From: Vallitaleaceae bacterium 9-2
Lineage (GTDB): Bacteria; Bacillota; Clostridia; Lachnospirales; Vallitaleaceae
Assembly: GCA_038396585.1 (NCBI GenBank)
Contig: CP121691.1
Span: forward strand, 2,232,001-2,296,000
Direction of reading: 5' to 3'
DNA length: 64,000 nucleotides
Part shown: positions 1-64,000 of the stretch, piece after piece
How positions within the stretch are numbered: position 1 is the stretch's first letter
How the letters are laid out: each line of letters begins with the position of its first letter
The notes under the pieces: model-generated
The model's input: the letters and a program-made list of their open reading frames with translations, nothing else
What the model was told of the DNA's origin: nothing
Database searches by the model: none
Position numbers and translations under genes: made by a program

Positions 1-109
1 TAGGCTCACCGCCAAACTGGGTTGTACAACTACAATATATTTTACTTTTTGTCTTAAGTTCTGAATGGACCTCAAGTCCAATGACAATCTCATAATCTTT
101 ATAAGCCAT
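1..109 (-). CDS. gatB: Aspartyl/glutamyl-tRNA amidotransferase subunit B, N-terminal fragment
   Basis: The first 36 codons of GatB are visible; the rest lies before the window. The readable start ([20 protein letters not shown]) matches the conserved GatB N-terminus, with the VIGLEVH motif and a CSC element shortly after. GatB is the kinase/tRNA-binding subunit of the GatCAB amidotransferase, which converts mischarged Glu-tRNAGln (and Asp-tRNAAsn) to the amidated forms. A GAGGTG ribosome site precedes the ATG, and gatA ends 10 bp upstream, so gatC-gatA-gatB form one unit on this strand. Confidence 0.93.
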
Positions 110-119
110 GGTCACACCT

Positions 120-1571
120 CTATCCTATCGCAACTGTTCGTTTTTCCACATTAGCATGTTGCTCGTACTGATACGCAAAATTTAAAAGTGTTGATTCATC
201 AAATGCTTTTCCAATCAACTGCATTCCTATGGGAAGCCCTTTTTCATCAAATCCACAATTTATTGATATTGCAGGTACACCGGCAATATTAATTGGCACT
301 GTACATATATCCGTTAAATACATCTCCACCGGATTATCCGTTTTTGCACCCACTTGAAAAGCCGTTGTCGGTCCTGTCGGCGTAAGTAGAACATCATATT
401 TTTCAAACAGCTGGTCAAACTCTTGTTTAATCAAGGTACGTACCTGTTGTGCTTTTTTATAATATGCGTCGTAGTATCCTGAGCTTAATGCATAAGTTCC
501 TAGCATAATACGTCGCTTCACTTCTTTTCCAAAAGCTTCATCCCGAGTCTTTTGATACAAATCTAACAGATTATCAAATTCAGGGGTTCGATATCCATAT
601 TTTATGCCATCATATCGTGCAAGATTTGAAGAAGCTTCCGCTGAGGAAATCAAATAATATGCCGGCAATGAGAGGTTCGATAAATCAAAGCGAACTTCTT
701 CAACAATGGCGCCAAGTTTTTCATATTCTTTTGCCGCTGCTAATACAGCCGCTTTCACTTGTGGGTGAATCCCTTCACCAAAAAATTCAAGTGGAAGACC
801 AATACGCTTGCCTTTTAACGCGTCTTTAAGATGTGCTGTAAAATCCGGTGCCTCTATTGGTGCACTTGTTGAATCCATAGCATCATGTCCTGCGATGACA
901 TTCATTGCAAGAGCCACATCTTCAACATTATTGGCTAGTGGTCCAATCTGATCTAGCGATGAAGCAAATGCAACAAGCCCAAATCTTGACACACGACCAT
1001 AGGTAGGCTTTAATCCCACAACTCCACAGTAGCTGGCTGGTTGACGAATTGAACCTCCTGTATCTGACCCCAGTGCCAGTGGTGTCATCATCGCTGCTAC
1101 AGCTGCTGCCGATCCGCCGGAACTTCCTCCTGGAACATGCTCAAGGTTCCATGGATTACGTGTAATCTTATATGCGCTATTTTCAGTTGATGATCCCATC
1201 GCAAACTCATCCATGTTAAGCTTTCCAAATAAAATCATATCGTTGGCTTGAATTTTATTCACCACAGTTGCACTATAGGGAGGAACAAATGTCTCTAGCA
1301 TTTTTGAAGCACATGTTGTGGGAATTCCTTGTGTACAAATGTTATCTTTGATACTGATAGGAATTCCAGCCAATGAAGATAAAGCTTCGCCTTGGATTCG
1401 TCTATTATCAATTGCTTGTGCTTGTGCTTTAATTTTCTCTTCATCCATGTGTAAAAACGCATTAACCTTTTGTTCTGTCTTATGAACACGCGCTATATAC
1501 GACTCAACAAGCTCGAGACTACTGACTTCTTTGTTCTTTAATTGTGTTGCCATATCTAATACTGTCTTCAT
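120..1571 (-). CDS. gatA: Glutamyl-tRNA(Gln) amidotransferase subunit A
   Basis: The 483-residue protein is the glutaminase subunit of GatCAB, releasing ammonia from glutamine for transamidation of Glu-tRNAGln. The amidase-signature triad is readable: Lys75 in PISIKDN, cis-Ser150 in GGSSGGS and nucleophile Ser174 in [11 protein letters not shown]. Length is normal for the family (about 485). A GGAGG ribosome site lies just before the ATG. gatC ends 10 bp upstream and gatB starts 10 bp downstream. Presence of GatCAB suggests the organism lacks a dedicated glutaminyl-tRNA synthetase, but that is inference. Confidence 0.97.
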
Positions 1572-1581
1572 ATCAAGCCTC

Positions 1582-1869
1582 CTATTCTACAACTTTCGGT
1601 ACGTTATAACATCCGTCTTGTTTGCTCGGTGCATTCTCCAACAAAATATCGCGCTCCATTGAAGGCAATACTTCATCTTCACGAAAAACATTGTTAATCG
1701 GAATAACATGCGCCGTTGCATTGACATCTTCAAACGTATATTCATTGATCTGATCTGCAAACTCCAGAATCATTTCCATATCTTTTGTCATCTGAACCTT
1801 TTCTTCTTCTGTAAGGCTTAAACGGGCTAAGTGTGCCACATGTTCAACTTGGTCTTTTGTGATTTTCAT
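1582..1869 (-). CDS. gatC: Glutamyl-tRNA(Gln) amidotransferase subunit C
   Basis: This 95-residue protein has the GatC pattern: an N-terminal VEHVAHLARLSLTEEE segment, a central FADQINEY helix and a C-terminal tail ending in YNVPKVVE. GatC wraps around GatA and stabilises the GatAB complex. A GGAGGGTAAGG ribosome site precedes the ATG. It is the first gat gene, 53 bp downstream of ligA and 10 bp upstream of gatA, so it may be transcribed with yebC and ligA. Confidence 0.95.
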   Translation of the reverse strand: MKITKDQVEHVAHLARLSLTEEEKVQMTKDMEMILEFADQINEYTFEDVNATAHVIPINNVFREDEVLPSMERDILLENAPSKQDGCYNVPKVVE

Positions 1870-1922
1870 CCTTACCCTCCGTTTCTATAATATAATGCTT
1901 TATTGTATCACAGTGTTAATCA

Positions 1923-3878
1923 TTATTCAATGAGCGCTTTAAAGTCTTGCTCGCTAATAATGGGTATATTCAAACTTTTGGCTTTTTTATTTTTTGACGA
2001 ATTCGAAGCCACATCATTGTTAATTAGATAATCTGTGTTTTTAGATACACTGCCGGTAACTTTTCCGCCAAAACGCTCTATCTCCAATTTTAGAGCTTCA
2101 CGATTAGTATAATGTTCTAAGGAGCCGGTAATAACAAAAGTTTTTCCGTTAATCGTCTCCTTCATCACTTCCATCTCAACAGTTTCAAATTCTACTTCTT
2201 CAAGCAAATGGTCTAGTATCTGCATAAAATGTTCATCGTGAAAATAAGTGTACAGAGATTTTGCTATTACTTGACCAAAGCCTTCGATAGCTTCATAAGC
2301 TTCAACAGATGCACTGCGAATCCGCTCCAAATCATGGTCAAAGGCGGCAGATAAAAGCTTTGCATTACTTAATCCAACATGTAAAATGCCAAGTGCATAA
2401 ATAAAGTTCGCCAGCTTCACTTTACGCGCAATATGGATGGAATCAATCAAGTTCTGATACGATTTTTCTCCAAAGCCATCCAGTGCAATAATCTTCTCTT
2501 TTTTTAGTGCATCATCTAATTTAAATAGATCTGCATATTCATGAACCAGCCCAAGCTGAATCAGTTTTTCAAGTGTGGCTTCTGATAAACCTTCAATGTT
2601 CATCGCATTTCTTGAGGCAAAGTGGGCATATGCCTTCACTTTTTTTGCAGGACATTCTCGGTTCATACAATAGAGCACTTTTATGTCATTAACATCTTTT
2701 ATCTCGGTCTGTTCATAGCACACCGGACAGATTGTAGGAATCGTTAGTTGATTGCTTCGTGTCAGGTTCTCAGCAATTTGCGGAATAATCATATTCGCTT
2801 TATACACTTGGATGGTATCCCCAATACCTAATTCCAATTTTTCTACTATGCTGATATTATGCAAGCTAGCCCGTGAAACCTGTGTTCCTTCAAGGTCGAC
2901 CGGTTTAAAAATAGCTACCGGGTTAATGAGTCCCGTACGTGAAGCACTCCAAAACACTTCTTCTAAGACAGTGTCGCGTATTTCATCTTGCCATTTATAG
3001 GCCATAGTATCTCGAGGAAATTTTGATGTTGCTCCTAGGCTTTGACTATACGCTTTATCATTATAGGTTAAGACTAGACCATCCGATGCAACGTCATTCG
3101 CTTCAAGTCCTGCAGCAAATTTATCGATGGCCGACTCTATGTTTTCTGCTCGTACAAGTTGATAATCTACACATTCAAATCCTTGGTCAATTATCCATTC
3201 GAGTTCTTCGCTTTTTTTACTAAACTGTTCTTGATGATCACTATAGATCATCGTAAAACCGTAAAAGCGCACATGCCGTCTAGCGGTAATTTCGCTATTA
3301 AGCTGGCGCACCGATCCACTGCAAAGATTACGTGGGTTTTTGTATTGGTTTTCCACTTCAAGCATTTGATTGATCGCTTCAAAATCTGAGTAGCGTATTA
3401 CAGCTTCCCCTCGTAGCAACAAGCGTCCTTTATACGGTATGGTGAGTGGAAGGTTCTTAAATTGCTTGGCATTATTGGTGATTACCTCACCAACAATCCC
3501 ATTGCCTCGCGTCACCGCTTTAAGCAGTTGTCCCTCTTCATACGTCAGTACAATGGTTAATCCATCCAGCTTATACGAAAGTATTCCTTCTTGATCTTTC
3601 AACCATTGACTAAGCGCCTCTTGATCTTTTGTCTTATCCAGACTTAGCATCGGATACGCATGCTCTTCTTTGGGTAGTTGAGTTAAAAGTTCATAACCAA
3701 CTTTTTGTGTTGGACTTCCAGCGAGGATTGTTCCTGTCTGCTCTTCCAACGCAACAAGTTCGTCATATAATCGATCATACTCAAAGTTTGACATGATTTC
3801 TTGATTTTCCTGATAATATGAACGCGACGCCTGATCAAGTTGACCAACAAGCGCTCGCATTCTTGATATTTTATCCAT
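1923..3878 (-). CDS. ligA: NAD-dependent DNA ligase, divergent active site
   Basis: A 651-residue NAD-dependent DNA ligase: domain Ia (1-60), adenylation domain with the KLDG nucleophile Lys103, OB fold, Cys4 zinc finger (C384, C387, C404, C409), helix-hairpin-helix region and C-terminal BRCT (about 575-650). Several residues conserved in E. coli LigA differ on hand alignment: the domain Ia His is Tyr22, the Asp of PDAEYD is Asn31, TRGDG reads TRGNG (Asn126) and the Lys of DGVVIK is Thr271. Lys103, Arg124, Asp266 and Lys295 are kept. The ATG directly follows the yebC stop. It may be a second, specialised or weakened ligase; a canonical LigA elsewhere in the genome would support that. Confidence 0.9.
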   Translation of the reverse strand: MDKISRMRALVGQLDQASRSYYQENQEIMSNFEYDRLYDELVALEEQTGTILAGSPTQKVGYELLTQLPKEEHAYPMLSLDKTKDQEALSQWLKDQEGILSYKLDGLTIVLTYEEGQLLKAVTRGNGIVGEVITNNAKQFKNLPLTIPYKGRLLLRGEAVIRYSDFEAINQMLEVENQYKNPRNLCSGSVRQLNSEITARRHVRFYGFTMIYSDHQEQFSKKSEELEWIIDQGFECVDYQLVRAENIESAIDKFAAGLEANDVASDGLVLTYNDKAYSQSLGATSKFPRDTMAYKWQDEIRDTVLEEVFWSASRTGLINPVAIFKPVDLEGTQVSRASLHNISIVEKLELGIGDTIQVYKANMIIPQIAENLTRSNQLTIPTICPVCYEQTEIKDVNDIKVLYCMNRECPAKKVKAYAHFASRNAMNIEGLSEATLEKLIQLGLVHEYADLFKLDDALKKEKIIALDGFGEKSYQNLIDSIHIARKVKLANFIYALGILHVGLSNAKLLSAAFDHDLERIRSASVEAYEAIEGFGQVIAKSLYTYFHDEHFMQILDHLLEEVEFETVEMEVMKETINGKTFVITGSLEHYTNREALKLEIERFGGKVTGSVSKNTDYLINNDVASNSSKNKKAKSLNIPIISEQDFKALIE

Positions 3879-4607
3879 TTAATCTTCCATCTCCCAATTA
3901 TGGAATACATTCTGAACATCATCATCCTCTTCAAGATGTTCAAGCATTTTTTCCATTTCTTTACTCTCTTCTTCCGATAATGTCACTGTAGTTTGAGGAA
4001 TCTGTGCAACTTCAGCCGACAGTATTTCATAGCCTTGTTCAATCAGTGCTTGATACACTTGGCTAAATTGTTCCGGTTCTGTAATGATTTCAATCCCTTC
4101 CTCATCAATATCGATATCTTCTGCTCCTGCATCAAGCACAAGCATCATTAAGGTGTCCTCATCGATATCCGTAGCATTTTCAAGGACAATCTGTCCCTTT
4201 TTATCAAATAAATAGTTTACACATCCTGTAGTCCCAAGGTTTCCACCATACTTTGAAAACCCATGACGAACATTTGCCGCTGTTCGATTTTTATTATCGG
4301 TTAAGCACTCCACCATAACTGCCACTCCCGAAATACCGTAACCTTCATAGACAATACGTTCATATTCAACATTACCGCCTTCACCAGAAGCACGTTTTAT
4401 TGCCCGCGTAATTGTATCATTGGGCATATTGTTGGACTTCGCCTTATTAATGACATCGTTAAGGGATGAATTCAAACTTGGGTCTGGTCCCCCTTGACGG
4501 ACAGCCACTACAATCTCTCGTCCTATTTTAGTAAAAATCTTTCCTTTTTTTGCATCATTTTTTTCTTTTTTATGTTTTATATTTGCAAACTTTGAATGTC
4601 CTGCCAT
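3879..4607 (-). CDS. yebC: YebC/PmpR-family protein
   Basis: The 242-residue protein starts MAGHSKFANIKHKKEKNDAK, the signature of the YebC family, and keeps the VEGYG-like element (VYEGYGISGVAVMVE) in the middle. Family members have been described as DNA-binding transcriptional regulators and more recently as ribosome-associated factors that relieve stalling; this sequence cannot choose between them. An AGGAGCTG ribosome site lies 7 bases before the ATG. It is the first gene of the yebC-ligA-gatCAB run, and ligA starts immediately after its stop. Confidence 0.95.
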   Translation of the reverse strand: MAGHSKFANIKHKKEKNDAKKGKIFTKIGREIVVAVRQGGPDPSLNSSLNDVINKAKSNNMPNDTITRAIKRASGEGGNVEYERIVYEGYGISGVAVMVECLTDNKNRTAANVRHGFSKYGGNLGTTGCVNYLFDKKGQIVLENATDIDEDTLMMLVLDAGAEDIDIDEEGIEIITEPEQFSQVYQALIEQGYEILSAEVAQIPQTTVTLSEEESKEMEKMLEHLEEDDDVQNVFHNWEMED

Positions 4608-4674
4608 TTTTTTCAGCTCCTATTCATCATATTTATTATTTATATATGCATTAGCCCTTATTCTATCATGATTC

Positions 4675-6018
4675 TTAGTGTTCAACAAGATTGTTCATCC
4701 AACGCTTAGACTTCATACGTTTGATTCCAAAACTGAATTTTGCCATTTCTTCAAAAAGAATGGCTGCATAGACATAAGGTAGATCCCATTTTAAAACTAA
4801 ACCGGTGAGTATTGCTAATGGAACACCTAGTCCCCATACCGCAATGCCATCTAGTGCCGCGGCAAAAATAGTATCGCCACCACTGCGTAAAATTCCAACG
4901 ATAATAACCAAGTTCACACTTTTTACCATAGTATACATTCCAAACACCGATAAGGAACCGATAATATTATATTTTACTATAGGTGGAACACTATATATTC
5001 CAGCAATATGTGGTGCTGAAAGTATAATGATGATTCCCATAAACGCACCCAGCAAGAAGTTGATTTTTACAAACTGTACGGCTTCATCATAGATTTTTTC
5101 ACCTTCCATTGCTCCCAAAGAGTTACCAAGCATAACCGCACTTGCATTACCAACTCCTACAGAGACAACAAAAATAATCTGTTCAATGGTCTGTGTAATG
5201 GTCATGGCTGCCATAGCATCGGTTCCCATACGTCCATACACAACTGCATACATGGTTACACCTGTTGACCAAAGGATTTCATTGATAACCACTGGCATTG
5301 CAATCTTGGAAAAATGCTTTGCCAAATTTTTATTATAGCTAAATAGGGTTTTTAACTTGCCTGACGGCGGTAACTTATAGTAGTTTGACAGCCCGACCAG
5401 CATAAAACACTCTAGGGTTCTAGCAATTAATGTAGCAGTAGCAGCTCCTTCTACACCCATAGGTTGGAAGCCCATATTACCATAGATCAATACCCAGTTT
5501 AAAAAGGTATTCACCGAAATGGCAACCATCGTTACAAAAAGCGGAAGCTTCACATAATTTGTACTTCGAAGTACGAACATGGTTGAAAAGGTTACAGCTG
5601 TGAAAAGGTAACTAAATCCAACAATTCTCAGGTAATTTGCTCCTTCGATAATTACCTGCGCATCTGTGGAAAATATACTCATGACCTGTTGTGGCAAGAG
5701 TATAGCCACAATAGTAAAGAGCAATCCTCCACCTAGTGCAAAGGTTAAAGAAAGTCCATAGACTTTTTTGATATTTTCCACATCTTTTTTTCCCCAAAAC
5801 TGTGCTGTTAATATGGAAGATCCACTGCTCATTCCAAAAAGAAAAAGGTTTAATAGAAAAAAGACTTTGTTCGCTGCACCAACACCTGCGATTGCTTCCT
5901 TTGTTAAGGAACTAATCATAAAAGTATCAATTAAGTTTAGTGACGAAATAATAAGTTGTTGTAGGGTAATCGGTACTGCAATAGCAAATAGTTTTTTGTA
6001 AAATTCTGTATTTTTCAT
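4675..6018 (-). CDS. MATE-family multidrug/sodium antiporter
   Basis: About 447 residues with roughly twelve hydrophobic segments and the MATE layout: an N-terminal half beginning FAIAVPITLQQLIISSLNLID and a related C-terminal half beginning FSKIAMPVVINEILWSTG. Such proteins export cationic compounds across the membrane using Na+ or H+ gradients; the substrate cannot be read from sequence. The frame is open to a TTG at 6042 overlapping the alr stop, but the ATG at 6018 is the likelier start. It follows alr closely and may be the last gene of the rex-acpS-nnr-alr unit. Confidence 0.9.
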   Translation of the reverse strand: MKNTEFYKKLFAIAVPITLQQLIISSLNLIDTFMISSLTKEAIAGVGAANKVFFLLNLFLFGMSSGSSILTAQFWGKKDVENIKKVYGLSLTFALGGGLLFTIVAILLPQQVMSIFSTDAQVIIEGANYLRIVGFSYLFTAVTFSTMFVLRSTNYVKLPLFVTMVAISVNTFLNWVLIYGNMGFQPMGVEGAATATLIARTLECFMLVGLSNYYKLPPSGKLKTLFSYNKNLAKHFSKIAMPVVINEILWSTGVTMYAVVYGRMGTDAMAAMTITQTIEQIIFVVSVGVGNASAVMLGNSLGAMEGEKIYDEAVQFVKINFLLGAFMGIIIILSAPHIAGIYSVPPIVKYNIIGSLSVFGMYTMVKSVNLVIIVGILRSGGDTIFAAALDGIAVWGLGVPLAILTGLVLKWDLPYVYAAILFEEMAKFSFGIKRMKSKRWMNNLVEH

Positions 6019-6028
6019 TAATTGTTCT

Positions 6029-7213
6029 CTAAAAGTAGTCAATTATTTCAACGACTTTATTCTCCTTCATATAGATTCGAGGCACTCTTTTTCCAATGGA
6101 ACAAAGTACTTCATAGTTAATTGTATTCATATGTGTTGCTAATTCTTCTACATAGATATGTTGTTCGTTGGATTCTCCAATCAAAATCACTGCGTCATCT
6201 TCAGTAACGCCTTCAATATCGGTAACATCTACAAGCATCTGGTCCATGCATACACGTCCGACCACCGGTGCATATTGTCCACGAATTAAAACGCGTCCTT
6301 TGTTTGATAAAGCTCTTGAATATCCGTCGGCATAGCCTATAGGTACTGTCGCTATCTTAGAAGTTCTATTCGTCTTAAAGATACCTCCATAACTTATATA
6401 CTCATCTTTTTCGACCTCTTTCAAAAAAATAATTCGGCTGATAATTGAAAGCGCCGGTTCAAGTCGTATCCCATGATTTACCGTGTCTGACGGATATAAT
6501 CCATATAAGGCAATCCCGGTTCGAACCATATTAAACCGTGCACATTGATGATCAATCAGCCCTGCACTATTGGATGCATGAACAAGTGGGAATTCTATAC
6601 CCTGGGCTTTTAATCGGTTTAGCAAGTGTTCAAACAGCTCTACTTGCATATGCGTATATGAAAAATCTACTTCGTCAGCTTTAGAAAAATGTGTAAATAT
6701 TCCTTCACACCTTAGATACTCACACTTTGTCAAATCAATAATTTCTTGGACGGAAGTATCCATACTCTTACCTAAAAGTCGAAAGCCCAACCGTCCCATA
6801 CCTGTATCAACTTTGACATGTATACGCACTTTTTCTCCTAGACGCTCTCCAAATCGGTTCAGTTTTTCTCCCAACTTAGTTGAATACACCGTTTGGGTCA
6901 AGTCATAGCGCACCAAATCTTCAAATGCGTCTTCATGAGTATTTCCTAGGACAAGAATAGGTACTTTAACCCCTTCTTCTCTCAGTTGAATTCCTTCTTG
7001 ATAGATAGCTACTGCAATATAATCAACATTCAGTTTTTCAAGCTCACGACTGATGGGTATCGCACCATGCCCATAGGCATCCGCCTTAACAACCGCCATA
7101 ATCTTTACTTTATGCTGCATTTCATGATTAACATATTCTCGAATAGATTTTAGATTCGCACGTATCGCATCCAAATTCACCTTTGCATACACGCGATGAT
7201 ATATTGTCTCCAT
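6029..7213 (-). CDS. alr: Alanine racemase
   Basis: Pyridoxal-phosphate enzyme interconverting L- and D-alanine for peptidoglycan. With the start at 7213 the protein has 394 residues; the PLP lysine is Lys43 in AVVKADAYGHG, and the catalytic tyrosine is in the SYGGIFKT segment of the C-terminal beta domain. A longer frame to 7240 overlaps nnr, but the GGAAAGGG ribosome site lies inside the last nnr codons and points to the ATG at 7213, directly after the nnr stop. The two genes are therefore likely translationally coupled. Confidence 0.95.
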   Translation of the reverse strand: METIYHRVYAKVNLDAIRANLKSIREYVNHEMQHKVKIMAVVKADAYGHGAIPISRELEKLNVDYIAVAIYQEGIQLREEGVKVPILVLGNTHEDAFEDLVRYDLTQTVYSTKLGEKLNRFGERLGEKVRIHVKVDTGMGRLGFRLLGKSMDTSVQEIIDLTKCEYLRCEGIFTHFSKADEVDFSYTHMQVELFEHLLNRLKAQGIEFPLVHASNSAGLIDHQCARFNMVRTGIALYGLYPSDTVNHGIRLEPALSIISRIIFLKEVEKDEYISYGGIFKTNRTSKIATVPIGYADGYSRALSNKGRVLIRGQYAPVVGRVCMDQMLVDVTDIEGVTEDDAVILIGESNEQHIYVEELATHMNTINYEVLCSIGKRVPRIYMKENKVVEIIDYF

Positions 7214-7214
7214 A

Positions 7215-8771
7215 TTACAACCCTTTCCATAGGCATTCAATAAGGTCTGAAGCCATCAATGATGGCATGTTTTTTTCACTAACATAATAATCGCCCGCAT
7301 ATGAATGTAACAGCACTCCATACTTTGCCGCATCTGATAGGCAGTGGCGTTGTACTGCTAATCCACCGATAACACCCACAAGAACATCTCCTGAGCCGGC
7401 TGTTGACATGCCGGGGTTACCCAACGTATTAATATATACTTGATCGTTATAAGGGGCTACAACAGTTCGTGCACTCTTTAACACAGTTACAACATTATAT
7501 TTTTTATACATGGCCAAAGCAAAGTGAATAGGATTTTCAAGAATACCAGATGAACAGTATCCAGTCAACCTAGACATCTCACCAATATGTGGCGTTATTA
7601 TACATTCACATTTCTTTTCTTCAAGCCACTCCATATTTTTCGCAATAATATTTAGTGCATCTGCATCAAAAATTATTTTTTTATCACATTGCATGAGATA
7701 ATGCACTAGATTGTGTGCATGATTGGATTGGGACAATCCTGGACCAATAGCAATAACGTCAACTTGATTAATAAACGCATCTAACTGCTCAGACATTGCC
7801 TTTGAAGAATCCTTTTTTACAATTACACATTCAGGAACCTGAGCCAAAAGAATCTGCGCATCGGATGTATCAACAAAAACTTTTACCAACCCTGCGCCAA
7901 CCCGATATGCCGCTTTTACTGCAAGTATTGTTGCCCCCAGCATTTGGGAATCACCAGCAATAATTCCTAACGTACCAAACATCCCTTTGTGACTGTTTTC
8001 CTGACGCTTAAAGGCGCCTTGCTTAACCGCTTGCTTAAGTGTGTCTTGATCTAGGATTTCTACTTTTTGGGAGAGTACTTTCTGGGCCTCCTCAAAAATG
8101 CCAATATCTTTAACAACAAGCTTTCCGCTATATTTTGTCCCCGGAAAAAGAATTGATCCTATCTTTGGCATGGAAAAGGTATATGTAATATCGGCATCAA
8201 TTGCCGCTCCCATGACCTTGCCGTTATCACTATTAATTCCCGAAGGTATGTCGACCGAAATGATTGTCTCAGAATGTTCATTCATCAATTCAATAATTTC
8301 TTTTAAAAGTATGGATACTGTACGGTTGCATCCGGTACCTAGTAGGCTATCTAATGTCAAGATGCTATGGCACAACACGTGTTTTATCATCGTCTGATTC
8401 GCATCAAAGCTATCTTCATCCACCCACAGGATGGAATCCGAATCGCTCCCCTTTAACAGCGCCTTTAAAATTTCCATTTGAAGCTGATGGTCCTTTGAGG
8501 TTCGCTCACGTTTTCCAACCAGAATGAACTGAACTTTGTATCCCAAGTGTATCAGCCATCGCCCAATAGCAATCCCATCTCCACCATTGTTGCCTGTTCC
8601 GCACACAATTGTGATTCTTCGCTGATGATATTGATTCAGTGGATACAACTCACTCAGTTCATCCACAATGGATTTGGCAGCATTCTCCATAAGCACTGCA
8701 CTAGGAACACCTACGTTATTTATCATGTATTGATCCATTTTTTGCATTTCAAAACCTTTTACCGCAAACAT
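7215..8771 (-). CDS. nnr: Bifunctional NAD(P)H-hydrate repair enzyme
   Basis: 518 residues joining two domains. The N-terminal YjeF_N epimerase (about 1-215) has VCGTGNNGGDGIAIGRWL. The C-terminal ADP-dependent NAD(P)H-hydrate dehydratase (about 230-518) has GTLGIIAGDSQMLGA, DADALNIIA and the AGSGDVL nucleotide-binding loop. Together they restore damaged NAD(P)H hydrates to NAD(P)H. An AAAAGGAG ribosome site precedes the ATG. It sits between acpS and alr, an arrangement common in Clostridia. Confidence 0.95.
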   Translation of the reverse strand: MFAVKGFEMQKMDQYMINNVGVPSAVLMENAAKSIVDELSELYPLNQYHQRRITIVCGTGNNGGDGIAIGRWLIHLGYKVQFILVGKRERTSKDHQLQMEILKALLKGSDSDSILWVDEDSFDANQTMIKHVLCHSILTLDSLLGTGCNRTVSILLKEIIELMNEHSETIISVDIPSGINSDNGKVMGAAIDADITYTFSMPKIGSILFPGTKYSGKLVVKDIGIFEEAQKVLSQKVEILDQDTLKQAVKQGAFKRQENSHKGMFGTLGIIAGDSQMLGATILAVKAAYRVGAGLVKVFVDTSDAQILLAQVPECVIVKKDSSKAMSEQLDAFINQVDVIAIGPGLSQSNHAHNLVHYLMQCDKKIIFDADALNIIAKNMEWLEEKKCECIITPHIGEMSRLTGYCSSGILENPIHFALAMYKKYNVVTVLKSARTVVAPYNDQVYINTLGNPGMSTAGSGDVLVGVIGGLAVQRHCLSDAAKYGVLLHSYAGDYYVSEKNMPSLMASDLIECLWKGL

Positions 8772-8785
8772 GTCAAACTCCTTTT

Positions 8786-9184
8786 TTATAAAAATTCCTG
8801 TCGCAATCGTTCTCCAATCGCTACTGCTGTCACATAATCTTTTGTGTTGGAAATTGAAACATGTATTGAATCAATTTTTAAATTTTGCTGCATCTTTAAT
8901 GCACTATCGTACAAGACGACATAGGGTTTTCCCCATTCATCCCTTAGTACTTCTATATCAATAAGATTAATGCCTTTAAATCCCGTTCCAAACATTTTGA
9001 CTACAGATTCTTTCACACAAAAATTACCCGCAATTTTTTGCGGGTTCATTTGATGTCGTTCAAATAATTCTATCTCGTTATCAGAAAAATAACGATTCAA
9101 GAATCCCTCTTTTGCGCTTGCCTTTTGAATGCGTTCAACAGCAATTAAATCCGTTCCTACTCCTATGATCATATTATTTTTCAT
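8786..9184 (-). CDS. acpS: Holo-[acyl-carrier-protein] synthase
   Basis: 132 residues (128 if translation starts at the ATG at 9172). The IIGVGTDLIAVERI segment carries the metal-binding Asp, and FCVKESVVKMFGTG is the second AcpS motif. The enzyme moves 4'-phosphopantetheine from CoA to apo-acyl carrier protein, activating it for fatty acid synthesis. Its start overlaps the end of the coiled-coil gene; the AAAGGA ribosome site is closer than ideal to the first ATG and far from the second, so the exact start is open. Confidence 0.93.
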   Translation of the reverse strand: MKNNMIIGVGTDLIAVERIQKASAKEGFLNRYFSDNEIELFERHQMNPQKIAGNFCVKESVVKMFGTGFKGINLIDIEVLRDEWGKPYVVLYDSALKMQQNLKIDSIHVSISNTKDYVTAVAIGERLRQEFL

Positions 9185-9788
9185 TTCCTTTCAAATAATA
9201 CTCATCATATTGTTCAATAATATCACTACCCACTACATCATGAATAAATGAATACAAAGCATCCGAGCGCTCTTTGGTTTCATCACGAATGATAATCTCT
9301 TCTTTGATTTCTTCACGAAGCTTTTGCACATTTTCATCATGCTTTTGGGCTTTTTTACGTACTTCTAACATCTCTAAATAAAAAATATTCATCGTAACCG
9401 AGACCAACTCCCTATTCGTCTGATCAATTTTTATAGGTAATTGGTCTAGTCGTTTTTCATATTGTTTTAGCTTATCATTGATTTCTTCTATGTAGCGTCG
9501 ATTTTTCTCCATCTTATGATAAGCTGCTTTTTCATTATCGGAAGTCGCAAGACTCATACCATCAACAATATCTTGCATTATCTTTTTCTTCAGATTATAG
9601 TATTCTTTAGATTCTGTTGTCAACTTTCCTTGTTCTTTAAGCAAAGAATTGAGTTTTTTTTCTAAAGCAATCACCTTGCCCGGTTTATTATCCTTGAACA
9701 GTTCATGCCATTTTTGATCCAAGACCAATAGATGGGTCTTTTTATCAATATGAATTTGCTTATTTTTGTTAAACCAAGCCATAGACAT
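9174..9788 (-). CDS. Coiled-coil protein of unknown function
   Basis: 204 residues, rich in Lys, Glu, Asp and Gln, with long heptad-like stretches (about 38-85 and 90-175) predicting a mostly helical coiled-coil cytoplasmic protein. No signal peptide, membrane segment or cysteine motif is visible. The N-terminus (MSMAWFNKNKQIHIDKKTH) looks like a short non-coiled head. It lies 3 bp after rex and overlaps acpS by 11 bp, so it is firmly part of that operon. I do not recognise a function. Confidence 0.85.
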   Translation of the reverse strand: MSMAWFNKNKQIHIDKKTHLLVLDQKWHELFKDNKPGKVIALEKKLNSLLKEQGKLTTESKEYYNLKKKIMQDIVDGMSLATSDNEKAAYHKMEKNRRYIEEINDKLKQYEKRLDQLPIKIDQTNRELVSVTMNIFYLEMLEVRKKAQKHDENVQKLREEIKEEIIIRDETKERSDALYSFIHDVVGSDIIEQYDEYYLKGNEK

Positions 9789-9791
9789 CCT

Positions 9792-10445
9792 CTATTCCAA
9801 CTGATCTTTTACACGATAGGATAATGTCATTAAGCTCTCTGCCAAATGAACATTTTCTACAATGACATTCTCATTTTTTATTTTTAAATCAATGGGTGCA
9901 AAGTTCCATAGCCCTTTTATTCCCCACTCTGCCAAATCATTAGCAATCTTTGGTGCTTTTTGCTTTGGTAATGTCAAGACGGCAATATCAATATGATTAT
10001 TCTTGACAAATTCTTCCATTTGGTCAATATCTTGAATCTCAATTCCTCTAACTTGTATCCCTATAAGACGTGGGTTCACATCAAAGAGCCCTTTGATGAC
10101 AAATCCTCTTTTTTCAAAATCAATGTAATTAGCTAATGCTTGTCCCAAGTTACCTGATCCTACAATAATAATATTATACGTCTTTTCAAGGCCTAATATT
10201 TTACCGATTTCACTGTACAAAAATTCAACGTTATATCCATACCCTTGTTGACCAAACCCACCAAAATTATTTAAATCTTGTCGTATTTGAGATGCGGTTA
10301 CGTTCATACGTTGGCTTAACTCTTTTGATGAAATCCTTACGACATCATTTTCCAATAATTCACCAAGATATCGATAGTATCTCGGAAGTCGTTTAATTAC
10401 CGCCGTTGATATCCTTTTCATTTCTTCTTTATGATTATTTGACAT
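9792..10445 (-). CDS. rex: Redox-sensing transcriptional repressor Rex
   Basis: 217 residues: an N-terminal winged helix (about 1-85, including RISSKELSQRMNVTASQIRQD) and a C-terminal Rossmann domain with NIIIVGSGNLGQALANY that binds NADH/NAD+. Rex represses fermentation and energy genes when NADH/NAD+ is low and releases DNA when NADH rises. An AGGAGG ribosome site precedes the ATG. Its promoter overlaps a Rex-like palindrome, suggesting self-regulation. It heads the run rex, coiled-coil gene, acpS, nnr, alr. Confidence 0.96.
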   Translation of the reverse strand: MSNNHKEEMKRISTAVIKRLPRYYRYLGELLENDVVRISSKELSQRMNVTASQIRQDLNNFGGFGQQGYGYNVEFLYSEIGKILGLEKTYNIIIVGSGNLGQALANYIDFEKRGFVIKGLFDVNPRLIGIQVRGIEIQDIDQMEEFVKNNHIDIAVLTLPKQKAPKIANDLAEWGIKGLWNFAPIDLKIKNENVIVENVHLAESLMTLSYRVKDQLE

Positions 10446-10481
10446 TATAATGCCTCCTATTTCATTTTATTCATTTTTTTA

Positions 10482-10510
10482 ATTATATCCTTTTGTTAAA
10501 TCACTGTCAA
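10482..10510 (-). promoter_or_regulatory. rex promoter with Rex-like operator
   Basis: On the minus strand, TTGACA (10505-10510) and TATAAT (10482-10487) are separated by exactly 17 bp. The 18 bases at 10493-10510, TTGACAGTGATTTAACAA, match the clostridial Rex pattern TTGTTAA-N4-TTAACAA at 11 of 14 fixed positions, with the right half perfect. The site covers the -35 and the spacer, as expected for autorepression. The promoter is clear; the Rex assignment is inference. Confidence 0.65.
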
Positions 10511-10517
10511 ATATGAA

Positions 10518-10549
10518 TTGAACTTATCGCTTAACAATGCTATTATAAT
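10518..10549 (+). promoter_or_regulatory. Promoter of the ABC-F gene
   Basis: TTGAAC (10518-10523), 17 bp, then TATTAT (10541-10546), with TATAAT three bases further on. It faces away from the rex promoter and leads into the GGAGG site and ATG of the ABC-F gene. The spacer holds one isolated Rex-like half site, TTAACAA (10531-10537). Confidence 0.6.
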
Positions 10550-10573
10550 ATAGAATTTAGGAGGATGAATCGT

Positions 10574-12466
10574 ATGTTATTATCATGTCAAAATATTGAA
10601 TTTTCATATATCTCTGAAAAGATTCTTAAAAACGTCTCTTTTCATGTCAACGAAAATGAACCTACCGCCATTGTCGGTGTCAATGGTGCCGGAAAAACAA
10701 CACTTTTTAAGGTTTTAACTGGTGAACTGACTCCCGATGCCGGGGACATTTTTGTAAAAAACGGTACAACTATTGGTTATCTGTCCCAAACTATAGATTA
10801 TACATCTGAGAAAACCGTATATGATGAATTACACTCTGCTGACCTTGACCTACTCGCTCTTGACACTGCGATAAAAGCCTTTGAACAGCAGATGACTCTG
10901 GCTACCCCTGATCAAAAAACCCTTCACGATTATCACAAGGCTATTGAAGATTTTGAAGCGATTGATGGGTATAGCTATGAAAGCCGAATCAAAGGCATCT
11001 TAAAGGGTCTAGGATTTTCTGAGTCCAGTTGGAATCAACAAGTATCCACCCTCTCCGGTGGACAAAAGACGCGTCTTGCCCTTGGACGCTTGCTACTTAT
11101 TCAACCCTCATTACTATTTTTGGATGAGCCGACAAACCACTTGGACTTAGAGGCTATTCGCTGGTTAGAGGGCTACCTAAACAACTATAAAGGGACGCTT
11201 CTGATTATCTCCCATGACCGGTATTTTCTCGACCGAATTGTACACAAGATTGTTGATATTGAACTGGGTAAGGCACATGTCTATCAAGGAAACTATACCG
11301 CTTATGTACAAAAAAAGGAGTTTAATCAGTATATTGCAACCAAGCACTATGAAGAGCAACAAGCCGAAATTAAGCGTCAAGAAGCTATTATAAAACAATT
11401 ACGTTCCTTTAATCAAGAAAAATTCATCAAACGAGCGGCTAGCCGTGAAAAAGCACTTGAAAAGCTTGATCCACTCGAAAAACCTACAGAGCTTAAGGAC
11501 AATATGCGCTTAACACTTCACCCCAAAAGAGAAAGTGGTATGGATGTCCTAAAGCTAGAAGAGCTCGCACTAGGCTATGATAACGTTCCTTTGTTTTCAG
11601 ATACAAGCCTTAATATATATAAGGGCGAACGTATTGCCTTAATCGGGAAAAACGGGACCGGAAAATCAACACTTCTTAAATTATTACTAGGAGAATTAAA
11701 GCCTATTAAAGGTTTAGCCCACATTGGTCATTCAGTTGAGATTGCCTATTATGACCAAGAACATTCCACTCTTAATGAATCCTTAACTTTGGTTGAGGAA
11801 ATCGCCGAAGATTTTGAGACCATGGAAATGAGTAAAATCCGTAACCTCTTAGCTGCTTTTTTATTCACCGGAGACGATGTATTTAAACAGGTTGGCACAT
11901 TATCCGGCGGCGAAAAAGGTCGACTATCCTTAGCTAAGTTAATGCTCGCTAAAGGTAACTTCTTGTTACTCGACGAACCGACAAACCATTTAGATATGGT
12001 CTCAAAAGAGGTTCTTGAAAAGGCATTGCGTCATTATAGTGGAACGATTTTATTCATCTCTCATGACCGATATTTTATTAATCGAGTGGCTACCAAGGTT
12101 TGGGAACTTGATCAAAAGCATATCAAAGAATATCACGGAAATTATGATTATTATATTGAAAAAAAAGAACAGCAAAATGCTGCGGACAAAGAAAACATCA
12201 CCGATGTTCAAGCCAATTCCCTTAATAAGCAAAACTGGGAGCGTATGAAGCAACAGCAAAAAGAAGAACGCAAACTTCAAAATCAAATCGAACAGCTCGA
12301 ACAAGATATCTCAGATATCGAAGAACGTATGCAAGCCATTGATGAAGAGTTGACTCAAGAGGATGTTTTTTCAAATTACGAGTTATCCAATTCTCTAATG
12401 AAAGAAAAAAACTCACTCGAAGTCGAACTTGAAGATAAACTTAATACATGGGAATCCTTACAATAA
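10574..12466 (+). CDS. ABC-F family ATPase (YdiF-like)
   Basis: 630 residues with two ABC ATPase domains in one chain and no membrane segments. The first has Walker A GVNGAGKTT and signature LSGGQ; the second has Walker A GKNGTGKST and signature LSGGE. Both have LLFLDEPTNHLD-type Walker B. An inter-domain linker (about 240-310) and a C-terminal coiled coil (about 540-630) complete the ABC-F plan. Such proteins act at the ribosome; some give antibiotic resistance, others are housekeeping translation factors, and sequence alone does not decide. The first ATG at 10565 touches the GGAGG site, so the ATG at 10574, 9 bases downstream, is the better start. Confidence 0.93.
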   Translation: MLLSCQNIEFSYISEKILKNVSFHVNENEPTAIVGVNGAGKTTLFKVLTGELTPDAGDIFVKNGTTIGYLSQTIDYTSEKTVYDELHSADLDLLALDTAIKAFEQQMTLATPDQKTLHDYHKAIEDFEAIDGYSYESRIKGILKGLGFSESSWNQQVSTLSGGQKTRLALGRLLLIQPSLLFLDEPTNHLDLEAIRWLEGYLNNYKGTLLIISHDRYFLDRIVHKIVDIELGKAHVYQGNYTAYVQKKEFNQYIATKHYEEQQAEIKRQEAIIKQLRSFNQEKFIKRAASREKALEKLDPLEKPTELKDNMRLTLHPKRESGMDVLKLEELALGYDNVPLFSDTSLNIYKGERIALIGKNGTGKSTLLKLLLGELKPIKGLAHIGHSVEIAYYDQEHSTLNESLTLVEEIAEDFETMEMSKIRNLLAAFLFTGDDVFKQVGTLSGGEKGRLSLAKLMLAKGNFLLLDEPTNHLDMVSKEVLEKALRHYSGTILFISHDRYFINRVATKVWELDQKHIKEYHGNYDYYIEKKEQQNAADKENITDVQANSLNKQNWERMKQQQKEERKLQNQIEQLEQDISDIEERMQAIDEELTQEDVFSNYELSNSLMKEKNSLEVELEDKLNTWESLQ

Positions 12467-12506
12467 TAGATACACTTTATATGTAGGGCTTTCCAAGAGA
12501 TGAACA

Positions 12507-12540
12507 AAAAGAGATGCAGCCCATGGGCTACATCTCTTTT
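12507..12540. terminator. Bidirectional terminator between the ABC-F and dehydrogenase genes
   Basis: Arms AAAAGAGATG and CATCTCTTTT flank an inner AGCC/GGCT stem. The hairpin has A-runs on one side and T-runs on the other, so it can stop the convergent transcripts of the ABC-F gene (+) and the dehydrogenase gene (-). Confidence 0.85.
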
Positions 12541-12554
12541 AATTATGATATTAT

Positions 12555-13700
12555 TTATAGTTTTTCAATGGTTTCCATTAAGTAATCTGCATATTCAGCA
12601 CTTGTCGCTCCAGTATCACGACCTGTTAATGCGATTTTCTTTTCTGTTTGACCACAAATCTCTAATGCTTTAAATAATTTATCTGCCTCTTGAGTGTATC
12701 CGATGTGATTTAACAACATCGCTCCTGCACGAATAATACTTGACGGATCTGCATAGATGTCACGCCCTTCATCAACCATTCTTGGTGCTGAGCCATGAAT
12801 AGCTTCAAACATAGCATAACGCTTACCAAGGTTTGCGCTTCCTGCTGTTCCTACTCCACCTTGGAATTCAGCCGCTTCATCCGTTAATATGTCCCCATAA
12901 AGATTTGGCAACACCATCACTTGAAAATCTTTTCTTCGTTTTTCATCTACAAGTTTAGCTGTCATGATATCGATATACCAATCATCCGCTTCTATTCCAG
13001 GATATTCTTTTGCAACTTCATTAAAGACATCTAGGAATTTCCCATCCGTTGTTTTAATAACATTGGCTTTTGTAACACAAGTCACGCGTTTTTTATTATT
13101 CTTTTTCGCAAACTCGAATGCTGCACGAATAATTCGTTCAGCTCCTTGAGTTGTAATGACTTTAAAGTCAAAGGCCAAATCATCGCTAATATTTACGCCT
13201 TCACTTCCAAGTACATATGCTCCTTCTGTATTCTCACGGAAAAATGTCCAGTCAATACCTTCTTCCGGAACATTTACAGGACGAACATTAGCAAATAAGT
13301 CCAATTCTTTTCGCATCGCCACATTGGCACTTTCGATATTTGGCCATTTGTCACCTTTACGTGGTGTCGTTGTTGGGCCTTTTAATATAACATCACATTT
13401 TTTTAATTCTACAAGTACAGAATCTGGAATGGCTTGTCCCACTTCAGCTCTTTTTTCAATTGTCAAATCTTCAATAGTTCGAATCTCAACTTTACCCGCT
13501 TTGATCTCATCTGCTAAAAGATAAGCTAAAATTCGCTCTGCTTGGGCAGTGATTGCAGGACCGATCCCATCGCCTCCAACTGTACCAATTACAATCTTGT
13601 CTAATTGACTATAGTCCACAAAATCTTGCTGTTGTTTCATTGCTTCAACACGTTCAAGTTGTTTCTTAACTAGTTGTTCAAAATGGTTTAAATAATCCAT
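12555..13700 (-). CDS. Isocitrate/isopropylmalate dehydrogenase family protein, probably isocitrate dehydrogenase
   Basis: 381 residues of the beta-decarboxylating dehydrogenase family. The substrate loop NVAMRKELDLFANVRP and the metal-binding segment LPNLYGDILTDEAAE are present. The cofactor region HGSAPRM...DIYADPSS resembles NAD-dependent members more than the NADP type. A Ser just before NVAMRK favours isocitrate over isopropylmalate. An N-terminal extension of about 30 residues precedes the Rossmann-like start (VIGTVGGDGIGPAI). It has its own promoter and a terminator, so it is probably monocistronic; no leu or citrate-cycle genes adjoin it. Substrate is inferred, not proven. Confidence 0.8.
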   Translation of the reverse strand: MDYLNHFEQLVKKQLERVEAMKQQQDFVDYSQLDKIVIGTVGGDGIGPAITAQAERILAYLLADEIKAGKVEIRTIEDLTIEKRAEVGQAIPDSVLVELKKCDVILKGPTTTPRKGDKWPNIESANVAMRKELDLFANVRPVNVPEEGIDWTFFRENTEGAYVLGSEGVNISDDLAFDFKVITTQGAERIIRAAFEFAKKNNKKRVTCVTKANVIKTTDGKFLDVFNEVAKEYPGIEADDWYIDIMTAKLVDEKRRKDFQVMVLPNLYGDILTDEAAEFQGGVGTAGSANLGKRYAMFEAIHGSAPRMVDEGRDIYADPSSIIRAGAMLLNHIGYTQEADKLFKALEICGQTEKKIALTGRDTGATSAEYADYLMETIEKL

Positions 13701-13756
13701 ATTTTTTCCTTTCGATTGTCATTAGAATTTCAGTTATATTATTGCACTTTAATGTA

Positions 13757-13785
13757 ATTTTATACAACAGATTGCTTCTTGTCAA
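13757..13785 (-). promoter_or_regulatory. Promoter of the isocitrate/isopropylmalate dehydrogenase gene
   Basis: TTGACA (13780-13785), 17 bp spacer, TAAAAT (13757-13762) on the minus strand, about 60 bp before the ATG at 13700. It lies between leuS and the dehydrogenase gene, making the latter an independent unit. Confidence 0.7.
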
Positions 13786-13795
13786 TGGTTGCCCT

Positions 13796-16204
13796 TTATT
13801 TCACGACAATATTAATGATTTTTTTCGGAACAACAATTTCCTTAACCACTGTTTTCCCTTCAATTTTGGATGCGATTTCAGCACGTACTTGCTCCAAAAT
13901 CTCATCTTTTGTCGCATCAACAGACACTTGAATGGTTCCACGTACTTTCCCATTCACCTGAATTGGCATTGTAATTTGATCTTCCTTCATTTTTTCGGTA
14001 TCATATTCTGGCCAACCATTTTCAAAGACACTAGTTGTCTCTCCTAGTTGAGACCATAACTCTTCTGCCATATGAGGTGTAAACGGTGCTAACAGTCGTG
14101 CAATATCTTTAAGTGTTTCTTGGTCAACCCCATCATGTTCACGAGCATATTGGCTCAATTTGTTCGTATATTCCATAAATGCACTGACCGTTGTATTTAA
14201 ATTAAATTTATTCAATCGATCTGTTACTTCATAGATTAACGTATGATGAAGTTTTTCTAATTCTTTGGTTCGCTCTACAGTTTTGCCTATGTTTTCTGCT
14301 ACAAGGTTCCACACTTTATTCATAAAGCGATAAACCCCTTCGATACCTCGGTCATCCCATTCAGAATCTAATTCTGGTGGACCGACAAAGAGCTCATACA
14401 TTCTTAAGGAGTCGCAACCATAGTTTTCTACGAGTTCATCTGGAGATACAACATTCCCCTTCGACTTACTCATCTTAGCACCATTTTTACAGATCATTCC
14501 CTGGTTGAAAAGGCGTTTAAAGGGTTCCTCAAAGTCAACCACACCTATATCATATAAGAACTTGGTATAAAAACGAGAGTACAATAAATGTAACACGGCA
14601 TGCTCAATACCACCCACATACATATCGACTGGCAGCCATTTTTTTGCAATTTCTTTTGCTACAATTTCATTGTCATTATCAACATCAACATAGCGCAAGA
14701 AATACCATGACGACCCAGCCCATTGCGGCATTGTGTTTGTCTCACGTTTTGCCGGCTTACCACATGCCGGGCATGTTGTATTGACCCACTCGTCAATAGC
14801 TGCAAGTGGTGATTCGCCTGTACCTGTTGGTTCATAGCTTTCCACTTCCGGAAGTACAACAGGTAATTCTTCCTCCGGTACAGGAACAATACCACAATAT
14901 GGACAATGGACAATTGGAATCGGTTCTCCCCAATAACGTTGTCGTGAGAAGACCCAGTCACGCAATTTGTAGTTAACGGTTTTTGTACCGATACCTTTTT
15001 CTTCTAAGTAATCGCCTACTTTTTCTTTCGTCTCATCTGAAGCCATTCCATTGAACTCTCCAGAATTAATCATCACTCCGACTTCGGTATAAGCTTCTTC
15101 AAGCTCGACTTCAATACCATCTTTAGCAATAACCTGAACAATTGGAAGGTTAAATGTTTTTGCAAATGCAAAGTCACGTTCATCATGGGCTGGTACACAC
15201 ATGATAGCACCTGTACCATAATCTGCTAGCACATAATCAGAAATCCAAACTTGTAATTTTTCACCATTTAACGGATTAATAGCATAGCTACCTGTAAAGA
15301 CCCCTGTTTTTTCTTTGTCTTGCATACGGTCAACATTGGACTTCATTGATGCATCAAATACATATTTTTCAACAGCTGCTTTTTGCTCATCCGATGTTAA
15401 TTCTGGAACAAGACCATGTTCTGGTGCAAGCACCATAAATGTCGCACCATATAACGTATCTGGGCGTGTTGTAAAGACACGAATGGTCTCATCATGACCT
15501 TCAAGTTTAAAGTCAACTTCTGCACCATAAGATTTTCCAATCCAATCTGCCTGCATTTTTTTAACTTTGTCCGGCCATTCCAATTTATCTAAATCTTCAA
15601 GTAAACGTTCTGCATATGCAGTAATTTTTAACATCCATTGGCGAAGATTTTTCTTGGTTACTTCTGAACCGCAACGTTCGCATTCACCATTGACAACCTC
15701 TTCGTTTGCCAAACCTGTTTTACATGATGGACACCAGTTAATGGGCATCTCTTTTTCATATGCCAATCCTTCTTTAAACATTTTTACAAAAATCCATTGT
15801 GTCCATTTGTAGAATTTTGGATCTGTTGTATTAAGTTCTTTTGACCAATCATATACTGCGCTAATTTCTTTTAATTGTTTTTTAAAATTGGCAACATTCT
15901 CTTCTGTTGATTTTGCAGGGTGTACACCCATAGTTATCGCATAGTTTTCAGCAGGAAGACCAAACGCGTCCCATCCCATTGGATGAAGTACATGATATCC
16001 TTGCAGAATTTTATAGCGGCTCCATACATCACTTAGTACATACCCACGCCAATGTCCTACATGCAACCCACTTCCTGATGGATAGGGAAACATATCAAGG
16101 CAATAATAGTTTTCTTTTCCTTCACTTGGCTCATTGATTGGATGCTCGCTCCAGTATGTTCGCCATTTTTTTTCAATCTGCTTAAAATCATAGTTTGTAG
16201 ACAT
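13796..16204 (-). CDS. leuS: Leucyl-tRNA synthetase
   Basis: 802 residues, normal for bacterial LeuRS. The class I HIGH element appears as HVGH in PYPSGSGLHVGHWRGY, and KMSKS is exact in KMSKSKGNVVSPDEL. The editing domain (about 220-410, with TTRPDT), zinc-binding CPSC/CPAC elements and C-terminal anticodon-binding domain are all visible. It charges tRNALeu. A GAGGAGG ribosome site precedes the ATG. The lipoprotein gene ends only 17 bp upstream, leaving no room for a T-box leader directly before leuS. Confidence 0.97.
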   Translation of the reverse strand: MSTNYDFKQIEKKWRTYWSEHPINEPSEGKENYYCLDMFPYPSGSGLHVGHWRGYVLSDVWSRYKILQGYHVLHPMGWDAFGLPAENYAITMGVHPAKSTEENVANFKKQLKEISAVYDWSKELNTTDPKFYKWTQWIFVKMFKEGLAYEKEMPINWCPSCKTGLANEEVVNGECERCGSEVTKKNLRQWMLKITAYAERLLEDLDKLEWPDKVKKMQADWIGKSYGAEVDFKLEGHDETIRVFTTRPDTLYGATFMVLAPEHGLVPELTSDEQKAAVEKYVFDASMKSNVDRMQDKEKTGVFTGSYAINPLNGEKLQVWISDYVLADYGTGAIMCVPAHDERDFAFAKTFNLPIVQVIAKDGIEVELEEAYTEVGVMINSGEFNGMASDETKEKVGDYLEEKGIGTKTVNYKLRDWVFSRQRYWGEPIPIVHCPYCGIVPVPEEELPVVLPEVESYEPTGTGESPLAAIDEWVNTTCPACGKPAKRETNTMPQWAGSSWYFLRYVDVDNDNEIVAKEIAKKWLPVDMYVGGIEHAVLHLLYSRFYTKFLYDIGVVDFEEPFKRLFNQGMICKNGAKMSKSKGNVVSPDELVENYGCDSLRMYELFVGPPELDSEWDDRGIEGVYRFMNKVWNLVAENIGKTVERTKELEKLHHTLIYEVTDRLNKFNLNTTVSAFMEYTNKLSQYAREHDGVDQETLKDIARLLAPFTPHMAEELWSQLGETTSVFENGWPEYDTEKMKEDQITMPIQVNGKVRGTIQVSVDATKDEILEQVRAEIASKIEGKTVVKEIVVPKKIINIVVK

Positions 16205-16221
16205 AATGTTCCTCCTCTAAT

Positions 16222-17106
16222 TTATTCTTCTGTCACTGTCTCTTCTTCTGCTGTTTCTTCTGTTGCTTGTTGCGCTTCGCGAATTTTATAATATATAACA
16301 ATCGGCGTATCCTTTTCAATTGTTACAATCGACTCAATCTGATGTTCAACCAATCCACTGGTTTTTCTTGGAAGATCACAGATGATTCGATACGTCGTGT
16401 CATTTAAACGGCGAACTTCATTTAAGGTCAAGTTGACTTCCCACTGATCATCTTCAATAATAACTGTGTAACATTCTTTTTCTTCATCATATACGACGTT
16501 AAAGGCTTCATGACTTCCGTGAACATCTAATTCACGTTGGAAAAACTCAGCCACAATTTTAGCCACATGCTCTCTTGGGATGGTTAATTCATAGGTCGCA
16601 TAATCAAATGCTAGTCCTTCATAATCATGCTGCATAATGTATGATATTGCAAAAAGCGCCATGTTTGAAGCTTCAATAACCCCTGTCTCTGGATTTATAC
16701 TTGGTGTAAAAAAATAATTATAATAAAACTGGTGCATTAATTCTTCTAAAGAGGTGTTTAACTGCTCATCTTCTACAAGTTCCCCTTCAATAGCCATCAA
16801 CGCTTCAATACCATAATCAACCATTTCACTCGCAAGAACATACGTCTGTGTTTCTTCGGGTTCTTCTATATTTTCTTCTGGATTTTCTTCTTGTGTTGCA
16901 TCTGATACTTCATTCGCATCTTGTTCTTGCTCAAGATTTGTCTCTGTCTCCACATCTGATTGAACTAAGTCAGCACTGCCTTGTGCTTGCTCACTTGCCT
17001 GTTCAATGCCCACATTGTCATATGCATCTTGAGTGGCATCCTTGCCACAACTTGACACTGTCAATGTCATCGCCCCAATAATGGCTAGTATCATTGTTTT
17101 TTTCAT
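16222..17106 (-). CDS. Acidic lipoprotein of unknown function
   Basis: 294 residues with a lipoprotein signal peptide (MKKTMILAIIGAMTLTVSSC; lipobox cysteine at 20), so it should be anchored on the outer face of the membrane. An acidic, Glu/Gln-rich linker (about 25-90) precedes a folded region (about 95-275) without a family I recognise, then a short Glu-rich tail. It stands 17 bp before leuS and may be co-transcribed with it. The function is unknown. Confidence 0.88.
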   Translation of the reverse strand: MKKTMILAIIGAMTLTVSSCGKDATQDAYDNVGIEQASEQAQGSADLVQSDVETETNLEQEQDANEVSDATQEENPEENIEEPEETQTYVLASEMVDYGIEALMAIEGELVEDEQLNTSLEELMHQFYYNYFFTPSINPETGVIEASNMALFAISYIMQHDYEGLAFDYATYELTIPREHVAKIVAEFFQRELDVHGSHEAFNVVYDEEKECYTVIIEDDQWEVNLTLNEVRRLNDTTYRIICDLPRKTSGLVEHQIESIVTIEKDTPIVIYYKIREAQQATEETAEEETVTEE

Positions 17107-17163
17107 TCTTTATTTCCTCCACTATGAAGCCTATATTTCTATAAGCTTATGATGCATTTTGTT

Positions 17164-18006
17164 TTATTTTTTTACATAGAATGCTGCTAATACACCTGGA
17201 CCAGCATGCGTTCCGATAGTTGCGCCCAACTCTGATATATATATTGGCTTGTCCCAATCAAACTTTTCCTTAAAGGCTTGAATAAACTCTCGAGCAAAAG
17301 GCTCGTCCATGCTATGTGCTACCGATAAAAATGGACTTGCTTCAAAATCCATTGTATTTTCTATATGTGCTAGATAAAATGGAATAATTTTTTTGCGCCC
17401 TCGAACTTTTCCTATCGTTTGTGTCAAAGCATCTTGAACATTTAAGATCGGCTTAATATTCAAAATCTCAGCTACAAATGCCTTTGACGCACGAATTCTC
17501 CCACCTTTTTTAAGGTATTCTAATGTGTCCACACAAAATAGATGCTCTATCTTGTTTTGAGTCAATGGTTCCAAAGCTGCTGCAATCTCTTCACGCGTCT
17601 TGCCCTCATCTAGCATACGTGTCGCTAAGATAACCAGATATCCTGTTCCCATACACAGACCATTACTGTCAATGACAGTAATACGATTAGGGTCAACCTC
17701 TTGTCTTGCAAGAAATGCCGATTGACATGTACCACTTGCCGGCGAACCTATTGTAATACATAAAATCTCTTCATCTTCTTGTAAAATTTCTTGAAAAGCT
17801 TCAATAAATTGCTCCGGGACAACCTGAGATGTCTTGGGTGGATTAACACTTTTTTCAAGACGTGCATAAAACTCTGTGGATGTAATGTCAATACCATCTT
17901 TATAGTCATCTCCATCGATTGAAACCGTCAATGGAATCACATGAATATTATACTTTTCAATGATCTCTTTAGGCAAATCGCTCGAACTATCTACAACTAA
18001 TCGCAT
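17164..18006 (-). CDS. DegV-family fatty-acid-binding protein
   Basis: 280 residues. The N-terminus (DSSSDLPKEIIEKYNIHVIPL), the GSPASGTCQSAFLA loop and the VDTLEYLKKGGRI motif are typical of DegV (FakB-like). Such proteins bind a fatty acid and present it to the FakA kinase for entry into phospholipid synthesis; no fakA lies in this window. Length is normal. It lies between radA and the lipoprotein gene, all on the minus strand. Confidence 0.93.
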   Translation of the reverse strand: MRLVVDSSSDLPKEIIEKYNIHVIPLTVSIDGDDYKDGIDITSTEFYARLEKSVNPPKTSQVVPEQFIEAFQEILQEDEEILCITIGSPASGTCQSAFLARQEVDPNRITVIDSNGLCMGTGYLVILATRMLDEGKTREEIAAALEPLTQNKIEHLFCVDTLEYLKKGGRIRASKAFVAEILNIKPILNVQDALTQTIGKVRGRKKIIPFYLAHIENTMDFEASPFLSVAHSMDEPFAREFIQAFKEKFDWDKPIYISELGATIGTHAGPGVLAAFYVKK

Positions 18007-18089
18007 ATCAACTCTCCTATATTCTTTATATTATCTATGTATCGCCCTTTATCATACCATAATTGTCAATTTTTTTCACTATAAATCCT

Positions 18090-19460
18090 TTAAAATATAT
18101 GTTGTTTTAAATCATTTATATGTTTTATTCCAATTATTTGGATATCTTCTGTCGTTTTTATTGCCTTGGCATTATTCCATGGAAGAACAATTGTCTTAAA
18201 TCCAAGCTTCACCGCTTCTTTGACACGACTTTCTGAAAAGGTAATGCCACGCACTTCTCCGGTTAATCCTACTTCCCCCATTAACACGGTTTGCGGATCA
18301 ATTGCCTGATTTTTAATACTTGATATCACGGCGGCTATAATTCCCAAATCAAGGGAAGGCTCATTCATTTTTAATCCACCGGCAATATTGACGTAGCAAT
18401 CATTATCCACCAGCGAAAGTCCGTATTTTTTTTCTATGACCGCAAGTAACATCATTATGCGATTGTAATCGGCTCCGTTAACGGTTCTTCGCGGCATATT
18501 AAACGTGGTATAAGATACTAGTGCCTGAACTTCGACAAATAATGGTCGGCTTCCTTCCATTGCACATACAACAAGTGAACCCGGTTCATTGATTGGACGT
18601 CCTGAAAGCATGTATTCTGATGGGTTTAAGACTTCTACGAGCCCTTCGTTACGCATCTCAAATATGCCTAATTCATTCGTCGAGCCAAACCGATTTTTTA
18701 CTCCACGAAGTACTCGGTAGGATGCATTTTTATCTCCTTCAAAATATAAGACGGTATCAACCATATGTTCAAGTACACGTGGTCCTGCAATCGCTCCATC
18801 TTTGGTTACATGTCCAACTATAAACGTAGCGATGTTTAACTGCTTTGCCAGACGCATCAAATGCGCTGTCACTTCACGAACCTGAGATACACTCCCGGGT
18901 ACTGAACCAATATCTTCATTATACATGGTCTGAATCGAGTCAATCATCAATACATCGGGTTGTTCTTTCATTATTACCGATTCAATGATATTCATATTCG
19001 TCTGAGCATAAAGCAACAATTCGTCATTTGCCACACCCAAACGCTTGCCACGCATTTTAATCTGATGCAACGATTCTTCTCCAGAGATATATAGCACTTT
19101 TTTTTTGATGCGGCTAACCGCCTGACAAATCTGAAGCATCATTGTGGATTTACCTATACCAGGGTCTCCCCCTACCAATACTAACGAACCCTGAACGATA
19201 CCTCCACCTAGTACACGGTCCAGTTCTTTTATCCCTGTCTCCATACGTTCTTCGACTTCTGATTGAATCTCAGATAATTTCAACGGCTTAGCTTTTTCAT
19301 AGTGCAACTGTCCGCTAACTTTTTTGGGCGTGCTGGATACTTTGACTTTCACTTCTTCTGCCATAGAGTTCCAACTATTGCATTCCGGACATTTTCCCAT
19401 CCATTTTGACGCCTCATATCCACATTCACCACATACAAATATTGATTTGTTCTTTGCCAT
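18090..19460 (-). CDS. radA: DNA repair protein RadA
   Basis: 456 residues. N-terminal Cys4 zinc finger (CGECGYEASKWMGKCPEC), RecA-like ATPase with Walker A GGDPGIGKST, the RadA-specific KNRFG motif, and a C-terminal Lon-protease-like domain (about 290-450). RadA promotes branch migration in recombinational repair. The frame is open to a GTG at 19469, but AAGGTGG positions the ribosome on the ATG at 19460. Confidence 0.96.
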   Translation of the reverse strand: MAKNKSIFVCGECGYEASKWMGKCPECNSWNSMAEEVKVKVSSTPKKVSGQLHYEKAKPLKLSEIQSEVEERMETGIKELDRVLGGGIVQGSLVLVGGDPGIGKSTMMLQICQAVSRIKKKVLYISGEESLHQIKMRGKRLGVANDELLLYAQTNMNIIESVIMKEQPDVLMIDSIQTMYNEDIGSVPGSVSQVREVTAHLMRLAKQLNIATFIVGHVTKDGAIAGPRVLEHMVDTVLYFEGDKNASYRVLRGVKNRFGSTNELGIFEMRNEGLVEVLNPSEYMLSGRPINEPGSLVVCAMEGSRPLFVEVQALVSYTTFNMPRRTVNGADYNRIMMLLAVIEKKYGLSLVDNDCYVNIAGGLKMNEPSLDLGIIAAVISSIKNQAIDPQTVLMGEVGLTGEVRGITFSESRVKEAVKLGFKTIVLPWNNAKAIKTTEDIQIIGIKHINDLKQHIF

Positions 19461-19480
19461 ATTATCCACCTTAAAGAAAT

Positions 19481-19503
19481 AGAAGCTATATCACATAGCT
19501 TCT
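19481..19503 (-). terminator. Stem-loop after the 137-aa protein gene
   Basis: AGAAGCTAT (19481-19489) pairs with ATAGCTTCT (19495-19503) over a 5-base loop. On the minus strand it follows the stop at 19536 and is followed by ATTTCTTT, a weak T-tract. It may be a modest terminator before radA. Confidence 0.5.
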
Positions 19504-19535
19504 ATCATTATCATTCTTAATTGTATTTGGGTTAC

Positions 19536-19949
19536 TTAGTACTTTTTGATTTGTACTTTTTGAGCACCACTTGCAAAATCAACACTAAAGTTAATCTTAC
19601 CTGCTAGGTTCGATTTCACTTTCCCCACTTGCATTTCATTAATATAAATACTATACTCTTCATCGGCTTCAAGTTCCACCGTGATTTGAGCATCTTCCGC
19701 ACTTCCGATTAATGAAAATGACATGCTGTCACTGTTTAGTTTTAAATCACTAACAGTGGTTCCCGGAACTGATTCAAATAGTAACCTTCCATTCTTTTCA
19801 AGACGTGTGATTTCATTGTGAGTTTTTACTTTGTAGACTTCGCCATTAAGTTCAAACCCTTCTAATTTTTGCTTCTCCTGTGTCTCATGGTTACCAAAGC
19901 TAATTGAGTTATCTTCATTAGCAACAATCAGTTTTTCTAAGCCTGCCAT
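19536..19949 (-). CDS. Small beta-rich protein, family often labelled endosialidase in Lachnospiraceae
   Basis: 137 residues, no signal peptide or membrane segment, alternating polar/hydrophobic strands. I recall this family from Lachnospiraceae genomes (characteristic pieces: ISFGNHE, YKVKTHNEITRLEKNGRL, FESVPGTTV) where automatic annotation calls it endosialidase. At 137 residues it is far too small for a phage endosialidase catalytic domain and shows no sialidase Asp-box, so the label looks transferred from a chaperone-type or beta-structured domain. A GGAGGTAAG ribosome site precedes the ATG. It sits between clpC and radA. Real function unknown. Confidence 0.85.
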   Translation of the reverse strand: MAGLEKLIVANEDNSISFGNHETQEKQKLEGFELNGEVYKVKTHNEITRLEKNGRLLFESVPGTTVSDLKLNSDSMSFSLIGSAEDAQITVELEADEEYSIYINEMQVGKVKSNLAGKINFSVDFASGAQKVQIKKY

Positions 19950-20025
19950 GACTTACCTCCTATATCTTTGCATTTAATGTTGTTACCTATTATAAAGGAT
20001 ATTCCTATAAATTACTAGTACAAAG

Positions 20026-22452
20026 TTACTTTTGGATAACAATCTCCTGATCCTTGACATGCACAGTAACTTTGTCACCTTCTTTTATCTTTCCATCAAG
20101 AATTTCTTCTGCTAAACGGTCTTCGATTTTTGATTGGATTGCACGCTTTAAAGGACGCGCTCCATATGCTTCATCAAATCCTTCTTGCGCAATATATGCT
20201 TCCGCTTCCGGCGTCATCATAACAACAATTTTTAAATTATCAAACATACGTTTTGCCAATTGTCTAAACATGATGCCTACGATTTCTTGAATATTCTCTT
20301 GATTTAATGTATGGAATACAATCGCTTCATCAATACGGTTTAAAAACTCCGGTTTAAACAGCTTTTTTACTTCATCCATAACATTTTTTTTCATCGTCGT
20401 GTACTCTTGTTCTTTATTTTCATCTTGTGTAAATCCAAGTTTTTTGGGTGCTACAATATTACGGGCACCTAAGTTAGATGTCATGATAATGACTGTGTTT
20501 TTGAAGTCTATTCGTCGTCCCTGAGCGTCTGTTATATGCCCATCATCTAGCACTTGTAAAAGAATGTTAAAAACATCGGCATGCGCCTTTTCAATTTCAT
20601 CAAAGAGCAGCACTGAGTAGGGTTTTCTACGGATTTTTTCACTTAGTTGGCCGCCTTCATCATAACCGACATACCCTGGCGGAGAACCAATAAGTTTAGA
20701 GACACTGTGCTTTTCCATGTATTCTGACATATCCACACGAATAAGCGCGTTTTCATCACCAAAGAGTGCCTCTGCCAATGCTTTTGTTAACTCTGTCTTT
20801 CCAACACCTGTAGGACCTAAGAAAAGGAACGATCCGATGGGGCGCTTAGGATCCTTTAAGCCGACACGTCCACGACGTATAGCTTTACTTACTGCAATTA
20901 CAGCTTCTTCTTGTCCTACAACCCGTTCATGCAAAACATTTTCAAGGTTTTTAAGGCGCTCTCCCTCTTCTTCGGTGAGCTTTTGAATCGGTATTGATGT
21001 CCAACCACTAATAATATTTGCAACTTCTTCTTCGTCGACAATAAGCGGTGTCTCTTGGTTTGTTTTTTCCCATTCTAATTTTAAGCCTTCAAGTTTTTGT
21101 CGAATTGCATTTTGCTTTTCTTTGATTTCTCCTGCCTGTTCGTAGGCTTCATTTTTTATTGCTGCCTCTTTTTCTTCTTCATACTGACTAAACTCTTTTT
21201 CAAGCTCCTTAATCTCAGGAGGTGCTGTATAGGTTTTTAATCGTACTTTGGATGACGCTTCATCAATGACATCAATTGCCTTGTCCGGCAAGAATCGATC
21301 TGTAATGTAGCGGTTACTGAGTATAACTGCGCTTTCCAGTGCATCATCTGTTATGGTTACATGATGGTGTTCTTCATACATTGCCCTTAATCCTTTGAGA
21401 ATACGCACAGCCTCTTGCTCAGAGGGTTCTTCAACCTTTACCGGTTGGAAGCGTCGCTCAAGCGCCGGATCTTTTTCTATGTGCTTTCGATATTCATCTA
21501 ATGTCGTCGCTCCGATTAGCTGTATCTCGCCACGTGCAAGCGATGGCTTTAAAATGTTAGAAGCATCAATGGCGCCTTCTGCTGCTCCTGCTCCTACAAT
21601 TGTATGCATCTCATCGATAAATAAAAGAACATTGCCATCTTCTTTGATCTCGGCAATAGCTTTTTTTATTCGTTCTTCAAATTCACCACGGTATTTTGAA
21701 CCTGCAACCATAGAAGACAAATCAAGTGCCACCACTCGTTTATCTTTAAGCAGTTCTGGGATGTTGCCATCAATGATTCGCTGTGCAAGCCCTTCTGTGA
21801 TAGCTGTTTTACCAACACCTGGTTCTCCGATCATACACGGATTATTCTTCGTTCGTCGACTAAGAATCTGAATAATTCGTTCAATCTCTTTATCTCGCCC
21901 TATAATAGGGTCAAATCGCCCATTTTTTGCTTGCTGGGTCAAGTCTTGACTAAATTGATCCAGTGTTGGCGTCTTAGATTCTTCACCCTGCCCTTGTTTT
22001 AGTTTTTGTGATTTGGATTCTTTTCCAATCGTACGTAAAATATCATTATATATCTTTTGCTTAGATCCACCGACCACTTCTATAAGTCTTGTTGCCATAC
22101 AATCTTGCTCTTTTAAAAGTGCTATTAATATATGCTCTGTTCCAATCAAATTGGTATTCATATAGATGGCCTCTTTTAAAGACATCTCTAGAATCTTGCG
22201 CACTCTAGGGGTAAACCCTTCTGGTTCTGCGACCTGATTCATATTTTGAGCAATCATATCACGTATCTGATCATGTATGACTTTATATGTAATGCCTTGA
22301 TTGATTAATACTGTTGCAGCAACACCTTCATTTTGCTCAAGTAGCGCCAGTAGCAAATGCTCTGTTCCCACATAAGTATGTCCAATCTCGCCAGCGATTT
22401 CTTTTGATCGATTAATCGCTTGCTGGGCTTTTTCTGTAAATCGTTCCATCAT
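20026..22452 (-). CDS. clpC: ATP-dependent Clp protease ATP-binding subunit ClpC
   Basis: 808 residues: N-terminal Clp repeats (about 1-145), first AAA+ domain with [13 protein letters not shown], a central UVR-containing middle domain (about 410-470), and a second AAA+ domain with [16 protein letters not shown]. ClpC unfolds proteins, including McsB-phosphorylated ones, for the ClpP protease; clpP is not in this window. It is the last gene of the zinc-ribbon-mcsA-mcsB-clpC run, only 4 bp after mcsB. Confidence 0.97.
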
Positions 22453-22456
22453 AATA

Positions 22457-23494
22457 TCAGCCTCCTTGTATTTTCGGTAATGTCATTCGTACAAGATTAG
22501 CCCTTGCTATATCCCGTTGTACAACGTCTAAATTTTTCTTTTCTAATTTTTGTAAATTTGCCGGTTGAATCTGCGTCATCAGATCAAAAATGTTAAACTC
22601 ATCCGACGCTTCTAACTGCAACAATCCAAGCTCTACGCCAAGTTTAACATCCGATAACAAGGTCATTGCTTCTTTGGCTGTCAATATCCTCGCTTGGCTT
22701 AATACACCATAGGATCTGTATATGCTATCTTCAAACTCCAGTCGTCGTTCTTTGAGCAAACTCTCTCGAACGGTAAGTTCTTGATTGACAATTTGCATGG
22801 TGACTGAATGCAGCTTTTCAATAATTTCTTCTTCACTAAATCCAAGTGTCACTTGATTGCTTACCTGAAACACACTTCCAATCGGTTCACTGCTTTCGCC
22901 ATAGATTCCGCGAAAAGTAATACCGAACTTTCCCACAGCTTCAAGTATAATCCGCAGTTGTCCTGTTGCTTCTAACGCAGGGACATGAATCATATATGAT
23001 GCCCGAAGCCCCGTCCCAACATTTGTCGGACAAGCCGTTAGGTATCCAAGTTCTTGACTATATGCATAATCAACTTTAGCCTCTATTCTATCATCCAAGG
23101 CACTTGCCATGGCAAATATTTCTCCTAGGTTTGCACCATTAGCCATCGCTTGAATTCTCAAGTGATCTTCCTCATTAATCATAAGGCTCAAACTCTCATC
23201 CGAATTATGTATCAACGCATTTGGAATTGGCATATTGACAAATAAAGGACTGAGTAAATGTCTTTCCATCATCGCTACTTTATCAATAGAACTAACCTTA
23301 TCCATATCCCAAAAATAAAAATCGTCTGATTGACCTTCGGAAAAAATATTATGGATAATCTCAATGGTTTTTTCTGCTTCGCTTTCCGACAAATGGTTGG
23401 GAAAAACAAAGTCCTTAAGGTTTCTTGCTAAGCGAATTCGACTTGAAATAATAACATCCGAATGCGTGCCTTGTTGTTTTTCATACCATTTCAC
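22457..23494 (-). CDS. mcsB: Protein-arginine kinase McsB
   Basis: 345 residues of the phosphagen-kinase fold. SSRIRLARNL at the N-terminus binds phosphates, and TACPTNVGTGLRAS contains the conserved active-site Cys155. McsB phosphorylates arginines on damaged proteins, marking them for ClpCP. It lies 2 bp after mcsA, whose product activates it in Bacillus, and 4 bp before clpC, so the three are translated together. Confidence 0.96.
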   Translation of the reverse strand: MKWYEKQQGTHSDVIISSRIRLARNLKDFVFPNHLSESEAEKTIEIIHNIFSEGQSDDFYFWDMDKVSSIDKVAMMERHLLSPLFVNMPIPNALIHNSDESLSLMINEEDHLRIQAMANGANLGEIFAMASALDDRIEAKVDYAYSQELGYLTACPTNVGTGLRASYMIHVPALEATGQLRIILEAVGKFGITFRGIYGESSEPIGSVFQVSNQVTLGFSEEEIIEKLHSVTMQIVNQELTVRESLLKERRLEFEDSIYRSYGVLSQARILTAKEAMTLLSDVKLGVELGLLQLEASDEFNIFDLMTQIQPANLQKLEKKNLDVVQRDIARANLVRMTLPKIQGG

Positions 23495-23496
23495 GG

Positions 23497-23991
23497 TTAC
23501 TCCTCCTTCAACTTATATAATGCATCTCGAATCCTTGCTGCTTCCATATAATCTTCCTGCATCAAAGCAAGCTTAAGTTGGGACTCAAGTTCTTCTAATT
23601 GTTCTTCTTTAAGTTGACTTTGATTCATTCGCAGCGGTTTTTTACCTGTATGTCGATAACTTCCTTGAACACTTTTTAACACATGATTTACATAAGGTTT
23701 GAATGCATCATAGCACGCATCACACCCAAGTTTTGATGTTTTGCGAAACTCATCTAATGTCATATGGCACTTGGAACACACCAGATTCTGGTCAATTTGT
23801 TCTTGTTCCACATCATTGGAATTTTTTAATAACCCACTCATAAATTTTTGAATTGAAGGATTGTCTCCATAGAATAAATCCTCTTGCTGTTTTGCGCATG
23901 TTGCACATAAATGAATTTCAACTTTTTTTCCATTAAGGACTTGTGTAAAAAAAACAGTTGCTTGTTCTTTATGACATTTTTCGCAAAGCAT
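23497..23991 (-). CDS. mcsA: McsA, zinc-binding activator with UVR motif
   Basis: 164 residues. Two pairs of CxxC zinc ligands (CEKC and CATC; CSKC and CDAC) and a C-terminal UVR motif (about 130-164, ending ARIRDALYKLKEE). In Bacillus it activates McsB and links it to ClpC. A GGAGGG ribosome site precedes the ATG. The upstream neighbour is not ctsR, as would be usual, but a small zinc-ribbon gene. Confidence 0.94.
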   Translation of the reverse strand: MLCEKCHKEQATVFFTQVLNGKKVEIHLCATCAKQQEDLFYGDNPSIQKFMSGLLKNSNDVEQEQIDQNLVCSKCHMTLDEFRKTSKLGCDACYDAFKPYVNHVLKSVQGSYRHTGKKPLRMNQSQLKEEQLEELESQLKLALMQEDYMEAARIRDALYKLKEE

Positions 23992-24019
23992 ATTTATCCC
24001 TCCTTATGTCACCCAATCA

Positions 24020-24334
24020 TTATAGCGGCTGATTACAACGAATGCAATGCGTAGATTTTGGGTTGTTCCCCGCCTGACATTGGGGACAAAAAACGTATTC
24101 ATAAAAACCATCATTATTTTTTTCCGGCTCTAGAATGAGCGCTTCTGTGGACACACTGATGTCATGGTCCTTTAACTTTTCAATTTTTTGTATGTTTTTT
24201 TGAATAGATTTTATGAGTTTTCGCTGTTTTCTAGAAAAAGGTAGTTCTTCTCGTTCATCAAAAAAGAGTTCCTTTCCTAATTGTCGATATAAGCGATTAA
24301 TTTCTTGGTTGTACATTTGTCGATTTTTCTTCAC
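24020..24334 (-). CDS. Small zinc-ribbon protein in the ctsR position
   Basis: 104 residues starting with GTG at 24334, set by a GGAGG site 7 bases upstream. The N-terminal two thirds are basic and helical; the C-terminus is a zinc ribbon (FCPQCQAGNNPKSTHCIRCNQ). No CtsR-type winged helix is visible. It is the first gene of the mcsA-mcsB-clpC run, lying 28 bp before mcsA and behind a 12-bp inverted repeat. It might be an accessory or regulator of the stress operon, or only a neighbour; no function is known to me. Confidence 0.82.
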   Translation of the reverse strand: MKKNRQMYNQEINRLYRQLGKELFFDEREELPFSRKQRKLIKSIQKNIQKIEKLKDHDISVSTEALILEPEKNNDGFYEYVFCPQCQAGNNPKSTHCIRCNQPL

Positions 24335-24354
24335 ACGCGTTCCTCCTAAAAAAT

Positions 24355-24393
24355 AAAACTTTATGGAATATGTATATTATACCATAAAGTTTT
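24355..24393. repeat. 12-bp perfect inverted repeat upstream of the mcs-clpC operon
   Basis: AAAACTTTATGG (24355-24366) and CCATAAAGTTTT (24382-24393) are perfect complements around a 15-base centre. Read on the minus strand, the repeat follows the tlpA stop and is followed by TTTTATTTTTT, so it could be an AT-rich terminator. Its centre also holds TATAAT with no good -35, so an operator/promoter role for the stress operon is possible. Confidence 0.7.
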
Positions 24394-24407
24394 ATAATTT
24401 GTATCGA

Positions 24408-25040
24408 TTACTTATATGTATCAATAATTGAAAGCAGCGTCTCTTCATCAAGCATTCCTGAAACCGCACCTAATACTTTTCCTTCTTGATTAATAAAATA
24501 TGTGGTCGGGAATCCTTGAACAGGATAAGTTCCTAACGCCGTACCATCTAAGTCCATCATCATCGGCATCGTATAGCCTCCATCTTCATACCACTGCCCA
24601 ACTTCTTCTGCACTTATTTTCTCCGTTGTCGTCGCATTGAGTAGGATAATCACAAAGTCATCCCCTTCATATTCGGAATATACTTTTTCCAGATCAGGCA
24701 TTTCTTGCATACAGTATGTACACCATGTTCCAAAAAAGTTTAATGCTATAAACTTGCCTTCATAATCCGACAACTTAACCGGATTACCATCTTTATCTAC
24801 AAGTTCAAGGTCTACATAATCCGGGTATTCCGGTTCTTCTTGATTATCTTCTTGCACTTGTGGCTCAGGGTTCTCTGCCGTTTGGTCCTCTTGTTCGCTT
24901 TCTTGTCCGCTTCCCTCTTGATTTGTCTCTTGTGTGTCATCCACATCGAGTTCACTTGGTTTTGGCTCATTGCCACATGCTGCTAAAAAAAGCATCAGTG
25001 TTAAAGCAATCATACCTAAATATATATTTTTTTTCATCAT
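24408..25040 (-). CDS. TlpA-like thioredoxin-fold lipoprotein
   Basis: 210 residues: lipoprotein signal with lipobox LFLAAC (Cys22), an acidic linker rich in Glu/Gln (about 25-72), then a thioredoxin fold with WCTYC (Cys107, Cys110) in NFFGTWCTYCMQEMPDL. It should be an extracytoplasmic thiol-disulfide oxidoreductase. The upstream neighbour, 7 bp away, is ccdA, which would supply electrons from cytosolic thioredoxin. The two make a self-contained extracellular reducing pathway. Confidence 0.92.
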   Translation of the reverse strand: MMKKNIYLGMIALTLMLFLAACGNEPKPSELDVDDTQETNQEGSGQESEQEDQTAENPEPQVQEDNQEEPEYPDYVDLELVDKDGNPVKLSDYEGKFIALNFFGTWCTYCMQEMPDLEKVYSEYEGDDFVIILLNATTTEKISAEEVGQWYEDGGYTMPMMMDLDGTALGTYPVQGFPTTYFINQEGKVLGAVSGMLDEETLLSIIDTYK

Positions 25041-25047
25041 TAATCTC

Positions 25048-25728
25048 CTAACTAAAATAATAAACTTTATCGGCCAACATTAATATTCCCATAATAATCA
25101 ATATAATACCAGATACAACTTTAATGACGCCTAAATACGGCTTTAACTTATTGGCTTTATTTACAAATGTTCCTGCTAATGCTGCTGAGAGTAAAAATAA
25201 GATTGAAAATCCTGCTGAATATACAAGCATCAATGTTCCTGCCTTTAAGTAGTCTTGTTGGAAGGAAGCTATCAATGTTATGGATGCAACAATCGGTCCG
25301 TTACATGCTGACCATCCCAAACTGAAGGTAAATCCTAAAAGTAACGATTTCAAAAAATTGGGAGAATATTTTGTATATACATATTTTCGATCTTTTTCTA
25401 AAAATGGAATCTTCATTCCGGATACAAAATAAAGTCCAAAAGCAATAATTAAAATTCCTCCGACAATACGGATAATATCTTTATTGCGAATCAGATAATC
25501 CGATAAAAACTTTGCTCCAAATCCAATCATCAAATTTAATAACGACAATCCTAATATAAATCCAATACTATTTACAATAAGTTTTGCACGTACTTTTTTA
25601 TCATTGTCTACATGCAGCGCTTCTCCGGCTAAATAACTAAAGTAAAGCGGTAAAAGCGGAATAACACATGGTGAAAAAAAAGTAAGAAAACCATGTGCGA
25701 ACGCTGTAAAATAAGATACATCACCCAT
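25048..25728 (-). CDS. ccdA: CcdA-type cytochrome c biogenesis/thiol-transfer membrane protein
   Basis: 226 residues with about six membrane segments and the two functional cysteines of CcdA/DsbD-beta proteins (FFSPCVIPLLPLY and SLGWSACNGPI). It carries reducing equivalents across the membrane. The frame extends to a TTG at 25749, but AAGGAG at the right distance selects the ATG at 25728. The partner TlpA-like lipoprotein follows at once. Confidence 0.92.
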   Translation of the reverse strand: MGDVSYFTAFAHGFLTFFSPCVIPLLPLYFSYLAGEALHVDNDKKVRAKLIVNSIGFILGLSLLNLMIGFGAKFLSDYLIRNKDIIRIVGGILIIAFGLYFVSGMKIPFLEKDRKYVYTKYSPNFLKSLLLGFTFSLGWSACNGPIVASITLIASFQQDYLKAGTLMLVYSAGFSILFLLSAALAGTFVNKANKLKPYLGVIKVVSGIILIIMGILMLADKVYYFS

Positions 25729-25754
25729 TTTAATCTCCTTAACTGTCAAAAAAA

Positions 25755-25794
25755 ATTCATATATTATTATGTAGGTATATAATAATATATGAAT
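25755..25794. repeat. 16-bp perfect AT-rich inverted repeat before ccdA
   Basis: ATTCATATATTATTAT (25755-25770) is perfectly complementary to 25779-25794 across an 8-base loop. On the minus strand it is followed directly by eight T residues, so it may terminate the ABC exporter transcript. A possible -35/-10 pair (TTTACT, 17 bp, TATTAT) overlaps it, so it could also be an operator for ccdA-tlpA. Confidence 0.75.
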
Positions 25795-25859
25795 ATAAGA
25801 AAGTAAACCCCCTATTTGAAAATAATATTCATTTTAATAAAATTTTTATAGTCGTTTTT

Positions 25860-27659
25860 TTAACTAACTGCTTCTTGTAAGAATTTAATCTGTGCAGAAT
25901 ACAGCTCGTAATAATGGCCTTTGTTCTCCATTAATTCATCATGTGTGCCGATTTCTTCAATCCCCTTATTGTTGATAACTAAAATTCTATCTGACTGTTT
26001 GATGGTTGATAATCGATGTGCAATAACAAAAGAAGTCCGTCCCTTTAATAACTCCTCCAAACCTTCTTGGATAAGCTTTTCAGTTTGTGTATCAATGCTG
26101 GAGGTTGCCTCATCTAAAATAAGGATACGTGGATCTTTTAGAAGCGCTCTCGCAAAGGAAATGAGCTGTCTTTGCCCCGTTGATAATCGGCTTCCCCGTT
26201 CGTTCACCTCCGAATAATATCCATTTTCCATCTCACTAATAAACTCATGGGCACGTACCGCCTTAGATGCAGCAATTACTTCTTCATCCGTCGCATCTAA
26301 TTTTCCATAGCGTATATTGTCCATAATCGTTCCCGAAAAAATAAAGGTATCTTGCATCATTACTCCCATCTGCTCACGTAAGCTTTGAAGTGTCACTTTT
26401 GATATATCGTGACCGTCAATAAGCAATCGTCCTTCATTTAAATCATAAAAACGACTAATGAGGTTTACCACCGTGGTCTTACCTGCACCTGTCGGTCCGA
26501 CAAGAGCAATACGTTCTCCTGCCTTTACATCAAGGTCAAAATCTTCAAGGATCGTTTGATTTTTTTCATACCCAAAGGTGATGTGTTCAAACCGAATATC
26601 ACCCTTTACCTCAGGTAACGCATAGGCATCATCTGCATCTTGAATCTCCGGTTGAATATCCATCATCTCAAAAATACGTTCTAGGTATGCTGATGCAGCT
26701 ACCAGCTGATTATAGAACTCACTAATATTTAACAGCGGCATCCAGAAGTTCCCCATATATCCTAAAAAGGCAACAACAACTCCTGCACTCACTTGCTCTT
26801 TGAACAGTACTAATGCAAAGATTAGCATAATCCCTTGGGATATGATAGAAATATTTTTTACTATAGGAAAAATCAGGCTTGTATAGTGCCGTGATTCCAT
26901 CCACTTATCTTTGTATTCTCCCATGACATCTTCAAAAATTTGAAGATTGACATTTTCACGGGTAAAAGATTGTGTAACCTTCATTCCACTAATACTTTCA
27001 TGAATATAGGCATTCATATTCGATTGTTTGACACTCACATCTTGCATGGAACGTCTTTGTTTTGTCTTAACCAAAAAGATTAAATATGCCGCCAAAGGAA
27101 CAAAACAAAGTACAATTAACGTCAATCGATAGTCAAGACGAATCATAATGAAAAATGCCACAAAAAAAGAAAAAATATCAACGACCAAGTTAATCAATCC
27201 ATTGGACAATAAATCACTTAGTGAGTTTACATAATTGACAATTCGTACCAAAATTTTACCATGAGGACGGCTGTCATAGAATCGAAAAGGTAATTTTTGT
27301 ATATGCGAAAAAATATCATAGCGAATGTCACGTATAATCTGATGTCCAATTTGCGACATATAGCGGATTCGAAACTTCATACAGACGCTAGAAATCAAGA
27401 TAATGATAAAAAAAGCAACCGAACTTACGACCAGCCCATTAATGTTACGGTCCGGTATAAAATCATCAATCACATATTTCATTAAAAGCGGCGTCATTAA
27501 ATTGGCCAAACTTGATATCAAAATGACAAAAAACGCTAAAACCATTTTTTTCTTGTGTTGCTTGAGATAACGAAGAAGTTTTTTTAGTTGTTGCCAATTA
27601 AACTCATCAAGCAGCTCTTCATCTTCTCCAAACGTGTTTCTCTTTTTAGTATCACTCAC
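25860..27659 (-). CDS. ABC exporter half-transporter, consensus catalytic subunit
   Basis: 599 residues: six membrane segments (about 35-310) and a C-terminal ATPase with Walker A GPTGAGKTT, signature LSTGQ, and Walker B LILDEATSS with the catalytic Glu intact; switch His in IAHRLST. Second gene of a pair, directly abutting the upstream half-transporter. The pair resembles BmrCD/TM287-288 heterodimers, in which this subunit carries the active site. Substrate unknown; multidrug or lipid-like compounds are usual for the family. Confidence 0.93.
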   Translation of the reverse strand: MSDTKKRNTFGEDEELLDEFNWQQLKKLLRYLKQHKKKMVLAFFVILISSLANLMTPLLMKYVIDDFIPDRNINGLVVSSVAFFIIILISSVCMKFRIRYMSQIGHQIIRDIRYDIFSHIQKLPFRFYDSRPHGKILVRIVNYVNSLSDLLSNGLINLVVDIFSFFVAFFIMIRLDYRLTLIVLCFVPLAAYLIFLVKTKQRRSMQDVSVKQSNMNAYIHESISGMKVTQSFTRENVNLQIFEDVMGEYKDKWMESRHYTSLIFPIVKNISIISQGIMLIFALVLFKEQVSAGVVVAFLGYMGNFWMPLLNISEFYNQLVAASAYLERIFEMMDIQPEIQDADDAYALPEVKGDIRFEHITFGYEKNQTILEDFDLDVKAGERIALVGPTGAGKTTVVNLISRFYDLNEGRLLIDGHDISKVTLQSLREQMGVMMQDTFIFSGTIMDNIRYGKLDATDEEVIAASKAVRAHEFISEMENGYYSEVNERGSRLSTGQRQLISFARALLKDPRILILDEATSSIDTQTEKLIQEGLEELLKGRTSFVIAHRLSTIKQSDRILVINNKGIEEIGTHDELMENKGHYYELYSAQIKFLQEAVS

Positions 27660-29408
27660 CTAAGCGCCCACCTTTCTCATGTCATCAAACTCACCCATTT
27701 GCTGTGTGAACACATTATAATAGTAGCCTTTTTGATCAACTAATTCTTGATGGGTTCCTCGTTCAATGACTTTGCCATTGTCCATCACCAAAATTATATC
27801 TGCATCTTTAACCGAAGAGATACGATGAGCAATGATAAACGTCGTCCGCTTTTCATTGACTTTCTTTAATTCGGTTAATATTTTATACTCTGTTTCCATA
27901 TCAACTGCTGATGTTGTATCATCAAGGATAAGAATTGACGGATTTTGAATCAATGCTCGTGCTAGTGCAATCCGCTGACGCTGACCTCCTGAAAGCCCAA
28001 CACCGCGTTCCCCAACAATTGTATCAAAGTCTTCTTCAAACTGATATATGAATTCATTAACACCTGCAATCTCTGATGCCAGACGAATGTCTTTTTTTCT
28101 TGCCTTTGGAACACCATAAGCAATATTGCCTTCAATCGTATCTGAAAACAGAAAAATATCTTGCATCGCAATGGATATATTGCTTCTTAATGTTTGAATA
28201 TCATAATCCGTTATCGGATGATTATCAATATAAATCTCACCGGCTGTCGCATCATAGAATCTAGATATCAAGGAAGTCAACGTGGTCTTTCCACTGCCTG
28301 TCGATCCTAATAATGCAACCGTTTGTCCAGGTTCAACACTAAAGCTTACATCATCTAAAACAGGTAAATCCTCATAGTGAAAAGAGACATTTTTAAATTC
28401 AATGTACCCTTTAATTTCCTTTTTATTTACCGGCACTTCTTTTTGCATAATACGGCTTTCTTCATTTAAAAGCTCACGTACTCGTTCATAGGACGCCAAG
28501 AAATTTTGTGATCCATTAATGAGCCATCCCAACATACGCAGCGGGTTATTAATCATCCAAAGCAAGCGGTTAAAAGCAACCAACTCCCCAATGGACATTT
28601 GTTCTCTAAGGATTAATATACTTCCCAAAAACAGTACAATCACATTAAACAAAATTGCAAAGGCATCCAGCGCCGGAAGATACGTCTCCCACACTTTGGC
28701 TGATTCTAAATTTCGTTCCATAAAAGCTACATTTTCTTTTTGAAACTTTTCAATTTCATAAGGTTCTCTGGCAAAAGCTTTTACCACACGATTTCCACTG
28801 ATATTTTCCTGTACAACTGTATTCAATCTTGAAAATTGTGTCCTTATGTTGACAAATGTCGGTTTTACACTCCGAGATAGTTTCAATGACAAGATTCCAA
28901 TAAATGGAATAATGACAACTAATAGTGCTGTTAGCATCGGATTAATCACCAACATTGCTATAATTGCAATGATAAAAACGGTTGCGTGAAACAAACTCAC
29001 ATGGGTAATCCATGCAAAAAAGTGACGAATCGCTTCAATATCTCCGGTCATATTCGACATGATTTGTCCATTAGGTGTTCGATCAAAAAAAGTAAAATCT
29101 AAACTTTGGAGTTTTTTATATAGATCTTTTCGCAACTGATAGACAATGTTTTGTGACAGTTCTTCAAATTTCATAAAAAATTGATACCGAAATACAGTTC
29201 GAAACATTGTCACACCTATAATGATAAGTGACCCTTTTATAACAAATGATTGATCATTGTCACTAAGAATCGCATCAATAATCATTCCTGTCACATAAGG
29301 ATCGACCAATGCTGTCAATGCAAAAATAAAGGTAATCAATCCACCAATGATATATAACCGCTTATATGGTTTTATATACACATTCAACTCTTTTAACGCT
29401 TTTAACAT
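27660..29408 (-). CDS. ABC exporter half-transporter, degenerate catalytic subunit
   Basis: 582 residues: six membrane segments followed by an ATPase with Walker A GSTGSGKTT and signature LSGGQ. The Walker B ends LILDDTTS, so Asp replaces the catalytic Glu, as in the non-hydrolysing half of BmrC- or TM287-type heterodimers. The start at 29408 is chosen because an upstream ATG (29420) overlaps the GGAGG site. The next gene (25860-27659) encodes the consensus half and starts right after this stop. Confidence 0.93.
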   Translation of the reverse strand: MLKALKELNVYIKPYKRLYIIGGLITFIFALTALVDPYVTGMIIDAILSDNDQSFVIKGSLIIIGVTMFRTVFRYQFFMKFEELSQNIVYQLRKDLYKKLQSLDFTFFDRTPNGQIMSNMTGDIEAIRHFFAWITHVSLFHATVFIIAIIAMLVINPMLTALLVVIIPFIGILSLKLSRSVKPTFVNIRTQFSRLNTVVQENISGNRVVKAFAREPYEIEKFQKENVAFMERNLESAKVWETYLPALDAFAILFNVIVLFLGSILILREQMSIGELVAFNRLLWMINNPLRMLGWLINGSQNFLASYERVRELLNEESRIMQKEVPVNKKEIKGYIEFKNVSFHYEDLPVLDDVSFSVEPGQTVALLGSTGSGKTTLTSLISRFYDATAGEIYIDNHPITDYDIQTLRSNISIAMQDIFLFSDTIEGNIAYGVPKARKKDIRLASEIAGVNEFIYQFEEDFDTIVGERGVGLSGGQRQRIALARALIQNPSILILDDTTSAVDMETEYKILTELKKVNEKRTTFIIAHRISSVKDADIILVMDNGKVIERGTHQELVDQKGYYYNVFTQQMGEFDDMRKVGA

Positions 29409-29491
29409 ACTAACCTCCATCTCACTCTTTAATCACTTCTCATTTAACTATTATAAGGTGCTGACATAATAACTAAATGTCAAGAATGGTA

Positions 29492-29524
29492 AAAGGGATG
29501 TCATATTTGGTATGACATCCCTTT
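29492..29524 (-). terminator. Hairpin after the NERD gene
   Basis: AAAGGGATGTCATA (29492-29505) and TATGACATCCCTTT (29511-29524) form a 14-bp perfect stem with a 5-base loop, right behind the NERD-gene stop. The T-tract (CCCTTTTACC) is short, so termination may be partial and the ABC genes may be reached by read-through. Confidence 0.7.
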
Positions 29525-29526
29525 GT

Positions 29527-30231
29527 TTAATCTAATTGTTTTAATGCATTTGCAATATTTTCTTGTACTTCCTGTGGTAAGTAAACCCCTTGTTCATTAT
29601 AACGTTTGATGTAGTCAATAACTAAAACCGGATCATTAATAATCTTGACATGACGACTTTCAATATTCAAAATACAATCGTTGGAAAAATAAAGAATTGG
29701 AAACGCTTTTTGATAAAAGCCATTTTTTCTTAGGAAAATGTCCATCCCTTTTTTGTGGCCACTAATCTGTTTAATTGGATTATACATCCGTTTATAGTAT
29801 TTATCTCCACTTCGACTGGTTTTAATCTTTTGAATATATGTATCATCTTCTCGCCCTTTTATTTCGCCAATAATGTGCTTGCTCTCCATAATAAAAAGAC
29901 CGTTCGTTCCAATAATGACAAAGTCTATCTGACTTGATTTTTTCCCATCAATAAGATGTACATCGCTTAACACTTTATAACTTTTGGGTAATTTACTTAA
30001 TAAATCTAGTGATTCTTTTTCGCCTTCAAGACCAAACTTTAATATCTCAATGTGGTTCATAATCATCATAATCCATATAATCATGGCACCGATGATAATG
30101 AGGGAGAGATAATAACTAAGCTGTAAAGCCAAGACGGATAGGATAATCAACGCCATAGCACCACTTAGTTTTGCATAAGCCTTGCGAATGTCCGTGCGCA
30201 AATGATTTGAGCGCTTAACTATTTCTGCCAT
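29527..30231 (-). CDS. Membrane-anchored NERD-domain protein
   Basis: 234 residues. Two hydrophobic helices (about 25-65) put the N-terminus in the membrane. The NERD (nuclease-related) domain follows (about 70-170), with GLEGEKESLDLL, SQIDFVIIGTNGLFIMESKH and the Asp/Glu-x-Lys-like core of restriction-endonuclease folds. NERD proteins are poorly characterised; nuclease activity is suggested but not shown. It has its own promoter with a 15-bp palindrome and lies between purD and the ABC exporter. Confidence 0.85.
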   Translation of the reverse strand: MAEIVKRSNHLRTDIRKAYAKLSGAMALIILSVLALQLSYYLSLIIIGAMIIWIMMIMNHIEILKFGLEGEKESLDLLSKLPKSYKVLSDVHLIDGKKSSQIDFVIIGTNGLFIMESKHIIGEIKGREDDTYIQKIKTSRSGDKYYKRMYNPIKQISGHKKGMDIFLRKNGFYQKAFPILYFSNDCILNIESRHVKIINDPVLVIDYIKRYNEQGVYLPQEVQENIANALKQLD

Positions 30232-30277
30232 TCAACAACTCTACTTTCTTTTGTGTCGTTTATATCAATCATCTTTC

Positions 30278-30306
30278 ATTATACAAGAGGATTGTCATTA
30301 TGACAA
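30278..30306 (-). promoter_or_regulatory. NERD-gene promoter with 15-bp palindrome on the -35
   Basis: On the minus strand TTGTCA (30301-30306), 17 bp, TATAAT (30278-30283). The -35 is part of TTGTCATTATGACAA (30292-30306 on the plus strand), a perfect 7-1-7 palindrome. The 7-1-7 form and most bases resemble Fur-family operators (PerR, Zur), but the match is not to any one consensus. Confidence 0.65.
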
Positions 30307-30317
30307 GAAATCATTCA

Positions 30318-31580
30318 TTACTTTTTAATACCAATATCTGAACGATATTGTTTATCTGTAAAGTCTACTTCCAAAACAGCTTCATAAGCCACCGCTCTAG
30401 CTTGTTCAATATCTTGCCCAAAAGCCGTCAAACCAAGGACACGACCACCATTTGTCACAAATTTATCTTTTTCTTTTTTGGTTCCCGCATGAAAAACAAT
30501 AAGATTGTCTTTTTGCGCTTGCTGTTCTAGCCCTGAGATTTCATATCCTTTATGATAGCTTACAGGGTAGCCTCCTGAAGCTAGAACCACACAGACAGTA
30601 GCACGAGGATCCCACTCAAGTTCAACCGTATCAAGGCGACCATCAATTGCCGCTTCAACAACATCCACCAAATCCGTCTTAAGCCTTGGTAAGACAACTT
30701 GAGCTTCAGGATCACCAAATCTGGCATTATATTCTAAAACTTTAGGGCCATCTTTAGTTAACATAAGACCAAAGAAAATAATTCCTTTGAACGCACGACC
30801 TTCTGCTTTCATTGCATCCAATGTTTTTTGATATATATGTTGTGTACAAAAATCATGCACATCTTGGGTATAATACTTACTTGGAGAAAATGTTCCCATG
30901 CCTCCAGTGTTTAAACCTTCATCATTATCAAATGCACGTTTGTGATCTTGGGCACTAATCATTGGAAGAATATGTTCTCCATCACAAAAAGACAGCACGG
31001 ATACTTCAGGTCCTTCAATAAATTCTTCCACAACAAGTCGATCCCCTGCTGCTCCGAACTTTTTGTCGACCATAATATCCTTAATGCCTTTTAACGCTTC
31101 ATTGAGGTTTTCACATATCAGTACACCTTTTCCCAACGCTAATCCATCTGCCTTAAGGACAACCGGATATTGACATGCTTCAAGATACTTTTCCGCTTCT
31201 TCCGCTTGTTCAAAAACTTCATAGCCTGCAGTTGGAATGTTATATTTCTTCATTAAATCTTTGGCAAAAACCTTACTTCCTTCAAGCATTGCCGCATTTT
31301 TTGTCGGTCCAAAAACACGTAGTCCTTTTGCCTCAAACGCATCAACAACTCCCAGCATCAAAGGATCATCCATCCCCACAATAGTTAAATCTATCTGATT
31401 ACTTTGAGCAAAGACAACAAGGGACGTAACATCGGTCGCCTGTATATCTACACATGTTGCAATCTCTCCAATTCCACCATTGCCAGGCGCGCAATAGATT
31501 GTATCAATTCGAGAATTTTGTCGCAGTTTCCATATGATTGCATGTTCTCTTCCACCACTTCCAATAACAAGTACTTTCAT
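30318..31580 (-). CDS. purD: Phosphoribosylamine-glycine ligase
   Basis: 420 residues, ATP-grasp enzyme joining phosphoribosylamine and glycine (GARS). N-terminal GSGGREHAIIWKL, central FGPTKNAAMLEGSK and C-terminal FGDPEAQVVLPRL are diagnostic. Last gene of the purK-E-C-F-M-N-D operon, 17 bp after purN. An AAAGGTGA ribosome site precedes the ATG. Confidence 0.97.
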   Translation of the reverse strand: MKVLVIGSGGREHAIIWKLRQNSRIDTIYCAPGNGGIGEIATCVDIQATDVTSLVVFAQSNQIDLTIVGMDDPLMLGVVDAFEAKGLRVFGPTKNAAMLEGSKVFAKDLMKKYNIPTAGYEVFEQAEEAEKYLEACQYPVVLKADGLALGKGVLICENLNEALKGIKDIMVDKKFGAAGDRLVVEEFIEGPEVSVLSFCDGEHILPMISAQDHKRAFDNDEGLNTGGMGTFSPSKYYTQDVHDFCTQHIYQKTLDAMKAEGRAFKGIIFFGLMLTKDGPKVLEYNARFGDPEAQVVLPRLKTDLVDVVEAAIDGRLDTVELEWDPRATVCVVLASGGYPVSYHKGYEISGLEQQAQKDNLIVFHAGTKKEKDKFVTNGGRVLGLTAFGQDIEQARAVAYEAVLEVDFTDKQYRSDIGIKK

Positions 31581-31597
31581 AAATCACCTTTCTTAAC

Positions 31598-32203
31598 TTA
31601 TTCACTTAATCGATCAAACCATTCTTCAAAAGTATTAATAGCTTTTGGCAATAGCTTCCATTCCGCTTCTTCCATAATGCGTTCTTGTAACAGCTTAGGT
31701 GTGTCATTCGCATAAACCGGTACACATTGCTGATATAAAATCGGACCATGATCGGTAATTTCATCAACCACATGAACTGTTGCCCCTGAGATTTTCACTC
31801 CACGTTCTAATGCTGCTTCATGCACTTTAAGTCCATAAAAGCCATCCCCTGAAAATGCAGGAATCAATGACGGATGGACATTGATAATTCGGTTTTTATA
31901 TTGACGGATCACCTTTTCATGTAAAATTACAAGGTAGCCTGCTAAGACAACAAGCTCCACTTCATGTTCTTGTAGACAGTCAATCAGCGCATCTGCAAAT
32001 GCTTGTGCCACATCATAATCTTTTGGACGTAGGCATTGTGTTTTGATTCCATGCTGGCGTGCACGCTCTAGTGCGTATGCATTTTTACGATTACTGATCA
32101 CCACTTCAATGGTTGTATCTGTAATTTCTCCGGCTTCAATTGCGTCAATAATAGCCTGCAGATTCGTTCCACCACCGGATACCAACACTGCAATTTTTAG
32201 CAT
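31598..32203 (-). CDS. purN: Phosphoribosylglycinamide formyltransferase (10-formyl-THF dependent)
   Basis: 201 residues. [12 protein letters not shown] at the N-terminus, [10 protein letters not shown] (catalytic Asn-His) and [16 protein letters not shown] (catalytic Asp) identify PurN. It consumes 10-formyl-tetrahydrofolate, linking purine synthesis to formate supply by the nearby pflB. Its start overlaps the last 7 bp of purM. Confidence 0.97.
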
Positions 32204-33216
32204 AATGAAACTCCTTTTTCGCCTTCAATCACACTACCTATAATATATCCTTTTTCATTGATGCTTTCAAGTGCTTCGAGGACTTTTTGCTGATCGACGT
32301 CTTTGACAACCATAATCATTCCTATGCCCATATTAAATGTATTATACATATCTGTATCTGATAAGTTGCCCATGTCTTGCATTAATGTAAAGATTGGGTG
32401 TACAGGCCATGAACCTTTTTTGACTTGTGCATGTGTTGCATCTTTTAACATTCTCGGAATATTTTCGATAAATCCTCCACCTGTAATATGGCTAATTGCT
32501 TTAATTTTTGCAACCTTTTTTGCCGCTTTAACTGCATTGACATAAATCTTTGTAGGTTCTAATAAAGCTTCCCCTAATGTTGTTCCTAGTGCATCGATAT
32601 GCACAGAAAGTTTTTCCGGATTCGGATCAAACAGTTTACGAACAAGTGAATACCCATTACTGTGTATTCCTGAAGAAGGAAGTCCAATCAATATGTCTCC
32701 AGCTTCTAATGACGAGCCATCAATCACTTCTTTTTTATCCACAATCCCAACGGAAAAACCCGCCAAGTCATATTCGTCTTCCGGATAAAAACCTGGCATC
32801 TCTGCTGTCTCTCCACCAATGAGTGCAGCACCTGATTGCTGACAACCTTTTGCAATACCACTAACGATTGTTGCTATTTTTTCAGGAAAGTTTTTACCAC
32901 AAGCAATATAATCTAGAAAAAACAACGGTTCTGCACCTGAACAAATAATATCATTAACGCACATAGCAACACAGTCAATACCAATGGTCTCATGACGGTC
33001 CATATCAAAAGCTATCTTAAGCTTGGTTCCAACCCCGTCTGTTCCCGATACTAAAATCGGCTCTTCCATTGAAAACTTTGCCAAAGAGAACAATCCGCCA
33101 AAGCCTCCAATATCATCAACCACACCATCTCGATGTGTTTTTTTCACATGCTCTTTCATTAATTCTACCGCTTTATATCCAGCTTCTACATCAACACCAG
33201 CTTCTTTATAATTCAT
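32197..33216 (-). CDS. purM: Phosphoribosylformylglycinamidine cyclo-ligase
   Basis: 339 residues. [16 protein letters not shown] and [15 protein letters not shown] are AIR synthetase motifs. It closes the imidazole ring using ATP. It follows purF by 2 bp with a GAGGAGATATAACA ribosome region and overlaps purN, so translation is probably coupled. The enzyme that makes its substrate (PurL/FGAM synthase) is not in this window. Confidence 0.97.
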
Positions 33217-33218
33217 TG

Positions 33219-34643
33219 TTATATCTCCTCATTTTCAATACGTGTTGGATATTTTCCATTAAAACATGCTGTACAAAAATCACACTTGGTTCCTTCAAGG
33301 GTTGTACGAAGTCCCGCTTCGCTAATAAATCCAAGTGTATCCGCTTCAATCAACGCACCAATTTCTTCTATTGAAAGCGTTGACGCTACAAGTTTTTTAC
33401 GTTCCGGTGTATCAATACCATAAAAACATGAGTGGGTCACTGGTGGTGAACTCACACGCACATGTACCTCTTTTGCACCCGCTTTTTTTAATAAACGCAC
33501 GATATGTTTTGATGTTGTTCCTCGAACAATCGAATCATCAATCATAATCACACGCTTGCCTTCAACTTGAGAGCGAATAGGGTTAAGCTTTAGATGAACA
33601 CCTAGTTCACGTAAAGATTGATCCGGTTGAATAAATGTTCGCCCTACATAGCGGTTTTTCATAAAGCCATCAACAATCGGTATGCCTGATGCATCTGCAT
33701 AACCATGTGCTGCTGATAGTCCTGAGTCTGGCACACCAATCACAACATCAGCCTCCACTGGATGTTCCTTGGCCAATACTTGTCCTGCTCGGTATCTTGA
33801 CGTATAGACTTCCAGTCCTTCCATCACACTATCCGGTCGCGCAAAATATATATATTCAAAACTACACATAGCAGATTTTTCAGCTGCATTATCCACCATG
33901 ATAGAGCGTATGCCGCTTTCATCCACAACAACAATCTCTCCTGCTTTAACGTCTCGTATCAGTTCAATGTCAAGCGCATCAAATGCACAGGACTCAGAAG
34001 AAAATACATACGCCCCATCTTTTTTCCCTATAACTAGAGGGCGCATTCCCAGGGGATCTCTTGCTGCAATCAGCTTATGGGGCGTCATGACAAGGAGGGC
34101 ATAGGCACCTTCGATTTCATGCATGACATCTACAAGCGCATCTTCAATCGAACTATAGCGAATACGTGCTCGCGATAATAATGCTGCAATCACTTCAGAA
34201 TCTGTTGTCGTTTGAAAAATTGTCCCTTGATCTTCAAGGCTTGTACGTAATCTTTTTGCATTGGTCAGGTTCCCATTATGGGCTAATGCCATATGACCTT
34301 TGGTATATTTAATCACTAATGGTTGAGCATTTTCTGCTAAACTTTCACCTGCCGTTGAATAGCGCACATGACCGATAGCCGTATGTCCTTTGAGATAATC
34401 CAGAACGACATCGTCAAAAATCTCTGTCACCATACCCATTTCTTTACGATAAAGAATGGTTCCATTGTTGTTTACCGCAATCCCGGCACTTTCTTGTCCC
34501 CGGTGTTGCAGTGCAAAAAGTCCATAATATGTCAGACGTGTCGGGTCAAAGTTCGCCCCATCTTTATAGACGCCAAAGACGCCACATTCTTCATTTAACT
34601 TATCGTCTAAAAACAGTTCATCCATCAATGTTTTTGCCTCCAT
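33219..34643 (-). CDS. purF: Amidophosphoribosyltransferase (Fe-S type)
   Basis: 474 residues. A short propeptide precedes the glutaminase nucleophile Cys20 in [10 protein letters not shown], as in the Bacillus-type enzyme that matures by cleavage. The PRPP loop is [14 protein letters not shown]. Cysteines in [12 protein letters not shown] and [13 protein letters not shown] match the ligands of the oxygen-sensitive 4Fe-4S cluster. First committed step of purine synthesis. The ATG follows the purC stop directly, with AGGTGAG in the purC end; a second ATG (34625) behind GGAGG is an alternative. Confidence 0.96.
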
Positions 34644-35357
34644 TTAGTGCTCACCTAATAAGCGTTTTAACACTTCTTGATACGCTTGTTCAACATTACC
34701 CAAATCTCTTCTGAATCGATCTTTATCGAGTTTTTCATTGGTCTTGCTGTCCCAAAAACGGCAAGTGTCCGGTGAGATTTCATCAGCAAGGATAACTTCA
34801 CCATCACTTGTACGACCAAACTCAATTTTAAAATCAATTAATTCAATACCAACCGTTTTGAAATGGTTAATCATGAATGTATTAATGGCAAAAGCCATCT
34901 TCTCTATAACCTCTAGTTCCTCTTGTGTCGCAAGATTCATCGCTTTGATGTGGTAGTTATTTATCATCGGATCCCCGAGTGCGTCGTTTTTGTAGCAAAA
35001 CTCCAATACCGGGCTACTTAACTTTGTTCCCTCTGCTAATCCAAGACGTTTGCTTAAGCTTCCGGCAGCTATATTACGCATAATTACTTCCAGTGGAATA
35101 ATCTTTACACTGCGAACTAAAGTTTCTCGATCATTTAATGTCTGGACATAATGTGTCTTTATTCCCTCTTGTTCTAAAAGCGACATCATATGATTACTCA
35201 CTCGATTATTAACCACACCTTTTGCTTCAATGGTTCCCTTTTTCTCACCATTAAATGCTGTAGCATCATCTTTGTAGCTGACAATCAACAAATTAGGATC
35301 GTCTGTTTTAAACACTTTTTTTGCTTTACCTTCGTATAATTGCTCTCTCTTTTCCAT
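34644..35357 (-). CDS. purC: SAICAR synthetase
   Basis: 237 residues with the PurC N-terminus ([15 protein letters not shown]), the [15 protein letters not shown] core and [12 protein letters not shown] near the C-terminus. It condenses CAIR with aspartate. It lies 16 bp after purE and abuts purF. purB, needed for the next step, is not in the window. Confidence 0.97.
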
Positions 35358-35373
35358 GAGACCTCCATATAAA

Positions 35374-35898
35374 TTATATCATTGCATTATAGTTATCATA
35401 TCCAGATGCTTCTAAACGTTTTGCCTTGTTTTCAACCATTGTTTCTAACTGTTTTTTATATGTATCAATACGGTTTGCAATCATCGGGTCTTTAAGGGAT
35501 ACGATTTGAGCCGCTAAAATCCCCGCATTTTTTGCACCATTAATGGCTACGGTTGCTACCGGAATTCCCGGTGGCATCTGAACAATTGAGTACAAAGAAT
35601 CAATTCCAGACATCGTCTTGGTTTTTACCGGGACCCCAATCACAGGAACTGAGGTCAAAGATGCAACCATTCCTGGTAAGTGCGCCGCTCCACCAGCACC
35701 TGCAATAATGACATCAATGCCATTATCTCTCGCTGATTTTGCATATGTATACATCCGATCCGGTGTTCGGTGAGCCGAAACCACCGTAAGTTCATAGTTC
35801 ACTTGTAGTTCATCTAAAATCTTTGCAGCTTCGGACATGACCGGCAAGTCCGAGTCGCTTCCCATGATAATTCCAACCTTTACTTTAACAGACTTCAT
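35374..35898 (-). CDS. purE: N5-carboxyaminoimidazole ribonucleotide mutase (class I)
   Basis: 174 residues. [23 protein letters not shown] and [15 protein letters not shown] identify class I PurE, which works with PurK. Its first codon overlaps the last 4 bp of purK (ATGA), typical of translational coupling. Confidence 0.97.
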
Positions 35899-37058
35899 TC
35901 GTGTTCCTCCCCTTTTATATTTATCGCATTATATGCTGTTCTTGCCTTCATCAATGCTGTATCGACATCATCGCAACACACGGTGATATGCCCCATCTTT
36001 CTATAGGGTGACGACGTTTTTTTTCCATAGATATGCACCTTTACATCGTTATCTTGATAAGCTTTTACAAGTCCGCTAACGACTGTATTGCCATAAGTTT
36101 TTTCTTCCCCCAGCAAGTTCTTCATCACTGTTGGCGCCCGTAACTTACTACTGCCAAAGGGTAATCCTGTAATAGCTCGAATATGCTGCTCAAACTGTGA
36201 TGTCACACACCCTTCAATCGTATAGTGACCTGAGTTATGTGGTCGTGGAGCCACTTCATTAACTAGTACTTGCCCTTCTTTTGTTACAAAAAGTTCAATA
36301 CAAAACATACCTACGCCATGAAAAACATCCATTACTTTTTTGGCAATATCAAGAGCATCTTGATAGGCATGTTCTTCAATTTTTGCCGGAACAAGCGTCT
36401 CGTCCAATATACTATTCTTATGATGGTTTTCTCCCACCGGATAAATAACAATCTCACCTTCGATACCTCTACATGCTAATACCGATACTTCCTTTTCAAA
36501 GGAAACCAACCGTTCGACCATTAAGGGAATCTTCCCTGCTCCTAGTTGGTCATAGGCTGTTTTTAACATATCTTTTGATTCAATCAGTGCATTGCCTTTT
36601 CCATCATATCCGCCACATCGAGCTTTTAACATCGCTTGGCCACCATAGATATTCATCGCCTCTTCAAGTTCTTTAAACGATTCAATATTCATATAGTCCG
36701 GAACCAATATTCCGGCTGCACTTAGGGTATTTTTTTGTAGGAGTTTATCTTGGATTAATAGAAGTGACTTTGGCGAAGGATATATGTTATAACCTTCATC
36801 TTCAAGAATATTAAGAAACTTAGCGTCAATGTGTTCAAACTCATAAGTGACTACATCTGAACGCTCGGCAAGTTGACGAATCGCATCACGATCATCAAAA
36901 GCTGCCTGTATGTGTTCATCTGAAATCGCGTGGGACGGACAGTCCAAACTTGGGTCAAGGGTTATACAATAAAACCCCAGACGTTTTGCATCAAGAATCA
37001 TCATCTTTCCAAGCTGTCCACCACCGATAATACCGATTTTCTTTGCTAAAACATTCAT
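35895..37058 (-). CDS. purK: N5-carboxyaminoimidazole ribonucleotide synthase
   Basis: 387 residues, ATP-grasp enzyme that makes N5-CAIR from AIR and bicarbonate. [13 protein letters not shown] at the N-terminus and [17 protein letters not shown] are diagnostic. The frame is open to a GTG at 37070, but that GTG is part of the GTGAGG ribosome site; the ATG at 37058 is the likely start. It heads the seven-gene pur operon and is about 40 bp from a strong promoter. Confidence 0.96.
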
Positions 37059-37097
37059 AATAAACCTCACTGTGTTTGTCAGACGTCTTTTATGGTT

Positions 37098-37126
37098 ATT
37101 TTACAAGGATTTAGGCACGAAGTCAA
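37098..37126 (-). promoter_or_regulatory. Promoter of the purine operon
   Basis: TTGACT (37121-37126), 17 bp, TAAAAT (37098-37103) on the minus strand, with a short leader (about 30 nt) to the purK ATG. No riboswitch-like structure fits into that leader, so control is more likely at initiation. Confidence 0.75.
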
Positions 37127-37130
37127 TAGC

Positions 37131-37174
37131 TTTTCCGAACATTAATCGTCTTTTTGATAAAATCATTCGGTATC
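37131..37174. promoter_or_regulatory. PurBox-like inverted pair (candidate PurR operator)
   Basis: TTTTCCGAACATT (37131-37143) matches the PurBox pattern AWWWCCGAACWWT at 12 of 13 positions. GATACCGAATGAT, on the opposite strand at 37162-37174, matches 10 of 13. The pair is inverted and sits directly upstream of the -35, the same order as the paired PurBoxes of Bacillus PurR targets. The purR gene itself is not in the window. Confidence 0.55.
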
Positions 37175-37255
37175 CATCTGTTAAAAGCTTATATCTTCCG
37201 ACTTATTGGACTTGTTGACAATTGTTTTTTTGTCTATAAAAAACTCAAGGGTAGC

Positions 37256-37282
37256 AAAAAGCGGATAGCCATAGCTATCCGC
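37256..37282 (-). terminator. Terminator after the YjbR gene
   Basis: GCGGATAGC (37261-37269) pairs with GCTATCCGC (37274-37282); on the minus strand the stem is followed by TTTTT. A classic intrinsic terminator separating the YjbR gene from the pur operon. Confidence 0.85.
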
Positions 37283-37329
37283 CTAACGTCTTAACATGCA
37301 AGTTCAAAAATATTATTGCGAACATACAT

Positions 37330-37686
37330 TTAGCCAAGAATCTCTTTTTTAGTTTTTTTAGGTAACGCATCAAAAATAAGCTGATAGGATTTATCAATCA
37401 TATCTTTTATGATTTCTGATTCAACCGAACCATCAAGATACACCGAATTCCAATGTTCTTTATTCATATAGTATCCTGCAGTTATGTCCTCATACTGCTC
37501 TCTGAGAAAGTATCCATCTTCTGGCAAGAGCTTTAGCGTAATAATCGGTCTATCTGTTTTATCTTTTCCCTGTAATGCAAACATTTTATTACCGACCATG
37601 CACTTTGTTGCCTGCCACTCTTGTTTATATTCTAATATTGCACCCTGTTTTTCACTACAGTATTTTTCAATCCAAGAATATTCCAT
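37330..37686 (-). CDS. YjbR/MmcQ-family protein
   Basis: 118 residues with the family's compact layout: an N-terminal helix, FALQGKDKTDRPIITLKLLPEDG, a YYMNKEHWNSVYLDG segment, and a C-terminal helical LIFDALPKKTKKE. The fold is CyaY-like/DNA-binding-like, but the function is unknown. GGAGGTGAG stands before the ATG, and an extended -10 (TGTTATGAT) is visible about 50 bp upstream. It ends in its own terminator, so it is probably monocistronic. Confidence 0.85.
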   Translation of the reverse strand: MEYSWIEKYCSEKQGAILEYKQEWQATKCMVGNKMFALQGKDKTDRPIITLKLLPEDGYFLREQYEDITAGYYMNKEHWNSVYLDGSVESEIIKDMIDKSYQLIFDALPKKTKKEILG

Positions 37687-37783
37687 ACTATTTTCTCACC
37701 TCCAATAAGACTATACATATCATAACACTATTTTCACATTACTGCATTGTAAAAATCAGACAGATTCAAAGCGCATATGCAGT

Positions 37784-38449
37784 TTATTCAAACATATATT
37801 GTAATACTTTGGCAATGTTTTCTTCATTGTCTTGATTGGAGAAGATGCCCATATAATAGGTTTCTCCTTCCGGCAACATACCTTCGAACATTGGAAGTTC
37901 TGTAACATCGACTAAGTATATGCTATCACTTTTTATCTCTTCGGTCGTTGCCCCAAGTTCTTTGGCGGTATAGTAATTATCTTCAGGTAAAGTAATTAGC
38001 CCCTTCTCGATATAGTCATCCAGCGGTTTCATCATTCCTTGATCTAAATATCTTGAATAATTTTCTCCGACAAAAACTAAAATATCAAAGTCTCCTAACG
38101 TGCTTTTCCCCATGATTTTTGTTACATTGGCCATCTGCATATTATAATCAATGCCTTCTTCAATATTAAATGATTCAATGGCTGCGACTTCACGCTTTAA
38201 GTCATCACTCACAAGTGCACTTAGCTCATCTGTCAAAGCATCACTTTTTTCTGTATCCATGGCATATGTAAATATACTAAGGTCAAAAACAATATCTGCT
38301 GGTGGATTGAAAATATAATGATTTAATACCCAAAACAGCATCATCGCTCCAATAATTCCACCAATGATATGTAGCTTATAATACTCCCAAATATGATCAA
38401 TCTTATCTTTTCGGCTTAAATCATCATAATCTATGAGTCGTTTTTCCAT
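37784..38449 (-). CDS. Single-pass membrane protein of unknown function
   Basis: 221 residues: a short charged N-terminus, one membrane segment (about 27-47, HIIGGIIGAMMLFWVLNHYI), then an extracellular domain of about 170 residues. That domain (DFDILVFVGENYSRYLDQGM, MKPLDDYIEKGLITLP) resembles lobes of solute-binding proteins, suggesting an anchored ligand-binding domain. It starts 2 bp after the upstream peptidase gene, so the two are one unit. I do not know the function. Confidence 0.85.
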   Translation of the reverse strand: MEKRLIDYDDLSRKDKIDHIWEYYKLHIIGGIIGAMMLFWVLNHYIFNPPADIVFDLSIFTYAMDTEKSDALTDELSALVSDDLKREVAAIESFNIEEGIDYNMQMANVTKIMGKSTLGDFDILVFVGENYSRYLDQGMMKPLDDYIEKGLITLPEDNYYTAKELGATTEEIKSDSIYLVDVTELPMFEGMLPEGETYYMGIFSNQDNEENIAKVLQYMFE

Positions 38450-38451
38450 AG

Positions 38452-40506
38452 CTACACCTCGATTTCATCCAGTGGATCATTAAGTTTGGCTGTTCCTTCA
38501 AGAACAAATCGTCCTTGTTGAATAATTGGTATCTCTTTTTTATCATGGGTGATAACGACAATCGTATCCAATTCGTCATAAGGAATAGTAATATCCGTAT
38601 GTCGATAAAAATATGCTTTTTCTCGATCCGTCTTACGCAAACAAGAAATCGAGTTATCTCTGGCAACGATTTCTCTACCATCCGGATTTTTCACCGGAAC
38701 ATCTTCACTTTGCTTATAGCACGTATCCCCAACAGCAAAATGCGGTCCAGTCTTTTCACCTATTAAAATCGGGAGGATTTTTTCAATATTATATTTACGT
38801 GCCATCGCATATGCTTTGGTGTTGGTTCCAATCGCAAATTCACCTAATGGTAAAAAATTATGCGGTTCTGTAATATTCGCCCGAATATATTCTCTATTTT
38901 TCTCATCTTCAGCATAATTTTTACATGTATAATCGGTCATCATTCCATCGACAAATTCTATTGCAAGGTCTTTATACTTTAATCCATTAAGGTATACTTC
39001 TTTGACATGTAATGTTCCATGGGTTCCTTCAAGTTTTGGCGATGTAAACACTTCACCTACAGGGACATTAACATCTGCAGTACAGTTATTGAAGTTCGTC
39101 TGCTTTGTCACATCGTCTAACGCATTCAGTTGAATAACCAATTGAGTACGGTTATCGTTACGTCCTGTCACCCGTACCGATTCTCCCATATCTAGCGCTT
39201 CTATGATGGTTTGTTGAATCTCCATGTACATAGCTTCATCCAATGTATTCACTTCTATCGTCTCATCAAAAATAGCTTCAAATTGTTCACCGATACTTGG
39301 TAGTGGATAGGCATTAATGGTAAAACTCCATTCACTACTTGGAAGGTATTGGTTAAATAACGTCTGATAATCACTTGTAAATTTTTGCTTTAACGCCTGT
39401 TGTTCTTCACTCAGGCGAAGCGCCGTTTCTTTCATCTCAGGCTCAAAAGGTTTTTCCCCAAAGACTTCCATAACTGCTGGACCTGCATAGCCTTTGATCA
39501 ATGCTTCAAATTCATCGAATATGTCTTTTTGATGTGCCATAAGCCCCTCATAGTAGGATGCATCTACAAAAAGTGCCTCGTCAAAACGATGATCAATATA
39601 GTTTTGCGGATTAGCAAGTGTATTGATTAGCCTTGGTCGCAAAGACCCTTCTAAATCATATCGAACAATTGGTTCTAAACCATAGGCTTTAAAATTATCA
39701 ACGGCACGTGCGATAACAGGTTCAAACCCAAGTTGATACGCTATCTGCACAGTTTTTTTATGTTTGATGTCGACCTCATTTCGCTCATAGCCACGAATAA
39801 AAGCCTCTGTAAAAGTATCTGCCATTTTTTGCAGTGTAGCCTCATCCGATTTTTTGAAATATTCAAATAATCCGTATTCATTGTCACCGATATACATTCC
39901 ATATTTATAGAGGTATTTTTCATCGGCAAAGGTTGATTGGCACACCATCTGACTATATACATCAAAGTTTGGATCAAATGCACGATATGTATTTAAGCGT
40001 AATTTGTCTTCAATATCTTTCATTGCATGTGTTTTTATTATGTGCACCAATTCATCAACTGAAGTCGTCGGTTCATCTAAGAGTTCTTTTGCTATTGCAA
40101 CAAAGACTTCTGCCGTCCACATAATCGACACCGCACGGTGCTCATATGCATAAGGTATGGTCAAACGCATTTTTTGATAAAGATAACTAAGGACTTTACC
40201 CAAGTCTTCGCCAAATATATCACGGCATACATCTGGATTAGCATAGCTTGTCACATAGTTCTTTGGCAATAATTCTTCATTTTGCTCTTGGTTTATGGCC
40301 TTTAGCTGCTCCAGAGTATGTGTGTCATAAAAAGATATTGACCACTCTTTTTCAAATGCTATACTACGTAAAACTAATTCTGTACTTTTTTGAATATATA
40401 ACGCAATAGCATCATTCTTTTTTTTGCTTTGATTTTGTAGGGTAATTAGTTGTTGCTCAACTTCTTCCCTTCGCACTTCATACTTTTGATTTAATTGATT
40501 AATCAT
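38452..40506 (-). CDS. M29-like aminopeptidase with a long N-terminal domain
   Basis: 684 residues. The last 300 resemble M29 metallo-aminopeptidases: NVPVGEVFTSPKLEGTHG, LGEFAIGTN and EKTGPHFAVGDT carry the expected Glu, Glu and His metal ligands. The N-terminal half (about 1-370) is helical and has no family I recognise; ordinary M29 enzymes are about 410 residues. No signal peptide, so it is likely cytoplasmic. Downstream gene: the anchored protein at 37784. A terminal peptide-cleaving role is inferred from the C-terminal ligands only. Confidence 0.78.
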   Translation of the reverse strand: MINQLNQKYEVRREEVEQQLITLQNQSKKKNDAIALYIQKSTELVLRSIAFEKEWSISFYDTHTLEQLKAINQEQNEELLPKNYVTSYANPDVCRDIFGEDLGKVLSYLYQKMRLTIPYAYEHRAVSIMWTAEVFVAIAKELLDEPTTSVDELVHIIKTHAMKDIEDKLRLNTYRAFDPNFDVYSQMVCQSTFADEKYLYKYGMYIGDNEYGLFEYFKKSDEATLQKMADTFTEAFIRGYERNEVDIKHKKTVQIAYQLGFEPVIARAVDNFKAYGLEPIVRYDLEGSLRPRLINTLANPQNYIDHRFDEALFVDASYYEGLMAHQKDIFDEFEALIKGYAGPAVMEVFGEKPFEPEMKETALRLSEEQQALKQKFTSDYQTLFNQYLPSSEWSFTINAYPLPSIGEQFEAIFDETIEVNTLDEAMYMEIQQTIIEALDMGESVRVTGRNDNRTQLVIQLNALDDVTKQTNFNNCTADVNVPVGEVFTSPKLEGTHGTLHVKEVYLNGLKYKDLAIEFVDGMMTDYTCKNYAEDEKNREYIRANITEPHNFLPLGEFAIGTNTKAYAMARKYNIEKILPILIGEKTGPHFAVGDTCYKQSEDVPVKNPDGREIVARDNSISCLRKTDREKAYFYRHTDITIPYDELDTIVVITHDKKEIPIIQQGRFVLEGTAKLNDPLDEIEV

Positions 40507-40609
40507 GATAATCCCTTCTTTATGTCATTATGTGATTTCTATATAAATTAATGCTTATGTTTATTTAATATGATACCACATAGATTTATCCCTATCTATT
40601 ATTTTTTTA

Positions 40610-41698
40610 TTAAAAACCAATGCGGTTAAACGTTGCCACCCACTCTTTTTGTACATCACCTAGGGTAATCTCCATCGCATTAAGCTCAGGTCTCACTTGA
40701 AGACGGTACGCTTTTCCCACATACTCTTTTAAAAACTTTTCGATTTTTTCCTTATTCACCTTCTTGTGTCCAATTAACCTTTGAACAATTGCCTGATTAG
40801 CTCCAATGAGCAAAGGCGAATCCAATAGTCTAATTCTTTCATGATACGTCTTAACAACATGAACAAATACTTCATAGGCACAAGCATCCATTACTAACTC
40901 GCCAAAAGCCGGATGGTAGGGACCTGCCACAAAAGCACCTGCATTAAGTTCTTCATTGGCTTGTAGCCCAATACGAATTATATCAATATCTGCCTCAAGA
41001 ATTTTCGGCAACACTTGGGCTACCATGGTCACCGCTTCTTCGATCAAGAGCGGCTGATACTTCCCTTGCATATATAGATGTTCCAGTTCTGTATGTGTAA
41101 TCACCAATGTCGGATATATTCGTAAGGTCTTGGGTTGTATTTGAATTAGGCGTTCAATAGTTGCTTCAAAGCTATCCTTGCTATCGCCCGGAAGCCCTAA
41201 CATGACCTGCAGTCCTAGTTCAATACCGGTTTCACGAATCAATCGAACCGCTTGATATACATCCTCAACCGTATGATTTCTTTTCGATAGTTCAAGGACT
41301 TTGGGTTCTAAGGATTGTACTCCAAGTTCAATGGCACTTACTGGATAAGCTTTTAGAAAACCGAGTATCTCCTCAGAGATATAATCCGGTCGTGTTGACA
41401 TACGTATGCCTTTTAATCCATATTGTTTGACATATTCCGTGGCAATCTCTAAATAAAACTTTTGAACTTTTGGATCAATCCCTGTAAAGCTACCTCCAAA
41501 AAAAGCAATCTCTATGTCCTCATGATCACCACCTGTTCTTAGGTAGGCTTCGATTTTTTGTCGTAGTTGTTGTTCATCACATACATTATGATGTTCTCCG
41601 CTGATGTGACGTTGGTTGCAAAACACACAATCATTGGGACATCCTAAGTGCGGTATAAAAATCGGTATATTCATCGTTCGTTTTTTATTTGTTATCAT
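40610..41698 (-). CDS. Elp3-like radical SAM protein
   Basis: 362 residues. The 4Fe-4S/SAM motif is CPNDCVFC in IPIFIPHLGCPNDCVFC. FFGGSFTGI, ELGVQSLEPKVLELSKR and QVMLGLPGD follow the Elp3/COG1243 radical SAM pattern, but no GNAT acetyltransferase domain follows, so this is a short relative. Substrate unknown; tRNA modification is a guess. The frame runs to 41761, but GGAAGGA points to the ATG at 41698, which overlaps the upstream gene by 14 bp, indicating coupling. Confidence 0.85.
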   Translation of the reverse strand: MITNKKRTMNIPIFIPHLGCPNDCVFCNQRHISGEHHNVCDEQQLRQKIEAYLRTGGDHEDIEIAFFGGSFTGIDPKVQKFYLEIATEYVKQYGLKGIRMSTRPDYISEEILGFLKAYPVSAIELGVQSLEPKVLELSKRNHTVEDVYQAVRLIRETGIELGLQVMLGLPGDSKDSFEATIERLIQIQPKTLRIYPTLVITHTELEHLYMQGKYQPLLIEEAVTMVAQVLPKILEADIDIIRIGLQANEELNAGAFVAGPYHPAFGELVMDACAYEVFVHVVKTYHERIRLLDSPLLIGANQAIVQRLIGHKKVNKEKIEKFLKEYVGKAYRLQVRPELNAMEITLGDVQKEWVATFNRIGF

Positions 41699-42410
41699 GC
41701 GTGCATCCTTCCCAGAAAAGAATTGATCCAATATCGGTGAGCCTTGTGCCGGGACAATCAATAATCTTCATTCTTTGTTTTTTAATAAACGCCTCTATTA
41801 TATGATAATCCGGATGCTGTTTCAAGTCACCGTTAAAATACACGGTACGCCCCACAACGCCACTAGCACCTCCGATAAACCCATAATCTTGTCCTTCTAA
41901 GTGAATATGTCCCTGCCTGATTGTTAACACCTCAATCCCCTCTTGCTTTAACCGCCTAGCCATGCCTTCATCTGAAGTAATGGCATGCTTTTGGTCTAAT
42001 TGCAGCAGACAACACCTGGCATAACCTTGATTCGTATGAAGATATTGAATCCTTTGTTCTTCTAGATAGGTACGTACAAGGGGATGAGTATAATCTCTAT
42101 GATGTACAAACACACCTTCTTTATAGGCCCCATTCAAAAAAACAGTTGCCGGATAGCGATCTGTAAGTGGTACCTCAACAACTGTGACACAATGAAGTTC
42201 ATGCTCTTTGAGCTTCTGATAAAGCTTTAATTGCTTAAACGTCAATGAATCAATAAATAATTGTTGCTCAATCGGAAGGATTCGAATGTCCGGATGGCTT
42301 GCAATGGATGGATAAAGCCGTGCATCTTTTTCGATTGTGATGCATTCGAATTTTTCTTCGAGTTGATGTAAAAGTTGTTGTGTAATATCTTCAGATACGA
42401 ATACGTACAT
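41685..42410 (-). CDS. DUF6873-type (GME-fold-like) protein
   Basis: 241 residues. Motifs DRYPATVFLNGAYKEG, ITSDEGMARRL, YGFIGGASGVVG and DIGSILFWEG repeat in a pattern like the guanidino-group-modifying (amidinotransferase) fold, and I recall this layout as DUF6873. No catalytic activity is established. It overlaps the Elp3-like radical SAM gene downstream and follows a hairpin after the flotillin gene. Confidence 0.8.
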   Translation of the reverse strand: MYVFVSEDITQQLLHQLEEKFECITIEKDARLYPSIASHPDIRILPIEQQLFIDSLTFKQLKLYQKLKEHELHCVTVVEVPLTDRYPATVFLNGAYKEGVFVHHRDYTHPLVRTYLEEQRIQYLHTNQGYARCCLLQLDQKHAITSDEGMARRLKQEGIEVLTIRQGHIHLEGQDYGFIGGASGVVGRTVYFNGDLKQHPDYHIIEAFIKKQRMKIIDCPGTRLTDIGSILFWEGCTHDNK

Positions 42411-42439
42411 ACTATTTCCTTCCTATTTGCACATGGGCA

Positions 42440-42463
42440 AAGCCATCTCAAACGAGATGGCTT
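42440..42463 (-). terminator. Hairpin after the flotillin gene
   Basis: AAGCCATCTC (42440-42449) and GAGATGGCTT (42454-42463) make a 10-bp perfect stem with a 4-base loop behind the flotillin stop. The T-tract is short (GGCTTTGCC), so some read-through into the DUF6873 gene is likely. Confidence 0.65.
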
Positions 42464-42490
42464 GCACCTTATAGAACACATATAGTCTTC

Positions 42491-43909
42491 TTATTCTTCA
42501 TCAATAGCTTTTTCAATAGCCGCTTTTTCAGCAACAGCTTTTGCTTCCATAACTTCTTTATTCTTACCAAGATAGGATGGTAGCTCCATTCCAGCCATAT
42601 CAAACATTTCGTTCATTGGTGGAATCGACTTCATTAATCCCGATAAAAAGTTTGCCGTTGCGGGCTTTCCGTTTTCACCGTTCATTGAATCCCAAACGGT
42701 AACTTTATCAATCTTAATGTTTTTGATTGCTTCAACTTGTACTTTAACAAGATCTTCCATCTTATCTGCAATTAGCAATCGAATTGCATCGTCCGAGCCA
42801 CCAGCAGCCTCAACCATGGCTCTAAAACCATCCGCTTGCTTACTAAGGACTTCAAACGTACCTCGCGCTTGCGCTTCCATTTTTGCATAGATTGCGTCTG
42901 CTTCACCTTTTGCAAGGCGTCTAGCTTGTTCAGCTTCGGCTTCGGCTTCTATTTCAAGGCGACGTTTATCAACTTCCGCAAGTACGATAATGTCTGCTTC
43001 TTTTGTTGCTTTTTCTTTTTGCGCACGTGCCATTTCCGCTTCACGTTCTGACTCATAAGCTTCTTTTAAGGCTAACGCCGCTTGAACTTTTTCTGCTGCA
43101 GTTGCTGTCCTTAAAGCTTCTGCTTCTCTTTGACGTTTTTCAGAATCTGAGTTCGCAATCGTTACACGTGCCTGGTTTTCACCTTCAATAGCCACTGAGT
43201 TCGCTGCCGATACGCGAATACGTTCGTCACGTTGTGCCTCTGCCTGACCGATAGATCCATCACGGTCTTTTTCAGCCACTGATTTTTTCGCATCATTAAT
43301 CGCTTTGGCTGCTGCTTCTTTTCCTAAGGCTTCAATGTATCCTGATTCGTCCATAATATCGGTTACGTTCACGTTAATCAAACGCAATCCAATTTTTTTC
43401 AATTCAGACTCTACGTTGCGTGATACAGCATCTAAGAATTTGTCACGGTCCGTATTGATTTCTTCAATATCCATTGTTGCAACAACAAGACGTAACTGTC
43501 CAAAAATAATGTCTTTGGCTAATTCTTCTATCTCAGCAAGCTTTAGTCCAAGTAAGCGTTCCGCAGCATTTTGCATCACACCGGCTTCTGTTGAAATCCC
43601 TACTGTAAATCTTGAAGGAACATCAACACGGATGTTTTGTTTTGACAATGCATTACGCAAATCAACATTAATGGATATAGGTGTTAAATCTAAAAACTCA
43701 TATTGTTGAATCACCGGCCAAATAAATGCTGCTCCACCATGGATACATTTTGAACTTGTATCCATGCCATCAATACTTCCCACTTTACCATAAATAACTA
43801 AAATCTTATCCGATGGACACCGTTTGTATCTTGTTAATAATGCTGCTAATGTTGTAAATAGTATCAGTACAATTACAACTATTAGGATTAAAACTTCAAA
43901 TTCTCCCAC
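42491..43909 (-). CDS. Flotillin-like SPFH protein
   Basis: 472 residues. One N-terminal membrane segment (about 5-25, LILIVVIVLILFTTLAALL), an SPFH/PHB domain (about 30-200), then a long Ala/Glu-rich coiled coil with many AEAE-type repeats (about 200-380) and a flexible C-terminus. This is the layout of bacterial flotillins (YuaG/FloT), scaffolds of membrane microdomains. It follows its NfeD-like partner by 12 bp, as floT follows its partner in Bacillus. Confidence 0.92.
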   Translation of the reverse strand: MGEFEVLILIVVIVLILFTTLAALLTRYKRCPSDKILVIYGKVGSIDGMDTSSKCIHGGAAFIWPVIQQYEFLDLTPISINVDLRNALSKQNIRVDVPSRFTVGISTEAGVMQNAAERLLGLKLAEIEELAKDIIFGQLRLVVATMDIEEINTDRDKFLDAVSRNVESELKKIGLRLINVNVTDIMDESGYIEALGKEAAAKAINDAKKSVAEKDRDGSIGQAEAQRDERIRVSAANSVAIEGENQARVTIANSDSEKRQREAEALRTATAAEKVQAALALKEAYESEREAEMARAQKEKATKEADIIVLAEVDKRRLEIEAEAEAEQARRLAKGEADAIYAKMEAQARGTFEVLSKQADGFRAMVEAAGGSDDAIRLLIADKMEDLVKVQVEAIKNIKIDKVTVWDSMNGENGKPATANFLSGLMKSIPPMNEMFDMAGMELPSYLGKNKEVMEAKAVAEKAAIEKAIDEE

Positions 43910-43921
43910 TATACTTACCTC

Positions 43922-44566
43922 CTAATTTTTCTCTACGATTAGTGTATGGTCTGACAATAATCCAATTACCTTGACGGTCTCTCCTGTCTTAATGGGTGCA
44001 TCGCCTTTTGTCATTGCACTGCACTCAATCAAACGTTCTTGAACTGTCAGCATGACTTTTCCTTTCCCCTGATTGTTTGGTGGAATCGTCAAGTATACTT
44101 CGCCAGTTTTTCCAATTGCATTTATATACGCAATATTACCGCTGGATTGAAGCTTTGTCATAATATAGAATAGATATCCTACAACAAACATCGCTGTTAA
44201 TCCGGCAAGTGTCGCACCTATCACAGCAACAACTGTCGAACTTTTTCCTGCAAGGATTGCACCTGTCCAACCAAAAATCGAGAAAAATGCAATTAACCCT
44301 CGAAATGTAAAGAAACGAAAATCACCAACAAATCCATCTGAAACAGTATTTGCATCTTCTAGATCCACTTCAAAAATCTCATCCATGTCTCCAAACGAAG
44401 TGACGCCTTCGCTTCCTATTCCATCCATGCCATCCATCTCTCCATCCATATCGGATAGCCCTAGCATTGAAAAAATCGCTTGAATCACTAAAATAAGCGT
44501 TGCCGGAATCGCAATTGTATAAAAAATCTGCTTCAGCAATATGAGTTCATCCCACCATTCGATCAT
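43922..44566 (-). CDS. NfeD-like membrane protein, flotillin partner
   Basis: 214 residues with hydrophobic segments near 10-40 and 85-135, a Met/Asp/Gly-rich acidic stretch between, and a C-terminal OB-fold-like NfeD domain (GKTGEVYLTI...GETVKVIGLLSDHTLIVEKN). NfeD proteins pair with flotillins. The longer frame to 44605 is unlikely; AAGGAGGGAG directs initiation to the ATG at 44566. Confidence 0.88.
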   Translation of the reverse strand: MIEWWDELILLKQIFYTIAIPATLILVIQAIFSMLGLSDMDGEMDGMDGIGSEGVTSFGDMDEIFEVDLEDANTVSDGFVGDFRFFTFRGLIAFFSIFGWTGAILAGKSSTVVAVIGATLAGLTAMFVVGYLFYIMTKLQSSGNIAYINAIGKTGEVYLTIPPNNQGKGKVMLTVQERLIECSAMTKGDAPIKTGETVKVIGLLSDHTLIVEKN

Positions 44567-44628
44567 AGTCTCCCTCCTTTTCTCTTGTCCTATTTTGTTA
44601 TACATTGGTTATTCGTTAAGTCTTTTTC

Positions 44629-44657
44629 ATTATAAGCCAAGATATTTTTAAGTACAA
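44629..44657 (-). promoter_or_regulatory. Promoter of the NfeD-flotillin pair
   Basis: TTGTAC (44652-44657), 17 bp, TATAAT (44629-44634) on the minus strand, about 65 bp before the ATG at 44566. Confidence 0.7.
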
Positions 44658-44663
44658 GTTATA

Positions 44664-44680
44664 ATGTATATCTTATACAT
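44664..44680. promoter_or_regulatory. 17-bp palindrome upstream of the NfeD-flotillin promoter
   Basis: ATGTATATCTTATACAT is perfectly symmetrical (7-3-7) and ends 6 bp upstream of the -35. It could be an operator for the pair; no matching regulator family is evident. Confidence 0.4.
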
Positions 44681-44706
44681 CTTATTGCTTCAACTGTCAT
44701 CTCATG

Positions 44707-46047
44707 TTATTTGATAACATTAGCCACAATATGTGTTGCGTCCCATGAACCGGAAAATGGCGGCGCATAACATAAGTCAATCATACTATACTCATCCGCT
44801 GTCATTTTGGCAAAAATAGCTACTGCAAACATATTGATCCGCATGACAACATCATTTTCTCCTACACCTTGAACGCCTAGAATTTGCTTCGTATCTGCAT
44901 CATAGATCACTTTAAAGACAATCTGATGCTGGGTTTTATAATATTTAGGGTGGTCATGTGCTTTAATTATCTTACTCTTTGCCACAAATCCAAGTTCGAG
45001 TGCCTCATCTACAGTTAAACCTGTACGTGCTAGTTCTAAGTCCATGACCTTAATTGCCGCCGAGCCAATTGCTCCCGCAAAACTCTCTTGACCTCCGGTA
45101 ATATTGATTCCAACCAGTTTGCCGCACTTATTAGCGGTAGTCGCTAGAGGTTGATAAACATTTTTTTTCTTTTGGAAATGATATACTTGTGCACAGTCTC
45201 CTGCCGCATAGACATTACTTACCGTTGTTCGCATCTGCTGGTCAACAACAACCGCACCATTATCTGCCAAAGCAATCTTTGACTTTTGTAAAAACTCCGT
45301 ATTCGGTTTGATACCCACTGACATAATAACAAAATCCGTTGTGTATCCTCCTTGGTCGGTTTCGACATAGTCAACGATGCCGTCTCCATTACGGTCTTTA
45401 AATTTAACCACTTTTTCCTTCAGCTTAATATCAACCCCGGCTTCAATCAAAGCATTATGGGCATGGGATGCTATCTCTTCATCAAAGGGTAATAATATCC
45501 GATCTTGAAGTTCAATAATCCGTACTTTTTTGCCAAGTTCAACCAAGTTTTCAGCAATCTCAATACCGATATAGCCTCCACCGACTACCGTCACTTCTTC
45601 AACCGTCTTATCCATAATGCGCTCTTTTATTTCAATGGCATTTTCTAAGGTTTTAAGGGGCAAGATATTTTGAAGCTGGTGACCTTCAAGTGGAGGTAAA
45701 ATAGCATGCGCGCCTGTGGCAATCATTAGGCGATCATAAGATTGTGTAAATACTTCGTCCTTTTTTAAGTCATGCACTTTAAGGGTTTGCTCATCTGTAT
45801 CTACTGCGATGACTTCATGATATATATGTGCCATAATTCCAGAATCCCTAAATTGCTCTTGGGTTCGAATAATTAACTCTTCATAGCTTTGATGCTCATT
45901 ACCTATATAGTAAGGCATGCCACATCCACCATAGGATACAAAACCGCCTTTTTCGTATACAATAATCTCAGCATCTTTATCTTCGCGTCGCGCTTTGGCT
46001 GCTGCGCTCATACCAGCTGCAACTCCGCCTATAACAACTATTTTCAT
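44707..46047 (-). CDS. CoA-disulfide reductase/NADH oxidase-like flavoprotein
   Basis: 446 residues. N-terminal FAD loop (GGVAAGMSAAAKAR), a single redox cysteine Cys42 in SYGGCGMPYYIG, a central NAD(P)H loop (VVGGGYIGIEIAENL), and AGDCA near 300. This one-cysteine pattern is found in CoA-disulfide reductases, NADH oxidases and NADH peroxidases; the exact activity is not fixed. In anaerobes such enzymes handle O2, peroxide or disulfides, fitting the perR-rubredoxin neighbours. A hairpin lies between perR and this gene. Confidence 0.88.
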   Translation of the reverse strand: MKIVVIGGVAAGMSAAAKARREDKDAEIIVYEKGGFVSYGGCGMPYYIGNEHQSYEELIIRTQEQFRDSGIMAHIYHEVIAVDTDEQTLKVHDLKKDEVFTQSYDRLMIATGAHAILPPLEGHQLQNILPLKTLENAIEIKERIMDKTVEEVTVVGGGYIGIEIAENLVELGKKVRIIELQDRILLPFDEEIASHAHNALIEAGVDIKLKEKVVKFKDRNGDGIVDYVETDQGGYTTDFVIMSVGIKPNTEFLQKSKIALADNGAVVVDQQMRTTVSNVYAAGDCAQVYHFQKKKNVYQPLATTANKCGKLVGINITGGQESFAGAIGSAAIKVMDLELARTGLTVDEALELGFVAKSKIIKAHDHPKYYKTQHQIVFKVIYDADTKQILGVQGVGENDVVMRINMFAVAIFAKMTADEYSMIDLCYAPPFSGSWDATHIVANVIK

Positions 46048-46073
46048 AAATAACCTCCTTCATTTCGTGCAAG

Positions 46074-46105
46074 AAAAGCGATTCTCTCGAAAGAAAATCG
46101 CTTTT
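46074..46105 (-). terminator. Hairpin between perR and the flavoprotein gene
   Basis: AAAAGCGATT (46074-46083) pairs with AATCGCTTTT (46096-46105), followed on the minus strand by TTTTCTTG. Probably a partial terminator or attenuator, since no other promoter is visible before the flavoprotein gene. Confidence 0.65.
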
Positions 46106-46112
46106 AACCTTT

Positions 46113-46526
46113 TTACATTTTTTCTAAACAGTCTTTACAAATCCCTTTTAGAAATACATGTCTTTCTTCAATTTTAAAACCATTTATCTCTTCAATCTGT
46201 GCGCGTGGTTCCTGAATCTCAAAGTCAACAATCTCTTCACATATACTACATTGAAAGTGACCATGCTCTTTGAGTATCAAGTCATAACGCATCTCTGTCC
46301 CACTTAAATTAATCACATTAATGATATGATGTTCTTCAAAGATTTTTAACGTGTTATAAATCGTCGTCTTTGAAAGTGTTGGTATTGTCGTAATAAGTTC
46401 ACGATATATACTCTCAACTGTCATATGATTGCCTTGATTAACTAAACATTCGTAGACTTTAATTCGTTGATAGGATGGTTTAATATGATGTGCATTTAAA
46501 AAATCTGTAATTTCTGTCACAGTCAT
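46113..46526 (-). CDS. perR: PerR-type peroxide-sensing repressor
   Basis: 137 residues of the Fur family. Structural zinc cysteines: C93, C96, C130 and C133. The regulatory metal site reads His34, Asp82, His88, His90 and Asp101, which aligns with His37, Asp85, His91, His93 and Asp104 of Bacillus PerR; the last Asp is typical of PerR rather than Fur or Zur. The start at 46526 is set by AAAGGG; an in-frame GTG at 46535 is too close to it. It follows rubredoxin by 26 bp and shares its promoter. Confidence 0.88.
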   Translation of the reverse strand: MTVTEITDFLNAHHIKPSYQRIKVYECLVNQGNHMTVESIYRELITTIPTLSKTTIYNTLKIFEEHHIINVINLSGTEMRYDLILKEHGHFQCSICEEIVDFEIQEPRAQIEEINGFKIEERHVFLKGICKDCLEKM

Positions 46527-46552
46527 AAAATGCACCCTTTCTTTTTCAGCTC

Positions 46553-46711
46553 TTACGCTTCTTCAAAATCCTCTTTACCAACTCCACATAATGGACATAC
46601 CCAATCCTCAGGTACATCATCAAAAGAAGTTCCAGGCTCTACTCCGTTATCTGGATCACCTGCTTCAGGATCATAAATATAACCACATACTGTACATACA
46701 TATTTTTTCAT
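46553..46711 (-). CDS. Rubredoxin
   Basis: A 52-residue protein too short for usual gene-length limits. It reads [18 protein letters not shown] and later [18 protein letters not shown], giving the two CxxC pairs (Cys6/9 and Cys39/42) of a classic rubredoxin with one iron. It transfers single electrons to oxygen- or peroxide-reducing enzymes such as rubrerythrin. An AGGAGG site stands before the ATG, and a strong promoter is 64 bp upstream. First gene of the rubredoxin-perR unit. Confidence 0.95.
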
Positions 46712-46755
46712 AATGTTACCTCCTAATTAATTATTAGTTATAAATCATTCTTAAT

Positions 46756-46803
46756 TTGTAACCATTACTTTCTTAATATATCGCATGTTAATTTAAATGT
46801 CAA
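46756..46803 (-). promoter_or_regulatory. Promoter and PerR-like box of rubredoxin-perR
   Basis: TTGACA (46798-46803), 17 bp, TATATT (46775-46780) on the minus strand. Just downstream, TTGTAACCATTACTT (46756-46770, plus strand) has the PerR 7-1-7 form and matches the palindrome TTGTAAT-N-ATTACAA, found perfectly at 61894-61908, at 11 of 14 positions. It would cover the transcription start and allow self-regulation by PerR. Confidence 0.6.
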
Positions 46804-46815
46804 CATCCAATCCTA

Positions 46816-49716
46816 TTACAAAAGTGTTCGCACTGCTTCAAACCGTTCTTTTTCTGCTTCAATTTTGCCTTCATTACCTAGAACACAGCACATTGGCTTA
46901 ACAAAAATCTTTTGGTACATTTCACGATAACTTTTAAGTGTCTCTAATGTTGTATCTAAAATTTCATGTCGATTATTCAACACATCGTCATGGGTAATCT
47001 CTGAAAAGTACATGGACATCATCTTATCATTTTCCATCGTTGGCGTTAATGGACGATCAAAATTACTCATGGTCCCAATGATATATTTTGTTAACTCTTT
47101 TTCACTTAAATCAAGTGTTTCAATAAATTCTGCCACACCTTGATAGACATCCATGGTTTTGCCTAAATTTGGATCTCGGTAAGAAGAAAATGTCAACATT
47201 CCGTTACGACTCACCCCCGAAAAGGCACCATATGCTCCGCCTTTGATACGCACTTGATTCCATAAGTAATTTAGACTAATGATTGTATTTAAAACTTTAA
47301 GTGAACCTTGATAGTCAAAGCCATGTTGCTTAAAATTGCCTACCATCGCTACATATTGTACATCCGAAATTGTTTTTATCCCTTCATTTATTGGAGTGGA
47401 AAGCTCAACCACTGCTTTTTCCATCGTTCGCTTTTTGTTTGGTAGAGAAAATACAAATTCATTGGTATGGTTAAAAATCGTATTGCGATATTCGCCGCTT
47501 GCTGTAATGGCAAGTGTTAAGCCATCATTTGTTATAATACTTTCTAGGATTCTTTGCATGAGGATTCCAAGCTCTTTCAAATCCTCATCCGAACGTGATT
47601 GCCAGTCACACACTTCATCATAAAAGCTTATACCTTGAATATGTTCTTTATAACTACCGCTGGCACTCATATAACTTTGAGCCCGAAGTGTAGCACTGCT
47701 ATGCCCCCTTGATTTTAAGCTCATCTGAAGACGTGACTTGATTTCATTTAACAATTCACGCATACGCTTTACTTCATCAAAACGTGTCTGCGTAATAATT
47801 TCATGGAACAATCCATACATCTGTCCTAATTGGTCAACAAAACTTTTTCCAACAACTTCTAACATAGGCGAATAGTATTTAACCGAATCTTTATGATCAT
47901 ATACAGAAAGTTTAATATGGATACCGCCTGTGTTTTTGTTGATTTTGTCCGATAGTAGTCCATAATGATTTTTTTCTGTACTTAATTGTACAAGGAACTT
48001 TGTCAACATACTTAATATAGCAAGCTGTTCTTCACTAACATGGGAGACATCAAAGGCAGCTTTAACATAGACAATATCTTTACTTTGTGCCTCTCTAAAA
48101 AGCACTTTTGTGTCATCAAGCATATCTGTCGTATAAGTAAATTCCTTTTTGTCCCTTGGAATATCTTCAAGCGTTAGCTGTGGAAGCTTATCTAAGTCTT
48201 CTTGGGTATCTGGTGCATCTTGAAAACGAATAAGTTCCTGTGTATATTCATATAATGCTTGACGCTCTTGTTCTGACAAGCTTTGTTCATATGTTTCCAA
48301 TTGTTTACGAATCACGTCTTCCTTGGCCGCATTAAAAGCTTTATTTGGTTTTAATGTCAAGTATACTTTATGGGGATTATTTAAAAAGTATCGTTCAATA
48401 AGCTGTTCAAACAAGCCTTCATCTGCTTTTTGCTTCAAAGTATCAAACAAATCATCATAGTAATAGTGAACAAATGGGTCTTCATCATATAACCATGTCT
48501 CTAAGGTCTTGATGGCATAGATAACCCCTGTAGGATATTGCCCAAAATCAGCCTCTTTGACACGAAACTCAAATTTGTTAATCGCTGCCTGTAGCTTATC
48601 TTGATCAAATCCATCCTTTACAATACGGGCCAAAGTCGTCTCTATCACATTAACAAAATTATCTTGCTGGTTCGCATCACTATTTTTTGCAATAATGGAG
48701 AAGTTGCCTTCACGTTTACTATCATCATAGCTTGAAAATACATCTTCACCAATCCCTGCATCCAATAAAGCTTCCTTAATCGGAGCTGCAGGTGCATCCA
48801 CCAATAGATATTCTAAAATATCCATAGCCATACTCTCAACAACATACTTGGATTCATCAAGCAACACATTATAACTTAAATATGTACGTTTATCCATGGG
48901 TTCGTCTTCAGCAATCGGATAGTCGCCCTCAACTTTTTTAGGCGCAGCATAACGTTGCATCAACTCTATCGCTGAATCTACCTGACGATACTCAAAATTT
49001 GATAGGTACATGCTATCAAGGCGTTCAAGCTCTTGTTCCACATCCATATCTCCGTAATAATAGATATAACTGTTTGACGGGTGATAATAGTTTCGGTGAA
49101 ATTCCAAAAAATCCTCATAGGTTAAGTTGGGTATATCCATAGGATCTCCACCCGATTCAACGCCATAGACATGCTCTGAAAAAAGCTCTGCTTGAATTGA
49201 ACGTAATAAGGTTTGTTCCGGTGATGAAAAGACGCCTTTCATCTCATTATATACAACCCCTTTATATTCTACATGCCCATTGACATCGTCAAGTTCATAG
49301 TGCCACCCTTCTTGATCGAAAGTCTTTTTTTCCGTATATATATTTGGATAAAAAACTGCATCCAAATATACATCCATCAGGTTGTGAAAATCTTTTTCAT
49401 TGACACTGGCTACCGGATACATGGTCTTATCTGAAAAAGTCATTGCATTTAAAAAAGTATTTAACGACCCCTTGGCCAGTTCAATAAACGGATCTTTTAC
49501 CGGGTATTTTTTTGAACCACATAATACAGAGTGTTCTATAATATGGGCTACCCCTGTACTGTCCTTGGGTGGCGTTCTAAATGCAATAGAGAATGTTTTA
49601 TTATCATCTTCTGTGGAAATAAAGCAAATCTTTGCTTTGGTCTTGTTATGTTGATAAAGGTATCCAACACCTTGTAAATCATTTAGTTTCTCTTGTTTTA
49701 ATAAGGTATAACTCAT
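46816..49716 (-). CDS. M16C metallopeptidase (PreP-like)
   Basis: 966 residues. The inverted zinc motif HxxEH is His58-Ile-Ile-Glu61-His62 in GVAHIIEHSVLCGS, with a second Glu expected in the following helices. Four M16 half-domains joined by a helical linker give the pitrilysin/PreP clamshell. The protein has no signal peptide and probably degrades peptides in the cytosol. GGGAGG selects the ATG at 49716, which overlaps the stop of the fRMsr gene (ATGA), so they are coupled. Confidence 0.93.
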   Translation of the reverse strand: MSYTLLKQEKLNDLQGVGYLYQHNKTKAKICFISTEDDNKTFSIAFRTPPKDSTGVAHIIEHSVLCGSKKYPVKDPFIELAKGSLNTFLNAMTFSDKTMYPVASVNEKDFHNLMDVYLDAVFYPNIYTEKKTFDQEGWHYELDDVNGHVEYKGVVYNEMKGVFSSPEQTLLRSIQAELFSEHVYGVESGGDPMDIPNLTYEDFLEFHRNYYHPSNSYIYYYGDMDVEQELERLDSMYLSNFEYRQVDSAIELMQRYAAPKKVEGDYPIAEDEPMDKRTYLSYNVLLDESKYVVESMAMDILEYLLVDAPAAPIKEALLDAGIGEDVFSSYDDSKREGNFSIIAKNSDANQQDNFVNVIETTLARIVKDGFDQDKLQAAINKFEFRVKEADFGQYPTGVIYAIKTLETWLYDEDPFVHYYYDDLFDTLKQKADEGLFEQLIERYFLNNPHKVYLTLKPNKAFNAAKEDVIRKQLETYEQSLSEQERQALYEYTQELIRFQDAPDTQEDLDKLPQLTLEDIPRDKKEFTYTTDMLDDTKVLFREAQSKDIVYVKAAFDVSHVSEEQLAILSMLTKFLVQLSTEKNHYGLLSDKINKNTGGIHIKLSVYDHKDSVKYYSPMLEVVGKSFVDQLGQMYGLFHEIITQTRFDEVKRMRELLNEIKSRLQMSLKSRGHSSATLRAQSYMSASGSYKEHIQGISFYDEVCDWQSRSDEDLKELGILMQRILESIITNDGLTLAITASGEYRNTIFNHTNEFVFSLPNKKRTMEKAVVELSTPINEGIKTISDVQYVAMVGNFKQHGFDYQGSLKVLNTIISLNYLWNQVRIKGGAYGAFSGVSRNGMLTFSSYRDPNLGKTMDVYQGVAEFIETLDLSEKELTKYIIGTMSNFDRPLTPTMENDKMMSMYFSEITHDDVLNNRHEILDTTLETLKSYREMYQKIFVKPMCCVLGNEGKIEAEKERFEAVRTLL

Positions 49717-50213
49717 TTGATGACCTCCCAATTGCATCCATCACTTACGTAACGGGCTATTTTTTCAAGTTCTTCTTGATCAGTTGCATTAAATCGGTTA
49801 AGTATGAGGCTATCTATATCTAGGACCGCGATAATTCTTTGTTCGTGATAGAGTGGAATGACGATTTCAGAATTGGTATCTCCATCACATGCAATATGTC
49901 CCGGAAACTCATGTACATTCATAACGCGTTGCGTTGATTTCTCCGAAACTGCTTTACCACAAACACCTTCGCCTAATTTGATACGAATACATGCAGGCTT
50001 TCCCTGAAAGGGTCCAAGGACCAATTCCTCTTCTTTTAAAAGATAAAACCCAGCCCAATTCACGTTATCCAATGTGTTGTATAGTAAGCTGGCTACATTG
50101 GCAAGATTAGCAATGGGATCTTTTTCTTCATGAAGTATCCCTTCAACAAAATTGTATAGCGCTTCATAGAAACTTTTTTGATTTTCATTTTTTATGGATG
50201 AAATGTCAAACAT
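49713..50213 (-). CDS. Free methionine-(R)-sulfoxide reductase (GAF domain)
   Basis: 166 residues, single GAF domain. Three cysteines at 75, 85 and 109 have exactly the spacing of the E. coli enzyme (84, 94, 118). VNWAGFYLL and HIACDGDTNSEIVIP are typical. It reduces free Met-R-sulfoxide and complements MsrA, encoded at 56022. An extended -10 (TGATATAAT) lies about 60 bp upstream. It is the first gene of a pair with the M16C peptidase. Confidence 0.92.
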   Translation of the reverse strand: MFDISSIKNENQKSFYEALYNFVEGILHEEKDPIANLANVASLLYNTLDNVNWAGFYLLKEEELVLGPFQGKPACIRIKLGEGVCGKAVSEKSTQRVMNVHEFPGHIACDGDTNSEIVIPLYHEQRIIAVLDIDSLILNRFNATDQEELEKIARYVSDGCNWEVIK

Positions 50214-50284
50214 TTTACATCTCCTTTATTTTTTACATCTAATATTCTTAAAATAACTATCTTTTTCATTATATCATTGAATAT

Positions 50285-50320
50285 AAAGTAAAAAAAGACC
50301 TTACGGCCTTTTTTTACTTT
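50285..50320 (-). terminator. Terminator downstream of purH
   Basis: A 16-bp stem (arms ending AAAAAAAGGCC and GGTCTTTTTTT on the minus strand, one G-U pair) with a 4-base loop and a T-run. It ends minus-strand transcripts from purH and separates them from fRMsr. Confidence 0.8.
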
Positions 50321-50352
50321 GATGAGGGGAGTATAAATAATTAATAAGGGTT

Positions 50353-50401
50353 ATAGTCTAGTCACAAATGTGCTAGTGCACGAGAAAGGATGACTAGCTA
50401 T
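50353..50401. other. Structured intergenic element after purH
   Basis: Nested inverted repeats: ATAG/CTAT, CTAGTCA (50358-50364)/TGACTAG (50391-50397), and an inner GTGC/GCAC hairpin (50370-50381). It lies between the purH stop and the terminator, in a 282-bp stretch without genes. It could be part of the purH 3' untranslated region or a small RNA; no known family is recognised. Confidence 0.5.
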
Positions 50402-50495
50402 ATTTATAATCTATCATATATTCGTCTCGTATACAAGTCCCTTATATAAATTTAATCAAAATTTCACTTTTGGTCTTTTTGTTCATTTTTGCTCA

Positions 50496-52046
50496 CTAAT
50501 GTCTAAAATGGCGCATTCCCGTAAAGACCATTGCAATACCATACTTATCACATGCATCAATAGATTCTTGATCACGCATGGATCCTCCCGGTTGAATAAT
50601 ACAAGTGATTCCCGCCTTTGCTGCTGATTCTACAACATCTGAAAATGGGAAAAATGCATCTGAAGCTAATGCTGCCCCTTGTAAAGCTTCTTCCCCAAGG
50701 GCTTCTATCGCATGGTCAATCGCCTGGTCTGCCGCCCAAATACGATTTACTTGTCCAGGACCTACACCAATTGATTGTTTTTCTTTGCCTATGGCAATAC
50801 CATTCGACTTAGCATACTTAACAATCTTCCACGTAAACTTCAAGTCTTCCATTTCCTCTTGACTTGGTTGTCGCTTAGTGACAATTGTAAGCTCTTCACC
50901 AAAAAGTTTGGCATCAATGGTTTGAACTAACAATCCACCACTGACTTTCTTCAAATCATAAGCTGTCTCTGGTTGTTTTTTATCAATATCTTTTAATTCT
51001 AACAAACGAATATTTTTCTTTTGTTTAAGAACTTCAAGCGCTTCTTGCGAATAACTAGGCGCCACTACAATTTCGATAAAGATTTTATTGATTTCTTCTG
51101 CTGTCTTCACATCTATCTCTCGGTTTGCAACAATGATGCCTCCAAAAATAGATTTTGGATCGGAAGTATACGCCTTCATATAGGCATCATAAATAGTATC
51201 TGCACTTCCCACACCACATGGGTTTGCATGCTTACATGCTACAACTGTGGGTTCATCATACTCTTTAGATAATTCAAGAGCACCGTTGGTATCATTGATA
51301 TTATTAAAACTCAATGCTTTTCCATGAAGTTGAACTGCATTGGTCAAGAACCCTTTTGTATTACCGATTTCCTTGTAAAACGCAGCTTTTTGATGTGGAT
51401 TTTCACCATAACGCATATCCTGAACTTTCTCAAAAGTCATTGTCATTTGTTCCGGTAGTTCTTTGGCTCCGCGTTGCTTACGCATATAGTTAGCAATCAT
51501 TGTGTCATATGCACAAGTGTGTTCGAACACTTTGCTACTTAGGTAAAAATTTGTATCTACCGAAACTTTTTTATTTGTTTTTAACTCTTCAAGAACAACT
51601 TCATAGTCCGCCGGATCAATGATAACAGATACGTCTTGATAGTTTTTAGCTGCCGAACGTAACATTGTCGGTCCACCGATATCAATGTTTTCAATAGCTT
51701 CTTCCAACTGAACTCCTTCTTTTAAGATGGTTTGTTTAAAAGGATATAGATTTACGACAACTAAATCAATAGGTGTCACTCCAAGCTCTTGAATCTGCTT
51801 CATATGCTCTGTATTACTTCGCATAGCAAGAATTCCTGCGTGAATGTGTGGATCCAATGTTTTGACACGTCCATCTAGACACTCCGGAAAACCTGTCACA
51901 TCACTAATGCCTATAACATCAAGACCAGCTTCTTGAAGCTTTGTCTTTGTCCCTCCTGTTGAGATAATTTCTACTCCAAGTTCTGATAATCGTTTGGCAA
52001 ATTCTACAATACCTGTTTTGTCTGATACACTGATTAATGCGCGCAT
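50496..52046 (-). CDS. purH: Bifunctional AICAR transformylase/IMP cyclohydrolase
   Basis: 516 residues. The N-terminal cyclohydrolase domain ([29 protein letters not shown]) and the C-terminal transformylase with the catalytic Lys-His in [13 protein letters not shown] are complete. It uses 10-formyl-THF for the last formylation and makes IMP. The ATG at 52046 follows AAAGGAG; a longer frame to 52067 is less likely. It is 27 bp downstream of pflB, so the two share the ZTP-responsive leader, apart from the main pur operon. Confidence 0.96.
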
Positions 52047-52073
52047 AATTGCTCCTTTCAAAAACATTTATTT

Positions 52074-54305
52074 TTATATATGATTATGATATGTACGTGC
52101 AATGACTTCCAACTGCTGTTCCTTGTTTAAGCGATTAAAATTCACCGCATATCCTGAGACACGTACTGTTAGATTCGGATATTTATCCGGGTGATTCATC
52201 GCATCTTTTAACGTGTCCGGGTTTAATACATTGACATTTAAGTGGTGCGCTTTTTGGCTAAAATATCCATCAAGAATAGCCACAAGATTTTTCGTCTTAT
52301 TCTCTACCTTTTTTCCTAAAGCTTGAGGGTGTATGGAAAATGTACACGAAATTCCGTCTCGACAAGCATCATAAGGAATTTTTGCAACAGACCCTAATGA
52401 GGCTAGCGCCCCTTTTGTGTCTCGTCCATGCATTGGGTTTGCCCCGGGTGCAAAAGGTTCGCCTAGGCGTCGTCCATCCGGCGTCGCTCCGGTTTTTTTT
52501 CCATAGACCACATTGGAAGTGATTGTTAATATACTTAAAGTATGAATCGCCTCACGATATGTCTCATGTTGACGTAGCTCGTTGATAAAATCTTCGGTGA
52601 GTTTCACAGCAATCTTATCAACCCGATCATCATTATTACCAAACTTTGGAAAATCACCTTGAACATCAAAATCTACAATCCACCCCTGTGCATCTGTAAT
52701 CGGGCGAACTTTGGCGTATTTAATTGCACTTAAAGAATCTGCCATGACAGAAAGTCCTGCCATTCCAAAAGCCATAAACCGTTGAACATAAGTATCATGT
52801 AGAGCCATCTGTGTCTTTTCATAGGCATACTTATCATGCATTCGATGAATAATATTCATAATATTGACATATAATTTTGCCAACCATTTTTGGTAAATCT
52901 CAAACCGTTCCATTACTTGCTCATAGTCAAGAAATTCTGTTGCTATAGGTTGCATCTGTGGTCCGATTTGATAACCATGTAACTCTTCACGCCCTCCATT
53001 TAGGGCAAGCAGCAATACCTTTGGCAAATTACACCTTGCGCCGAAATATTGCATTTGCTTACCGATTTTCATAGCTGATACACAACAAGCAATTCCATAG
53101 TCATCGCCATATATCGGCCGCATCAAGTCATCATTTTCATATTGTATTGCATCTGTATCTATCGAAATCTTTGCACAAAATTCTTTAAAAGCCTTCGGTA
53201 ACTTGTCGGACCATAATACCGTCAAATTAGGCTCTGGTGCAGGGTTTAAATTGTATAGAGTTTGTAACATACGATAGGAAGTCTTGGTTACAAGGGGTCT
53301 GCCCCCTTCTGTAAGTCCGCCAACAACTTCTGTAATCCAATTAGGGTCTCCTGCAAATAATTCATTATACTCCGGCGTTCGTAGCTGTCTAACCATCCGA
53401 AGCTTCATCACAAAATCATCGATAAGTTCTTGTGCATGGCTTTCATCAAGGACACCTTGGCAAATATCGCGTTCAATATAAATATCAAAAAAATTGCTCA
53501 CCCGTCCAAGGCTCATCGCCGCTCCATTTTGTTCTTTAACAGCTGCAAGATATCCATAATATGTCCACTGAATTGCTTCACGTGCATTTTTTGCTGGTGC
53601 GCTAATATCATCACCATACATTCTAGCCATAGCTTTGAGTTTATCCAAAAAGTCGATTTGACGATGGAGTTCTTCAAGCAAACGAATGCGTTCTTCTGTC
53701 ATTTGCAACTCACTGATACGGTCTTTATCTTTTTGCTTATCTTGCACAAGAAAGTTAACACCATATAAAGCAATACGACGATAGTCTCCAATAATGCGTC
53801 CTCGTCCGTAGGCATCCGGCAAACCAGTAATAATGCCAGCTCGGCGCACCTGTCGCATCTCTTCATTATATACTCGAAAAACGCCATCATTATGTGTCGT
53901 TTTATAGGCAAACTCTTGTTCAACCTTGTCACTGAGTTTATATCCATACGCTTCACATGCACTTCTTGCCATGCGAATTCCACCAAACGGATTAACACCA
54001 CGCTTAAGCGGTTCATCTGTTTGCAAGCCTACAATACACTCGTTTTTCTTATCCACATATCCTGGTGAAAAAGTTAAAAGCGAGGAAACCGTCTCTGTGT
54101 CAATATCCAAAACCCCACCTTGATCTAGTTCTTGCTGTCGAAGTGCTTCATACTGGGCATAGACTTTTTTTGTTCTTGCTGTCGGTCCGCATAAAAATAT
54201 AGGTTCTTCTTCATACAGCCTATAATTAAGATGAATAAAATCTTGTACATGAATGGTCTCACTCCAATGACCTACTTGAAACCCTTGCCATGCATCTTGC
54301 TTCAT
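52074..54305 (-). CDS. pflB: Pyruvate formate-lyase
   Basis: 743 residues, close to E. coli PflB. The catalytic cysteine pair is Cys407-Cys408 in GIACCVSAM, and the glycyl radical site is Gly718 in [10 protein letters not shown]. It converts pyruvate and CoA to acetyl-CoA and formate. The start at 54305 follows AGGAAAGGG; an in-frame GTG at 54314 is too close to that site. No activating enzyme (pflA) is beside it. Its position behind a ZTP riboswitch and before purH suggests that it supplies formate for 10-formyl-THF. Confidence 0.96.
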
Positions 54306-54354
54306 AACACACACCCTTTCCTAAAACTATTGTCTTATTTACATCGCGTTCCAG

Positions 54355-54408
54355 AAAAAAAGACCACCTGAACAAAAAAGAACACGTGTCTTTTTCGCCC
54401 AGGCGGTC
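54355..54408 (-). terminator. ZTP riboswitch expression platform
   Basis: GACCGCCTG (54400-54408), part of the aptamer signature, can pair with CAGGTGGTC (54362-54370; one G-U pair), with an inner AAAAGA/TCTTTT-type stem, followed by a run of T (54355-54361). Ligand binding would hold the signature in the aptamer and prevent this terminator: an ON switch. Confidence 0.88.
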
Positions 54409-54466
54409 GGCATATGTTTTCTGTACTCCCATAGGGTTTAATCCCACTAATCCGCCAGTCATACAG
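54397..54466 (-). ncRNA. ZTP (pfl-motif) riboswitch aptamer
   Basis: The minus-strand RNA has the conserved elements in order: P1 CTGTA (54462-54466) with TACAG (54421-54425), GACTGGCG (54453-54460), TGGGATTAAACCC, GGGAGTACAG, and the signature CCGACCGCCTGGGC (54397-54410). This is the pfl-motif aptamer that binds ZTP/ZMP, which build up when 10-formyl-THF is low. It lies between a promoter and pflB-purH. Confidence 0.93.
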
Positions 54467-54482
54467 AACAAAGTATATATTT

Positions 54483-54511
54483 AATATACATGATTTTCTA
54501 GGTATTGTCTA
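54483..54511 (-). promoter_or_regulatory. Promoter of the ZTP leader-pflB-purH
   Basis: TAGACA (54506-54511), 17 bp, TATATT (54483-54488) on the minus strand. It overlaps the permease stop codon and would start transcription about 10 bases before the aptamer. Confidence 0.65.
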
Positions 54512-55834
54512 GAAAAAGATAAATTTTAAAACAAAGAGTATGGTCAACACATACATCAACGGATGCACATCTTTTCGGTTCTTTGAAAAGACATTAACTA
54601 CTGTATAACTAATAACACCAAATGCGATACCTTCAGATATACTGTACATAATCGGCATTACAATTACAGTTAAAAATGCTGGAATACCTTTTGTTGGGTC
54701 TGCAAAGTTAATCTTCATCACCGATTCCATCATGTAAAATCCTACAATGATTAAGGCTGGTGCTGTTGCAAAAGATGGAATAGCTGCAAACAATGGAGCA
54801 AATGGTAGTGCCAACAAGAATAAAATAGCTGTTGTCAATGCCGTAAGTCCGGTACGTCCACCGTCCGCTACACCTGCTGCACTCTCCACATATGTTGTGG
54901 TCGTTGATGTTCCGATCATCGCACCAAATGTAGTTCCTATTGCATCTGCAAGTAAGGCTTGCTTTGCTTTTGGAAGTTTGCCTTCTTTATCTAAAAACCC
55001 TGCTTTTGAGGATACACCAATAAGTGTTCCTAATGTATCAAATAAATCTACAAACAAAAAGGATAGCATAATGACCCAAAAATCAAGATTTGCAAGTGCT
55101 GCAAAATCAAATCTAAACAACAATAGTCCACTGGTTTCAATAGGTGCTGCTATTGCGCTTGGAATAACAGAGAATGTATTTTCCATATCCGGAACATACC
55201 AGCCAATTCCTTCCGCAACAATTGCTAAAACCCATGTTATGATGATTCCGTATAAAATTGACCCTTTAACTTTTTTAACAACAAGAACTGCTGTAATAAT
55301 TACACCTAACAAAGCTAGAACAACAGGTGCTTGGGTAATGTCTTCTGTTATCGCAACAAGTGTTGCATCATTTGCAACAACAATACCTGCATTTTGAAAA
55401 CCGATAAATGCAATAAATAAACCGATACCGGCACTTACTGCGTATTTTAATGTCATAGGAATTGCATTAAATAATGCTTCACGCACATTAACAAATGTTA
55501 ATATAATAAAGATAATACCTTCGATTAAAATAGCCGTTAATGCTTGTTGCCATGTTAATCTGCCAGCTAAAACAACTGTAAACGCAAAAAAAGCATTTAA
55601 CCCCATCCCAGGAGCCAATGCAAACGGATAGTTCGCAAGTAAGGCCATCGCTGTCGTTCCGACAAAAGCCGCTAAAGCTGTTGCAACAAAGACTGCATTA
55701 AATGTTACTTCGCCTCCGATTGCACTTAAGATGTTCGGGTTGACAATTAGTATATACGCCATTGTCATAAAAGTAGTAAATCCTGCTAGAATTTCAGTTC
55801 TAACATTTGTGTTGTGTTCTTTGAGTTGAAACAT
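54509..55834 (-). CDS. NCS2-family (AzgA/PbuG-like) purine permease
   Basis: 441 residues with about 12-14 hydrophobic segments. Motifs TEILAGFTTFMTMAYILIVNP and LAPGMGLNAFFAF near the start, and GTSTTTTYVESAAGVADGGRTG in the middle, are typical of the AzgA-type hypoxanthine/guanine/adenine group. It imports purine bases. It has its own promoter and an isolated PurBox-like sequence further upstream. No purine riboswitch precedes it. Confidence 0.92.
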   Translation of the reverse strand: MFQLKEHNTNVRTEILAGFTTFMTMAYILIVNPNILSAIGGEVTFNAVFVATALAAFVGTTAMALLANYPFALAPGMGLNAFFAFTVVLAGRLTWQQALTAILIEGIIFIILTFVNVREALFNAIPMTLKYAVSAGIGLFIAFIGFQNAGIVVANDATLVAITEDITQAPVVLALLGVIITAVLVVKKVKGSILYGIIITWVLAIVAEGIGWYVPDMENTFSVIPSAIAAPIETSGLLLFRFDFAALANLDFWVIMLSFLFVDLFDTLGTLIGVSSKAGFLDKEGKLPKAKQALLADAIGTTFGAMIGTSTTTTYVESAAGVADGGRTGLTALTTAILFLLALPFAPLFAAIPSFATAPALIIVGFYMMESVMKINFADPTKGIPAFLTVIVMPIMYSISEGIAFGVISYTVVNVFSKNRKDVHPLMYVLTILFVLKFIFF

Positions 55835-55878
55835 ATGATACCCCTTTCATGTAGTAAAGTAGTAATACTTACAGAGAT

Positions 55879-55907
55879 ATTCTACATAGTTTGAAATCTA
55901 CTGTCAA
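55879..55907 (-). promoter_or_regulatory. Promoter of the purine permease gene
   Basis: TTGACA (55902-55907), 17 bp, TAGAAT (55879-55884) on the minus strand. At 55951-55963, ATATCCGAACAAA matches the PurBox pattern at 12 of 13 positions, but no second box is visible. Confidence 0.65.
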
Positions 55908-55987
55908 TCACTTTCAAACTTTTTGGCAATATACTCAATAGCCATCAACCATATCCGAACAAAATCATACCAAATAGACCAAAAATA

Positions 55988-55996
55988 TGTTATAAT
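55988..55996 (+). promoter_or_regulatory. Extended -10 promoter of msrA
   Basis: TGTTATAAT has the TG-N-TATAAT form of an extended -10, about 26 bp before the ATG at 56022. No good -35 is present, as is usual for this promoter type. Confidence 0.55.
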
Positions 55997-56021
55997 GTAC
56001 GTACATAAAGGAGGTATTCAA

Positions 56022-56495
56022 ATGAAAAAAATAGTATTTGCAGGTGGATGCTTTTGGGGTGTCGAAGAATATTTTTCTCGAATTCCCGGTATCTTATCAA
56101 CAAAAGTCGGCTATGCCAATGGAACCGTTAAAAATCCTTCCTATGAGTTGGTCTGTTCAGGTACAACGCATCATGCAGAAGCTGTACATATAGAGTATGA
56201 TCCTTATACTGTATCTTTACCTCAACTTTTAAATGCCTATTGGCAAATCATTGACCCTACCGTACTTAATCGCCAAGGTCCTGATGTCGGAAGTCAGTAC
56301 CGAACAGGCATCTATTATATAGACCCCAGCGACTATGATATAATTAAAGAAAGCCTCTATGATGAACAAAACCGATATAGTGATCCAATTGTTACTGAAA
56401 TCAAACCTCTAGAGAGCTTTTTTGATGCCGAAGAATATCATCAACGCTATCTCAAAAAAAATCCTAATGGATATTGTCACATAAAGCTTAACTAA
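56022..56495 (+). CDS. msrA: Peptide-methionine (S)-S-oxide reductase
   Basis: 157 residues, normal for MsrA. Catalytic Cys10 is in [31 protein letters not shown] and [15 protein letters not shown] are diagnostic. It repairs Met-S-sulfoxide in proteins. The frame extends to 55923, but AAAGGAGG selects the ATG at 56022. It is followed by prfC with its own possible promoter. Confidence 0.95.
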
Positions 56496-56508
56496 TTCTT
56501 AGATTCTA

Positions 56509-56535
56509 TTGACATTCATCCTATATCATTATACT
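56509..56535 (+). promoter_or_regulatory. Possible prfC promoter
   Basis: TTGACA (56509-56514) and TATACT (56530-56535) with a 15-bp spacer, shorter than the ideal 17. It lies between msrA and prfC. Confidence 0.4.
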
Positions 56536-56587
56536 CTATAAAAGGAAATTTTGAACTTATGTTACTCTATATAGTAAAGGATCGATT

Positions 56588-58192
56588 ATGACAAAGACAA
56601 ACCAATATATGAACGAAATAAAAAAACGTCGTACATTTGCAATTATCTCTCATCCTGATGCAGGAAAAACAACATTAACTGAAAAGTTTCTATTATATGG
56701 TGGAGCCATTCGTGAAGCTGGATCTGTAAAGTCACGTCGCTCGAACAAGCACGCTGTATCTGACTGGATGGAGATTGAAAAACAAAGAGGTATCTCTGTA
56801 ACATCTTCTGTTTTACAATTTAACTACGACGGTTATTGTATTAATATCCTTGACACACCTGGGCATCAAGATTTTAGTGAAGATACATATCGGACACTGG
56901 TTGCAGCTGACAACGCTGTCATGGTTCTTGACTGTGCAAAGGGTGTCGAAGCACAGACAAAGAAACTGTTCCAAGTATGTAAGTTGAGAAATATACCTAT
57001 TTTTACATTTATCAATAAATTAGACCGCCAAGGTTTAGACCCTTATGAGTTGCTTGAAGACTTAGAAAATGTTCTAGGCATTCGCTCTTGCCCCATGAAC
57101 TGGCCTATAGGCATGGGAAAAGATTTTCGTGGAATTTACCACCGTGAAAAAGAAGTCGTCCAACTTTTTGGCGCCGGAAATCATGGACAGTCCAAAACCG
57201 AAAACACCTTTGTCAAAATAGATGACGAACGTATTGAATCTCTTTTAGGTCCTGCCTTGTACGAACAGCTCCTTGAAGATATTGAATTACTTGATGAAGC
57301 GGGCGACCCTTATGATCTGGATAAAATTCTTCGAGGCGAATTAACCCCTGTATTTTTTGGAAGTGCTTTGACTAACTTTGGCGTCGAACCTTTTCTTGAA
57401 GACTTTTTAAATATAAGCACCTCACCTATGGCAAGAAAAAGCAACGAAGGTCTTGTTGACCCTATGGGCAATAACTTTAGTGGATTTGTATTTAAAATTC
57501 AAGCGAATATGAATCCTGCGCATCGTGACCGTATTGCTTTTTTACGGATTTGTTCAGGGAAGTTTGAAAAAGACATGATGGTTAATCATATACAAAAAAA
57601 GAAAAAAGTCAAACTCTCTCAGCCACAACAGTTCATGGCTCAAGATCGTTCAATTGTTGATGAAGCATATTCTGGAGATATTATCGGTATTCATGACCCT
57701 GGTATCTACAAAATTGGTGATACGCTTGCTGTAGGCTCTTCCACATTACAGTTTGCTGATATTCCTCAATTTGCCCCCGAACATTTTATGCGCATATCCA
57801 CAGTTAATGCACTTAAACGGAAGCAATTTTTAAAGGGTATTCAGCAATTATCCGAAGAAGGGTCCATTCAAATTTTTAAGCGTCCATTTACCGGTTCTGA
57901 AGAAATCATTATTGGGGTTGTCGGCGTATTGCAGTTTGATGTATTAGAATATCGATTAAACAATGAATACAATGTTGAAATCTCTAAACATGCCCTTCCA
58001 CACAAGTATGTACGTTGGGTTGAGATGGATGATTTTGACGATCAAAAATTAAAAACTTCCATGGATGCTATGCTTGTCTATAGCGAAAAAGAACAGCCTG
58101 TACTTTTATTCCAATATGAATGGTCGATTAAGCAAACCCTTGATAAAAATAAAGGCATGCAATTATTAGAGACCTCTTCCTCTTTTGAGTAA
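56588..58192 (+). CDS. prfC: Peptide chain release factor 3
   Basis: 534 residues. GTPase motifs SHPDAGKTTLTEKFL, RGISVTSSV, DTPGHQDFSEDTYR and NKLDR are exact for RF3; the C-terminal EF-G-like domains follow. RF3 recycles RF1/RF2 after termination. An AAAGGAT ribosome site lies 7 bp before the ATG. Length is normal. Confidence 0.96.
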   Translation: MTKTNQYMNEIKKRRTFAIISHPDAGKTTLTEKFLLYGGAIREAGSVKSRRSNKHAVSDWMEIEKQRGISVTSSVLQFNYDGYCINILDTPGHQDFSEDTYRTLVAADNAVMVLDCAKGVEAQTKKLFQVCKLRNIPIFTFINKLDRQGLDPYELLEDLENVLGIRSCPMNWPIGMGKDFRGIYHREKEVVQLFGAGNHGQSKTENTFVKIDDERIESLLGPALYEQLLEDIELLDEAGDPYDLDKILRGELTPVFFGSALTNFGVEPFLEDFLNISTSPMARKSNEGLVDPMGNNFSGFVFKIQANMNPAHRDRIAFLRICSGKFEKDMMVNHIQKKKKVKLSQPQQFMAQDRSIVDEAYSGDIIGIHDPGIYKIGDTLAVGSSTLQFADIPQFAPEHFMRISTVNALKRKQFLKGIQQLSEEGSIQIFKRPFTGSEEIIIGVVGVLQFDVLEYRLNNEYNVEISKHALPHKYVRWVEMDDFDDQKLKTSMDAMLVYSEKEQPVLLFQYEWSIKQTLDKNKGMQLLETSSSFE

Positions 58193-58278
58193 AATGTATT
58201 TTTATCTTTCTATTTGAACGGTTTTCTGATATTATATATGTGTAAAGGTTTTTATAAATATATAAATGGAGGTTTAAT

Positions 58279-58617
58279 ATGTCAGAAAACAATAATGTGA
58301 AGGAATTATTTACACAAGAGGACATTCAAAAAAATAAGGGTATGGCAATACTTGCATATATCATCTTTTTTGTTCCGCTTCTTGTTGATGGAGCAAAGGA
58401 TTCACCTTTTGTGAAATTCCATGTTAACCAAGGATTACTCCTTGTCTTGGGCTATCTCGCACTTTCTGTTATCGGAATGGTTCCAATTCTTGGCTGGATT
58501 ATCAGTGTTCTTGGCTGGTTAGTGCTAGTTGTTATCCACCTTATTACGCTTATCGGCGCAGCCAATGGACAAGCTAAAAAGTTACCATTAGTTGGCGATA
58601 TCAAATTAATCAAGTAA
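58279..58617 (+). CDS. Small DUF4870-like membrane protein
   Basis: 112 residues with three hydrophobic helices (about 23-37, 48-70 and 72-92) in the DUF4870/Tic20-like layout; KFHVNQGLLLVLGYLAL is the recognisable core. Function unknown. ATGGAGG lies before the ATG, and a terminator follows directly, so the gene is probably monocistronic. Confidence 0.85.
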   Translation: MSENNNVKELFTQEDIQKNKGMAILAYIIFFVPLLVDGAKDSPFVKFHVNQGLLLVLGYLALSVIGMVPILGWIISVLGWLVLVVIHLITLIGAANGQAKKLPLVGDIKLIK

Positions 58618-58621
58618 AATA

Positions 58622-58655
58622 AAAAGGTTGATGCCCTCTTGGCTATCAACCTTTT
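58622..58655. terminator. Bidirectional terminator between DUF4870 and gpx genes
   Basis: AAAAGGTTGAT (58622-58632) and ATCAACCTTTT (58645-58655) form an 11-bp stem with A/T runs on both sides, between convergent genes. Confidence 0.85.
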
Positions 58656-58676
58656 CTATATTTATCCTATCCATTG

Positions 58677-59147
58677 CTATAATAATGCTTCTATATCTTC
58701 TGCTATCTTTTCAGGTTCAACCGTTGGTGCATAACGTTTAATGACATTGCCCTCACGGTCAACTAAGAATTTTGTAAAGTTCCACTTAATCTTTGAACCC
58801 AAAAGACCTCCTTTTTCTTTTTTCAAAAACTCAAATAGCGGGGCGGTATTTTCTCCATTGACATCAATTTTATCAAACACCTTAAAAGTCACGCCAAATC
58901 GCGATTCACAAAAAGTCTTGATTTCTTCTATGTCTCCCGGTGCCTGATTGGCAAACTGATTACACGGGAAATCCAAAAGTTCAAATCCTTGCTCTTTATA
59001 CTTTTCATATAGCTGTTGTAAGCCACTATATTGAGGTGTCAATCCACATGCTGTCGCCGAGTTAATAATCAGCAATACTTTTCCTTTATACGCTTCTAAT
59101 TTAATGTCTTCTCCATTAGCATCCCGTACATAAATATCATATAACAT
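58677..59147 (-). CDS. Glutathione peroxidase family protein (Gpx/BsaA-like)
   Basis: 156 residues of thioredoxin fold. Catalytic Cys34 (not selenocysteine) is in NSATACGLTPQY; LLDFPCNQFANQAPG and WNFTKFLVDREG carry the Gln, Asn and Trp of the active site. Bacterial members usually work with thioredoxin and reduce hydroperoxides. The longer frame to 59228 is rejected; AAGGAGG selects the ATG at 59147. A palindrome resembling OhrR sites stands at its promoter. Confidence 0.93.
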   Translation of the reverse strand: MLYDIYVRDANGEDIKLEAYKGKVLLIINSATACGLTPQYSGLQQLYEKYKEQGFELLDFPCNQFANQAPGDIEEIKTFCESRFGVTFKVFDKIDVNGENTAPLFEFLKKEKGGLLGSKIKWNFTKFLVDREGNVIKRYAPTVEPEKIAEDIEALL

Positions 59148-59178
59148 ATCAATAACCTCCTTATGTTTTGTTATGAAA

Positions 59179-59207
59179 ATTATACCATATCTCGTTTTTA
59201 GTGTAAA
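59179..59207 (-). promoter_or_regulatory. Promoter of gpx
   Basis: TTTACA (59202-59207), 17 bp, TATAAT (59179-59184) on the minus strand, about 30 bp before the ATG at 59147. Confidence 0.75.
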
Positions 59208-59224
59208 GCACAATTCAATTGTGC
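59208..59224. promoter_or_regulatory. OhrR-like 17-bp palindrome at gpx
   Basis: GCACAATTCAATTGTGC is perfectly symmetrical around one C and directly adjoins the gpx -35. Its core ACAATT-N-AATTGT is that of OhrR (MarR-family) organic-hydroperoxide operators. No ohrR gene is in the window. Confidence 0.55.
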
Positions 59225-59282
59225 ACAATCTTTAATAGTTCAAAATACTTAGGTTTTTACATTAAATTATCTGACTTTTCTC

Positions 59283-59310
59283 TTTACATTTGCGAGATGT
59301 GTGATATAAT
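59283..59310 (+). promoter_or_regulatory. Promoter of the ncRNA locus
   Basis: TTTACA (59283-59288), 16 bp, TATAAT (59305-59310) on the plus strand. No protein gene follows on that strand; the predicted start near 59317 enters the structured region. Confidence 0.65.
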
Positions 59311-59316
59311 TAGATT

Positions 59317-59667
59317 ATAGAAGAAAGAGCAACACTTCTTCTTACATGCCCTATTCACTTATTAACCTTGACAAATTATAAAAGTAGTTTGCATCAAGTA
59401 GTAGTATAGATGTTGGGTATAAAAAACCCTATAAGTAAAGTAGTAAAGTAAGACAACACCAAGTAAAGTGTTGAAGAAGTACAAGCAACATCGAAGTAAG
59501 TAATGCTTTTGATATTTTAAAAGCAAATTTTTAGGTATATGTATTAAGAGAATCTAGTATTTATGCTTTGGAAGGAATGAACAAGCAATTAGTATATGTA
59601 TAACAATAAGTTGAATATGGTATGGTAAAAAGCCGATGGTTAATTAATAACGTATCGGCTTTTTATT
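59317..59667 (+). ncRNA. Candidate structured non-coding RNA of unknown family
   Basis: About 350 nt with a promoter at one end and a terminator at the other and no convincing reading frame. Visible stems: AGAAGAA/TTCTTCT (59319-59325/59336-59342); GATGTTG/CAACATC (59409-59415/59486-59492, long-range); GGGT/ACCC (59415-59418/59426-59429); CAACAC/GTGTTG (59454-59459/59468-59473); TGCTTTT/AAAAGCA (59504-59510/59519-59525); TGCTT/AAGCA (59564-59568/59583-59587) with GGAAGGA in its loop. ACTTCTTC (59334-59341) could alternatively pair with GAAGAAGT (59473-59480). AAGTA is repeated many times between 59382 and 59502. It lacks features of tmRNA, RNase P and SRP RNA, and no 6S closing stem is apparent. 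Confidence 0.6.
59627..59664. terminator. Terminator of the ncRNA locus and of the DsrE gene
   Basis: AAAAAGCCGAT (59627-59637) and ATCGGCTTTTT (59654-59664) form an 11-bp perfect stem. T-runs follow on both strands, so it can stop the ncRNA (+) and the DsrE-like gene (-). Confidence 0.88.
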
Positions 59668-59683
59668 GTGCTTTTATATGGAT

Positions 59684-60022
59684 TTATAATGTAATAATTG
59701 CATAGCCTGCTTCAATATACTTTGCCATGGATGGATGTCCACTCATATCGCCAACAATTGGAATGCCTACCGTTTCATTATATTCAAGAACCCCCATCTT
59801 CGCTGAGCATCCTTGACATATTCCATCAATCAAGCCTTTTTCTTTCGCCTTCATATATAACGGATTCATTGCCTCTTCCATTTGCTGAACGAGCTTTACA
59901 GCCTCTCCTTCAATGACAATCAAGCCTCCCATGCCCTTTTCATGCAGCTCTAATCCATTGAGCAACACATGTACAAAGCACATCGGATCTCCTTTAAACG
60001 CAAACAATACAGTTTTATTCAT
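59684..60022 (-). CDS. DsrE-like small protein
   Basis: 112 residues. Its Rossmann-like start (MNKTVLFAFKGDPMCFVHVL), LVIEGEA-like strand and CQGCSAK (two cysteines near 69 and 72) fit the DsrE/F sulfur-relay superfamily. A sulfur-carrier or redox role is plausible, not proven. GGAGGAG before the ATG. It follows the rubrerythrin gene after a hairpin, and may belong to the same stress unit. Confidence 0.8.
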   Translation of the reverse strand: MNKTVLFAFKGDPMCFVHVLLNGLELHEKGMGGLIVIEGEAVKLVQQMEEAMNPLYMKAKEKGLIDGICQGCSAKMGVLEYNETVGIPIVGDMSGHPSMAKYIEAGYAIITL

Positions 60023-60048
60023 TGTCTCCTCCTATGGTAAATCAATAG

Positions 60049-60073
60049 AATCCGGTAGCAAAGCTACCGGATT
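60049..60073 (-). terminator. Stem-loop after the rubrerythrin gene
   Basis: AATCCGGTAGC (60049-60059) and GCTACCGGATT (60063-60073) pair perfectly over a 3-base loop just behind the rubrerythrin stop. The T-tract is weak (CTATTG), so it may stabilise the 3' end with partial read-through to the DsrE gene. Confidence 0.7.
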
Positions 60074-60083
60074 AATTATAGTA

Positions 60084-61139
60084 TTAATAGTTTTCAGAAC
60101 GCACTTCAAAATAACATTGTTCATAGCGACATACCGGACATACAACCGGAGCTTTTTTACCCATCACAAGGTGTCCACATACACGACATTCCCACATAGC
60201 TTCTTCGCCTTTTTCAAAGACTTGTTGCATCTCAACATTTTTAAGCAGCGCGCGGTAGCGTTCTTCGTGAGATTTTTCGATGGCACCCACACGTCTAAAC
60301 TTTGCAGCTAATGATTTGAATCCTTCTTCTTCTGCATCTTTTGCAAAACGTTCATACATGTCTGTCCACTCATAGTTTTCACCTTCTGCTGCAGCAAGTA
60401 GATTCTCAGCAGTCGTTCCAATATGACCTAATTCTTCAAACCAAAGCTTTGCGTGTTCTTGTTCATTGCGTGCAGTTTTTAAAAATATTTCACCTAATTG
60501 ATCATAACCTTCTTGTTTTGCAACACCGGCAAAATATGTGTACTTATTACGCGCTTGGCTTTCTCCTGAAAACGCTTCCATTAAATTTTTTTCTGTTTTT
60601 GTTCCTGCATACTTGTTTTGATCTGCCATTTTTTTGTCTCCTTCTTCTTTACTCATTTTTAATAAATCCAGCAATTGCTGAATAACTACCTTCATTGAAC
60701 TATCCGTTGTCTGTGCATTCAACAGCTCCAACAATAGCTTTCGTGTATTCTTGCTTTGAGGTGTCATATATCCCGCTTCACGCACAAGATCTTCTGCCAT
60801 GATACGATTCGAATACCGAAGGGCTTTTGCTAATTGTTTTATTATGGCATCTTGGGTATTTTCCTCAATATTCTTAGCGATACGTTCTTGTTGCGTCTTG
60901 CTTTCGGCTAATTGAAAAAGAGTATTTACAACTTCCTCTTTCTTATTTTGTTGCTCTGGATATACTTCTGGAACAAGTGAAATCGCATGCGACGGACACG
61001 CATCCACACATAAGCGACATCCATCCAGACACTTTTCAGGATCAATCTGCCCTGTCTCTGTATCTGTTGCTCCGGTCGGACATACATACAAGCATAGACA
61101 GTCTTTGGTACATAAACGTATATTACGAACGGCATGCAT
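60084..61139 (-). CDS. Ferredoxin-like domain fused to rubrerythrin
   Basis: 351 residues in one frame. Residues 1-60 carry two cysteine clusters ([12 protein letters not shown] and [13 protein letters not shown]) for 4Fe-4S centres. Residues 65-165 are helical without a known family. Residues 171-351 are a complete rubrerythrin: diiron ferritin-like domain ([33 protein letters not shown]) and a C-terminal rubredoxin (CRVCGH, CPVC). Met171 (60629) is preceded by GAAGGAG at proper spacing, so a separate rubrerythrin may also be made. An A7 run lies at that junction. It overlaps the upstream gene by 1 bp. Confidence 0.85.
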
Positions 61140-61819
61140 TATTTTTCCTCCCTTTGTATTTCCATTAGCTTCATACTTGGCACTTTACATACCGGACAAA
61201 TTTCCGGTGAATCATTGCTTAAAGAGATAAATCCACATATTTCACAAACATACACCTTGGTGTTCTCAAGTAAAGTCGCTTGCTGTTTTTCATAGCGTGA
61301 AAAAATTGCATTGATGATTTTGCTGACTTTTTCACTCCAAGTCAGGGCTCTTAAGCTACCTCTGTCCATCGCACGTCTTGCTTGATTATTGGCTTCACCA
61401 AAGCCATAATCTAAGTCTTTTTGAAGTAATATGCGCATAGCTTCAAAAGAATCCTCTGTTAAAACTTGACTACGCTGTGCATAATGATTAGCTAATTCTT
61501 GAAATAATTTGGATTCGTCAGGTAAATACTGCTTTTCGCATCCTTTGGCTAAGTTTGAAAAGATGACACTTAATTGTGCATTCGATCTTTCAGCCTTATC
61601 TTGTGACACTCCTAACGTTGTAGAGTCGCTTACAGGTTTTTGCTCATCCTTTTGTTCTGCTTGTTGCAAGACAAACTCATCCTTTGTCGCTCCACATAAA
61701 GGGCACATAAAGTCGTTCGGCACTTCCCTCCAGACGGTACCCGGCAAAATATTCTCTTGGGGCCGTCCTAGTGCTTCATCGTAAATATAACCACATACTG
61801 TACAGATATACTTTTGCAT
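61139..61819 (-). CDS. Rubredoxin-like protein with two iron-binding ends
   Basis: 226 residues: an N-terminal rubredoxin domain ([24 protein letters not shown]), a helical middle (about 75-175), and a C-terminal rubredoxin-like CEICGF...CPVC. It resembles reduced rubrerythrins and should transfer electrons in oxygen or peroxide defence. GGGAGG selects the ATG at 61819 rather than 61834. It is followed with a 1-bp overlap by the ferredoxin-rubrerythrin gene. Confidence 0.85.
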
Positions 61820-61876
61820 GATTACACCTCCCACATTCTATTCTAAATGGTTTTCAGAAAATTATCAAGCATTATA

Positions 61877-61908
61877 TTGTAATTATTATTTTTTTGTAAT
61901 GATTACAA
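61877..61908 (-). promoter_or_regulatory. Promoter with two PerR-like boxes before the rubrerythrin unit
   Basis: TTGTAATGATTACAA (61894-61908) is a perfect 7-1-7 palindrome matching the Bacillus PerR box TTATAAT-N-ATTATAA at 12 of 14 positions. A second, imperfect copy, TTGTAATTATTATTT, lies at 61877-61891 (11 of 14). On the minus strand TTACAA (the first box's end) is the -35, followed after 17 bp by TATAAT (61871-61876). A bound PerR would block this promoter. Confidence 0.7.
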
Positions 61909-62577
61909 AAAGCTTTCTACAACCTTATTAAATATGGAAGGATTTTTATGTGCAACAAAGTGATCTCCTTCAAGAATAGATAAACGCGCATCGGGTATCA
62001 AATCACAAATCAACTGCGTATGTTTCTTCTTAATCATATCTCGAGTCCCTGCAATAACAAGCGTCTTAGCTTTAATTGCACTTAATTCATGAGGGTCAAT
62101 ATTAGGGTCATGGACCATAAGTCTAAATAACTCTGCCATATGCTTGGCTTTTTTATTAAAAAAAGCCAACGGGCACATTACCCAATACAGCAACGTAATT
62201 GGAACTTGATAGATTGGTTTTACCCCCTTTGCAGATAGATTGGACCCATTAAGAATCAATTTGTCCACTCGATTCGGATACATCATGGCAAACAACGTTG
62301 CAATATTACCCCCATCTGAAAAACCTAATAGGTGGGCTTTTTCTATATCATGTTCTTCAAAAAAAGCATATAGGTCTTTTACAAATTGTCGAATGGTAAA
62401 TGGTGCTTCTCCTCGAGGGCTTTTGCCGTGCCCTCTGGTATCAATTGCAATCACGTGATAAAAGTGCTTAAAATAGTCTATTTGATGTGTAAAGTACGAA
62501 TGATCTTCTCCATTCCCATGAAGTAGAATCAATACTTCCCCTTTTCCAGCTTCTTCATAATATAGATTAATCTTCAT
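61903..62577 (-). CDS. Alpha/beta hydrolase
   Basis: 224 residues. Oxyanion-hole HGNGEDHS, nucleophile elbow GFSDGG (Ser93), acid GTRD and base His in EGDHFVAHK make a complete alpha/beta-hydrolase catalytic set. Substrate unknown; esterase or lactonase-like activity is common. It overlaps the following hydrolase gene (upstream) by 11 bp. Confidence 0.9.
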   Translation of the reverse strand: MKINLYYEEAGKGEVLILLHGNGEDHSYFTHQIDYFKHFYHVIAIDTRGHGKSPRGEAPFTIRQFVKDLYAFFEEHDIEKAHLLGFSDGGNIATLFAMMYPNRVDKLILNGSNLSAKGVKPIYQVPITLLYWVMCPLAFFNKKAKHMAELFRLMVHDPNIDPHELSAIKAKTLVIAGTRDMIKKKHTQLICDLIPDARLSILEGDHFVAHKNPSIFNKVVESFL

Positions 62578-63484
62578 CCTCTCCCTCTAAAAAATCTTTA
62601 ACAAGACCTGTATAATTTGGCGAAAATTCATGCCCCAAATGCTCTATCCATTGTTTTGAAACCTTAACACCATCGAATTTTAACTTCTGGTATAGTCTTA
62701 GGCTTTGGTCAAAGCAATCACGATCATCCTTGCCACACATAATGAATACTCTTGTCTTCTTAGACCTTAGTGCTAAGGTCAACGCTTCAATCGAGGTATC
62801 GCTCAATGGAATCCATGGTGATTGAAGAATAAGTGTATCGCATTCAATTGCTTCATCCAACATAGCCTTTAAGATAACATGGCACCCAGCAGAAAATCCA
62901 CATAGCACCGTCTCTTCATATTGATGCCACATCGTGGATTCCAAGACTTTTTTTAATTGTTCTTCATCCGCTAGGTTATCTTCCCAGCGATAGATTCCAT
63001 AAGAATCAATATGTTTAGATTGTACATATTCGACTTGGTAACCTAACGCTTCTAAAAATCCCCAAGCATTTTGACTGTCTTGAATATTTTGTTGGTTACC
63101 ATGTAACGCCAAGGCTAGACAGTTTTTTTCCTTGGCATTCCATGTACAAATGGTCTGAGCTGATTTTTCCGCCTCATAAAAACGTTCATCCGATATACTT
63201 TTACACCGCTTAAATCGCTCTGTATCCCGTATGTTATCTAGGTCATCATCCTCAAACACTTGGGGACGATACCATAACCCACGCTCTACAATCGCCTCTT
63301 CAAGGTATGTAAGCGCTTCTTCATCCTTATCTATTATTGATGCTAGACAATACAAAAAGTTATAATACTGGGAGTCCAACTGTTCCCATTGCCCACTATG
63401 ATTTTTCAAATATAGATAAGCTTGTTCAGGACCTGTTTCTTCCAATAAATTCAAAGCGTGATTCAATGCATTTTCTTGGGTCAT
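62567..63484 (-). CDS. Alpha/beta-hydrolase-like protein with helical N-terminus
   Basis: 305 residues. The N-terminal 100 are helical and acidic; the C-terminal part has the nucleophile elbow CGFSAGCH, an acid region CGKDDRD and a His in EHLGHEF. It resembles dienelactone-hydrolase-type enzymes. AAGGAGG precedes the ATG. Function unknown; the adjacent hydrolase suggests a shared substrate pathway. Confidence 0.85.
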   Translation of the reverse strand: MTQENALNHALNLLEETGPEQAYLYLKNHSGQWEQLDSQYYNFLYCLASIIDKDEEALTYLEEAIVERGLWYRPQVFEDDDLDNIRDTERFKRCKSISDERFYEAEKSAQTICTWNAKEKNCLALALHGNQQNIQDSQNAWGFLEALGYQVEYVQSKHIDSYGIYRWEDNLADEEQLKKVLESTMWHQYEETVLCGFSAGCHVILKAMLDEAIECDTLILQSPWIPLSDTSIEALTLALRSKKTRVFIMCGKDDRDCFDQSLRLYQKLKFDGVKVSKQWIEHLGHEFSPNYTGLVKDFLEGEDED

Positions 63485-63498
63485 CGTTACCTCCTTAT

Positions 63499-64000
63499 TT
63501 AAGACAGAAATGGTATAATCTCTTTTTGAATAAGTTCAACACGATCCTTTGCTCGTGGCATAAAGCTTGATGCAATAGCAACTACAACACTAGTACGTGG
63601 ACATATGTAGATTACATTACCGCCATCTCCAATTGCGGCATAAGCCGGAGAATTTTCTTGGTCAAAAACCCACCATAGATAGCCATATGCTAATTCACCC
63701 CAGCTACTGTGCTGCCTAGTACTTTCCTCAATCCATGCCTGAGAAATCAAACGCTTTCCCTTCCATATCCCTTGATTTAAATACAATTGTCCAAGTTTTA
63801 GCATATCAACAGGTTTTAACGTTAGCCCCCATCCTGCAGTATTGATTCCTTGGGGATCAACCACCCATTCATCCACATGCTTATTTTTCAAAAAATCTAT
63901 ATGCTCCTCTTTCGTATAAATATAGCGTCGAGCTGGTCTTTGAATATCCAATGGTTGGAATAAAAATTTCCAGGCAAAATCAACTACCGATATACCTGTT
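63499..64000 (-). CDS. Beta-lactamase-family serine hydrolase, C-terminal part
   Basis: The visible part (at least 167 residues) is open to the window's end, so the start and the catalytic SxxK lie beyond it. GWGLTLKPVDMLKLGQLYLNQG and YGYLWWVF...YAAIGDGGN are typical of class C-like beta-lactamase/penicillin-binding esterases. It may act on peptidoglycan or esters; resistance cannot be inferred. It heads a run with the two alpha/beta hydrolases. Confidence 0.85.
   Translation of the reverse strand, partial: TGISVVDFAWKFLFQPLDIQRPARRYIYTKEEHIDFLKNKHVDEWVVDPQGINTAGWGLTLKPVDMLKLGQLYLNQGIWKGKRLISQAWIEESTRQHSSWGELAYGYLWWVFDQENSPAYAAIGDGGNVIYICPRTSVVVAIASSFMPRAKDRVELIQKEIIPFLS

Follow-up and report, generated by a model that had tools for sequence, protein, structure and literature searches.

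Comparative analysis of a gene-free gap in the genome of Vallitaleaceae bacterium 9-2 points to a free-standing noncoding RNA (ncRNA) of about 350 nt that would be made from its own sigma-A-type promoter, fold in two alternative states and act in trans through two elements, E1 and E2, a reading to which, taken as a whole, we assign a probability of roughly 0.5. On sequence comparison, the RNA is a clearly conserved family that is absent from current Rfam.

Results

A predicted RNA with its own promoter in a gene-free gap

The gap spans 536 bp without genes (positions 59148-59683 of the window, the 64,000-nucleotide stretch of DNA that was analysed; an earlier note on the same DNA gave 535 bp) and separates a glutathione-peroxidase-like gene (gpx) from a small gene whose product had no match in Pfam or NCBIfam (Table 1). 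The plus-strand promoter, described in the earlier note as consensus-like, is of the sigma-A type, matches the consensus at 11 of 12 positions and has a TG preceding its -10 box. A match of this grade, taken alone, is at chance level (4.3 expected per shuffled region); an equivalent promoter lies at the equal position in all aligned homologs, and nearly all copies have a promoter of the pattern CTTTACTTTT-N-TGnTATAAT. Transcription is expected to start near 59317, giving a predicted plus-strand RNA of about 350 nt (approximately 59317-59666).

Two further observations concern the DNA around the promoters. An inverted repeat, CACAATTCAATTGTG, at 59205-59219 sits just upstream of the opposite-strand gpx promoter and from its sequence is a possible operator; its letters are not all conserved in G001, a genome of the same genus. 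In G001, about 185 bp covering the gpx start and the RNA promoter are identical on two contigs (L002:1-350 and L007:1501-1685), one of the two copies ending abruptly at the -10 box, and this repeat may be a duplication, an insertion or an assembly artefact.

Table 1. Positions of the RNA, its parts and the flanking genes in the window.
Feature	Position	Strand	Description
gpx	start codon 59147	-	glutathione-peroxidase-like gene
Promoter	59283-59310	+	-35 TTTACA (59283-59288), 16-nt spacer, extended -10 TG(A)TATAAT, TATAAT at 59305-59310
P0	59319-59342	+	5'-terminal hairpin AGAAGAA/TTCTTCT; from folding, with compensatory changes at two pairs across homologs
Shared 5' strand	59345-59363	+	CATGCCCTATTCACTTATT; nearly invariant; predicted partner E1 (P1*) or the 3' strand (P1)
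P2	59367-59398	+	hairpin CTTGA-CAAATTAT / GTAGTTTG-CA-TCAAG
E1	59396-59417	+	AAGTAGTAGTATAGATGTTGGG; predicted to compete for the 5' strand by pairing with it locally
Variable middle	59433-59502	+	AAGTA copies; not conserved outside the genus
Local hairpin	59454-59473	+	CAACAC/GTGTTG; mean pair probability 0.99; also in G001
Local hairpin of the variable middle	59504-59525	+	TGCTTTTGA/TTAAAAGCA; mean pair probability 0.97
E2	59570-59581	+	GGAAGGAATGAA; purine-rich, Shine-Dalgarno-like; RGAARGGAWTG in 13/13 copies
P1 3' strand	59605-59624	+	AATAAGTTGAATATGGTATG; closes the RNA with the shared 5' strand
Intrinsic terminator	59625-59666	+	stem of 14 + 4 bp, stacked on P1
Small gene	59684-60022	-	stop at 59684

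Homologs occur in few genera of a single Clostridia order

A DNA search matched a same-genus genome at 78% over 545 nt and, through the first 90 nt or so of the RNA, matched another family of the order twice; a search with a pattern of the conserved 5' strand then enlarged the set of homologs. Two models were built, R1 from the sequence of the 5' domain only and R2 from the 3' domain with the terminator, which does not overlap the R1 region. Among 392 sampled genomes of the order, R1 found 13 loci at E below 1e-14, with noise at E above 3e-4, and R2 recovered those 13 loci, with no clear match elsewhere. Conservation in relatives, on which the earlier note had made its proposal depend, was thus found at 13 loci in 11 of the 392 genomes, belonging to five genera and four families, with two copies in each of two genomes. 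Occurrence is patchy: one family has the RNA in 4 of 24 genomes, all of one genus, another in 2 of 8 and a third in 2 of 2. When R1 was run on 391 genomes across the class there was no clear addition, all matches being at noise level; because both models were trained on the 13 loci themselves, very distant relatives could be missed in these searches. These comparisons place the conserved RNA in a handful of genera within a single Clostridia order.

Several candidate matches were discarded. The weak R1 matches, which range from E 3e-4 to 0.01 and come from both the order and the class, lack any companion feature, as do two pattern matches in viral contigs, which we attribute to chance, and phage and plasmid records gave no match to the RNA. 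A scan of genome contigs returned six matches, of which five are true and one, in an alphaproteobacterial record (L027), is false. Weak pattern matches at L009, L018, L022 and L023 were also rejected, and the match in G002 from the DNA search is unrelated sequence. A DsrE-like neighbour protein, tried in related genomes as an anchor for synteny, had no match.

The RNA is noncoding, free-standing and outside described families

At 13 of 13 loci (those within a genus not being independent) the gene on the 3' side points toward the RNA, indicating that the RNA is free-standing and not the leader of a gene; a cis-acting leader or riboswitch was therefore rejected, since the next gene does not lie on its strand. 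No reading frame on either strand is common across genera, and plus-strand frames in the window RNA reach at most 13 codons. A tiny frame at E2 (MNKQLVYV, MNK, MKQLSNV and others) was rejected, its length and sequence varying. Thus, the locus combines a promoter, a terminator and compensatory changes with the lack of a coding frame, as expected of a free-standing structured ncRNA.

The earlier note had called the RNA structured and unassigned, a description that its promoter, terminator, conservation and compensatory changes bear out, and had pointed to Rfam as a check. Searching Rfam 15 with the window at E up to 10 gave nothing within 59317-59667, six homologous loci searched at E up to 5 showed no match for the RNA, and the RNA reached the gathering cut-off of no Rfam 15 family, so that it belongs to no family described there. 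The same note had set aside a 6S identity, rightly: RF00013 has no match at the gap, and 6S is excluded because Rfam places the genuine 6S RNA elsewhere in the host genome (G000:C1:1576103-1576274, 77.9 bits). Like 6S RNA, the RNA is free-standing, a few hundred nucleotides long and has ends that pair together, but it is nearly twice as long and has a terminator, E1 and E2. It also resembles OLE, ROOL, GOLLD and raiA, the large orphan ncRNAs of Firmicutes held in Rfam, in being free-standing, structured and without a known effector, and differs from them in its narrower distribution and in having no Rfam match (E up to 10 for the window, 5 for homologs). A literature search did not find this RNA described.

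A closed fold with P0, P1 and a terminator

The RNA is predicted to fold at -85.8 kcal/mol (z = -5.2), a stability equalled by none of 100 shuffles and to which the terminator contributes (z about -2.8 when it is left out). P0 lies a few bases from the expected 5' end. The conserved long-range helix P1 comprises 18 bp with pair probabilities of 0.91-1.00; its 5' strand is near-invariant across the family (CATACCCTATTCACTTATTAC), and its 3' strand reads TGAATAGGGTATG. Two P1 pairs are doubly changed and six are invariant, with some G-U changes and some mismatches, including one fixed mismatch, C opposite U, in the window's genus. The terminator, noted previously as an 11-bp stem, is longer than that, recurs in the homologs and, taken alone, has compensatory changes at 7 of 11 pairs; a simple terminator scan did not list it. 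In the window it shows A-run/T-run symmetry; at several loci the terminator is symmetric, and this form may serve both the RNA and the convergent gene. The convergence at all 13 loci could itself reflect a common two-way terminator.

The earlier note had also looked to supported base pairs. Compensatory changes were counted on alignment blocks from 12 sequences, few and related, over the 27 pairs of P0, P1 and the terminator: 93.5% of cells are paired, compared to 36-43% when the structure is slid along the alignment, and nine pairs are doubly changed, compared to a shuffled mean of 3.0, a count that none of 500 shuffles reached. Comparison across the homologs therefore establishes, at the level of sequence, P0, P1 and the terminator along with conservation, noncoding nature and free-standing arrangement.

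Other parts of the RNA vary by lineage. At the position of P2, other genera have a short hairpin, TATCAA/TTGGTA, and the middle ranges from about 100 to 250 nt, its repeats differing by lineage: AAGTA in the genus of the window and GCGTTAGG-like units in genus g50. At L075, the first copy in genome G054, tandem TTTAGTATTTTATTA-like units lengthen this region. The many AAGTA copies that the earlier note had remarked on are indeed enriched in the window RNA (nine versus 2.4 expected, p about 5e-4), but they are no common motif: since other genera have only one to five copies, the repeat is genus-specific, and we rejected it as a functional unit. Two pairings proposed in that note also fail within the genus, namely a 7-bp long-range helix, most likely 59409-59415 with 59486-59492 (probability 0.68), which is absent in G001, and a switch between the arms ACTTCTTC and 59473-59480, which G001, having GAAGTAGT, does not preserve; both are confined to the window's genus or species.

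The 5' strand is predicted to have two exclusive partners

A pairing switch is nevertheless predicted, with arms other than those first suggested: CCCTATTCACTTATTA would have as its partner either E1 or the P1 3' strand. When the consensus 5' domain is folded alone, CCC-UUC-AC-AUUAC pairs with GUAGU-GU-GAA-GGG of E1 to form a local hairpin, P1*. E1, whose consensus across the family is GTAGTTnGTTnTGAAGTTGGG, in effect repeats the P1 3' strand imperfectly (UGAAGUUGGG compared to UGAAUAGGG). Over the 19 pairs of P1*, 93.4% of cells are paired and two pairs are doubly changed (4 of 500 shuffles), figures to be read knowing that the structure and the counts come from one alignment, which gives P1* an advantage over slid versions.

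Lengthening transcripts were folded by partition function, an equilibrium calculation and not a kinetic simulation. In truncated transcripts the 5' strand is held locally at 0.64-0.91 of positions, and in full-length transcripts P1 takes 0.51-0.91 and local pairing 0.00-0.37, a late shift that coincides with synthesis of the 3' end. Ten copies belong to genera other than the window's, and in these shuffling E1 reduced local pairing, the observed value being reached by only 0-7% of shuffles, whereas in the window and two relatives 55-73% of shuffles reach it and shuffling has no effect; in these three a longer A-U hairpin dominates. The switch is thus supported for the family and more weakly for the window. 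These folds predict two exclusive partners for the 5' strand and hence a co-transcriptional two-state fold.

The strongest rival to this fold is that the RNA has a single working structure, with P1 closed and the local hairpin incidental, and serves as a protein-binding scaffold or an antisense sRNA, the likeness of E1 to the P1 3' strand having another reason, such as a protein- or RNA-binding site. The dominance of P1 in all full-length folds, the thin covariation of P1*, with its two doubly changed pairs, and the indifference of the window's genus to E1 shuffling all favour a single fold. Against it, CTTATTAC is nearly invariant though most copies leave it unpaired in P1, an invariance that the GTAGT of E1 explains as its partner; G175a carries a matched C-G to U-A change, with UUU for UUC in the 5' strand and AAA for GAA in E1, the P1 3' strand retaining GAA (a U-G pair); and in ten copies E1 shuffles seldom reach the observed pairing. 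We regard a single fold as possible, if on the unlikely side.

E2 and candidate modes of action

The two-state reading proposes that, early in transcription, P1* would hold the 5' strand CCCUAUUCACUUAUUA locally. Once the 3' strand UGAAUAGGGUAUG was made, the 5' strand would move to P1, which would bring both RNA ends together beside the terminator and release E1, and the finished RNA would then use its conserved elements, the purine-rich E2 and E1, to act in trans through base pairing or protein binding. We infer that the RNA is transcribed, that it acts in trans and that E1 and E2 have these roles. A stronger version, that the RNA is a new ncRNA class working as a kinetic switch, its effector E1 masked in the nascent RNA and set free only once P1 has zipped the complete, terminated molecule closed, is put forward tentatively and is itself unlikely; if it were true, only finished molecules would be active and no peptide would be encoded. 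In the full-length fold, the unpaired probability of E1 does not clearly exceed the average.

Alternatively, E2 itself could be the effector, as a Shine-Dalgarno-like decoy for the 16S rRNA 3' end or as a loop that binds CsrA, an idea that began with the loop-exposed GGAAGGA of the earlier note. The element is indeed retained in every copy, but predictions do not consistently place it in an open loop, with unpaired probabilities of 0.13-0.79. Among its variants (GAAAGGA, GGAAGGA and GAAGGGA), the only differences lie opposite U of the anti-Shine-Dalgarno tail, so that seven pairs with the tail are always possible, and the 16S tail GGATCACCTCCTTTCT occurs five times in the host. The AUG of E2 abuts the Shine-Dalgarno-like stretch and the frames that it opens have 2-13 codons, which argues that E2 is no ordinary start site. 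As for CsrA, csrA is present in 10 of the 11 carrier genomes, the eleventh being only 73% complete, an occurrence that is not specific and permits binding but does not demonstrate it. The RNA shares a conserved GGA-containing element with CsrB/RsmZ-type RNAs, but has just two to four GGA per copy, compared to the many in CsrB-type sponges, and lacks their regular GGA hairpin loops. On balance, E2 as the effector seems to us distinctly unlikely.

Improbable too is an early terminator, in which the local hairpin and a T-run would act as an attenuator and split the output into RNAs of about 100 and 350 nt. In the ten copies from other genera, a T-rich run, usually of 7-8 T, does follow directly after the GG(G) of E1. 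Such a terminator would be weak, with only three G-C pairs between the T-run and the internal loop; the window's genus lacks the run and carries TATAAAAAACCC in its place, and the same strand has no downstream gene to regulate. An mRNA for a small toxin or peptide of the hok-like type I toxin-antitoxin kind would explain a metastable 5' hairpin followed by 5'-3' fold-back, since hok mRNAs form a local hairpin while nascent and fold back end to end afterwards, but this likeness in the predicted order of folding is one of architecture only, and the lack of the conserved small, usually hydrophobic, open frame that defines the type makes such an mRNA highly improbable.

Genes near the RNA

The neighbours in the window's genus are gpx, the small gene and rubrerythrin, and those elsewhere include YedF-SelD-MnmH, superoxide dismutase, transporters, chemotaxis genes and others. 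Redox and selenium genes seem to recur near the RNA without being constant, and as neighbours vary by lineage, the hint of a role in stress in the earlier note stays weak. A SelO-family (YdiU) gene is convergent with the RNA at two loci in two different families (L069 and L070), which suggests that the locus was inherited from a common ancestor. As the neighbours indicate no single pathway, the RNA is taken as trans-acting.

Two neighbouring genes have features of their own. The rubrerythrin gene of the window (60084-61139, minus strand) encodes a fusion protein whose cysteine-rich, ferredoxin-like N-terminal part precedes rubrerythrin (residues 176-351), a fusion also present in G001 (L078:2403-3458). 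The gene at 61139-61834 (minus strand) encodes a protein that begins with a rubredoxin domain and has a second end resembling rubredoxin, and the overlap between the start codon of one gene and the stop region of the next suggests an operon with the rubrerythrin gene.

Discussion

The most likely account of this locus, we conclude, is an RNA that acts in trans and whose co-transcriptional fold has two states. The anatomy is specific enough for a covariance model and for testing, and one 5' strand with two exclusive predicted partners makes a co-transcriptional switch concretely and cheaply testable in an RNA that lacks any reading frame. More broadly, the family indicates that Clostridia lineages outside the usual models still harbour undescribed ncRNA families.
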